This document shows positions 1 to 40,786 of a stretch of DNA of 40,786 nt, piece after piece. Position 1 is the first letter of the stretch, and each line of letters starts with the position of its first letter. The notes beneath the pieces were generated by a model. The model had not been told where the DNA came from. It saw only the letters and a program-made list of their open reading frames with translations, and did no database searches. Both the position numbers and the translations under genes were made by a program. Origin of the DNA: Telmatospirillum sp. (lineage in GTDB: Bacteria > Pseudomonadota > Alphaproteobacteria > Rhodospirillales > Magnetospirillaceae); NCBI GenBank assembly GCA_009712185.1, contig WASQ01000112.1, positions 2,418-43,203 on the forward strand. Reading direction: 5' to 3'.

Positions 1-22
1 CATCGCCGACAGCATCGCCTGA
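1..22 (+). CDS. 3' end of an upstream gene (partial)
   Basis: An open frame enters from the left edge and ends with TGA at 20-22; its last residues read IADSIA. It is followed after 8 bases by a strong intrinsic terminator, which supports a real gene end. Too little is present to name the product. It lies upstream of fixA on the same strand but the terminator separates the two units. Confidence 0.45.
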
Positions 23-30
23 CGGGATGT

Positions 31-71
31 CCCCCGCCGCCTGTTCCCAAAGGGGGCGGCGGGGGCCTTTT
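31..71 (+). terminator. Rho-independent terminator before fixA
   Basis: A perfect 11-bp GC stem (31-41 pairing with 55-65) with a 13-nt loop is followed by CC and four T residues at 68-71. It probably ends the transcript of the partial gene at 1-22, so fixA must use its own promoter, within about 50 bases, or depend on readthrough. Confidence 0.85.
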
Positions 72-118
72 CCCCACCTGTCAGGCGCCTGGACAAACGC
101 CCTTAGGAGCGACAAGGA

Positions 119-895
119 ATGCCCAAGTTCTTGGTTTTGTATAAGTGGACCCTGGACGAACAGGACATCAAGGTGAAGTCGGACGACTTGAGCCTTGATG
201 CCAGCCGTGCCAAGGGCAAGATCAGCGATTTCGACCGCAACGCCATCGAAGAGGCGGCGGCGATCGTCGAGAAGCAGGGTGGCAGCGTGGAGGCGCTGAG
301 CTACGGCACCCCGACGGTGAAGCAGTCCCTGAAGGACGTGCTGTCGCGGGGCGTCGACAAGGCCTACTGGATCGGCGACGCGTCGGCGGAGACGGCGGAC
401 GCGGCGGTGACGGCGAAGGTCCTGGCGGCGGCGATCCGCAAGATCGGCCCCTATGACTTCATTCTGACCGGGGAAGGCAGCTCGGACCAGTTCAACCAGC
501 AGACGGCGCCGCGTCTGGCGGCGCTTCTGGGCCTGCCCTGCCTGTCCTTCGTGCATAAGCTGGAGGTCGATGGCGCCAAGGCCAGCGTGGCCCGCAAGCT
601 GGCGGACTGCACGGAGCTGGCGACGGTGACCGGCCCGGCGGTGATCAGCGTTCTGTCGGACATCAACAAGCCGCGGATTCCGGGCCTGAAGCAGGTCCTG
701 GGGGCGGCGAAGAAGCCGTCCGAGGAGATCGCGCTGGGCTCGCTCGGGCTCGCGGCGGAGGATCTTCAGCCGAAGGCCTCGCGGCGGTCGGTCAAGGGCT
801 TCGTGATGACCCGCAAGAACGTGATCTACAAGGACGCTCCGGCGGACGCGGTTGCGAAACTGGTCAGCAGTCTGGCTGGCGAAGGCCTCATCTAG
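119..895 (+). CDS. fixA: Electron transfer flavoprotein beta-subunit FixA
   Basis: FixA forms a heterodimeric flavoprotein with FixB. In the FixABCX complex it takes electrons from NADH and bifurcates them to quinone (through FixC/FixX) and to ferredoxin or flavodoxin; this is established for diazotroph homologues. The 258-residue product has the ETF-beta fold pattern: an N-terminal Rossmann-like segment starting MPKFLVLYKW, the TGEGSSDQFNQQTAPRLA stretch near residue 118, and GLPCLSF. The length is close to E. coli-type FixA (about 256) rather than the longer rhizobial forms. The start is supported by AGGAG at 105-109. It is first gene of a tight fixABCX operon. Whether it serves nitrogenase or another reductase cannot be told from this window, because no nif gene is present. 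Confidence 0.93.
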   Translation: MPKFLVLYKWTLDEQDIKVKSDDLSLDASRAKGKISDFDRNAIEEAAAIVEKQGGSVEALSYGTPTVKQSLKDVLSRGVDKAYWIGDASAETADAAVTAKVLAAAIRKIGPYDFILTGEGSSDQFNQQTAPRLAALLGLPCLSFVHKLEVDGAKASVARKLADCTELATVTGPAVISVLSDINKPRIPGLKQVLGAAKKPSEEIALGSLGLAAEDLQPKASRRSVKGFVMTRKNVIYKDAPADAVAKLVSSLAGEGLI

Positions 896-903
896 AAGAA
901 GCG

Positions 904-1833
904 ATGACGAACATGACTGGGATTTTCATATTTTCGGAAGACCGCGCGCTGGCGAAGCAACTCCTGACCCCGGCGCTTGAGTTGAAGCAGGCGCTTGGCC
1001 AGCCGGTGACGGCGCTGGCGCTGGATGGCGAGGCGGCGGCGGAGCTGGCCGGTCATGGCGCCGACAAGGTGCTGGTGCTGCAGTCTGCCAGTGGCTGGGT
1101 CGAAGGCCTGGGTGACGCGGTGGCCGGCCTTGTGGGCGAGGCCAGCGTGATCCTGATCGGCGGCACGCAGCGGGGCAAGCATCTGGCGGCGCATGTGGCG
1201 GCCAGGCTGGACGCCGGCCTGACCACCGACGCCAAGTCGCTGAAGATCGAGGCGGGCAAGCTGGTGGCGAGCCGCATCCTCTATGCCGGCCTGGCGGTCT
1301 GCGAGGAGGAACAGTCCTTCCCGGCGGTGGCGACGGTTCCGGCGCGGACCTTCCCGGCTCCGGCGGCGGCGGCGGCGGCAGGCACGGTGGAAAGCGTGCC
1401 GACGGCGGCCGACGGGCGGATTGCCGTGACCGGTGTGACCCCGGTGGACAAGTCGGGCGTCGACATCTCCTCGGCCAACAAGCTGGTGTCGGTGGGCCGC
1501 GGCTTCCGCTCGAAGGACGACCTGCATCTGGCGGTCGAACTGGCGGGCAAGCTGAAGGGCGAGGTGTCCTGCACGCGCGGCATCGCCGAGGACGAGCACT
1601 GGCTGCCGATCGAACGCTACATCGGCATCAGCGGGCAGATCGTGAAGCCGGACCTTTACCTGGCGGTCGGTCTGTCGGGTCAGGTGCAGCATATGGTGGG
1701 CGCGCGGGAATCGAAGATCATCGTGGCGATCAACTCGGATGAGCGGGCGCCGATTTTCGAGGCGGCGGACTATGGCATCGTCGGCGATCTCTATGCCGTG
1801 CTGCCCTTGCTGACCGCGGCCATCAACGCCTGA
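904..1833 (+). CDS. fixB: Electron transfer flavoprotein alpha-subunit FixB
   Basis: This 309-residue protein is the ETF-alpha partner of FixA and binds the FAD of the bifurcating dimer. The C-terminal third carries the classic ETF-alpha signature: GRGFRSKDDL, then PDLYLAVGLSGQVQHMVG, AINSDERAPIFEAADYGIVG and a closing VLPLL. These residues form the FAD-binding domain II in the family. The gene starts 8 bases after the fixA stop, with a GAAGAAG Shine-Dalgarno-like stretch; a second ATG three codons in (913) is possible. The gene is co-directional and certainly cotranscribed with fixA and fixC. Confidence 0.93.
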   Translation: MTNMTGIFIFSEDRALAKQLLTPALELKQALGQPVTALALDGEAAAELAGHGADKVLVLQSASGWVEGLGDAVAGLVGEASVILIGGTQRGKHLAAHVAARLDAGLTTDAKSLKIEAGKLVASRILYAGLAVCEEEQSFPAVATVPARTFPAPAAAAAAGTVESVPTAADGRIAVTGVTPVDKSGVDISSANKLVSVGRGFRSKDDLHLAVELAGKLKGEVSCTRGIAEDEHWLPIERYIGISGQIVKPDLYLAVGLSGQVQHMVGARESKIIVAINSDERAPIFEAADYGIVGDLYAVLPLLTAAINA

Positions 1834-1840
1834 GGCGGCG

Positions 1841-3121
1841 ATGTCTGACGACACATTCGACGCGATCGTGGTGGGGGCCGGACCGGCGGGTTCGGCCTGT
1901 GCCTACACCCTGGCGAAGGAGGGCCGCAGCGTCCTCCTGCTCGACCGGGGCAACAGCGCCGGGGCGAAGAACGTCTCCGGCGGCAGGCTCTACACCTACG
2001 CGCTCGAACTGGTGGAGCCCGGTCTTTATGAACGGGCCCCCCTGCAACGCAAGATCGTCCGCGAACAGATCATGCTGATGAACGACCGCGGCGCCACCAC
2101 CGTCGATTATTTCGACCCCGGCTTCGGGGAGGCGGTGCCGCAGTCCTATTCGGTGATCCGCGCGGCGCTCGACGAGTGGTTCGCCGGCGAGGCGGAGGCG
2201 CAAGGGGCGATGGTGGCCCCCGGCGTCGTCGTCGACGGGCTGATCGAGGAAAACGGCCGCATCGTCGGGATCCGCACCGGCGAGGATGAGATGCGGGCCG
2301 ATGTGGTGGTCGCCGCCGACGGCGTCAACTCGCTCCTGGGCCAGAAGGCGGGGCTGTTCCCCGACGTCAAGGCCAGCGCGGTGGGCGTCGGCGTCAAGGA
2401 GACCATCGAACTCCCCGACGAGCTGATCAGCGCCCGTTTCGGGGTCAAGGAGGGCGAAGGCGCCGCCCGGGTCGCCATCGGTTGCACCGAAGGCATCTCC
2501 GGCGGCGGCTTCCTCTACACCAACAAGGGCTCCATCTCGCTCGGCATCGTGTTCAATCCCGAACAGGCGGGCCGCCAGACGCGTCACATCCAGGATATCT
2601 TCCAGGATTACAAGATGCATCCGGCGATCCATGCCCTGATCGAGGGCGGCACCAGTGTCGAATATGGCGCCCATCTGGTGCCGGAAAAGGGCTACCACGG
2701 CATCCCCAAGCAACTGTCGCGGGACGGCTTCGTGGTGGTCGGCGATGCCGCCCAGTTCGGCATCAACACCGGCCTCATCATCCGTGGCATGGATCTCGCC
2801 ATCGTCTCCGGTCTCGCGGCGGCCAAGGCCATCATCGCCGCCAAACAGCCCGCCGATGTCGGGACGCTTTATCGCCAGCAGCTCGAAGAGCTGCTGCTGA
2901 TCGCCAATCAGCAGGCCTACCAGAACTTCCACGGGATCTTCGAAATCTCGCGGATCTTCCGGGAGTATCCCGCTCTCGCCAACGACGCCATGCAGTTCCT
3001 GTTCCGCGTCGACGGCAAGAAGCCCAAGCCGATGCTCAAAGGTCTGCTCGATATCGTCAAACGCAATGTCTCGTTCGGCAAGCTGCTGGGCGACGGCTGG
3101 AAAATCTACAGGCACATATGA
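1841..3121 (+). CDS. fixC: FAD-dependent oxidoreductase FixC (ETF-quinone oxidoreductase type)
   Basis: FixC is a flavoprotein related to ETF:quinone oxidoreductase; with FixX it passes the high-potential branch of the bifurcated electrons to the quinone pool. The 426-residue product has an N-terminal dinucleotide-binding motif (GAGPAG at residues 12-17, followed by LLLDRG), and the later FAD motif VVVGDAAQFGINTGLI near residue 300. No signal peptide or transmembrane helix is seen, as expected for a membrane-associated but not membrane-spanning protein. It starts 7 bases after fixB and its stop overlaps the fixX start by four bases (ATGA), a sign of translational coupling. Confidence 0.93.
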   Translation: MSDDTFDAIVVGAGPAGSACAYTLAKEGRSVLLLDRGNSAGAKNVSGGRLYTYALELVEPGLYERAPLQRKIVREQIMLMNDRGATTVDYFDPGFGEAVPQSYSVIRAALDEWFAGEAEAQGAMVAPGVVVDGLIEENGRIVGIRTGEDEMRADVVVAADGVNSLLGQKAGLFPDVKASAVGVGVKETIELPDELISARFGVKEGEGAARVAIGCTEGISGGGFLYTNKGSISLGIVFNPEQAGRQTRHIQDIFQDYKMHPAIHALIEGGTSVEYGAHLVPEKGYHGIPKQLSRDGFVVVGDAAQFGINTGLIIRGMDLAIVSGLAAAKAIIAAKQPADVGTLYRQQLEELLLIANQQAYQNFHGIFEISRIFREYPALANDAMQFLFRVDGKKPKPMLKGLLDIVKRNVSFGKLLGDGWKIYRHI

Positions 3122-3411
3122 CGATCAAACGCTTGAGCCCAGAAGAGCTTCTCGGCCTCGACCGCTTCGAGGTCGATGAAAGCAACCCGCACATCATCGT
3201 CGACAAGGCGATCTGCGCCACCTGCAAGGCACGCCCCTGTCTCGTCGCCTGCCCGGCCCGGTGCTATCGCCTGAACAAGGAAGGAGAGGTCAACTTCGAA
3301 TACGCCGGCTGTCTCGAATGCGGCACCTGCCGCGTCGTCTGCTCGGACGGCGGTGTCACCAGTTGGAACTACCCCCGCGCCTCCTTCGGCGTCAGCTTCC
3401 GCTGTAGCTGA
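3118..3411 (+). CDS. fixX: Ferredoxin-like protein FixX
   Basis: This 97-residue ferredoxin-like protein is the iron-sulfur partner of FixC. It has ten cysteines. The first cluster is C33-x2-C36-x4-C41-x3-C45-x3-C49, and the second is C65-x2-C68-x2-C71-x3-C75, as CLECGTCRVVC. This matches the FixX family, where a [4Fe-4S] cluster relays electrons to FixC. I chose the ATG at 3118 because it overlaps the fixC stop (ATGA) and gives the family length of about 95 residues. The same frame stays open far upstream but that part is only the shadow of fixC. It is the last of the four fix genes. Confidence 0.92.
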   Translation: MTIKRLSPEELLGLDRFEVDESNPHIIVDKAICATCKARPCLVACPARCYRLNKEGEVNFEYAGCLECGTCRVVCSDGGVTSWNYPRASFGVSFRCS

Positions 3412-3489
3412 TACCCGCTGAAACCGGCCCTGCGCCGGACCAGCAAAGCATCGCGAAAGATGTCGCGGGACAAAAAAGGGAGAGGAAAG

Positions 3490-3915
3490 ATGTCGACAGA
3501 AGTAAAAGAGTTCGCCGTCGGTCAAAAATGCACCTATACACAGCTCGTCGATGACAAGCTGGTCCATGGTTTTGCCGACCTGACCGGGGATCACAACCCG
3601 ATCCATGTGGATGACGACTTCGCGAAAAAGACCAAGTTCGGACAGCGCATCGCCCATGGCGGCATTCTGTTCGGCATGATCTCCAAGGTCCTGGCAACCG
3701 ATATGCCGGGCGTCGGCACGGTCTATTTGAGCCAGCTCGTCAATTTCCGCGCGCCGGTGTTCATCGGCGATACCGTGACCCTGGAGGCCACGATTTCCGA
3801 AATCCTTCCCAAGGCAGTCGCAAAAATCGCCGTGGTCATCAAAAAGCAGACGGGCGACATCGTCATGGACGGCGTGGCCGAGGTGAAACTGCCCGGCTGG
3901 CTGACCAAGATCTGA
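3490..3915 (+). CDS. MaoC-like (R)-specific enoyl-CoA hydratase
   Basis: This 141-residue hot-dog-fold protein resembles PhaJ-type (R)-specific enoyl-CoA hydratases. These interconvert trans-2-enoyl-CoA and (R)-3-hydroxyacyl-CoA, linking beta-oxidation to polyhydroxyalkanoate. The key hydratase-2 motif is visible: FADLTGDHNPIHVDDDFA, with the catalytic Asp and His, followed by IAHGGILFG. I preferred the ATG at 3490 over one at 3460, because a purine-rich AGGGAGAGGA (3477-3486) sits just before it and the upstream ten residues are atypical. It lies 78 bases after fixX on the same strand with no T-tract terminator between, so cotranscription with fixABCX is possible. The exact acyl-CoA substrate is unknown. 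Confidence 0.85.
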   Translation: MSTEVKEFAVGQKCTYTQLVDDKLVHGFADLTGDHNPIHVDDDFAKKTKFGQRIAHGGILFGMISKVLATDMPGVGTVYLSQLVNFRAPVFIGDTVTLEATISEILPKAVAKIAVVIKKQTGDIVMDGVAEVKLPGWLTKI

Positions 3916-3987
3916 TCGGCCGGGATCGGCCCCGTCAACGATCGACGATATCGCGACTGATCCCGGGGACAGGACGCCACATGGATT

Positions 3988-4059
3988 TCGGTCGGGACGT
4001 CCGGACGGAAGCCCTCTAAGGGAAGGGGTTTCCGTCCGGGAGGCCCCGTCCTCTACCGA
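3988..4059 (+). other. Long imperfect hairpin in the leader of the GntP permease gene
   Basis: A perfect 10-bp stem (4001-4010 with 4030-4039) encloses a 19-nt loop. It is extended outwards by GGAC/GTCC (3995-3998 with 4048-4051) and TCGGT/ACCGA (3988-3992 with 4055-4059). No T-run follows, so it is not a standard terminator. It could be an RNA processing site, an attenuator or a regulator site between the hydratase and permease genes. Confidence 0.45.
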
Positions 4060-4170
4060 CCCATTCCATGGGACGCACCGGGGTTTTCCCGAACCGTTGC
4101 CGCGCTGTTCCCGTTCCGGGGACGGATATGCGACACGGCTGTCCCGGATCAGCGCCTTGAGGAGGCGTTC

Positions 4171-5562
4171 ATGAGTTTTATCGTTTGTATTGCCGCGCTC
4201 TGTTTCCTGATGTTCGTGGCGTACCGAGGGTTCTCGGTCATTCTGTTTGCCCCGATCGCGGCTCTTCTCGCCGTGTTGCTGACAAGCCCGCAGTCGGTGC
4301 TTCCGATTTACAGCGGCCTGTTCATGGAGAACATGGTCGTCTTCGTCAAAAACTACTTCCCGGTCTTTATGCTGGGGGCGCTGTTCGGTAAGCTCATCGA
4401 ACTGTCCGGCTTTGCCAAATCCATCGTCCATTCGGTGGTCAAGCTTCTGGGCGCGTCCCGTGCGATGCTGTCCATCGTCGCGGTGTGCGCCCTTCTGACC
4501 TATGGCGGCGTTTCGCTGTTCGTCGTGGTTTTCGCGGTCTATCCGTTCGCCGTCGAGCTGTTCCGTGAACTCGACATCCCGAAGCGCCTGATTCCGCCGA
4601 CCATCGCCATGGGCGCCTTCACCTTCACGATGGACAGCCTCCCGGGCACGCCGCAAATCCAGAACATCATCCCGACAACGTTCTTCAAGACCACCGGCAT
4701 GGCGGCGCCGATCCTGGGCACTCTGGGCGCGCTTTTCATCCTGGCTGTCGGCATGACCTTCCTCAACTGGCGCCGCAAGTCCGCCATCAAGGCCGGCGAA
4801 GGGTATGGAACGGGCCATATCAACGAACCGGAGCCGGTCAACCTGGACCATCTGGCCCATCCGGCCATCGCTATTCTTCCCCTGGTGGCGGTCGGCGTCG
4901 GCAATCTGGTGTTCACCAATATCATTCCGAAGCTCTATGGTGACACGGCGACCGTGCAACTGACCGAACAGGCCAAGCCCATCGTTCAGCCGGTTTCCCG
5001 CATGGTCGGCATCTGGGCCGTCGAAGCCGCCCTTCTGGTCGGCATTCTGATGGTCGTTCTGTTCGCCTGGAACACCATCCGCGCCAAATTCGCCGAGGGA
5101 TCCCGCTCAGCGATTGCCGGCGCGCTGCTCGCCTCCCTCAACACCGCATCGGAATATGGTTTCGGCTCGGTGATCTCCGCCCTGCCCGGCTTCCTCCTGG
5201 TGCGCGACGCCCTGCAATATGTCCCCAACCCGCTGATCAAGGAGGCTGTCAGCGTGACCACGCTGGCCGGCATCACCGGATCCGCCTCGGGCGGCATGAG
5301 CATTGCCCTGGCCGCCATGTCCGATCAGTTCATCGCGGCGGCGAACGCTGCCCATATCCCGATGGAGGTCCTGCACCGGGTCGCCGCAATGGCCAGTGGC
5401 GGCATGGACACCCTGCCCCACAATGGCGCGGTGATCACCCTCCTCGCGGTGACCGGCCTTACGCACCGCCAATCCTACAAGGACATTTTCGCGGTCACCT
5501 GCATCAAGACCTTGGCCGTGTTTTTCGTGATCCTCGTTTACTACCTGACCGGTCTCGTGTAA
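4171..5562 (+). CDS. GntP-family permease (gluconate/hydroxybutyrate type)
   Basis: This 463-residue inner-membrane transporter belongs to the GntP family of proton symporters, which take up gluconate, related sugar acids or D-beta-hydroxybutyrate. The sequence is almost entirely hydrophobic helices. It has family-like stretches MGAFTFTMDSLPGTPQIQN in the middle and TGSASGGMSIAL followed by MASGGMDTLPHNGAV in the C-terminal half. The start has a strong GAGGAGG at 4159-4165. It sits 255 bases downstream of a MaoC hydratase specific for (R)-hydroxyacyl-CoA chemistry, which makes a hydroxybutyrate-like substrate plausible; that is inference only. A strong intrinsic terminator follows directly. 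Confidence 0.85.
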   Translation: MSFIVCIAALCFLMFVAYRGFSVILFAPIAALLAVLLTSPQSVLPIYSGLFMENMVVFVKNYFPVFMLGALFGKLIELSGFAKSIVHSVVKLLGASRAMLSIVAVCALLTYGGVSLFVVVFAVYPFAVELFRELDIPKRLIPPTIAMGAFTFTMDSLPGTPQIQNIIPTTFFKTTGMAAPILGTLGALFILAVGMTFLNWRRKSAIKAGEGYGTGHINEPEPVNLDHLAHPAIAILPLVAVGVGNLVFTNIIPKLYGDTATVQLTEQAKPIVQPVSRMVGIWAVEAALLVGILMVVLFAWNTIRAKFAEGSRSAIAGALLASLNTASEYGFGSVISALPGFLLVRDALQYVPNPLIKEAVSVTTLAGITGSASGGMSIALAAMSDQFIAAANAAHIPMEVLHRVAAMASGGMDTLPHNGAVITLLAVTGLTHRQSYKDIFAVTCIKTLAVFFVILVYYLTGLV

Positions 5563-5593
5563 CGGTCCCGGCCTTTGCCGGAACGCCCCATAA

Positions 5594-5625
5594 GGCCCGG
5601 ACGCTCATCCGTCCGGGCCCTTTTT
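5594..5625 (+). terminator. Rho-independent terminator after the GntP gene
   Basis: A perfect 10-bp GC-rich stem (5594-5603 with 5610-5619) with a 6-nt loop is followed by C and five T residues (5621-5625). It closes the permease transcript 31 bases after the stop codon. Confidence 0.92.
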
Positions 5626-5715
5626 CTGTCCCGGCAATCCGGGGCCATCCCTGTCCGCCGGGCCGGTCAGACCGCGATGGCGTGTCCCGCGACCGCCCGC
5701 GCAACGCCACAGTTC

Positions 5716-5745
5716 CCTGCGCTGATCGGTTCCGATCAGCGCAGG
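5716..5745. repeat. 30-bp perfect palindrome
   Basis: Two 14-bp arms, CCTGCGCTGATCGG and its exact reverse complement, are separated only by TT. No T-run lies on either side, and a separate terminator already ends the upstream gene at 5625. It borders an AT-rich stretch that leads into the lysR gene, so a dimeric regulator site or cruciform is more likely than a terminator. Confidence 0.75.
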
Positions 5746-6121
5746 CTGGCATGAGCCATCAATTCAAATGAATACTATTTCAGCGACATTAAAACCAAGG
5801 GTCGGGTAATAATTCCATAATTTCATGGAGGTCACATTTCCCTAAATGTCTTTGATACATAAACGAGAGTGATGAATACGTTGTTCCACCAGCAAGTTAC
5901 GGACCTTCCTTGACTTTTACAAAGCCCATGATATTTTTGAGGAAATCCAGGTGGAAAGACTTCGGAAGCATCGCTTCGGCTGGGCTGCGGCATTCCGGCA
6001 ATTCCCGCCGCCCGCAATAACCACAACCAGGATAGGATGATGTCCCTGTCGACCCCGGCCTTTCCGCCCCCCACCCTTTCCGTGGCAGAATACGCTGCGA
6101 TGACAGCCTGAGGGGTGATCC
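5746..6121. promoter_or_regulatory. AT-rich intergenic region upstream of lysR with small palindromes
   Basis: This gene-free stretch is markedly AT-rich at 5755-5900 compared with its surroundings. It holds two short palindromes: ATTCA-AA-TGAAT at 5762-5773 and ACATTT-CCCT-AAATGT at 5834-5849. A weak sigma-70-like TTGATA occurs at 5852-5857 with a poor -10 about 17 bases later. It also contains one copy of the 20-bp repeat (5912-5931). Short frames here lack ribosome-binding sites and recognisable proteins. Confidence 0.4.
5912..5931. repeat. 20-bp direct repeat, copy 1 (upstream of lysR)
   Basis: The sequence GACTTTTACAAAGCCCATGA occurs here and again exactly at 7159-7178, in the same orientation. 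The two copies bracket the lysR gene and are 1,247 bases apart. The flanking bases differ beyond the repeat. Confidence 0.85.
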
Positions 6122-7045
6122 ATGGAACTCCGCTTGGTCCGATATTTCGTGGCGGTTGCCGAAGAGCTGAATGTCACCCGGGCTGCCGAACGGCTTCACA
6201 CCGCGCAGCCGTCGCTCAGCCAGCAGATCCGCCAGCTTGAGGAGATGATCGGCGCGCCGCTTTTCTATCGCGAAAAGCACCGGCTGCGCCTGACCGAAAC
6301 CGGCCAGACCTTTCTGCCCGGGGCCAGGGAAATCCTGGCTTTGGTGGAGCAGGTCTTCAACCAGACGCGCGCGACGGCAAGGAAAGAAGTGGGGACGATC
6401 GTCCTTGGGATGGTCCCCGGACCGGAAAAGAAGGTGTTTTCCTATCTTCTCCCCTTCCTTCTGAAATATTATCCGGACATCAAGTTGCATCTGCGGACCA
6501 TGACGGCTCCGGAGCAGATACAGGCCTTGCAGCGCCGCGAGATCACAGCCGGATTCCTTCGCGGGCCGATCCGTTGCGATGAGATCGCATCGGAAATCTT
6601 CATGCGTGAAAATGTCGTCGCGGTTCTGCCCGAAAACAGCGATCTGGCAAGGTTGGAGCGCATTCCGGTGCCCTTGCTTGCCGAAATACCGCTGATTCCG
6701 ATTTCTCACGATGTCGCGCCGGCGGTCCATGATGTCGTCGGCAAAGTGGAGGCCAGAACCGGCATCAAGTTCAAAATCGGCTTTTGCACCGAAAATCTGA
6801 TGACATCGATGAATGCCGTCGCGTCGGGTTTGGGCTTCAGCTTTTTTGCCAGTTATGTCGAGGAGATCGTCCCCAAAGGGGTCGTCACACGGCCGATCGA
6901 TCTCGATCCGCCTCCGACCCTTGACCTGCTGTTCGCTTATCGCAAAGACGACCGCCTGCCGGCCCTGGAAAGGCTTGTGGCCCTGGTCCGCGAGCACTCT
7001 CCCCGCCGTTGTGCCGGCGCGACAGAGGAGTCCGACGGGGATTGA
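6122..7045 (+). CDS. LysR-family transcriptional regulator (HcaR/CatM-like)
   Basis: The 307-residue product is a LysR-type regulator. The N-terminal winged helix-turn-helix begins MELRLVRYFVAVAEELN and contains TRAAERLHTAQPSLSQQIRQ; this wording resembles HcaR and CatM/BenM relatives, which respond to aromatic acids. The remainder is a periplasmic-binding-like effector domain. AGGGG at 6111-6115 precedes the ATG. No divergent target gene lies next to it: the upstream permease gene is co-directional and terminated, and the next gene is a c-di-GMP enzyme. Its target is therefore unknown. Two 20-bp direct repeats flank the gene, which may mean it was acquired as a unit. Confidence 0.9.
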   Translation: MELRLVRYFVAVAEELNVTRAAERLHTAQPSLSQQIRQLEEMIGAPLFYREKHRLRLTETGQTFLPGAREILALVEQVFNQTRATARKEVGTIVLGMVPGPEKKVFSYLLPFLLKYYPDIKLHLRTMTAPEQIQALQRREITAGFLRGPIRCDEIASEIFMRENVVAVLPENSDLARLERIPVPLLAEIPLIPISHDVAPAVHDVVGKVEARTGIKFKIGFCTENLMTSMNAVASGLGFSFFASYVEEIVPKGVVTRPIDLDPPPTLDLLFAYRKDDRLPALERLVALVREHSPRRCAGATEESDGD

Positions 7046-7050
7046 CATCC

Positions 7051-7121
7051 GGGTCTCGATGAGGAGACCCGATCGAGACCAGGCCGGCCCGTTTCCGGAT
7101 CCCGGCCCCCTTCCCTTTTTT
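7051..7121 (+). terminator. Hairpins and T-run after lysR
   Basis: Two mutually exclusive hairpins follow the lysR stop: 7051-7057 with 7064-7070, or 7052-7060 with 7072-7080. A third stem, GGCCGG (7082-7087) with CCGGCC (7102-7107), is followed by a pyrimidine tract with six T residues at 7116-7121. The last is the likeliest terminator, although its T-run starts nine bases after the stem. Confidence 0.5.
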
Positions 7122-7158
7122 GTGTCCACGGCTGCGGCCCCACCGGCGGGGAGGCCGG

Positions 7159-7178
7159 GACTTTTACAAAGCCCATGA
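7159..7178. repeat. 20-bp direct repeat, copy 2 (downstream of lysR)
   Basis: Exact copy of GACTTTTACAAAGCCCATGA found at 5912-5931. Together they enclose lysR and its terminator. Confidence 0.85.
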
Positions 7179-7555
7179 ACGGCCCTCCGTCGCCCTCCGG
7201 CACCCCACAAGCCACCGGGACCAGGGACCGCCGTCCTCGCCTCATGCCAGACGCCATGGGGCGCCATGCCACCCTGTATTATATATTCAGGGTGCTATTT
7301 TCCTATTTCCACTCAACCTAAAAATGCTAGATTGAAGCTCTTGGTATGCAGGTGATGCACCTCAAGCAGCGATGACGCTGAGGGAATTTTGCTTGCCGTT
7401 ACACTGTTCATACAGCAAAGCGTCCCGGATTTCCGGGTGTTTTATTGCAGAAAGACGGCTTTTCTCCGCTGAAAATTCGTCTGCCAGGGATCCCATCGGA
7501 CTCCCTGGCGCAGATCACCGCATCGGATCTCTTGAAGTGTCGGCGGATCGCAGCG
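7179..7555. other. Intergenic region before the GGDEF-EAL gene
   Basis: No convincing gene is seen. An AT-rich core (7275-7330) contains an inverted repeat, ACCCTG at 7271-7276 with CAGGGT at 7288-7293. A short palindrome AGGTG-ATG-CACCT lies at 7350-7362. The frame of the downstream protein is open back to a TTG at 7445, so the true start could lie inside this region. The promoter of the downstream gene is presumably here but no clear -35/-10 pair is visible. Confidence 0.35.
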
Positions 7556-10027
7556 ATGAATGACAATGAACCTCTCAAGTTCCTGGTCATCCTGAACGAA
7601 AAGGACGATTTCGCGGAAATCCTCCGTCATCTGGAGAAGGCCCGCTGGCGCCACCGGATCTGCCGGATCGTCCGTTTCTCAGATTTGAAAGACGCTTTGA
7701 GGCACTCGTCCTGGGATTTCGTGCTCGCGGATCCGGACCTTAAAAATATGAGTGTTCCCCGCGTCCTTTCTTTGCTTCGCCAGAAATTCCCTGATGTTCC
7801 GGTGCTGATGTTGGGAGGGCACATTGGTGAGGAGCGGGCCGCAGACCTCATCACTCGAGGTGCCTGGGAATACATCCTCAAGGACAATCTGTCCCGCCTG
7901 ATCCCGGCGATCGAACGTTGCCGCAGGGCGCGGGGCAGGCGACAGGCCCGGATGACGGAGGACCGAAAGCTCAGGCAGAGCGAGGAACGGCTCCGACTGG
8001 CGCTTGGCGCTTCCCGGACCAGTGCCTGGGAATGGGACATTGTGAATGGAAAAATCCATATTCCCGCGGAATGGCAGCCTCTTGGCAGGGCGTCGCGCGG
8101 AACGACCGACCTTGCCCGCATCCTGCAACTGATCCACCCGGATGATCGTCTCCTGGTCATGCTTCATCTGGGCCGCGCTTTGCGACGGCCCCGCCCGGTC
8201 ACGGCGACGTTCCGACTGACATATCCCGACGGCCGGACGCGCAAGGTGGCCATCGAGGCGCAGCCTCATTTTGACGCGCAAGGACGACCGGTGCGGATGG
8301 TCGGCTTGATTGAGGACATCTCCGACCGCCACTCCGCCACCGCCACCATACAACTCCGCCGTGCCGCCGACATTGTGAACAGTACGCAGGAGGGTATCGT
8401 CGTCACCGATGCACAGGGAGTCATCCTGGCGGTCAACCGGGCGGCCTGCGAAATCACCGGTTTCGCCGAGGAGGAGTTGATCGGCGACAGCATGCGGCTG
8501 ATCAATTCGAACCGCCACGACATGACGTTCTTCCGGCAGATTTTCGACGTGATCGCCACCGACGGTTTCTGGCAGGGCGAAATCTGGAATCGCCGCAAAT
8601 CCGGAGAGATGTTTCCCGCCCTGATGACCATCAGCACGCTCCAGGGAGGCAACGGAGACATCGCCACCTATGTCGGGACCTTCGTCGATATGACGCGGAT
8701 CAAACAACCGGAACAGCAACTCCAGCATCTTGCCCATCACGATCCCCTGACCGATTTGCCGAACCGGTTGCTCCTGCTGTCGCGGCTCGACCACGCCATC
8801 GACCGGACAGCCAGGGACGACCGATGCGGTGCGCTTCTCACTCTCGGTCTGGATCGCTTCACGAATGTCAATGACAACCTGGGTCATCCGACCGGCGACA
8901 TGTTGTTGCAGATGGTGGCGCTGCGGTTGCGGGCACGACTGCGGGAAAGCGATACACTGGCACGGCTTGGAGGCGATGAATTCGCGGTCCTTCTTGAAGG
9001 GATCGCCGATGCGGGCGACGCCGCGACAGTCGCCCAGTCCCTGGTCGACGAAGTCGCCAAACCGTTCACCATGCCGAACGGGGCCTGTCTTTACATCGGT
9101 ATCAGCATCGGCATCAGCCTGTTCCCGGACGATGGAGACGACACCCCGTCGGTTGTCCAAAATTCCGATGCCGCGCTTCATCAGGCGAAGAGTGCCGGCG
9201 GAGGACGTTTCCGTTTCTATACAGAACAGATGACTGTTGCCGCCAATGCGCGTGCCACGCTTGAGGCGCAGTTGCGCCAAGGTGTCGAAAGCCACGAGTT
9301 CTTCCTCGACTATCAGCCCCAGGTCAGTCTCCGCGACCATAGAATGACCGGCGTCGAAGCCCTGGTCCGGTGGCGCAATCCCGCCACCGGTCTTATCCCT
9401 CCGGCCCAGTTCATTCCACTGGCCGAGGAAACCGGTCTGGTGGGGCCGCTGGGAACCTGGATCCTGGAGCAGGCCTGCCGTCAAATGAGGGGCTGGCTTG
9501 ATGCCGGTGTGACCCTTGATGTCATGACCGTCAATCTTTCGGCCGTCCAATTCCGCCAACCGGCGTTTGCCGAAACTGTTGCTGCGATTCTGGCCGATAG
9601 CGGTCTTTCGCCGGGCTGCCTGGAACTGGACATTACGGAAAGCGGCTTGATGGAACTCGGCCATGGTTCCGAAGCGACGTTGGAGGGGTTGAAGACCCTG
9701 GGAGTCAGACTGGCGATCGATGATTTCGGAACCGGATGCTCGTCCCTCGCTTATCTCCGGCGCTTGCGGATCGACAAGCTCAAGGTTGACCAAAGCTTTA
9801 TCCGCGACATCCCCGGGGATTCCTCCGCCGTCGAAATCGCCACCGCTGTGGTGGCGTTGGGGCGGACCCTGCATGTCGAGGTGCAGGCCGAAGGAGTTGA
9901 AACCGAGGATCAGCGCGACGCGCTCCGCCGCCTGGGGTGCACGACGGCGCAGGGCTTTTTGTTCGACCGCCCCCTTCCCCCGTCACTGCTGGCAGAGCGT
10001 TGGTTCCCGAGGACCGGTCCACGATGA
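7556..10027 (+). CDS. REC-PAS-PAS-GGDEF-EAL cyclic-di-GMP enzyme
   Basis: The 823-residue cytosolic protein is a predicted two-way c-di-GMP enzyme. Residues 8-120 look like a receiver domain: acidic pair D17/D18, candidate phosphoacceptor D59 in FVLADPD, and K109. Two PAS domains follow (about 145-260 and 270-382; the second has VVTDAQGVILAVNRAACEITGF). A GGDEF domain with intact GGDEF at 472-476 and an EAL domain with intact EAL at 601-603 and DDFGTGCSS come next, so both cyclase and phosphodiesterase activities are possible. I used the ATG at 7556 since it begins just before the receiver fold; a TTG at 7445 would add 37 residues. It lies 151 bases upstream of the cytochrome-porin gene and may be cotranscribed. 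No transmembrane helices are seen. Confidence 0.9.
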   Translation: MNDNEPLKFLVILNEKDDFAEILRHLEKARWRHRICRIVRFSDLKDALRHSSWDFVLADPDLKNMSVPRVLSLLRQKFPDVPVLMLGGHIGEERAADLITRGAWEYILKDNLSRLIPAIERCRRARGRRQARMTEDRKLRQSEERLRLALGASRTSAWEWDIVNGKIHIPAEWQPLGRASRGTTDLARILQLIHPDDRLLVMLHLGRALRRPRPVTATFRLTYPDGRTRKVAIEAQPHFDAQGRPVRMVGLIEDISDRHSATATIQLRRAADIVNSTQEGIVVTDAQGVILAVNRAACEITGFAEEELIGDSMRLINSNRHDMTFFRQIFDVIATDGFWQGEIWNRRKSGEMFPALMTISTLQGGNGDIATYVGTFVDMTRIKQPEQQLQHLAHHDPLTDLPNRLLLLSRLDHAIDRTARDDRCGALLTLGLDRFTNVNDNLGHPTGDMLLQMVALRLRARLRESDTLARLGGDEFAVLLEGIADAGDAATVAQSLVDEVAKPFTMPNGACLYIGISIGISLFPDDGDDTPSVVQNSDAALHQAKSAGGGRFRFYTEQMTVAANARATLEAQLRQGVESHEFFLDYQPQVSLRDHRMTGVEALVRWRNPATGLIPPAQFIPLAEETGLVGPLGTWILEQACRQMRGWLDAGVTLDVMTVNLSAVQFRQPAFAETVAAILADSGLSPGCLELDITESGLMELGHGSEATLEGLKTLGVRLAIDDFGTGCSSLAYLRRLRIDKLKVDQSFIRDIPGDSSAVEIATAVVALGRTLHVEVQAEGVETEDQRDALRRLGCTTAQGFLFDRPLPPSLLAERWFPRTGPR

Positions 10028-10178
10028 GCTCTCGGAGGGGCCGGCGGATGGCGCAGTCCCCAAATGAGGATTGGTGAAAATTATCAATTAATCACTTATG
10101 GCAAGGGCCCGTTCTTCAAAGACGACCGTCACATTCAGTCAAACCGGCAGGGTCTTCACCGGAAAGGAAACCGTCGCC

Positions 10179-11621
10179 ATGGGCAATCATCGCGTATTTC
10201 CATTCTCCTTGACCTCTGTTTTCTCCTGTCCCGCCCTATCAGCACGTCGCCGCCCGCGCCGCATCCCGCTGATAGCGGCACTTTCGGGTGTGATTCTCCT
10301 CCTTGCCGGCAGCCTGCCGGCAAGGGCTCTTCCCAGTTTCGCCGCCCAGACCGGTCAACCGTGCGCAGCCTGCCATGTCGGCGCTTTCGGCCCGCAACTG
10401 ACCCAGTTCGGGCGAGACTTCAAGCTCTACGGCTATGTCGCGGCGGAGCCGGGGAAAAGTCATTTTCCACCGATCTCACTCAGCGACCAGATGGTCTTCA
10501 CCCACACCCAGAAAGACCAGCCCCCGGGGTCGGTGTTTCCCCCGCGGTTCAGCAAAAACGATAATTTCTCACCAGGGCAGGAAGTATCGATTTACTACGC
10601 GGGAACGATTATCCCCAAAGAACTGGGCGGTTTTATCGAAGTCCATTACGAATCGGCGAGCAGCACGATCTCGCTCTCCAATGTCGATATCCGACATGCG
10701 CAGGAAGGACGTCTCTTCGGATCCGATATGGTCTGGGGGGTGACGCTCAATGACAGCCCGGCCGTCACCGACATCTGGAATTCGACGCCTGTCTGGGGAT
10801 TTCCTTATTATTCGTCCGCGTTGGCCCCCACGCCGGTCGCGGACACCGTCCTCGGCCAGACCTCCACCAATGCGTTCGGCCTCGGCCTTTACGGCCTGTG
10901 GAGAGAGCTGCTTTATCTGGAATTCGATCTCTATCGGCAGCTTCCCAAGGGGGCAAACCAGGTCCTGGGGCATCCGATCGCCAATATCGACATCGCGGAC
11001 GACGTGACCCCTTACTGGCGGGCGGCGATCCAGCATCTTTTCGACAATGACCGGCAATATGTCGAGATCGGCACCCTGGGTCTGTCGACGTCCATTCGTC
11101 CAGGCGGCGACAATTCGACAAGTCATCATGACCACTATCTCGATGTCGGCGTCGATGCCAACTATCAGTGGTACGCCGATCCCAACGACGTCCGGGCTCC
11201 GGTTGTTTCCGCGCACGCCATCTATCTTCACGAGGACCAGAGTCTCGATGCCAGCCGGATCCTGTCCGGGTCCAATGCGAAGGACCATTTGGATACGTTC
11301 CGCGCCGACGTCTCCGTCGCCATCGATGCGACCTACACGCCGACCATCGGGTATTTCCGCAGGACAGGATCGACCGATCCCTCCGGTCATTGGGGCACCG
11401 ATGTCACCGGAAACACTGTGACGAATCCGAAAAGCGCCGGATGGGTCTGGGAAATGACCTATGTGCCCTGGGGCAAACCCGACTCCCTTTTCCAGCACAC
11501 CAACATGCGATTGACGGCGCAATACACCTATTACACGGCCTTCAATGGAACATCCACGCATGCGACAGACAATAATACCCTGATGCTGATGGTGCATTTT
11601 ACACTTGGCGTTAATAACTGA
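10179..11621 (+). CDS. Cyc2-like outer-membrane monohaem cytochrome fused to a porin-type beta-barrel
   Basis: The 480-residue product has a basic N-terminus (RRRPRR), a hydrophobic signal segment and likely cleavage near PARA. The mature protein begins LPSFAAQTGQPCAACHVG, with one c-type haem site (C62-x2-C65-H66). This closely follows the A-x-P-x-F-A-R-Q-T-G-x2-C-x2-CH signature of fused cytochrome-porins such as Cyc2, the outer-membrane Fe(II) oxidase. The rest has alternating aromatic and polar segments typical of an outer-membrane barrel, ending MLMVHFTLGVNN. I chose the ATG at 10179 (AGGA at 10165-10168) over one at 10098. The next gene encodes a periplasmic cupredoxin, a natural electron acceptor. 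Many such fusions occur outside known iron oxidisers, so the substrate is unproven. Confidence 0.75.
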   Translation: MGNHRVFPFSLTSVFSCPALSARRRPRRIPLIAALSGVILLLAGSLPARALPSFAAQTGQPCAACHVGAFGPQLTQFGRDFKLYGYVAAEPGKSHFPPISLSDQMVFTHTQKDQPPGSVFPPRFSKNDNFSPGQEVSIYYAGTIIPKELGGFIEVHYESASSTISLSNVDIRHAQEGRLFGSDMVWGVTLNDSPAVTDIWNSTPVWGFPYYSSALAPTPVADTVLGQTSTNAFGLGLYGLWRELLYLEFDLYRQLPKGANQVLGHPIANIDIADDVTPYWRAAIQHLFDNDRQYVEIGTLGLSTSIRPGGDNSTSHHDHYLDVGVDANYQWYADPNDVRAPVVSAHAIYLHEDQSLDASRILSGSNAKDHLDTFRADVSVAIDATYTPTIGYFRRTGSTDPSGHWGTDVTGNTVTNPKSAGWVWEMTYVPWGKPDSLFQHTNMRLTAQYTYYTAFNGTSTHATDNNTLMLMVHFTLGVNN

Positions 11622-11649
11622 GCTCAATTTCGTGAAAAGGCTGGTGAAA

Positions 11650-11973
11650 ATGCGAAAAATATCGACAGCTTCAATCGTTGTTGCATGCTGCGCGATACTG
11701 CCATCGGCAGATGCGGCAGACATCTCGATAGATCAGGCCAATAAAACATTCAGTCAACCATCTGTGACGGTCAAAACCGGAGACCGCCTCATCTTCAAGA
11801 ATGGTGATGATGTGACACACAACATCACCATCGAGGATAAGGATGGCAACGGTGACGACAAGGGAATGCAGAAGCCGGGAGAGGAGATTTCCGAGAAATT
11901 CGACGCGGCCGGTGAGTTCACAGCCCGGTGCCAGATCCACCCACGCATGAAAATGAAAATTACCGTTCAGTAA
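11650..11973 (+). CDS. Small periplasmic cupredoxin (plastocyanin-like)
   Basis: This 107-residue protein has a signal peptide (cleavage probably after SADA) and one cupredoxin domain. The type 1 copper ligands are visible: H57 in DVTHNI, then C94, H97 and M100 in CQIHPRM. Such proteins carry single electrons in the periplasm. It starts 28 bases after the cytochrome-porin, with AAGG about nine bases before the ATG; an in-frame TTG at 11605 is rejected because it precedes the signal peptide. Position between an outer-membrane cytochrome and a multicopper oxidase suggests it shuttles electrons between them, comparable with the role of rusticyanin beside Cyc2; this is inference. Confidence 0.88.
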   Translation: MRKISTASIVVACCAILPSADAADISIDQANKTFSQPSVTVKTGDRLIFKNGDDVTHNITIEDKDGNGDDKGMQKPGEEISEKFDAAGEFTARCQIHPRMKMKITVQ

Positions 11974-12012
11974 AAATAAGAAATCCATACACAACCGTCT
12001 ACTGAGGGACAG

Positions 12013-15003
12013 ATGCGGGATAACGGATTCATTACAGCCCATGAGATCGACGTTCTGGAGAACATGCAAATTGTTTCCAAAACGGATCCTGGTGGGCGAA
12101 TTACGTTTGTGAATCAGGACTTCATTGATATCAGTGGTTTTTCAATCGAGGAACTGATTGGCGCCCCGCACAATATTGTCCGCCATCCGGACATGCCCCC
12201 GGAGGCCTTTGCCGATCTCTGGACCACGATCAAGGGGGGATCGCCCTGGCAGGGATTAGTCAAGAACCGGTGCAAAAATGGCGATTTCTATTGGGTTCAA
12301 GCGTCTGTCACCCCCCTTGTGGAGGCCGGGACCGCGGTGGGATATATCTCCGTGCGGTCGCGCCCCAATCGAAAGGATGTGGAAGCCGCTGAGGCGGTCT
12401 ATGCCCGTTTCAGAAACCGCAGCAATGGAACGCTCAGATTTTCCGGCGGCCGTGTCATCGACATGGGCCTTGCCGCCCGCATCTCGCGCTCGTTTTCCAG
12501 TATCGTCTTCAGGCTGAACGCCGCCTTCCTTCTGCTGATCATTCTCAGTATTGCCGTTGGCGGCACCAGCCTCTCCGGTATGCGGCTGTCCAATGAATCG
12601 CTGCGACAGGTTTACGAGGACCGCGCCGTCCCGATCGTTCAGCTCGCCAAGATCAACGACCAGGTGCGCGACGTCGCGTTCCAGATGGCGCTTTTGCAGA
12701 ACGAACTGACAGCGGGAAACCCGGTCGCCGCCCGCGCCGGGCGTATCCGCAAGATCGTCGATCAGGTGACCCTCCAGATCGGCAAGGTCGAGGGATGGAT
12801 GGCGACCGCCGAGGAGAAGGACGCGGGACGCAAACTGGCGGATGCGGTCGGGACGTTTTTCGGAACGGTCGTCACGCCGGCGCTCGACGCCGCGGGCCGC
12901 AACGATGGGGAGGCCGTCAAAAAGCTGACATCACAATTGGCGTCGGTGTTTCATAACGTGACCGTCGCGCAACAGGAGCTGTTCGGCGTCGAAATCCTGG
13001 GGGCCGGCGACGCATATGAGGCGGCAAGCCGGCATTTCCATATCCTGGCCGGTGTCGTGGCCGGTGCCATTCTGTTTGCCATCCTGGCGTCCATTCTGCT
13101 GGGCCGGTTCCTGTTACAGTCGATTCACCGGCCGATGAAACGCCTGGAATCCTATTTCATCGACATCGCCCGCAACGATTTCCAGAAGGACATCCCGCAG
13201 GAAGCCGCCAGGGAATTCTGGCACACCATCGCGATGTTGCAGGCGATGAAGGTCCGGCTCGCCGTTTCAGTCCACGAGAATGCCGCCATCAGCAGGCAAT
13301 CGCAGGAGTTGATTCACCGCGAAATGCTGACGCTGACCGAAGTTCTGGACGGCGAAATCCAGGAAACCGTCACCGACATCTCCTCGCAGGCCCACAGGTT
13401 AAACGACAGCGCCGTCCGCCTTTCCCAGATCGCCGCCGATCTTCACAATTCGACGGAACAGGCGACCCTGTCCATTTCCACGGCGGCCGGCAATGTCCAG
13501 ACGATGGCAAGTGCGACGACCGAACTGGAAACGTCCAGCCGGGAAATTCTGGCCCAGGTGGCCAACAGCTCGCGCCTCGCGGCGTCGGCCCGCGAGCGGG
13601 GAGATGATGCCAGTCACAAGGTTGCGACGGTCACGGATGCCGCGGCCCGGATCGGCAATGTCGTCGGGATGATCCAGGCCATTGCCGGACAGACGCGGAT
13701 GCTGGCCCTCAATGCCACCATCGAGGCCCAGCGGGCTGGCGATGCCGGCAAAGGATTTGCCGTCGTCGCCGACGAAGTGAAGGGCCTTGCCCGCCAGACG
13801 GAAAGCGGCATAGCCAATGTTCAGGCGCAGACCGGCGAGATCGACCGGACCACAAGGGATGCGGCCGACACAGTGGCCTCGGTCGTCGAAGCGATCCGGG
13901 ATATCGACGCGATCGGAACGGAAGTGGCCCGCGCCGCCGATGAACAGAGATCCGCGACCAGTGAAATTATGAAAAGCGCGGTCCAGGCGGCGGAGCATAC
14001 CGCGTCCGTTTCCGATCAGATGAAGGCCATGATGCAGGGCGTCGATATGACGAGCCGGACGGCCGCCAGGGTTTCCGATCTGGCGTCGATGGTCAGCCGG
14101 GACATCGGGTCTCTGCAACGGCGGCTGAATGCCGTTCTGCGGTCGTCCTACGGATCCGATCATGAGGCGGATGGCCGGGTTTCGGCGGCAATCCCGTTCA
14201 CCGCCAATTTCGGAAGTCAGCGATATGACGGATACACCGGAGATCTGTCGACACGGGGGGCGCTTTTGATCGTCGCCTCCCGGGGCATGCCGGAAACGGA
14301 TGTCGGCACCGTCACATTTGAGACTGTCGGCACAGTCAATGCCCGCGTCCTGACGGAAAGCGCCTCGGGATTCCATGTCCGTTTCGAAGATGTGGCCCAT
14401 CGCGACGCGGAGGCCTTGCGGCGGGCCATTGACAGGGCGGCCCGGGAGGATCAGGGCTATCACGAGATCGCGACAGGCGTGGCGCAACGTGCGATCGAGG
14501 CCGCCGACAAAGCCCTGAGCGCCGGGACGCTGACCCGGGCTGAACTGTTTTCGATCGATTACGATCCGATCGCGGGAACGGATCCGCGCCAGTTCCTGGC
14601 GGGTCATACCCTCTTCGCCGAAGCCGCATTCTGCCCGCTTTTGGAGGAGGCTCTGGCGCGGGACGATCGGATCGCCTTTTGCTGCATCACCGATCGCAAC
14701 GGCTATGTCGCCGCTCATAACCGGAAATTCTCCGAGCCGCAACGCCCCGGCGACCGCGACTGGAATACGGCCCATAGCCGCAACCGGCGGATTTTCGAGG
14801 ACCGGAATGGCATTCTGGCGGCAAGAAATACCAGGCCCATCCTGTCCCAGACCTATGCCCGCGACATGGGGGGACAGGGATTTGTGCTTTTGAAGGAGAT
14901 CGACGCGCCGATCACGATTGACGGGGAGCACTGGGGCGCCGTCCGTCTGGGCCTGAAACTGGACCAACGGGTCTCGGGCGATTCCGGAGGCGGCGGAAAA
15001 TGA
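12013..15003 (+). CDS. Aer-like PAS chemoreceptor with PilZ-like and C-terminal sensory domains
   Basis: The 996-residue receptor begins with an Aer-type PAS domain (about 15-118; [17 protein letters not shown] and [10 protein letters not shown] are typical). TM1 (about 168-187), a periplasmic four-helix-like segment, TM2 (about 343-365) and a HAMP-like linker follow. The signalling domain spans roughly 440-710, with hairpin tip [17 protein letters not shown]; most receptors have [16 protein letters not shown], so the tip is altered. Residues 720-795 resemble PilZ, with DLSTRG matching D/NxSxxG, but the RxxxR motif is missing. Residues 845-985 form a conserved-looking sensory module ([25 protein letters not shown]). 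GAGGGA precedes the ATG. Its stop overlaps the start of the multicopper oxidase gene, implying coupled expression. Likely role: energy or redox taxis. Confidence 0.9.
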
Positions 15004-17069
15004 TCCGCTGGATGGGATGGTTGCTGCCCGTTCTGACACTGATCACCAGCCTGTTCCCGCTTTTCCCGGCATCGGCTGCCGAAGATCCGGACCTTCCCCG
15101 CCCCCCGGAAATCACCAGCCGGCATGGCGTCCTGCGGGTAACGCTGGTCGCCGGCCCGCAAACTGTGGTTATCGACGGAGTTTCCTTCAACGCGCAAACG
15201 TTCAACGGCAGCTATGCCGGCCCTCTTCTGCGCGTTCATCCGGGAGACCGGATGATTATCCGGCTGGTCAACCATCTGACAGAATCTACCAACCTTCATT
15301 TTCACGGCATCCAGACGTCGCCACGGGGCAACGGCGACAATGTCGCCGTCGTCGTCCGTCCCGGCCGGGAATTCACCTACCGGATCCGCATCCCGGAGTT
15401 CCAGCCTCCCGGAATGTACTGGTATCACTCCCACTACCACGGCATGGCACAGAAGCAGGTCAATGCCGGTCTGAGCGGCGGATTGCTGGTCGAAGGGCTG
15501 TCACGGCGGATTCCCGAATTGGCGGCAGTCCGGGACCGTGTTCTGGTTGTCAAGGATCATGAGATCGAAGAGGACGCCCCCGACGCCGAACAATCGCCCG
15601 ACCGTCACAATCTTCTGGTATCCGTCAATGGCGCGGCCGGTTTCACGATCCGGATGCGCTCCGGCGAGACGGAACTGTGGCACATCAGCAACCAGAGCTC
15701 CGACCGGCTGCTGCATCTTTCCATCTCCCAGCATGACCTGAGAATCGTCGGGGTCGACGGCGATACCGTCACCCATGCCTTTTCCGACCGCGCGGTGGTG
15801 GATGTTCTGCCCAGCGGTCGGGTCAGCGCCCTGATCACAGCCCGGGCCCCCGGCCGCTACGAGATCCGTGCCAACAAGGTTCTGACCGGCCAGGGGCCGA
15901 ACCAGACGCTTTATCGCGTTGTGGGATGGCTGGATGTTTCCGGGTCTGATGTCAGCGAGACCTTTCAGGGAATCAGGCGTTTTCCGGGACAGAGAGATTT
16001 GCGGGACGCGAAAATCGACGTCAAACGAACCGTGATTTTTTCGCAATCACAAGATGGGCGACAGTTTTTCGTCGACGGACGCACCTTCGATCACCTTCGG
16101 ACCGATGCGCGCGTTCCATTGGGAAACATTGAGGAATGGACGATCCGCAATCTGTCCTATGACCTGCATGTGTTCCACATTCACCAGTTGCCCTTTCAGG
16201 TGGTGGAGGTCAATGGCTCTCCCAGGCCGTTCGACGGTTATGTCGACACGGCCGCAGTCCCGGAGGTCGGCGAAATCAAGATCCGTCTGGCTTTCACCAA
16301 CCCCGAGATCGCGGGGCGCTTCGTTTACCACTGCCATCTGCTGGAACATGAGGACAAGGGCATGATGGCGACCATCGAGGTCTATGACCCGGCCGTCCTG
16401 CGAAGGACCGTCGCGCGTCGTCCGAAATTCACTCTGACCGACCAGAGGGGGACAAAAGTCACGGAACACAGTCTGGCCGGACATTATTCCCTGATCTATT
16501 TCGGCTACACCCATTGCGGGGATCTTTGCCCAACCACCCTGTCGACCATGGCCGATGCCCTGGACGCGCTGCGACCCCGCCTGCCCCCCATCCTGCCCGT
16601 CATGGTTACAGTCGATCCCGATCGCGACCGGCCTGCCGATCTTGGGGAGTATGTCGCCCAGTTCAGCCCGGCCATGCTGGGATTAACGGGACCGTCCGCC
16701 AACATTCTTGCCCTGGCGCGCCAGTTTGGCGCCTTTTTCGAACGGGCGGGCAGTGGCGAGGATTACACGATCGACCACACCTCCGACCTTTATCTCGTCG
16801 GTCCGGACGGACGTTTCCTCGCCACTTTTCCCTACGGCCTGTCCTCCGGGGATCTGGCGGACGCGATCGCCGCCAAAATCCAGTCCCCCGGCGACGACAC
16901 GTCGCCCCAGCCCGTCAGCCGCTCTGACGACGATCAGTCGTCCTCCAATCCCGTACCGAAGGCCGGATGGAAGGTGACCGCGCCAGCCGGCGCAGCACCC
17001 ACCAGCGGCAAGGCCAGCACCACCTCCGGCGAAACGCCCTCCAGCGCCAGACAGGAAACCGACCGGTAG
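15000..17069 (+). CDS. Multicopper oxidase fused to a SCO1/SenC domain
   Basis: The 689-residue exported protein (signal peptide cleaved near FPASAA) carries a full multicopper oxidase and a SCO domain. All four copper motifs are present: HFHG (H100, H102), WYHSHYHG (H143, H145), HVFHIH (H390, H393, H395) and [12 protein letters not shown] (H444, C445, H446, H450, M455). The SCO domain follows at about 476-628 with THCGDLC (C506, C510), VTVDPDRD and H593 in [16 protein letters not shown] proteins deliver copper or reduce thiols, so the fusion may load its own oxidase. GGAGG at 14986-14990 and an ATGA overlap couple it to the chemoreceptor. The last 50 residues are Ser/Thr/Pro-rich and run antisense through a convergent gene, suggesting a lost stop. 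The substrate (Cu(I), Fe(II), Mn(II) or organic) is unknown. Confidence 0.9.
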
Positions 17070-17452
17070 CCGAAGCGCCTGTAATAGCCGGGGTCGCCCA
17101 CCAGGATGCAACCGCGCCCGCCAAGACGGGCGATGCGGTCGAGGCCGGTCCGCATCAGGAGACTCCCGATGCCACGCCCCTGCCATTCCGGGAGAACCGA
17201 CAGCGGTCCGACACCGAACCATGTGCTCTCCTCTCCGCCGATGGAGATCGGCGAGAAGGCGATATGCCCCACCGGCGTATTACCGTGGAAAGCGATCAAC
17301 GACAGGGTCAAGGCTCGCGCCCCCCGAAGCGCGTCGACAACGCGAGATTCGGTATGGCGGCTGTGGGGCATAGTTTCAAATGCCCGCGTGATAAGAGGTC
17401 GAAGAGCGGCGACGTCTTCCTCCCGCTCGTCGAGGATTGTGATTGAGGTCAT
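16934..17452 (-). CDS. GNAT N-acetyltransferase (YjhQ-like candidate antitoxin)
   Basis: The 172-residue protein is a GNAT-fold acetyltransferase with the acetyl-CoA loop in VLPEWQGRGIGSLLM (Q/R-x2-G-x-G) and the family-typical [11 protein letters not shown] downstream. I chose the start at 17452, which has AAGGA eight bases upstream; an earlier ATG adds eight residues. It sits 77 bases downstream of a YjhX-family toxin gene on the same strand. In E. coli the GNAT protein YjhQ is encoded beside YjhX and has been reported as its antitoxin, so the same pairing is likely here. Its 3' end overlaps the multicopper oxidase gene by 136 bases on the opposite strand. Confidence 0.82.
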   Translation of the reverse strand: MTSITILDEREEDVAALRPLITRAFETMPHSRHTESRVVDALRGARALTLSLIAFHGNTPVGHIAFSPISIGGEESTWFGVGPLSVLPEWQGRGIGSLLMRTGLDRIARLGGRGCILVGDPGYYRRFGYRSVSCLALEGVSPEVVLALPLVGAAPAGAVTFHPAFGTGLEDD

Positions 17453-17529
17453 GGCGATATCCTTCAGGACAATCAAAGGTCGCGTCGCCCGGTACGGGCG
17501 CGCAGATAAACCCTTTTTGTGTCAATGTC

Positions 17530-17790
17530 TTAGCGATTGTCTGGTTGTGGCCGTACAGCCTCGCGCCCCTGACGCGAGATCCTGTAGGGGCCGCCGGCCT
17601 CGGATCGGATCAAACGCTTGCGTCGCAGCTTTTCGAAGACCTGCATAGTGCAGTCGCCGAGCCGGTAGCCGTCACGGGTGAAACAATCGATATCGGAAAT
17701 CCGGGTTGTGCCCGGAACGCGTTGGTGACGGATCAAACCGCCCTGAGCCAGCACATGCAGGACGCGCTGCTCGCTCCTCGATAAATTCAT
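17530..17790 (-). CDS. yjhX: YjhX-family toxin
   Basis: The 86-residue protein matches the YjhX family (UPF0386) from end to end. It starts MNLSRSEQRVLHVLAQGG, has DCTMQVFEKLRRKRLI in the middle and ends QPDNR, all close to E. coli YjhX, with the same length. E. coli YjhX (TopAI) has been described as a protein inhibitor of DNA topoisomerase I. The fold is predicted to be a small winged helix. A GNAT gene follows on the same strand, as in the E. coli yjhX-yjhQ pair. The family call is firm; toxicity in this organism is untested. Confidence 0.88.
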   Translation of the reverse strand: MNLSRSEQRVLHVLAQGGLIRHQRVPGTTRISDIDCFTRDGYRLGDCTMQVFEKLRRKRLIRSEAGGPYRISRQGREAVRPQPDNR

Positions 17791-17930
17791 TACGGAAAAC
17801 CTTGGCCGAAAACCAAAACATCACCGTTCCCGGTCGCGTCGCGTCAGCGAACGCTCCAGGTGGTGCTGCGGTCCGTCCCCTCAAATCAGGGACGTCAGCA
17901 GGCTCCCGCAATCTCCAGCATCAAGGCTCC

Positions 17931-17967
17931 AAAAGACGTGCCGGCGGACATCATCGTCCGCCGGCAC
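17931..17967 (-). terminator. Terminator downstream of emrB
   Basis: A perfect 12-bp GC-rich stem (17938-17949 with 17956-17967) with a 6-nt loop is followed, read on the minus strand, by TC and TTTT (plus-strand AAAA at 17931-17934). It lies 127 bases past the emrB stop, within a 303-base gap that otherwise holds nothing recognisable. Confidence 0.65.
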
Positions 17968-18093
17968 CGGTCGTGATAGGGGCAAGCACAGGCCCTGTCA
18001 ACGGGAAAGGTCCGTCCTGGCGGTTCCGTTCACCGCGGGACGTCCCGCATGGGAAATCGACGGCGCGAACGGCGGATGCGCAAAGACCCGCGG

Positions 18094-19716
18094 TCAATGA
18101 GCGCCGCCGCCGCCCGCGCCGGCCTGTGCTTTCGTCATGCCAAGCGACACCGCCATCGCAATGATGAGAAGGGCTCCGAGGAGAAAGAATGCGTCGCTGA
18201 ACCCCATGATCGTCGCCTGAAGATGGATGCTCTTGCCCACCGCCTCCAGGGCTTTGTGCCAGGCCAGTTCCGGGTCGGTCACACCATGGTTGATGAAGGT
18301 CTGCTGAAGCCCGGCGAGACGCTGTCTGGTGGCGGCCTGGAACACCGAGACATCCGTGTTGATCATGGCCGAATGGAATTGCTCCCGCCGTGTCAGAAAA
18401 GTTTGAAGGATCGCGGTTCCGAAAGCGCCGCCGAGATTGCGCATCATGTTGAACAGCCCGGAAGCGGCCCCCGCTTCAGCATGGGCGATTCCCGCCATGG
18501 CCACCACCGACAGCGGTGTCATCACCAGGGCCTGACCAACGGCACGGACAATGTTCGGGATGAGCAGTTGCTCCCCGCCATAATATTGCGACAGATGGAT
18601 GTTGAGCAGAAAACTGGCGGCGAAGACACCAAGCCCCCCGACCACCAGGAAACGGATGTCGAAACGCTTCATCAGCACCGGAACGAACGGGATCAGCAAC
18701 AGTTGCGGCAGTCCGGTCCAAGCCATGACCGCACCGATCTGCTGCGAATCATAAGCCTGCGTCTGCGACAGATAGAGCGTCAGGATCAGACCTGAGCCAT
18801 AGAGGGCAAATCCCAGCAATGTATTCGCGGTCAGCCCCAGGGCGAAATTCCTGTCACGCAGCAACTTCAGGCGAATCAACGGGCGTTCCACCGTGAGTTC
18901 AATCGCGAGAAACAGCAGAAGGGAAACCGCGGCGATCACCGACAGCCGCACGATGAAGGGGGACCCGAACCAGTCATCCTTGTTTCCCTCTTCGAGGACC
19001 GTCTGAAGACATCCGAGACCGACGGACATCGCCACGATTCCCGCCCAATCGCCGGTTTTCAGAAGGTCAAGGCGCATCGGCGACGGTTCCAGCGCGTAGT
19101 AGAGCGCTCCCAGCATGATCGCTCCGGGGACGAGGTTCAGGTAAAAAACGTACTTCCATCCGTAATTGTCGGTCAGGAATCCGCCGATGGTCGGGCCGAT
19201 GGCGGGAGCGAACGTGGCGGTTATGGCGAACAGGGCCATGCCCACCGGTCTCTGCGATTTCGGCAGTTGCGTGACGACGATGGTAAAGGCCAGCGGGATC
19301 AGAACGCCGCCGCAGAACCCCTGAATACCGCGCAGCGTAACCATCTCGCCCAGTGACGCGGCATTGCCGCACAGGGCCGAGAAAGCGAGAAACAGCACCA
19401 CATTGGTGATCATGTAGCGCCTGAGGGAAAAGACACGGCTCAAAAAATCGGTCAACGGGATCACAATGATCTCGCCGATGAGATAGGAGGTGACGACCCA
19501 TCCGCCGTCGTCGATACCCGCGCCGATGCCTCCCTGGATCTGAGCCAGGGAGGCATTGGTGATCTGGATGTTGAGCACCGCCATGAAGGCGCCGAGGACA
19601 GCCCCCAGAACACCGATCCAGGTCTTGAGATCCGCCCTCTCCCTGACGTGGTCTCCGCCCCGGGAACTGCCGGCAGTCGCCTGTGACGTGGCGGACGCAG
19701 GACCGCTGTCAGTCAT
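18094..19716 (-). CDS. emrB: DHA2-family MFS multidrug efflux permease (EmrB/QacA type)
   Basis: The 540-residue protein is a 14-helix major facilitator of the DHA2 family, which exports drugs by proton antiport. Helix 1 carries LGAFMAVLNIQITNASL, matching the family D/N motif. DDGGWVVTSYLIGEIIVIPL follows, as does the motif C-like GPTIGGFLTDNYGWKYVFYLN. The C-terminus ends in a glycine-rich tail. It follows the membrane-fusion gene emrA after 18 bases and both are controlled by the divergent TetR gene. Together with an outer-membrane channel not in this window it would form a tripartite pump. The substrate cannot be read from the sequence. Confidence 0.92.
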   Translation of the reverse strand: MTDSGPASATSQATAGSSRGGDHVRERADLKTWIGVLGAVLGAFMAVLNIQITNASLAQIQGGIGAGIDDGGWVVTSYLIGEIIVIPLTDFLSRVFSLRRYMITNVVLFLAFSALCGNAASLGEMVTLRGIQGFCGGVLIPLAFTIVVTQLPKSQRPVGMALFAITATFAPAIGPTIGGFLTDNYGWKYVFYLNLVPGAIMLGALYYALEPSPMRLDLLKTGDWAGIVAMSVGLGCLQTVLEEGNKDDWFGSPFIVRLSVIAAVSLLLFLAIELTVERPLIRLKLLRDRNFALGLTANTLLGFALYGSGLILTLYLSQTQAYDSQQIGAVMAWTGLPQLLLIPFVPVLMKRFDIRFLVVGGLGVFAASFLLNIHLSQYYGGEQLLIPNIVRAVGQALVMTPLSVVAMAGIAHAEAGAASGLFNMMRNLGGAFGTAILQTFLTRREQFHSAMINTDVSVFQAATRQRLAGLQQTFINHGVTDPELAWHKALEAVGKSIHLQATIMGFSDAFFLLGALLIIAMAVSLGMTKAQAGAGGGGAH

Positions 19717-19734
19717 TCTGCCCCTCCGGCCGGA

Positions 19735-20820
19735 TCAACGCGCGGCCACCGCATGGTCGGAAACCGGGTTCCTGGCGTCCGCCAGGGCCTGTTCCTTGGT
19801 GTCGATTGTCGGCTGAACCGACATGCCCGGGCGCAGGCGATCACTGGCGGCAATCCGGTCCAGGGTGATCTTCACGGGAATCCGTTGCACCACCTTGGTG
19901 AAATTGCCGGTCGCGTTATCGGGCGGCAACAGCGCGAATTCCTGCCCGGCGGCCGGCGCGACACTATCAACATGTCCCTGGAAGACGACACCCGGGAAGC
20001 TGTCCACGGTGATGTCCACCGACTGGCCCTTGTGGACATGGGTCAACTGGGTTTCCTTGAAATTCCCGACCACATAGACGGATTGCAGCGGAACCAGAGC
20101 CATGAGTTGGGTTCCCGCCTGGACATACTGCCCGACCCGCAGGGTCCGGTTGCCGACCGTTCCGCCGATGGGCGCAACGAGGGTCGTGTAGCTGAGGTTC
20201 AGTTCCGCCTGCGCGACAACCGCCTGATCGTGGGTCAGCGCGGCGCGGGCTTTCGCCAGCCCGGTGTTCAACACCTCGATTTCCTTTTCCGCGGCGGCCA
20301 GTGCCGCACGGTCGCGAACCAGCGCCGCGTTCTTCTGTTGAATATCCGAAGCCGCCTGCTGGGCGCGCTGCACGGTCCCGTATCCGGTCTTCTGAAGGTC
20401 CCGGTAGCGGTCCAGTTCCTGCTGCGCGAAAACCCGAGCCGCCTCATCGACAGCGATGGCGGCCCGTGCCTGTTCCACCATCTGATGCTGCTGATCGATC
20501 TGAGCCAGGATATTGGCGACGGTGGCCTGCGCTGCCTCCGCATCCGCCTTCGCCTGCTCAAGGGCATTGCGGAAATCCCGGTCATCGATCCGGGCGACGG
20601 CCTGGCCGGCGGAGACTGTCTGATTGTCCTCCACCAGCACCTCCGAAATATACCCGGACACCTTGGGCGCCACCGTCGTGTAGTCGGCGCGAACATAGGC
20701 GTCGTCGGTGGTTACCTGGAAGCGGTCCTCGGTCCACCACCGGTAGCCCCACCCCGCCGCCACAACCACCAGGGCCAGGGCGGCCCCGCCCATCAACCCC
20801 TGCCTTACCCGGATCGCCAT
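19735..20820 (-). CDS. emrA: HlyD/EmrA-family membrane fusion protein
   Basis: This 361-residue periplasmic adaptor links the EmrB-type permease to an outer-membrane channel. It has one N-terminal membrane anchor (about residues 8-27) and a typical biotinyl-lipoyl start (DDAYVRADYTTVAPKVSGYI and VEDNQTVSAGQAVARID). A long alpha-helical hairpin follows, then the second lipoyl half and beta-barrel (APIGGTVGNRTLRVGQYVQ, FKETQLTHVHKGQ). I placed the start at 20820, which has GGAG six bases upstream; the frame is open much further but upstream residues are the shadow of the regulatory region and tetR. It is the first gene of the emrAB operon. Confidence 0.92.
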   Translation of the reverse strand: MAIRVRQGLMGGAALALVVVAAGWGYRWWTEDRFQVTTDDAYVRADYTTVAPKVSGYISEVLVEDNQTVSAGQAVARIDDRDFRNALEQAKADAEAAQATVANILAQIDQQHQMVEQARAAIAVDEAARVFAQQELDRYRDLQKTGYGTVQRAQQAASDIQQKNAALVRDRAALAAAEKEIEVLNTGLAKARAALTHDQAVVAQAELNLSYTTLVAPIGGTVGNRTLRVGQYVQAGTQLMALVPLQSVYVVGNFKETQLTHVHKGQSVDITVDSFPGVVFQGHVDSVAPAAGQEFALLPPDNATGNFTKVVQRIPVKITLDRIAASDRLRPGMSVQPTIDTKEQALADARNPVSDHAVAAR

Positions 20821-20841
20821 ATCAAACTCCGCTAAACCGAA

Positions 20842-20886
20842 CCGTCTAGTACGGAACAATCTGGTGATCATCCGACCATTCGTCAA
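20842..20886 (-). promoter_or_regulatory. emrAB promoter with operator-like repeat
   Basis: On the minus strand a -35-like TTGACG (plus 20881-20886) lies upstream of a weak -10. Just downstream is CCGT-CTAGT-ACGG (20842-20854 as a near palindrome) containing TAGTACGGAA (20847-20856). The exact reverse complement of this 10-mer recurs at 20965-20974 in front of tetR. This is what a TetR repressor controlling both divergent genes would need. Confidence 0.6.
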
Positions 20887-20964
20887 GAACATGATGTGGG
20901 AAAATGCAGACTTCCGTTGCATAGCTGCCCTTACGCTCTTGCGGCCGGTTGCGTTCGACGCATA

Positions 20965-20983
20965 TTCCGTACTAACTATTACG
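20965..20983 (+). promoter_or_regulatory. Operator-like palindrome in front of tetR
   Basis: TTCCGTACTA (20965-20974) mirrors the site at 20847-20856. It overlaps a palindrome CGTA-N8-TACG (20968-20971 and 20980-20983). It is 27 bases upstream of the tetR start and is a likely autoregulatory operator. Confidence 0.6.
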
Positions 20984-21009
20984 AGGCTTTGCAAAGGACA
21001 GTCAGAACG

Positions 21010-21669
21010 ATGGCCATGACCGGAACCCCGGGACGCGCGACCAGAACGAGACGCACCTGCGAGAATATTCTCGATGCGGCCAATGCCGTGTTTCTGGAGC
21101 GGGGTTATAGCGGTGCCAGCATCGACGCCATCGTCGAGCGTGCCGGCTGTTCCAAGGAGACCGTTTATGCCCATTTCACCAACAAGGCCGGCCTTCTGAA
21201 GTCGATCGTCGAACGGGGGACGGAAGTCTTCCGACACAAACTGGATCTGGTCGAGGAGGACCGGCCGATCAAGGATGTGCTGCTGGATGTGGCGAAGGGC
21301 TATCTGATTTTCATTCTGACGCCCGAAATGCAGGCGTTCTACAGGCTGGTCATCGCGGAAAGCGGACGGATGCCGGAGGTTGGTGATGTCTTCTACCGCC
21401 AGGGACCCGAGATCACCGCAAACCGCCTGGCCGCCAGGCTGCGCCTCTGGCAAAGGGACGGTCTCATCTCCCCCGACGATCCGGATCGCGCGGCCGTCAT
21501 TTTCTTCGCCATGCTGCGCGGGGATCTGCAATGGCGTGTCCTGTTCAACGCGACACGGAGCCCGACTACGGTCGAGATCGACGCCCATGCGGCGTTCGTC
21601 GTCGATGGTTTCCTGGCACTGTGCCGGTATCGCGATCCCGCCACCCGGTCGCCCGGCGATCGCGGCTGA
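21010..21669 (+). CDS. TetR-family repressor of the divergent emrAB genes
   Basis: The 219-residue regulator has an N-terminal TetR helix-turn-helix: ILDAANAVFLERGYSGASIDAIVERAGCSKETVYAHFTNKAGLL-type sequence at about residues 19-62. The C-terminal ligand domain is of the AcrR/TetR_C type (FYRLVIAESGRMPEV, as in many efflux repressors). I chose the ATG at 21010, with AAAGGA at 20993-20998; the frame is open back to 20896 but those residues are not TetR-like. It is divergent from emrAB and mirrored operator-like repeats lie between, so it very likely represses both. The gene just downstream is co-directional. Confidence 0.9.
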   Translation: MAMTGTPGRATRTRRTCENILDAANAVFLERGYSGASIDAIVERAGCSKETVYAHFTNKAGLLKSIVERGTEVFRHKLDLVEEDRPIKDVLLDVAKGYLIFILTPEMQAFYRLVIAESGRMPEVGDVFYRQGPEITANRLAARLRLWQRDGLISPDDPDRAAVIFFAMLRGDLQWRVLFNATRSPTTVEIDAHAAFVVDGFLALCRYRDPATRSPGDRG

Positions 21670-21712
21670 CTCTCGACTGGTGAGCAGCCTCGCGTCTGGA
21701 AGGAATGGTCTG

Positions 21713-22939
21713 ATGACATGCGGATGGCGTACCGTCGCTACTTTGGCTTTGGCCCTGTTGGTATCCGTGCCTCTTCCTTCCGAAACGGAGGCGGCTCCGG
21801 CGTCAGCCTGCGACGCGCTGTCCTCGGCCGTCGAGAATGGCGTCGGGCCGGTCTTCGTGGCCAGTTTTCCGACCGCTCCGGCGGGGCCTCTGCACGGGTC
21901 CGCGTTCCTTTATGACAATGCCGTGGCTGCGATAGCCCTCTCGGGTTGCGGCGATATCGCCAAGGCGCGCCGGATCGGCGATGCGATCCGCTATGCCCTC
22001 GACCATGATCGTTTCTGGCACGACGGACGGCTGAGAAACGCCTATGCCGCCGGGACGCCCGGTCCCGGTGACGTCAAGCTGCCGGGATGGTGGGATGCCG
22101 ACCGCAATCAGTGGCTGGAGGACCGATATCAGGTCGCCTCCGACACCGGCAACATGGCCTGGGCCATGCTGGCCCTGATGGCGGTGGACAAGGCCGTGCC
22201 CGGAGCCGGATATCGCGACGCCGCCGCCACGATCGGCCGGTGGATCGCCGGAAGGAAGGACGCCCGGGGAGCCGGCGGCTTCACCGGCGGAACCTTTGGC
22301 CATGAACCGGCTCCGACGGCCATCTCATGGAAATCTACCGAACACAACACGGACCTCGCGGCCGCGTTCGGATTGCTCGCCAATGCCACCGGCGGGCCGG
22401 AATGGCGCGAACTGGCAGCGGCGGCGACAACCTTCGTCCAGGCCATGTGGGCCGATGAGCGCGGCGCCTTTGTCACCGGCACCGGGGACGATGGCGTGAC
22501 CATCAATCCGATGCTGGCCCTGGACGCGCAGGTCTGGCCGCTTCTGGCGCTACCGGATGCCATCCGGCGCTATGACGTCATCGGCCGCACCATCGAGGCC
22601 TCGCTGGCGGTTGGCGACGGTGTGGCCTACGGCCCGGTCCGCGACGGCGTCTGGACGGAGGGGACCGCCCAGGCGGCCCTCCTTGACCGGCTTGCCGGCC
22701 AACAGGACAAAGCCCGCCGCCGGCTGTCCGCCCTCGCCCCCCAACGCCTCGCCGACGGCAGCTATCTGGCGACATCGACGGCAAGCCTGCCGACCGGTTT
22801 CGTTCTCGCGACGGATCCCTCCAAGCCGAGGCTCTATTTCCGGCTTCCCCATCTTGCCGCCACCGCCTGGGTGGCGCTCGCGGAATGCGGCTTCAATCCG
22901 TTCACCGCGACGGGCGCTTTGCCTGCACCTCACTCGTGA
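21713..22939 (+). CDS. Secreted protein resembling six-hairpin glycosidases
   Basis: The 408-residue product has a clear signal peptide (hydrophobic TLALALLVSVPL, cleavage near TEA-AP) and no further membrane segment. The mature part is alpha-helical and repetitive: GSAFLYDNAVAAIAL, DTGNMAWAMLALM, EHNTDLAAAFGLLA, LDAQVWPLLAL and HLAATAWVALAE occur at intervals. This pattern of helix pairs with aromatic and acidic residues is typical of (alpha/alpha)6 toroids such as six-hairpin glycosidases. I do not recognise a specific family or catalytic pair with certainty. AAGGA precedes the ATG by eight bases, and the gene starts 43 bases after tetR, so cotranscription is possible. A role in surface polysaccharide trimming is a guess. 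Confidence 0.65.
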   Translation: MTCGWRTVATLALALLVSVPLPSETEAAPASACDALSSAVENGVGPVFVASFPTAPAGPLHGSAFLYDNAVAAIALSGCGDIAKARRIGDAIRYALDHDRFWHDGRLRNAYAAGTPGPGDVKLPGWWDADRNQWLEDRYQVASDTGNMAWAMLALMAVDKAVPGAGYRDAAATIGRWIAGRKDARGAGGFTGGTFGHEPAPTAISWKSTEHNTDLAAAFGLLANATGGPEWRELAAAATTFVQAMWADERGAFVTGTGDDGVTINPMLALDAQVWPLLALPDAIRRYDVIGRTIEASLAVGDGVAYGPVRDGVWTEGTAQAALLDRLAGQQDKARRRLSALAPQRLADGSYLATSTASLPTGFVLATDPSKPRLYFRLPHLAATAWVALAECGFNPFTATGALPAPHS

Positions 22940-23014
22940 CAGATGCGGGGCAGGCCGGCGCGAGGGAGCCGGCCCTGGCCCAATCGCCGCCCCGACGACA
23001 TTCCCATCAGAGAC

Positions 23015-23632
23015 TCAGGCCGGAAAAGGGGAGCCCCTGAACTCGGGCAGATTTTCGGCACGGGCGGAAAACGCCGTCAGCGCCGGGTATTCCGCCGCCG
23101 TAACGACATCGGCAAGAACGCCCTGGGTGAACCTCCAGGCCACCGCCATCGTAATGTCGGCCTGAAATGGCCGGGCGCCCGGCAGCCAGACGTCTCCCGA
23201 CCCAATCTCCGCTTCGAGGAGTCTATAGGCGGTCAGAAGCTGCCCCCGGATACGATCGATCCAAGGTTGATACCGTTTCTCCGCCGGACGCAGATTGAAT
23301 TCATAGACCATTTGGACCGTTTTTTCGCAGGCGGCCAGCGCCAGGCCCGTCAATCTCTGTCCGCGCGTGAAATCCTCCGCGCTGACCGGGTAAAGGCTGC
23401 GATCCGGCGGAACCAGCCGTTCCAGATAATCGAGGATCAGGGTGGATTCGAGGAGTGTTATGCCATCCTCCGTCACCAGGGTCGGCGCCTTCACCACGGG
23501 ATTGATCGCGGCGAAGCCGTCGTACTGGCTGAAAACGGAGAGGGAGTCATGGGAAAACGGAAGTCCAAGGAACCGCATGGAAACCGCAACGCGGCGGACA
23601 TAGGGCGAATCGAGCATACCGATCAAGCGCAT
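23015..23632 (-). CDS. Glutathione S-transferase family protein
   Basis: The 205-residue protein has an N-terminal thioredoxin-like GST domain (MRLIGMLDSPYVRRVAVSM, with the likely active-site Ser in SPY) and the cis-proline and glutathione-binding stretch VKAPTLVTEDG followed by LLESTLILDYLE. An all-helical C-terminal domain ends it. Family members conjugate or reduce small electrophiles with glutathione; the substrate is unknown. I chose the start at 23632, preceded by GAAGGGG; a start at 23650 adds six residues. It stands alone on the minus strand, convergent with the secreted glycosidase-like gene. Confidence 0.88.
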   Translation of the reverse strand: MRLIGMLDSPYVRRVAVSMRFLGLPFSHDSLSVFSQYDGFAAINPVVKAPTLVTEDGITLLESTLILDYLERLVPPDRSLYPVSAEDFTRGQRLTGLALAACEKTVQMVYEFNLRPAEKRYQPWIDRIRGQLLTAYRLLEAEIGSGDVWLPGARPFQADITMAVAWRFTQGVLADVVTAAEYPALTAFSARAENLPEFRGSPFPA

Positions 23633-24093
23633 AGGCCACCCCTTCATCAAAGGATCATGGAAACCCGAGATATTGGCAGATGACGTCAGAGCTCCGAACC
23701 CGGATGACCGGGATGGTCCCTTTATCCGTTATGTCCGCATGGAAGACTGTGAAAAAAGGACACCGGATGGCGCGGATATCCGCCATCGGGCCGGCCCCGG
23801 GCTTTCCGACTTCTCAGCCTGGCGGAAGCGGGTACTGAGGCCTCCCCCCACTCTCCAAGACACACCCTGTCCGCATTTCGCCGGGATGGCGGCGAAATAA
23901 CGCGTCCCGTTCCGCGTTCCGGACCGGGCGGCCGGCGTCATGGTGTCACAGCCGTTGCGCAAAGGCCAATCCGACGGCCCATCATGCGCCGCATGCCCTA
24001 TTCCAGGGGCAGCTTTCGCCATCGACAGTTTTCCTGAGCCGACGCGCCGGACGCTCCGCCGGCGTCAGACCAACCGGCTGTCGCCTGATCCCG
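23633..24093. other. Intergenic region without recognisable genes
   Basis: About 460 bases between the GST start and the TetR stop. Short frames on both strands have no convincing start sites or recognisable products, and no strong hairpin or promoter pair stands out. The GST promoter must lie in its left part. Confidence 0.4.
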
Positions 24094-24732
24094 TCAGGCC
24101 GGTCCGCTGACGCCCGACGATCCGAAAAGAATTGCAAAACCTTGCAGGGCCCGGTCAACCAACTGGTCGTCGGTCAGTCCCTCGGGGCGTTCCAGGCGCC
24201 CCTGGATCGTCAGGGAGGCGAGGCCGTGCCCCAGGACCCATCCCGCCAGAGCGGCGCTCCGCGCGCCTCCGGAACCAGGTTCGAGTCCGGAATCCTTTGC
24301 AATCACGGCCTGGACCAGCGTGAAGGAGCGGGTTCTGGCGTCGGCGAGGCCGACGGCCGACTCATCGCCGATGAATTCCGGACCGAACATCAACTGGTAG
24401 AGGCAGGGATTGCGGCAGGCGAACCGGAAATAGGCGAGAGCGGCTTCCCGAAGAAGCGATCCCGGCGCGGCCGTTGCCGCCCTTTCCTCGACCGCCACCG
24501 CCAGCTCCCGGAAGCCCTGGGCCGCCAGATGCCCCAGCAACGAGGCCCGGCTGTCAAAATGATGATAGGCGGCGGCCGGGCTCACTCCAATCCGCGCCGA
24601 TACCGCCCTGAGGGACAGCTTGGCCGGCCCCACTTCCTCCAGCATGGCTCGCGCCGCATCCAGAAGCAGCGTATCCAGATGACCGACGTGATAGGTCGGC
24701 CGGTCGACCGTCCTCGTTTTTGCCTTCGCCAC
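24094..24732 (-). CDS. TetR-family regulator (WHG-type C-terminal domain)
   Basis: The product is a TetR-type regulator with the helix-turn-helix at LSLRAVSARIGVSPAAAYHHFDSRASLLGHLAAQG. Its C-terminal domain is like TetR_C_33/WHG (YFRFACRNPCLYQLMFGPEF is characteristic). The start is uncertain. I use GTG at 24732, giving 212 residues and a normal ten-odd residues before the DNA-binding domain; GTG codons at 24741 and 24744 and a TTG at 24789 are alternatives. It is divergent from a crotonase gene 294 bases away, and repeated CGATAAC boxes lie between, so it probably controls that gene. Confidence 0.85.
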   Translation of the reverse strand: MAKAKTRTVDRPTYHVGHLDTLLLDAARAMLEEVGPAKLSLRAVSARIGVSPAAAYHHFDSRASLLGHLAAQGFRELAVAVEERAATAAPGSLLREAALAYFRFACRNPCLYQLMFGPEFIGDESAVGLADARTRSFTLVQAVIAKDSGLEPGSGGARSAALAGWVLGHGLASLTIQGRLERPEGLTDDQLVDRALQGFAILFGSSGVSGPA

Positions 24733-24895
24733 CGTTTTCACCACCCGCTCAGAGAAATCGTACGATCGGACGTTTGGGACCTGTCGCAATACACGGGCTT
24801 CAGGTCATGCATCAACAAGCCGTTATCCTGCCGATCGCGGGCCCGGGACGCAACCTGACGGCGAGGACGCCACTTACAAAAAATGCTGTCAATTT

Positions 24896-24950
24896 CGATA
24901 ACTTAACATCGATAACATTCTTGACACTGTTTATTTTTGTTGTCCATCAT
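24896..24950 (+). promoter_or_regulatory. Promoter and CGATAAC repeats between tetR and the crotonase gene
   Basis: Two direct copies of CGATAAC (24896-24902 and 24910-24916) are spaced 14 bases apart, just upstream of a perfect -35 TTGACA (24921-24926). An acceptable -10 (CATCAT, 24945-24950) lies 18 bases further on. The repeats are placed to bind the divergent TetR protein or an activator. The surrounding 60 bases are AT-rich. Confidence 0.55.
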
Positions 24951-25026
24951 CGCGTGCCGGATGACGGGGTGTGATGACGGCGTGGTCCGGCGTGGTTTCA
25001 ATCTATCACCCGTGGAGAGTAGAAGC

Positions 25027-25890
25027 ATGTCCGGTTCCTGGTCCAGGTCGTTCGATTGTTTCGATCTCGCTGTCACCGACGGAATAGCCCGTCTTCACCT
25101 CAACCGGACCGACAAGGCCAATAGCCTTTCCCTGCCCTTCTGGCGTGACCTGCCCGACGCTCTCGCCCGGTTGGACCAGCCGGGCGATGTCCGCGCCCTG
25201 GTGGTTTCCGCGGAAGGAAGGATCTTTTGCGGCGGTCTCGACCTGGATGTTTTCCAGTCGGCCCCCGTGCTTCAAGCCCGAAATCCGGCCATGCGACAGG
25301 GACTTTACGATACCGTGCTCGCGATGCAGGATGCTCTGACCGCCTTTGAACGCGCCCGCTTCCCTGTCATTGCCGCGGTCCAGGGGCCTTGCATCGGAGG
25401 CGGCCTTGACCTTGTTGCCGCCTGCGATGTCTGTCTGGCAAGCGAAGCCGCCAGTTTCCGCATTGAGGAAACCAATCTCGGCATGATGGCCGATCTCGGG
25501 ACCCTCCAGCGTCTGCCACGCCTGATCCCTTCCGGTGCCGCCCGGTTGCTGGCGTTGACAGGCGAGACCCTGTCGGCGGCGGAGGCCTTCCGTCTCGGTC
25601 TGGTGTCACGCCTTTATCCCGACGCTGACGCCCTGTCGACCGGAGCGACGGACGTCGCACGCCGTATCGCCGAACGGTCGCCGCTGGCCATCTGGGGGAT
25701 CAAACGTTCGATGCTCTACGCGCGCGACCACGGCGTCCCCCAGGCGCTGGACCACGCGGCGGCATTGCAAAGCGCCATTCTGAACGGCGGGGACATCCTT
25801 CGGTCGATCGAAGCCCGATCCCGGAAGTCGGTCCCGGACTTCCCCGATCTATGGGACAGATCTTCCGACCATCCGGTTTCAGATCAATAA
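25027..25890 (+). CDS. Crotonase-family protein, dienoyl-CoA isomerase-like
   Basis: The 287-residue protein is a crotonase. The oxyanion-hole segments are EGRIFCGGLDLDVF and GPCIGGGLDLVAACDV. The stretch ETNLGMMADLGTLQRLPRLI closely follows delta3,5-delta2,4-dienoyl-CoA isomerase (ECH1), EVDVGLAADVGTLQRLPK. It keeps the equivalents of the Glu and Asp that move the proton in that enzyme, plus the Asp of the second oxyanion loop. It is therefore more likely an isomerase of unsaturated fatty acyl-CoA than a plain hydratase. GGAG lies before the ATG at 25027. The divergent TetR gene is the probable regulator. The C-terminal tail is polar and variable. Confidence 0.86.
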   Translation: MSGSWSRSFDCFDLAVTDGIARLHLNRTDKANSLSLPFWRDLPDALARLDQPGDVRALVVSAEGRIFCGGLDLDVFQSAPVLQARNPAMRQGLYDTVLAMQDALTAFERARFPVIAAVQGPCIGGGLDLVAACDVCLASEAASFRIEETNLGMMADLGTLQRLPRLIPSGAARLLALTGETLSAAEAFRLGLVSRLYPDADALSTGATDVARRIAERSPLAIWGIKRSMLYARDHGVPQALDHAAALQSAILNGGDILRSIEARSRKSVPDFPDLWDRSSDHPVSDQ

Positions 25891-26002
25891 ATTATAGTGC
25901 GACCTTAAAAAACGATCTGATCGCCGGTTGATCTGTGCGCTGTCGGAGAACGGAGGGTGGGGACGGATGGGCACCAATGGCGGCCGTCCGTCCCCCATTC
26001 CT

Positions 26003-27421
26003 CTAATAGGCCAGATGCAGCCGCAAACCGTAGAAATTGATCGGCCCGCGCTTGGTGTTATAGGCGGGATTGGTTGCGCGCTGATAGTCGGCAGTCAGTT
26101 GTACCCCGGGCACAACCGTGGCCTTGTAATAGGCCTCGATCAACTTTTCCGGAGCATAGGAGGGAAGCTGACCGTCGCCGATCACGACGCCGGTGCCGCC
26201 GGCGGCAAAATAGCGTTGAGCGGCCTTGGAAATGGCATTGACCGCCCCGCCGATGGCGACCGTGTCGTCGGGCCGCCCCCAACGATCCCCGCTCATCGAG
26301 AAACCGCCCGAGACGGATTCGGTGATGTCGGTGAAATCGAATGACTCATAGGATCCGTCGGACATCGAAAGGCGCAGGAACGATCCCAGATCCGGCAGAA
26401 TCTGCTGTTCCATATTCAGCCCGCCGCCCTGTTTGATATGATGGTGGCGCACCGTCGATGTGGCCGGGGTGGCGCCGTTGGCCTCGCCGAACGACACGGC
26501 CTCGTCGAACCTCCCCATTTTCGCGGAGCTCAGATAGTAAAGGACGCGGATCTTGCCCGGATTGGCAAAAAGATCGTATCGCCGCTCCAGTTCCGTCACC
26601 ACCTGATACTGACCGAACCCGCGTTCCAGATATTTCACGTTAGGCTCACGCGACATATCGAACATTCCGCCCCGCAGGGACCAGGGACCCTGGTTCCATT
26701 CCAGTGCCGCTCCGTAGGAATAGCCCCACGCTTCCGCCGCATAGTCGAACGCGCCCATGTCGATCAGGGACCAGTTCATGAAGTCGCTGCGCGGATCGTG
26801 GGCGTAAGTGTTGTTGTCGAAAATATCGGTGACGCCGAATTTCCCGAAAGTAACGGTAATATTATCGGAATCATGGGAACCGGCGATCTGGTTGGGACCA
26901 TCCTCAACCGTCTGCTCCTCCCCGCCCAGTCCCAGAATGTAACGGCCGAACAGGCGCGGTGTCCGGTAATAGGGGGCATATTGCCCGACTTTGTAAGCCT
27001 CGCCGGAAACATAACCGGCGACGCCATAAGTATTTGAAAGGCCGTAACCCTGTTCCATCTCGGGATTGAAATAGAACTCAACCTCGCCGATCCTGACGCC
27101 GGCGTACAAGGTCAGATCCGATGTTTCAGCGGTTTGACGCCCGGCTTCCATGCTCTGGGTGCCGTTGGGGATCTGACTGCGGAACTTGGGATGCGCCTGG
27201 TTCGTGAAGGTTCCCTGGATATGAAGGCTGTACCAGGGACGTTCGGCCATGGCGTGCTCCTCCTTGGCCGCCGGTGGCGGAGCCTCAGACGCGGACGGTG
27301 CGTCAACGATCTGGGGATCGGCGGCCAGCAGGGGCTCTGTCGCGCCCCCCAGCAGCGCGAAAAGGGCGATGGTGGCAGTCGCGACGCCGCGACGGGCATG
27401 GGGCCGGAAGATCTGGCTCAT
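26003..27421 (-). CDS. Outer-membrane carbohydrate-selective porin, OprB family
   Basis: The 472-residue protein has a signal peptide (MSQIFRPHARRGVATATIALFAL, cleavage near LLAA). A beta-barrel sequence typical of OprB porins follows: WYSLHIQGTFTNQAHPKF, FYFNPEMEQGYGLSNTYGVAGY, DNITVTFGKFGVTDIFDNN, and a C-terminus ending in an aromatic-rich strand (FYGLRLHLAY). Members take up sugars or related solutes passively, and some are induced in low nutrient. I put the start at 27421, where the signal peptide begins with AGGGAAA upstream; the frame is open further but unlike a coding region. It is a single-gene unit, convergent with the crotonase gene. Confidence 0.87.
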   Translation of the reverse strand: MSQIFRPHARRGVATATIALFALLGGATEPLLAADPQIVDAPSASEAPPPAAKEEHAMAERPWYSLHIQGTFTNQAHPKFRSQIPNGTQSMEAGRQTAETSDLTLYAGVRIGEVEFYFNPEMEQGYGLSNTYGVAGYVSGEAYKVGQYAPYYRTPRLFGRYILGLGGEEQTVEDGPNQIAGSHDSDNITVTFGKFGVTDIFDNNTYAHDPRSDFMNWSLIDMGAFDYAAEAWGYSYGAALEWNQGPWSLRGGMFDMSREPNVKYLERGFGQYQVVTELERRYDLFANPGKIRVLYYLSSAKMGRFDEAVSFGEANGATPATSTVRHHHIKQGGGLNMEQQILPDLGSFLRLSMSDGSYESFDFTDITESVSGGFSMSGDRWGRPDDTVAIGGAVNAISKAAQRYFAAGGTGVVIGDGQLPSYAPEKLIEAYYKATVVPGVQLTADYQRATNPAYNTKRGPINFYGLRLHLAY

Positions 27422-28312
27422 GATAACGGTTTCCCTGATTGAACGGTTCGTGGCGATATCATCTGCGACCATCCGCCCGTTCGACGTCCCCGACGGAGCC
27501 CGACTCCGGCGTCCCGGCCCCGCCCGAACGGGCGCCCCCGGCACATGTTATGCCGGCAGGAACAGCCATGCGGGGCTCCTCCCCCTATCGGGGCATCGAA
27601 CGATGATCCGGGAGACGCCGCGGTTGCCGGACCGGTCCTTTACCCATGCATGGAGATCGGCACCGATCACCACGCCCACAAACACCGGGTGGATTTCTCC
27701 GGCCCCCGCCCCGGGTTATCGCGCCAACGATGGCGCGGGACCGGCGGGGGGCGGACCTTGCCACGATGAGACATCCTCATCAGGGCAAGGCCTTGGTTCA
27801 GGAGAACAGACCTTGTCAAAACGGCACCGAAACGACCCCGGGCGATCAAAGCGAAATCCACTCCAGAAGACTGTTTGGTCCTACTGGGAGGCTCCGCCGA
27901 CGTATTGCTCGGTCGCGGATTCATTCTCATCTCATGATGATTATTGTGCGATGTGCTGCGGTAGGGATCTGCCGACGTCGCAGGCCTGAAATATGCCCAT
28001 TGAAAATCGTCGTCAACCCTCAAAATTAACTTTTACGCTCCGGGATGTACTTCAATTTGTCACATGATTGAGTGGCAATTGAACGGACCTTCAGGATCTG
28101 TCAGGTTTTGGCGTGGATGCCCCCCTCGCCCTTAAGCCCCCTCCCCCTCGACTTAACCCCGTGCAGCGTTTAGGCCCCGGTCGCGGCGGCTCGCAGCGGT
28201 TATCTCGCGACAGGCCCCGATGTCGGCCCAGGGCAATGGGGCATTCACCCTGTAGCGGGAAATCGGGCAGAGAACGCTTGATTCTTTTCTGCGATCTGGC
28301 ATGGTGTCGATA
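27422..28312. other. Long gap without genes between the porin and the Fur box
   Basis: About 890 bases without a convincing gene. The porin promoter must lie near its left end. TCATTCTCAT at 27921-27930 repeats the core of the Fur box at 28313-28333, next to TGATGATTATTG, so a second iron-responsive site is possible. An AT-rich patch spans 27990-28080, with CAATT and AATTG inverted at 28052-28082. Frames on both strands show no recognisable domain. A small RNA or a decayed gene cannot be excluded. Confidence 0.35.
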
Positions 28313-28333
28313 TGCAAGTCATTCTCATTTGCA
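28313..28333 (+). promoter_or_regulatory. Fur-box-like iron-responsive operator
   Basis: A 21-bp site with arms TGCAA (28313-28317) and TTTGCA (28328-28333) around TCATTCTCAT (28319-28328). It closely follows alphaproteobacterial Fur boxes, which have TGCAA...ATTCTCA...TTGCA. It ends 12 bases before the start codon of the winged-helix gene, so a bound Fur dimer would cover the transcription or translation start region. Confidence 0.72.
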
Positions 28334-28345
28334 AAAGGTGACATC

Positions 28346-28915
28346 ATGCTTCTCGGCCAGCCGGCACAGACCGACAGCAGACGCCCCATGGGCCCGTCGG
28401 ATCTTCTCAAGCTCGCGGCATTAGGCATCACCAGCCGCAGTGCCACGTCAGCGGCGGAGATCCATTGCGCCATTCTCGATATCACGGATCCGTTCTGGGC
28501 GCCGGTCGGCGATGTGGTCGCGGACAGTCTGTCCGACATGGTCGAGGACGGCCTTTTGCGCCGCGACGGACGGTCAGGCCTGATGGCGACGGACGCCGGA
28601 AAGGAGCTCCTGGCCGACCTGTTTCTGCGCCCCACCGGACGGCCGGGATGTCTGCTGGAGCGGGCGGCCCTGCGTCTGAAGCTGGCTTTCATCGATCTGG
28701 CTCCGAGTGAAATCCGGCGGCGCTATCTTGAATCCGCGATCAGGGACTATGAGGGCGAGATCGCCGCCTGTGAACGCCGTTGCGACGACTGCCGGCCGGC
28801 CGGCCATTTCGGTCGCCAATGGCGCCAGCACGAGACGGAGCGGCTTCGTGGCGATTTGTCCATGCTCCGCCACCTGGTCGCCGGTCCCCACCTCTCCTCC
28901 TCCTCTCTGCATTGA
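28346..28915 (+). CDS. PadR-like winged-helix protein with C-terminal cysteine triad
   Basis: The 189-residue protein begins with a winged-helix domain of PadR-like layout: LLKLAALGI, a recognition region, then LSDMVEDGLLRRDGRSGLMATDAGKELLADL (about residues 20-95). A helical C-terminal part carries CERRCDDC (C142, C146, C149), which could bind a metal or a cluster. AAAAGG is placed six bases before the ATG at 28346. Directly upstream is a Fur-box-like site, and the DUF2325 gene follows nine bases downstream. I do not recognise an exact family. A metal-responsive regulator or an iron-starvation accessory protein are the main possibilities. Confidence 0.7.
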   Translation: MLLGQPAQTDSRRPMGPSDLLKLAALGITSRSATSAAEIHCAILDITDPFWAPVGDVVADSLSDMVEDGLLRRDGRSGLMATDAGKELLADLFLRPTGRPGCLLERAALRLKLAFIDLAPSEIRRRYLESAIRDYEGEIAACERRCDDCRPAGHFGRQWRQHETERLRGDLSMLRHLVAGPHLSSSSLH

Positions 28916-28924
28916 GGGACAGCC

Positions 28925-30217
28925 ATGTGCAACTCGGACCCCGTCACCAGCGGAACCGGCAACCGCGCGCCGCTCGATAACGCCCTGGCAGAAAGCGTCC
29001 CGGCCGAAAGCGCCACGGGACCAAGGCGCCGCCGGTTCCGTATCGACGAAATCGACGCCCAATGGCATTGCGCCATCATCGGCACCTGCCTGACCCTGGC
29101 GGAGCTGAAGGCGATCACCGCCAAATTTGATATCACCCTGCAAATGGGTCCAAGCGGGTACAATCTCCACGCGACGATCGTCCATCTGGCCTCCCATGAC
29201 CACCGGATCGCCAAGACACTGACAAAACTGCTGGACCGGCGCCATGGCGTCGCTGTCAGCCGTGCCGCCAAAGTCACCTGCGACGCGGGGGTGCGCGCGA
29301 TGTGGTCCCAGGCCATGGAAACGGGGGACATCGCGGGCGTTCTCTGGGCCGTCATGAGCCACCCGGCCACTGACGAGGAAACCAGGAAATATGTGTTCCA
29401 GGACATTCACATGCTGTCCCACCAGGTCGGCGCCGCGGCCCGCGCCGATATTCAGCACCTTTCGCGGCTGGAACGCGAAAAATCCGCCCTGGAAGAGAAA
29501 CTCGCCGGACTGAAGGAACAGCATCTGCGCGCCGTGGCCGAGCGTGATGAGACGATCCGGACTCTGAGACGGCGCCTTGATCATGCCGCCGAGGAGATCA
29601 GCCGGCTGTCGAAGGCGGCGGCCACCGCGCGCGACGTTCCCAGGCTTCTGGAGCAGGCGGCCCTTCTCCAGCAGCGGCTTGCCGACACGGCCAGCCGCCT
29701 GACAGAGAGCGATCGCCAGAAGGTCGACGCCCAGGAGGCTCTCGAGGATGGCCGCAGGCGGGTCGAGGAATTGGAAAGACAGAATCTGGCTCAGGAGCAG
29801 GAACTGGCGCTTTACGAAAGCCGGATTCTGTCGCTGCTGACACCGGCGGTCTGCTCCGAGGACTGCGCGTGGGAGTGCGGTCGTCTGGATCTCTGCGGCC
29901 GTTGCATCCTGTTCGTCGGCGGACGCAACCAGCAGATGGCCCACATCCGGCGCATCGTCGAAACCTGCAACGGCGTCTTCTCGCATCATGACGGCGGGGT
30001 CGAGGAAAGCCTCAACCGGTTGCATGGTTTGATGGGACGCGCGGACGCCATTCTATTTCCCGTCGATTGCGTCAGCCATTCCGCCCAGGACGCGGTCAAG
30101 CAACTCTGCCGGCGCTGGCAGAAGCCCTACATTCCGGTGCGACGGTCGGGACTGGGGGCCTATCTCGCCGCCCTCGAATCGGTGGCGCGAACCGCCCCAC
30201 CGGCCCCGTTGAGCTAA
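28925..30217 (+). CDS. DUF2325 protein with His-rich N-terminus, coiled coil and Cys cluster
   Basis: The 430-residue protein ends in a DUF2325 domain (about 328-410: ILFVGGRNQQMAHIRRIVE, ADAILFPVDCVSHSA). Its N-terminal part (about 45-175) has the WHCAIIGTCLTLAELK signature of long DUF2325 proteins. It is rich in histidines on helices (H82, H87, H91, H93; H163, H166), spacing that could bind metal. Residues 178-300 form a long coiled coil. A cysteine cluster follows just before DUF2325: C310, C314, C318, C324, C327. GAGGGA overlaps the preceding stop codon, so the two genes are coexpressed, probably under Fur control. The function of DUF2325 proteins is not established. Confidence 0.82.
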   Translation: MCNSDPVTSGTGNRAPLDNALAESVPAESATGPRRRRFRIDEIDAQWHCAIIGTCLTLAELKAITAKFDITLQMGPSGYNLHATIVHLASHDHRIAKTLTKLLDRRHGVAVSRAAKVTCDAGVRAMWSQAMETGDIAGVLWAVMSHPATDEETRKYVFQDIHMLSHQVGAAARADIQHLSRLEREKSALEEKLAGLKEQHLRAVAERDETIRTLRRRLDHAAEEISRLSKAAATARDVPRLLEQAALLQQRLADTASRLTESDRQKVDAQEALEDGRRRVEELERQNLAQEQELALYESRILSLLTPAVCSEDCAWECGRLDLCGRCILFVGGRNQQMAHIRRIVETCNGVFSHHDGGVEESLNRLHGLMGRADAILFPVDCVSHSAQDAVKQLCRRWQKPYIPVRRSGLGAYLAALESVARTAPPAPLS

Positions 30218-30258
30218 GTGCCGCCAGGACCGTTTTCTTTCCCGTCACAGACGCCCGG

Positions 30259-30282
30259 GACGGCGGTGACAACACCGCCGTC
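30259..30282 (+). terminator. Hairpin after the DUF2325 gene
   Basis: A perfect 10-bp stem (30259-30268 with 30273-30282) with an ACAA tetraloop lies 41 bases past the stop. No T-run follows, so it is a terminator only in the loose sense or a 3'-end stabiliser. Confidence 0.45.
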
Positions 30283-30443
30283 TCCGCCCCCCTCCAACCG
30301 TGGAAAGGCACGCAGGACCCAAGGCATCAACCATCCCGTTTAACTTCGAAAAAGCTTGGCGATTTTGCGTTGCTTTGCTTGCCCGCAGCGCCCCGGACAC
30401 GCACTATGGTATTACCATCCGCCCCGCTTTTCCGGACCCGCCA

Positions 30444-32159
30444 ATGCCTCATGGTTCCCCGCTGCTGACTACCTTCGTCGCCGCAATCGGTCTTGCTTTC
30501 CTGTTTGGCGCCATCGCCAACCGCCTTCGTCTTCCCCCGCTCCTTGGTTACCTTGCCGCCGGCATCATTGTCGGTCCCTTCACGCCCGGATTTGTCGCCG
30601 ATCAGACTTTGGCGCCGGAACTCGCCGAAATCGGAATCATCCTTCTGATGTTCGGCGTCGGTCTCCATTTTTCCCTCAAGGATCTGTTATCGGTCGGGTT
30701 GATTGCCATTCCCGGCGCCATCGTCCAGATCGGCGCGGCCACGCTGATGGGATACGGGCTCGGGTCCCTGCTCGGCTGGACCGAAACCGGGGCGCTGGTT
30801 TTCGGCCTCGCGCTTTCGGTGGCCAGTACGGTCGTTCTGCTGAAGGCGCTCCAAGCCGGCCGCCTGATGGAAACGGATGGCGGGCGAACGGCAGTCGGAT
30901 GGCTGGTGGTGGAGGATCTGGTGATGGTCCTGGTCCTGGTCCTGTTGCCGGCGCTCGCCGGGTTGACGGCGGAGCAGTCCCCGGCCGCGCCCTCCTGGAT
31001 CGCCGATCGCCTTCCGTCGGGCCTTGGGGGCGCGGTTCTGGTAACGGGATGCAAGGTTGCGGCCTTTCTGGGGGTCATGATGGTGGTCGGACGCCGCGTG
31101 ATTCCCTGGATATTGCACAGCGTCGCTCAGCGCGGCTCACGCGAACTGTTCCGGCTTGCCGTGCTGGCGATCGCCCTTACCGTCGCCTTCGGCGCGGCGC
31201 GTCTGTTCGGCGTCTCTATGGCGCTGGGCGGTTTTTTCGCCGGAATGGTGTTAAGCGAATCGGAACTCAGCCATCAGGCCGCGGAAGATTCTCTGCCGTT
31301 GCGCGACGCCTTCGCCGTTTTGTTTTTCGTTTCGGCGGGAATGTTGTTCGATCCGGCCATTCTCCTGCGAGAACCGCTACCGGTTCTGGCGACGCTGGGC
31401 ATCATCCTCTTCGGCAAGTCCCTGGCCGCATTCCTGATCGTCTTGATGTTCCGCCGCCCGGTTTCGACCGCGCTGACGATTTCGGCCAGTCTGGCGCAGA
31501 TCGGCGAATTCTCTTTCATCCTCGCCGATCATGCCGTCAGCCTTGGCCTGATGCCGGGACGCGCCCGCTCATTGATGCTGGCCGGGGCGATTCTGTCGAT
31601 CATGGTCAATCCGTTGATGTTCTGGGCGGCCAAGCGGCTTTCCCGCCGGCTGGACCGGCCGAAGACCGGAGAGGGCGACGGCGCGGCATCCCCGGCCACG
31701 CCACCGCCTCCGACGCCCGACCCCGCTGTCGCGGATATGAGCGGACACGTCGTGCTGGTCGGTTTCGGTCGCGTCGGGGCGCTGGTGGGCGACACGCTCC
31801 GCCAGCAGGAGATGCCCCTTCTCGTTATCGAGGATGCCGGTCAGATCGCACAGAACTGCCGGGCCGCCGGGATTCCGGTGATCGACGGGAACGGCGCCGA
31901 CCATCGGGTTCTCGAAGCGGCCGCCATCGACCGCGCCGGCCATCTGGTCGTCGCCATTCCCAACGCTTTCGAGGCCGGTCATATCATCGCCCAGGCACGC
32001 GAGAGCAATCCCTCCCTGCGCATCCTGGCCCGCGCCCATTCGGACGCGGAAGTGGCTCATCTGACGGCCAAAGGCGCGGATCTGGTCATCATGGGGGAAC
32101 GGGAAATCGCCCGAAGCCTGTCGGCCGCGTTGCTGAACGGCCCTGAGGCGGCCGCCTGA
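30444..32159 (+). CDS. ybaL: YbaL/KefB-type monovalent cation:proton antiporter (CPA2) with TrkA-N domain
   Basis: The 571-residue inner-membrane protein matches E. coli YbaL in its first 100 residues. It has a MPHGSPLLTTFVAAIGLAFLFG start, GYLAAGIIVGPFTPGFVAD, LAPELAEIGIILLMFGVGLHFSLKDL and SVASTVVLLKAL. About 12 helices form the sodium/hydrogen-exchanger domain (residues 5-400). A proline-rich linker then leads to a TrkA-N domain from about residue 432 with the nucleotide-binding GFGRVG. The family exports K+ for H+, often under electrophile or pH stress. I selected the ATG at 30444 by alignment with YbaL; a clear Shine-Dalgarno is not seen. A bidirectional terminator separates it from the convergent outer-membrane gene. 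Confidence 0.9.
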   Translation: MPHGSPLLTTFVAAIGLAFLFGAIANRLRLPPLLGYLAAGIIVGPFTPGFVADQTLAPELAEIGIILLMFGVGLHFSLKDLLSVGLIAIPGAIVQIGAATLMGYGLGSLLGWTETGALVFGLALSVASTVVLLKALQAGRLMETDGGRTAVGWLVVEDLVMVLVLVLLPALAGLTAEQSPAAPSWIADRLPSGLGGAVLVTGCKVAAFLGVMMVVGRRVIPWILHSVAQRGSRELFRLAVLAIALTVAFGAARLFGVSMALGGFFAGMVLSESELSHQAAEDSLPLRDAFAVLFFVSAGMLFDPAILLREPLPVLATLGIILFGKSLAAFLIVLMFRRPVSTALTISASLAQIGEFSFILADHAVSLGLMPGRARSLMLAGAILSIMVNPLMFWAAKRLSRRLDRPKTGEGDGAASPATPPPPTPDPAVADMSGHVVLVGFGRVGALVGDTLRQQEMPLLVIEDAGQIAQNCRAAGIPVIDGNGADHRVLEAAAIDRAGHLVVAIPNAFEAGHIIAQARESNPSLRILARAHSDAEVAHLTAKGADLVIMGEREIARSLSAALLNGPEAAA

Positions 32160-32162
32160 CCA

Positions 32163-32191
32163 AACCGGCCGCGTCGGAAACGCGGCCGGTT
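32163..32191. terminator. Bidirectional terminator between convergent genes
   Basis: An 11-bp perfect stem (32163-32173 with 32181-32191) with a 7-nt loop lies between the ybaL stop at 32159 and the outer-membrane gene stop at 32222. The stem ends in TT on both strands, and short T-rich runs follow (TTCTT on plus, TTTGG on minus). Confidence 0.7.
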
Positions 32192-32221
32192 CTTAGAGGT
32201 CGGTAACAGGCCGGGCGGACG

Positions 32222-32914
32222 TCAGAACCGCCAGCCGACCGAAATCTGGACCACCGGATACACGCTGAAATCCTTGACCTTGTCATGCAGGCTCTGGTTT
32301 TCCGCGGCCAGGTTCTGCGCGAAGCCGGCCATTCCGGCGATCGGCCCCGACGCCGTCAGAGATGTGTTCGGCGTTCCCTGGAACAGGGCGCCGACATCGA
32401 TACCAAGCGTCGGTCCCATCGGCGCGTCCAGCAGACGGCCGCCATAGCCCAGGCCAACGTAAGGAGCGAAGGTATCGAAATCGATCTTGCCGTTGATCTG
32501 GCTTCCGGTGGCGACGTAGGTGTGGTGGTTGACGGTGATCGTCGACCCGTTGGGACGGGCCTGCACATCCGCCTCATTGCCGTTGATTTTGAAACCGGCC
32601 GAGAGCCGGAAGCCGCCCTTGAACGGATACCAGTCAGCGACCACGCCTCCGTTGGCGAGGTCGATATTGCCGTGATAGTGGATATCGTTGGTGTTGATGT
32701 TGCGCTGCAGGCTGAAGAAGTTCGCGCCAAGCCGCACGCCGAAACGGTCGCCGGCAGCCCGGACGTCGATTTCAGGACCCAACCCCAACGTACTGGCGGT
32801 CACGTTCGGAGTGATCGACGTAATCACACCCGGAATGACGTCGGCCCGGGCATGGCCGGCCCCCATGGCTCCGACGGCCAGAGCGGCCGCCATCAGATAG
32901 CTTCTGTTGATCAT
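32222..32914 (-). CDS. Outer-membrane beta-barrel protein of unknown role
   Basis: The 230-residue protein has a signal peptide (MINRSYLMAAALAVGAMGAG, cleavage near ARA-DV). Repeated amphipathic strands ending in the aromatic VVQISVGWRF follow; a C-terminal Phe is the usual outer-membrane insertion signal. Stretches like VRLGANFFSLQR, GFRLSAGFKINGNEADV and YVGLGYGGRLLD suggest an eight-stranded OmpA/OmpW-size barrel. AGGGGA precedes the start at 32914. I cannot name the family. It is a single gene convergent with ybaL. Confidence 0.78.
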   Translation of the reverse strand: MINRSYLMAAALAVGAMGAGHARADVIPGVITSITPNVTASTLGLGPEIDVRAAGDRFGVRLGANFFSLQRNINTNDIHYHGNIDLANGGVVADWYPFKGGFRLSAGFKINGNEADVQARPNGSTITVNHHTYVATGSQINGKIDFDTFAPYVGLGYGGRLLDAPMGPTLGIDVGALFQGTPNTSLTASGPIAGMAGFAQNLAAENQSLHDKVKDFSVYPVVQISVGWRF

Positions 32915-33170
32915 AATTCCCCTGCTTGTTCCGCGGTTGCGGAGTGATGCCGCCGACCCCGGCCACCTGCCCCCCATCGGACATGACCGGCCCGGACCCC
33001 ACGGCCTGACACAGCAAGGTAGCGGCGGAGAGAACAGCCGGCAATTCCTTTTGTCTCCGCATTGTCGTCATTAAGGAAATTTTTGTCTCGCCAGCGAAAA
33101 CCGTGTTTTCCAGAACAACCAATGATCATAAAAGTCATCCGCGGTGCGCCCCGAGTACCCGCCAGCGCAG

Positions 33171-33935
33171 TCAAAACCAGTATTTCATGGCGTAAACAAC
33201 CGTCAGAACGGCTCCTCCAGCCAGAACGACTGTCCGCACCAGGGCTTGCGGCAGGATCGTGATCAGCCGTCCTCCCAGGAATCCGCCCGTCATGGCACCC
33301 GACAGCATGACCAGCGTCTCCGGCCATGCCACCGATCCCGACAGGACAAACAGGCCCATGGCCGGAAGACTGACCGCCGATGCCAGGGCGTTTTTCCAGG
33401 CCTTGACCGCCCGCAGATCATGTCCGTCGGGGGACAATGACAGGACAGCCGTCAACAGGATCCCCAACCCGGCGCCGAAAAAGCCGCCATAGACCGCGGC
33501 AGGCAGCAGGATCGCCCAATGCCCGCCTTCCTTCAGCAGGAGGGGGCGCCCGGTACGGAGCGTGGCCGTCCGGATGGCGGGCGCCAGCGCGAACAGGGCC
33601 GTGGCAAGGCCGATGAGGCCGGGGATGGGCAATTCGAACAGACGTTCGGGAATCATCAACAGAAGGGCGGCTCCCAGTCCGCCGCCAATGGCGGCCACCA
33701 GGGCCGCTCCGCGAAGCCGGCGGCCCGCCATCCGCAGGCTGTCGCGGTCCGCCAGGGCGGCCAGCAGATGGCCGGGAGCAATGGCAATGGCATTGGACGC
33801 ATTGGCGGTGATCGGCGGCAGACCGGCCAGCATCAAGGCTGGAAAGGTCAACAGCGTGGCGCCTCCTGCCAATGCGTTGACAATACCGCCAGCCACACCG
33901 GCCAGCGACAGGATGATAACCTCCTGAAGACCCAT
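33171..33935 (-). CDS. TauE/SafE (TSUP)-family membrane permease
   Basis: The 254-residue, 7-8 helix protein belongs to the TSUP family. Members export or import sulfite, sulfoacetate or other small anions. It has the family repeat start (GVAGGIVNALAGGATLLTFPALMLAGLPPITANASNAIAI-like region at 12-52) and the second-half counterpart AVYGGFFGAGLGILLTAVLSL. A GGAGG lies before the ATG at 33935. It begins 43 bases after the AraC gene on the same strand, so it is probably the last gene of a yajO-araC-TSUP operon. Confidence 0.87.
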   Translation of the reverse strand: MGLQEVIILSLAGVAGGIVNALAGGATLLTFPALMLAGLPPITANASNAIAIAPGHLLAALADRDSLRMAGRRLRGAALVAAIGGGLGAALLLMIPERLFELPIPGLIGLATALFALAPAIRTATLRTGRPLLLKEGGHWAILLPAAVYGGFFGAGLGILLTAVLSLSPDGHDLRAVKAWKNALASAVSLPAMGLFVLSGSVAWPETLVMLSGAMTGGFLGGRLITILPQALVRTVVLAGGAVLTVVYAMKYWF

Positions 33936-33978
33936 GCCCCCTCCGCAACGTCCGTAAGCCGGCCGCATCCGGGTGCGA

Positions 33979-34728
33979 TCAGATCCCCGGCGGCCGGTGG
34001 CCGATTCTGAAAATGTGGCAGGCGGTGACGGGGCCATCGCTTCCGCACGCCTCCCAGGCCTCTTTCGCCGCGAGAAGGATGTCCGGACTTTCCGGTCGGG
34101 TCTGGAATGAATGTGACCGCCGGTATCGCGCCGGCGTAGTGCCGAAGGCCTGCCGGAACAGGCGTCCCAGATGACTTTGATCGGAAAAGCCGCTTTCCAG
34201 AGCCGCATCGACCACCGGACAGCCATCACGCAACAGGGCCCTGGCATGGGAAAGCCGGTCGGCAATACTGAAGAAGCGCGGGGACGCGCCGTTTTCGCGG
34301 CGGAAGGAGCGGCTGTAGCCTTCCCGGCTCCGCCCCTCCTCTGTCGCCGCGGCGGTGGCGCTTCCAAGGGCGAGCAACCGGGTCCTTCGCCATTCGCGCG
34401 CCCGGGGCGCGGTGGAACCGGCCGAAGCCGGCCGGTACAGATTGACGCACCGCGCACGCGGACCGGCCAGGGCCTGATGAAGGGTCCCGGCCGGGAAAAG
34501 CAGGGCCTCCCCCGCCGAGAGGGTCACCCCCTTTCCGGCGACCAGAAAATGCCGTGTTCCCTCGATGATCAGGGTCATCTGATCCTGATCGTGGAAATGG
34601 GGCCGCAACGGCGGCGGAGCGCCGCCGTCCCACAGCCCGACCTCCCCTCCCGGGCAGTCCGCCGCCGGATGGTAGCTCCAGTCTCCGGTCAAGAGATCAC
34701 GCCATGCCGGCGATGGCATGGGGAACAT
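33979..34728 (-). CDS. AraC-family regulator with N-terminal cupin domain
   Basis: The 249-residue regulator has an N-terminal cupin-type sensor (PHFHDQDQMTLIIEGTRHF, ALLFPAGTLHQ) and a C-terminal AraC DNA-binding region. The second helix-turn-helix is complete (VVDAALESGFSDQSHLGRLFRQAFGTTPARYRR). The first looks shortened and diverged (EEGRSREGYSRSFRRENGASPRFF). GGAGG seven bases before the ATG at 34728 sets the start, and this places the start 32 bases inside the end of the yajO gene, indicating translational coupling. It likely responds to a small ligand related to the neighbouring reductase or permease. Confidence 0.86.
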   Translation of the reverse strand: MFPMPSPAWRDLLTGDWSYHPAADCPGGEVGLWDGGAPPPLRPHFHDQDQMTLIIEGTRHFLVAGKGVTLSAGEALLFPAGTLHQALAGPRARCVNLYRPASAGSTAPRAREWRRTRLLALGSATAAATEEGRSREGYSRSFRRENGASPRFFSIADRLSHARALLRDGCPVVDAALESGFSDQSHLGRLFRQAFGTTPARYRRSHSFQTRPESPDILLAAKEAWEACGSDGPVTACHIFRIGHRPPGI

Positions 34729-35677
34729 AGGGCGCCTCCAATGTCGCGATCTCCTCGGGCGACAAAGTCAGAGACAGGGCCGCGACGGCATCTTCGAGGT
34801 GCTCCGGCTTCGAGGCGCCGACGATCGGTGCGCTGACGCCGGGACGCGTCAGGAGCCAGGCCAGGGCGACCTGCGCCATGGGAACCCCGCGCGCCGCCGC
34901 GACCATTTCAACGGCCTGGATGACATGCCGGTCGGCATCGATCGTCGCATCGTAAAGTGAATGGCCGTAGACGTCGCTGCGGATCCGGTCCGTCGCCTCC
35001 GCCGCGCCCCGGGTCAGGCGGCCACGCGCCAGCGGGCTCCAGGGAAGCAATCCGACACCCTGATCGGCACAGAGCGGGTTCATTTCCCTCTCCTCCTCCC
35101 GATAGAGCAGATTGTAATGGTTTTGCATGGTCACGAACCGGGTCCAGCCATACCGTTCGGCGGCATACTGGGCTTTCGCGAACTGCCAGGCCGACATGGA
35201 GGATGCTCCGATGTAACGCGCTTTGCCGGCCTTGACGACATCATGCAGGGCCTCCATCGTTTCTTCGACCGGTGTCGCACGGTCCCAGCGATGGATCTGA
35301 TAAAGATCGACATAATCGACGCCGAGACGACGCAGACTGGCGTCGACCTCCGCCATGATCGCCCGGCGCGACAGACCCGCACCATTGGGGCCTGGCCGCA
35401 TCCGGTTGCAAACCTTCGTGGCGATCACCACCTCGTCGCGTCGGACGAAGTCCCGCAAAGCCCGCCCGACGATCTCCTCGGACGTTCCATCGGAATAAAC
35501 GTTGGCAGTGTCAAAAAAGATAAACCCGAGATCCAGCGCCTTGCGGATCAGTGGCCGGCTTTCGGCTTCGGGCAATGTCCAGGGATGGTTGCCGCGCTCA
35601 GGCACGCCATAAGTCATGCATCCCACGGCGAGCCTCGAGATATCGAGACCCGTACTGCCCAACTTACCATAGTCCAT
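34697..35677 (-). CDS. yajO: Aldo/keto reductase, YajO-like
   Basis: The 326-residue aldo/keto reductase closely resembles E. coli YajO: LAVGCMTYGVPERGNHPWTL, FFDTANVYSDGTSEEIVGRALRDF, LGVDYVDLYQIHRWD, KAGKARYIGASSM and LLPWSPLARGRLTR. The catalytic set (Asp in FFDTAN, Tyr in VYSDG, Lys in ATKVC, His in QIHRWD) is in place. It uses NADPH to reduce aldehydes or ketones; YajO has been linked to 1-deoxyxylulose 5-phosphate formation in E. coli, but the physiological substrate here is unknown. AGAGGAT lies eight bases before the start at 35677. It is the first gene of the operon and overlaps the AraC gene. Confidence 0.92.
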   Translation of the reverse strand: MDYGKLGSTGLDISRLAVGCMTYGVPERGNHPWTLPEAESRPLIRKALDLGFIFFDTANVYSDGTSEEIVGRALRDFVRRDEVVIATKVCNRMRPGPNGAGLSRRAIMAEVDASLRRLGVDYVDLYQIHRWDRATPVEETMEALHDVVKAGKARYIGASSMSAWQFAKAQYAAERYGWTRFVTMQNHYNLLYREEEREMNPLCADQGVGLLPWSPLARGRLTRGAAEATDRIRSDVYGHSLYDATIDADRHVIQAVEMVAAARGVPMAQVALAWLLTRPGVSAPIVGASKPEHLEDAVAALSLTLSPEEIATLEAPYVPHAIAGMA

Positions 35678-35935
35678 CTGTTGATCCTCTCACTCGCCAG
35701 TCTGCCACCTCGAACAGGGGCGATGCTGACGACGATGTCGCGCGTCCTTTGAACGCGTCGTGGTGACAGTTCTTTATCCCCACAAAATCCGGGTGAATGC
35801 GACGGTGTGGCGGGGCGTCCGCATTCCGCCCGGGCGTCCGGATGTGTCCGGAGGAAAATGCGAACCATACCGCAGCCACATTCCGGCAGGCGGGATGGTC
35901 ATGTTACCGTAATCGGCGCTCTTGAAGGAGGTTTC

Positions 35936-37603
35936 ATGTTTGAGACCGCTCTGGCCGAACCGCTTGCGTCCATCCTTAACACGTCGATCGACGCGGTCTT
36001 CGTCACGACCCGCGATGGAACGATCGTTTGGGTGAACGGCGCGGCTGAAAACATGTTCGGATGGTCCGGCGCCGAGATGCGGGGACGGAATATTGCCCTG
36101 CTGATGCCGCCGCCCGTCAAAAACCAGCATGACAGTTTTCTCGCCGCTTTCCGTCCGGGACGGGGCGTCACCCACGTTCTGGGGATCGACCGCTCTCTCG
36201 ACGCCGTCCGCCGCGATGGAACACTCATTCCGGTCGAAATCGGAATCTCGACTTTTGAATTGAACGGGGACCGCTATTTCGCGGGCTTCGTCCGCGATAT
36301 CAGCGAGCGCCGGGCTGCCGGGGAAAGGCTCCGCTTTCTCGCAACCCACGATCAGATCACGGGACTCCCCAACGGAATGCTGTTCGTCGAGGAATTGAAA
36401 GCCGAACTGGCCCGAAGGACGGCTCCGGCCGTCATCGTGATCACTCCGGTCGGCTTCTGGCGGGTCGCCGAACGCCATGGCCGGTCATCGGCGGAACATA
36501 TGATCAGGATGATCGCCAAACGTCTGCGGGATGCCGCCGGCCCCGGGGCTTTTGTCGGCAGGATTCACGGCGAGAGCTTCGCTGTCATGACCCTCGGCGA
36601 TCCCATGGGCCTGGCAAAAAAACTGTGCGACGCCGTCTCATTGCCGATCGCCTGGGGATCGGTCCATCTGCATCTCGGCGCCGCCGCCGGCATCGCAACG
36701 TCGCGGCGGACCGACAGTGCCCCCGACCCCCTTCTCCAGGACGCCCATTCCGCCGCCAGTTACGCCGCCAGCCGCAGTCCCTGGGGTGGAATCAGCCTGT
36801 TCACCGAGGACCTGGGACGGCGGATCGCGCGCGAGGCGCTGATGGAGGAGCGCCTGCGCGAGGCAATCTCGCAACAAACTCTTACCCTGGCCCTCCAACC
36901 CAAGGTGCGCGCCCGCGATGGCTCCCTTTCGGGCGCCGAGGCACTGGCGCGCTGGCATGACGATGTCCTGGGCGAGGTGCCGCCATCGGAGTTTGTTCCC
37001 CTTGCCGAAAGAACCGGTTTAATCGGGGACCTGGGACGCGTCATGCTGAGGCTTGCGCTGATGCAGCTTGCCGACTGGCAGCGCCGGTCCCTGCCCTTGA
37101 CCATGGCGATCAATATTTCTGCTGTCGACCTCCGGCAGCCCGATCTGGCGCTCCGGCTGGCCGACGCCATCCGGGAGACAGGGTGCGATCCGGTCGGAAT
37201 AGTCATCGAGCTGACGGAATCGGCCCTGATCGACGACCCGGAGCAGGCCACGGAACGGCTGCACGCCATCAAGGCACTGGGGGTGTCATTGTCCCTTGAC
37301 GATTTCGGAACAGGGTATTCGTCACTCAGCTATCTGCGCCATTTCCCCATCGACAGTCTGAAAATCGACCGGTCCTTCGTGATCGACACGCCGGATATCG
37401 CGACAGCCGCGGCGGTTGCCCATACCGTTGTCGCGCTGGCCAAATCTCTCGGCATGAAGACCATTGCCGAAGGTGTCGAGACCGAAGCCCAGGCGTCATT
37501 CCTGCGCGATATCGGTGTCGACGTTTTCCAGGGATTCCTGTTCGGCCGGCCTCTGACCGTTGCACAATTCGCCGATTTCGCCCTGTCGCATCCTGCGTCC
37601 TGA
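35936..37603 (+). CDS. PAS-(degenerate GGDEF)-EAL phosphodiesterase, candidate haem-PAS oxygen sensor
   Basis: The 555-residue cytosolic protein has an N-terminal PAS domain (about 8-126), a degenerate GGDEF domain with HGESF at 211-215 instead of GGDEF, and an EAL domain with EAL at 335-337 and LDDFGTGYSS intact. It should therefore degrade c-di-GMP but not make it. The PAS part resembles FixL: LMPPPVKNQHDSF, then HVLGIDR and RRDGTLIPVEIGI. H65 lines up with the haem-ligating His of FixL (His200 in Bradyrhizobium) and R86 with the distal Arg220, with one extra residue between. Haem binding is inferred, not shown. A strong GAAGGAGG precedes the ATG at 35936. It is divergent from yajO. Confidence 0.9.
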   Translation: MFETALAEPLASILNTSIDAVFVTTRDGTIVWVNGAAENMFGWSGAEMRGRNIALLMPPPVKNQHDSFLAAFRPGRGVTHVLGIDRSLDAVRRDGTLIPVEIGISTFELNGDRYFAGFVRDISERRAAGERLRFLATHDQITGLPNGMLFVEELKAELARRTAPAVIVITPVGFWRVAERHGRSSAEHMIRMIAKRLRDAAGPGAFVGRIHGESFAVMTLGDPMGLAKKLCDAVSLPIAWGSVHLHLGAAAGIATSRRTDSAPDPLLQDAHSAASYAASRSPWGGISLFTEDLGRRIAREALMEERLREAISQQTLTLALQPKVRARDGSLSGAEALARWHDDVLGEVPPSEFVPLAERTGLIGDLGRVMLRLALMQLADWQRRSLPLTMAINISAVDLRQPDLALRLADAIRETGCDPVGIVIELTESALIDDPEQATERLHAIKALGVSLSLDDFGTGYSSLSYLRHFPIDSLKIDRSFVIDTPDIATAAAVAHTVVALAKSLGMKTIAEGVETEAQASFLRDIGVDVFQGFLFGRPLTVAQFADFALSHPAS

Positions 37604-37760
37604 CCCGAAAAAACAATCGTCACATCCTGCGTGCCCCGCGCTCTGGCGTTGATTGAGTCCGGGGCAGGCGCAAAGGGCGCGGGCGCCCGGCGAAGGTCCG
37701 GGAATGGCACGGCCAGGTCCCGATGCGCCCCCCTCTCCGAGACCAGGCAGCCCCCGGAGG

Positions 37761-39332
37761 TCAACGGGGATCGCGAACGGAATTGACGAACCGGTGGACC
37801 TGCGTGTCCAGGGTGCGGAACTGATCGGTCAGCAACGAGCAGGCGCCCAGGACGTCGTTTGCCTGTTGGGCGGCGCCGGATACCAGTGATCCAACCGTCC
37901 GGATGTTGGACGCCACGACCTGCGTTCCGGAGGCGGCCATGTTGACGCTCTCGGAGATCTGCCGGGTGGCCACCCCCTGCTCTTCCACCGCGGAAGCAAT
38001 GCCGGTCGCCTGTTCACGGGCCTGCAGGGAGACATTGACGATCGAACGGATTTCGATCACCGCTTTTTCCGTTGCCGATTGAGTCGTCTGGATCTGGCGC
38101 GCAATCTCCTCCGTCGCCTTGGCCGTCTGGTTGGCCAGCGCTTTGACCTCGCCCGCGACGACCGCGAATCCCTTGCCGGCATCGCCGGCCCGCGCCGCCT
38201 CGATGGTGGCGTTCAAGGCCAGAAGGTTGGTCTGGCTGGCGATGTCGTTGATCAGCTTGACAATGTCACCCACCTTGACGGCCTGCACCGCGAGATCCTC
38301 TATCGTGAGGCGGGTCTTCTCGGCGGCACTGGCCGCGTTGGCGGAGCTTTCGGCGCTTTGCGCCACCCGGCGGGAAATCTCGTTGACCGATGCGGACAGT
38401 TCCTCAGTCGCGGCGGCAACGGTTTGAACGTTCGATGACGTCTCCTCTGTCACACGGGTCACCGTGTCGCTGCCGGTTTCCGCCTTCCGCATGCCGTCCG
38501 CCAGGGTCTCGGCGAGTTTTTTCATCCCTTCGGCCGAGGACATCACAGACTCGACGACGGACGACACATTGGCTTCGAAATCGCCGGCCAGCCTGTCGAG
38601 CATTTCCCGGCGCACTTTCTCCGCCTCGACTGTCTGACGGCGTTGTTCCTCCTCCAGTCGTCGAACCTCGGCGCCATTGTGCTTGAAGACTTCCAGAGCT
38701 TTTGCCATGGCGCCGATCTCATCGATGCGGTCGAGCGCCGGAATATCGATTTCCAGAACCCCCTGGCTCAACACGGTCATTGTCCGGGTCATTTTCTCAA
38801 TCGGGCTGACGACCGTGCGCACGATGAAAAAGAGAACCCCGCCGACAACCACCAGCCCGACGGCGACCAGAGCCGTCATCGTCATCGTTCGTTCCGCGAC
38901 CGCTTTTTCAGCCCGCACCTGCGACAGACGCACCTCGATACTGCCCAACTCTTTCTTCTTGCCATTGCTGATCCAGAGAACGGGCCGTTTTTCAACGATC
39001 AATGCCCCGGTGTCGCCCGAGATGGAGCCGTTTTGCGCAAAAACCACCCCTTTATCATCCCGGATCACACTTCCGGCGTAATCCGGATCCGTCTTGGCGA
39101 GAACCTCCAGCGTAGCGGCCCCGGCGGCCTGATCCACGTCCCAGAGAGCGCGGGAGACCTCTCCGGCGGCCAGATCAGCGGTCATGGCGGCCCGTTCCCC
39201 CAACCCCTCGATGGCCTCCTGCCGATACATGGTCACGACGAAACTGAGCGCGACCCCGCTCATTGCCACCATCAGCAAGCTGATCGGCAAAAGAAAGCGG
39301 AGCGCCACACTGCGTCTGAGGAAAGTGACCAT
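37761..39332 (-). CDS. Methyl-accepting chemotaxis protein with periplasmic Cache-like sensor
   Basis: The 523-residue receptor has TM1 (about 12-34), a periplasmic domain of about 115 residues ([31 protein letters not shown]; single-Cache-like), TM2 (about 151-171), a HAMP domain and a signalling domain with the canonical tip [35 protein letters not shown] is a typical adaptation region. I chose the ATG at 39332, preceded by GGAGAGG; the frame is open 26 codons more. It is divergent from an orphan solute-binding protein gene, which might present ligand to it. Unlike the receptor at 12013-15003 its tip is standard. Confidence 0.92.
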
Positions 39333-39494
39333 GGCCTGACCTCTCCCACTTTGGATCCTGGTCGACAACAATATCTCAGGTATAATATCCTTAACTGTAA
39401 TCTCCACCATAAGACCCAGGCAAGAAATTTAAAAAACATTCATTTTTATGAAATTATTTGCATTTAGCGCATGTTCCTAACAATTTACATGAGA

Positions 39495-39536
39495 CATTGC
39501 AGAGCGAAATATGGTCCTATAATTTTACCATATGGT
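39495..39536 (+). promoter_or_regulatory. Promoter of the solute-binding protein gene
   Basis: A perfect -10 TATAAT lies at 39518-39523, with a moderate -35 region (TTGCAG at 39497-39502, or CATTGC at 39495-39500 with 17-base spacing). The 10-bp palindrome ACCATATGGT (39527-39536) lies at the expected start of transcription and could be a repressor site. The whole 39400-39540 stretch is AT-rich. Confidence 0.5.
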
Positions 39537-39570
39537 TTTATGCCCCATAACGGGTCCAGAGGAGGAAGAC

Positions 39571-40296
39571 GTGAAGCGGATTTATCGCTACGCAGTGGCC
39601 GCCGGCATTCTGGTGACCTGGGGATTGTCCACCATGGCGGCTGCCGCCCCCCTGGTGATCACCACCGAGGAATACCCCCCCTTCAACATGACGAAAGGGG
39701 GCGATATTTCGGGACTGGCTACGGAAATTGTCAAAAAGGCGATGGAGCAGGCAAAAATTGAATTCAACATTGCGCTCTACCCCTGGCAGCGCGCCTATGA
39801 CATGGCCCTCAAGGAGCCCAACACCTGTGTCTATTCGACAACGTTGACGGATCAACGGCAGCCCCTGTTCAAATGGGTGGGGCCGGTCGTCAAGAACGAC
39901 TGGATGATTTTCGCGAAATCCGACAGCACGGCGAAGCCGAACAGCCTGGATGACCTGAAAAGCGCCACGATCGGCGGTTATCAGGGCGACGCCCTGACCC
40001 TCTACCTCAAGGAAAAGGGCATGAAGGTCGACGAAGCCAACGCCGATCAGGTCAACCCGAAAAAACTACAGGCCGGCCACATCGATTACTGGGCGTCCGG
40101 GCGTCTGCTTGGCCCCTACATCGCCTCACAGCAGGGCGTTACCGGCATCAAGCCGGTTCTGCTGGTCAAGGAAACCAAGATGTATCTCGCCTGCAACAAG
40201 GGCGTGGCGGACGAAACGATCGACAAACTGAACGCCGCCATCAAGGTGATGTCGGACGATGGCACCATCGACAAACTCAACAAGGCATATCAATAG
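39571..40296 (+). CDS. Orphan extracellular solute-binding protein, family 3
   Basis: The 241-residue protein has a signal peptide (hydrophobic YAVAAGILVTWGLSTMAAAA). The binding domain starts LVITTEEYPPFNMTKGGDISGLATEIVKKAMEQA, the usual opening of family-3 amino-acid-type binding proteins, and ends in the helix of the second lobe. I chose GTG at 39571 because GAGGAGG (39559-39565) sits six bases before it; an ATG at 39532 lacks such a site. No ABC permease or ATPase gene is nearby. The divergent chemoreceptor gene suggests a sensing role, but a partner transporter elsewhere is equally possible. Confidence 0.87.
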   Translation: MKRIYRYAVAAGILVTWGLSTMAAAAPLVITTEEYPPFNMTKGGDISGLATEIVKKAMEQAKIEFNIALYPWQRAYDMALKEPNTCVYSTTLTDQRQPLFKWVGPVVKNDWMIFAKSDSTAKPNSLDDLKSATIGGYQGDALTLYLKEKGMKVDEANADQVNPKKLQAGHIDYWASGRLLGPYIASQQGVTGIKPVLLVKETKMYLACNKGVADETIDKLNAAIKVMSDDGTIDKLNKAYQ

Positions 40297-40786
40297 CCGG
40301 CCCTGAGGCAAGTTTCTCAGAAACCCCTGGACCATCGCTCGCGGCCCACTCTCGGGCCAGGGGCGGGCCAAGGGGGGGCCAGCCGACCGGCGATGGGCAT
40401 TCCTCATCGCCGGTCGGCATGAACCGTGGCCGTCCTGAACCATCGCCATCGGCTCTCATCTTGTAACGGTGTTTTCTCGGAAGGCTCGCCAGGACCGACA
40501 GCCCACCCCCCAACCGGGGGTGCTCAGATCGGACGGAATGCGGTTGCGTCATGCCCCGGTGGCGAAGGGAGACGACTCCACCCTTTGGTGCCGGCCTCGG
40601 GGGGGCACAACGAGCCAACGCAAACATGATGCCTCGGCCCCGGTACCGGTTCACGCCCCCCCCCCGGCCGCGGCCAGGGCGACGCGACATCACCCGAATT
40701 CTTCAGTTTCTTCCATGGCGAAACGTACCCCGGAACAAGTGCGGCGTCCCGAGGGATTCCCTCCCCCCCCACCGCCCCCCATCCGC
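40297..40786. other. Gene-free right end of the window with strong hairpins
   Basis: No convincing gene is seen in these 490 bases. CCCCTGG/CCAGGGG pair at 40324-40330 with 40357-40363. A perfect 14-bp stem lies at 40382-40395 with 40405-40418 (9-nt loop, no T-run); it could end the solute-binding protein transcript. The last 150 bases contain homopolymeric C and G runs (40650-40670, 40750-40786) and short frames with biased, low-complexity products. Confidence 0.5.

Follow-up and report, generated by a model that had tools for sequence, protein, structure and literature searches.

A Cyc2-like cytochrome-porin encoded with an amicyanin-like cupredoxin, a chemoreceptor and a multicopper oxidase-SCO fusion in Telmatospirillum sp.

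The carrier gene found beside cytochrome-porin genes is swapped repeatedly across this protein family; an oxidase partner is unusual and occurs in two genomes, one of which is that of the Telmatospirillum sp. studied here. The locus lies in a stretch of 40,786 nucleotides, hereafter called the window. We favour, with moderate confidence, a reading in which the cytochrome-porin is a single-protein outer-membrane electron conduit that feeds an amicyanin-like cupredoxin and, through it, the respiratory chain or the oxidase encoded in the same locus. The barrel protein, whose N-terminal head would hold a single c-type haem, would draw electrons from a reduced donor at the cell surface. This donor would most likely be Fe(II), the default by analogy, or some other reduced metal or mineral, and the electrons would pass from the barrel haem to the cupredoxin of the next gene.

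The locus and its cytochrome-porin

Four consecutive genes on the forward strand encode the cytochrome-porin (10179..11621, 480 residues from the ATG at 10179), the cupredoxin (11650..11973), a chemoreceptor (12013..15003) and the multicopper oxidase-SCO fusion (15000..17069). The open reading frame (ORF) map bore out the positions, the common strand and the intergenic distances of 28, 39 and -4 bases given in a preliminary description of this DNA. The 28-base gap is obtained with the ATG at 11650 as cupredoxin start, the ORF being listed from a TTG at 11605; the start of the oxidase gene overlaps the receptor stop by 4 bases, and that of the cytochrome-porin is ambiguous (ATG 10179 or in-frame ATG 10098). 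A promoter and a terminator splitting the four genes would have spoken against a common unit, and no terminator-like or sigma-70-like match was found in the + strand gaps, a weak result as match numbers were close to the shuffled expectation. The four genes probably form an operon. Upstream on the same strand, a gene for a receiver-PAS-GGDEF-EAL protein (7445..10027, + strand, from ORF and Pfam) is a possible regulator or operon head. Positions 119-3121 hold a pair of electron-transfer flavoprotein genes and, after it, an ETF-quinone-oxidoreductase-like gene.

The AlphaFold2 model of the cytochrome-porin consists of a signal peptide, a monohaem head (about residues 46-90) and a 16-strand barrel (99-478), with residues 1-45 at pLDDT below 50, and structure comparison assigned it to the porin fold. 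The barrel expected for 10179-11621 is thus predicted by the model, which supersedes the weak evidence from sequence amphipathy; the protein matched no Pfam or NCBIfam family above cut-off. The observation is not due to chance: homologues of the cytochrome-porin are present in 14 of the 99 genomes searched, its own included. A hydrophobic stretch (28-51) precedes its sole CXXCH haem-binding motif, CAACH, at residues 62-66 (10362..10376, + strand, in ALPSFAAQTGQPCAACH), in agreement with the single motif first noticed just after a signal peptide. The haem would presumably sit in this N-terminal part of the protein. Among the relatives' listed cytochrome-porin ORFs, CXXCH is missing only in one that is cut by a contig end (L008); in our alignment A2 its invariance holds by construction, the rows having been picked for having it.

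Relatives were gathered by scanning public genomes with the pattern P[QE]LT[PSQ][FY]GRxF, whose residues are conserved in the scan rows by construction. The scan gave at least 595 stretches from at least 590 relatives, of which the best 80 were kept. The resulting set of 99 non-redundant loci, which is not a random sample, combines 77 scan loci with the window itself, 14 loci re-fetched from relatives and 7 from plasmids (nine plasmid records matched and eight were fetched). Four near-identical loci were dropped and L012 (G023) was left out; two loci with two barrel genes (L065, L069) were counted with one each, and contig ends cut some flanks. The tree was built from 98 of the 99 loci, leaving out L023, whose gene is split and too short. 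This copy of the cytochrome-porin is divided into two frames. The cytochrome-porins of L020 and L024, on plasmids of Acidithiobacillus ferrooxidans and Acidiphilium cryptum, have the same protein sequence, which points to recent transfer.

The available part of Keffer 2021 gives the Cyc2 motif as AXPXFAR[Q/K][T/Y] upstream of CXXCH and PXL four residues after it, and reports a screen with a form of the upstream motif. At the upstream site the window protein reads ALPSFAAQT, with alanine replacing the arginine, and its PQL lies six residues after CXXCH, two further from the haem motif than in Cyc2. Cyc2 identity was rejected on these two grounds; the protein is Cyc2-like in its signal peptide, its one N-terminal CXXCH and its predicted fused barrel of about 16 strands, features that the accessible text of PMC8406198 and PMC10654088 describes for Cyc2 of the A. 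ferrooxidans rus operon and of Mariprofundus PV-1. The departure from the published motif counts against the conduit reading. Among the 97 parsed loci out of 99 (L077 and L031 were left out), the full upstream motif was matched in 39, its arginine was missing in 31, the four members of the window's clade among them, and the CXXCH-to-PXL spacing was longer in 37.

Exchange of the periplasmic carrier

The second gene indeed encodes a complete set of type 1 copper ligands, H57, C94, H97 and M100, assigned by eye and by alignment to amicyanin, and its product matches Pfam Copper-bind at 1e-9. The ligand loop, C-x2-H-x2-M, has the spacing of amicyanin; against the NCBIfam amicyanin model TIGR02657 the protein scored 31.6 bits, below the 110.2 needed. 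Its 20 PDB sequence matches were amicyanins, plastocyanins and one cupredoxin domain of a nitrite reductase, on which basis a rusticyanin-like identity was rejected, and the initial comparison with rusticyanin was replaced by one with amicyanin. According to the portions of PMC8406198 and PMC10654088 at hand, Cyc2 electrons in A. ferrooxidans go to rusticyanin, a cupredoxin; the window differs from that system in that its carrier is amicyanin-like and encoded next door, and in that an oxidase and a receptor share the locus.

A carrier gene lies within 1.5 kb of the cytochrome-porin gene in 79 of the 99 collected loci: cytochrome c in 61, HiPIP in 14 and cupredoxin in 8, four loci having two kinds. 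In the remaining 20 loci no carrier gene was found within 1.5 kb, which counts against the conduit reading. Assignments to cytochrome c rest on CXXCH, and small same-strand CXXCH ORFs numbered 81 in 279 kb near the cytochrome-porin gene versus 15 in 724 kb of distant flank, a rate that implies a few false assignments; Pfam confirmed the cytochrome c at L040 and L041, and record annotation did so at the seven plasmid loci. The HiPIP model was built from eight neighbours found here and yielded six further loci by search; all its matches lie within 1.5 kb of the gene, but eight of the 14 loci are those used to build it. When three of these 14 loci were submitted to Pfam, L107 scored over the cut-off, L101 just under it and L063 gave no match; for L019 the record annotation itself names a HiPIP. 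An azurin/plastocyanin-type protein was confirmed by Pfam at L058, L057 and L051.

The tree shows at least 11 changes of carrier type when a locus with two kinds is scored as cupredoxin or HiPIP. Cupredoxin loci, eight in all, do not form one clade and occupy four separate places. Homologues of the window cupredoxin (E up to 1e-8) occurred in six of 99 genomes searched, its own included, four of them beside a cytochrome-porin gene; cupredoxin neighbours of the cytochrome-porin gene were found at L025, L026, L027 and L051. Since cytochrome c, HiPIP and cupredoxin replace one another time and again next to a single family of barrels, the periplasmic carrier seems to be an interchangeable component. 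In the window's clade, the cupredoxin takes the place of the small cytochrome c or HiPIP of most carrier-bearing relatives. Published parallels exist, as far as the accessible portions of the sources extend: carrier genes stand beside Cyc2 in the cytochrome c and HiPIP neighbourhoods of Acetobacteraceae (PMC10715153) and Bradyrhizobium (told in PMC5566968), and interchangeable pathway modules are described in Zetaproteobacteria (PMC7029218). Our loci resemble these in having a carrier gene next to the cytochrome-porin, or in the exchangeability of carriers; they differ in that a cupredoxin occupies this position at four separate points of the tree. In the parts of the literature covered by our search, rusticyanin of the rus operon was the only cupredoxin gene met beside a cytochrome-porin.

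The oxidase in the clade of the window

The window and the loci of three relatives (G028, G007 and G006) form one clade with support 100/97. Barrel and cupredoxin genes adjoin in all four genomes and are the core of these loci, which upholds the proposal that the cupredoxin is a carrier linked to the cytochrome-porin. The order in G007 is PAS receptor, oxidase, barrel, cupredoxin and second receptor, with oxidase and barrel genes overlapping by 4 bases. G006 has barrel, cupredoxin and receptor, the oxidase being absent from the locus; in G028, MtrAB and two-component genes precede the barrel and cupredoxin, after which a CXXCH ORF, in our reading a putative cytochrome c, runs up to the contig end that terminates this flank. 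The four gene families had been expected to travel together; this was true of barrel and cupredoxin throughout, of the receptor (next after the cupredoxin) in three of the four loci and of the oxidase in two, and the SCO fusion was seen in the window only. In G007, the Aer-type receptor gene (L026:6013-8196) has an in-frame stop between its sensor and signalling parts, either an assembly error or a pseudogene. G028 (L025:4693-8062) and G001 (L031:4019-7355) each carry an MtrB/PioB barrel and a 10-CXXCH cytochrome that start some 2.5-3 kb away from the cytochrome-porin gene, two kinds of conduit side by side.

The product of the fourth gene contains three Cu-oxidase domains and a SCO1-SenC domain (Pfam). 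Its copper motifs, HFHG at 100, HSHYHG at 143, HVFHIH at 390 and a fourth at 444, together with the three domains, are those of a three-domain laccase-like multicopper oxidase, and the SCO1/SenC part (PF02630, 147 bits) has CGDLC at 506 and H593, that is, CxxxC and a distal histidine; both the four motifs and the SCO cysteines first noted are therefore in place. The best PDB matches are named laccase, and the NCBIfam cut-offs for CueO (139.6 of 525 bits) and CopA/PcoA (87.3 of 478.95 bits) were not reached. At E up to 1e-60, the oxidase was present in two of the 99 genomes, its own included, both times in a cytochrome-porin locus. The junction with SCO was found in one of 289 genomes of the class, its own, at an E value of 1e-45 strict enough for looser fusions to escape, and none of 3956 matching plasmid records reached 80% coverage; a widespread fusion was rejected on these counts. 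The restriction of the fusion to the window, with the absence of the oxidase from the G006 locus, counts against the conduit reading. In an assembly named Rokuibacteriota, a 706-residue ORF (L114:3758-5875) fusing SCO1/SenC and PCu(A)C lies about 4 kb from the cytochrome-porin gene.

In the conduit reading, the cupredoxin would hand electrons to the respiratory chain or, in the window genome and G007, to the multicopper oxidase, for which periplasmic O2 would be the final acceptor. Copper for the oxidase or for the cupredoxin would be delivered by the fused SCO domain. Gene place makes the oxidase a possible acceptor, since it is encoded in these two genomes while two cupredoxin loci also encode a cytochrome c. 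A route running entirely from cytochrome-porin through cupredoxin to a soluble periplasmic multicopper oxidase and O2, bypassing the respiratory chain, with the Aer-type receptor reading the outcome, seems unlikely to us.

We also regard as rather unlikely that two units lie side by side, barrel and cupredoxin feeding respiration and the oxidase-SCO protein detoxifying periplasmic Cu(I) or Fe(II), with no transfer from cupredoxin to oxidase and a linkage due to shared regulation through metal stress. Such an arrangement would fit a laccase/CueO-like oxidase, an enzyme type frequently associated with copper tolerance, that is dispensable in the clade, as its absence at G006 shows. However, the protein falls far below the CueO and CopA/PcoA cut-offs, and its close homologues occur in two of 99 genomes, both in the conduit locus, each overlapping a gene of that locus by 4 bases. 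Also in favour of two units, the cytochrome-porin gene within L047:5599-11748 stands among CusB-type, outer-membrane-efflux and MerR genes, as in a metal-resistance island, and the window has a HlyD/CusB-type membrane-fusion gene and an MFS gene (Pfam) on the opposite strand at 18094-21588; but pairing with an MFS pump suggests drug rather than copper export, and neither a MerR/CueR-type regulator nor a copper ATPase was found among the 27 window ORFs searched with Pfam.

The chemoreceptor, the host and related systems

The large chemoreceptor recognised in the third gene was confirmed by Pfam, with PAS, 4HB_MCP_1, MCPsignal and PilZ domains. A cytoplasmic Aer-type PAS is followed by a hydrophobic segment (160-192), a four-helix bundle, a second hydrophobic segment (340-372), the signalling domain, PilZ and a C-terminal extension (14431-15003) that has no Pfam match. 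The PAS matches the structure of the E. coli Aer PAS (8dik) with E 4.4e-39 and keeps five of seven residues that the available part of PMC9668731 names as FAD contacts (H53, R57, W70, N85 and R115), with leucine for M69 and glycine at position 27 in place of T27. Measured against the same partial account, the receptor resembles Aer in this N-terminal PAS followed by a signalling domain and differs in the two changed contacts and in the added four-helix bundle, PilZ and C-terminal extension. The Aer match and the five retained contacts favour an internal redox sensor. The receptor had been proposed to steer cells towards the electron donor; an Aer-type PAS makes the cell's own redox state more likely than a named donor as the signal. 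If it binds FAD like Aer, this PAS would read redox changes caused along the route and steer the cell by energy taxis.

The receptor and oxidase genes could also have been merely inserted beside the conduit gene. The own genome (6.1 Mb) has 78 signalling-domain matches, by our estimate roughly one gene in a hundred, so a receptor as neighbour is not very rare; moreover, receptors near versus far from the cytochrome-porin gene numbered 6:3 overall and 2:2 without the window's clade. A general receptor-conduit link was rejected on this ratio, and the lack of enrichment outside the clade counts against the conduit reading. Against insertion by chance stand the receptor directly after the cupredoxin in three of four clade loci, the sharing of a locus by an Aer-type PAS receptor and the oxidase in both the window genome and G007, in different order, and the 4-base overlaps. 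We hold such an insertion to be very improbable.

An outward conduit, by which periplasmic electrons would reach Fe(III), humics or other acceptors under low O2, appears improbable. The usual high potential of type 1 copper carriers suits uptake towards O2 better, and the linked oxidase, of an O2-reducing type, points to uptake as well. In favour of export, the own genome holds two further MtrB/PioB barrels with multihaem cytochromes, a gene type that serves both electron directions. The accessible text of PMC10715153 also has Cyc2 isoforms taking part in Fe(III) reduction in acidithiobacilli. The two MtrB/PioB loci (L129 and L130, on contigs C94 and C13) differ in their partners: one has a 9-CXXCH MtrA-like cytochrome, the other combines a 7-CXXCH cytochrome with an ethylbenzene-dehydrogenase-type subunit. 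A RuBisCO large subunit was not found in the own genome, which counts against the conduit reading and means that the host is not an obvious lithoautotroph. Given this and the two MtrB/PioB barrels with their cytochromes, we consider lithotrophy and a mere side activity equally likely roles for metal oxidation.

The preliminary description knew of no described system with these genes. This stands for the exact four-gene set, unmatched in the literature searched, and falls for several pairs, which have published parallels. The porin-multicopper oxidase (PcoAB) model of Fe(II) oxidation, a hypothesis, likewise proposes an outer-membrane barrel and a periplasmic multicopper oxidase as electron route; in the available part of PMC5566968, PcoB is not described as a haem protein, and the window oxidase lies below the CopA/PcoA cut-off. 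In Sideroxydans lithotrophicus ES-1, Slit_1812-1818 include copper-domain proteins that are higher on magnetite, two with multicopper oxidase motifs, as well as SCO1/SenC and a predicted cytochrome; according to the accessible portion of PMC12016527 they differ in being separate genes predicted extracellular, with SCO as its own gene and no cytochrome-porin named.

These results bear on how iron-oxidising bacteria are searched for. Screens for them use the Cyc2 motif, and one that demands it would drop the subfamily described here, which retains barrel and haem site but lacks the arginine and has the longer spacing. If the oxidase is the electron sink, extracellular metals would be oxidised with no energy conserved at a cytochrome oxidase.
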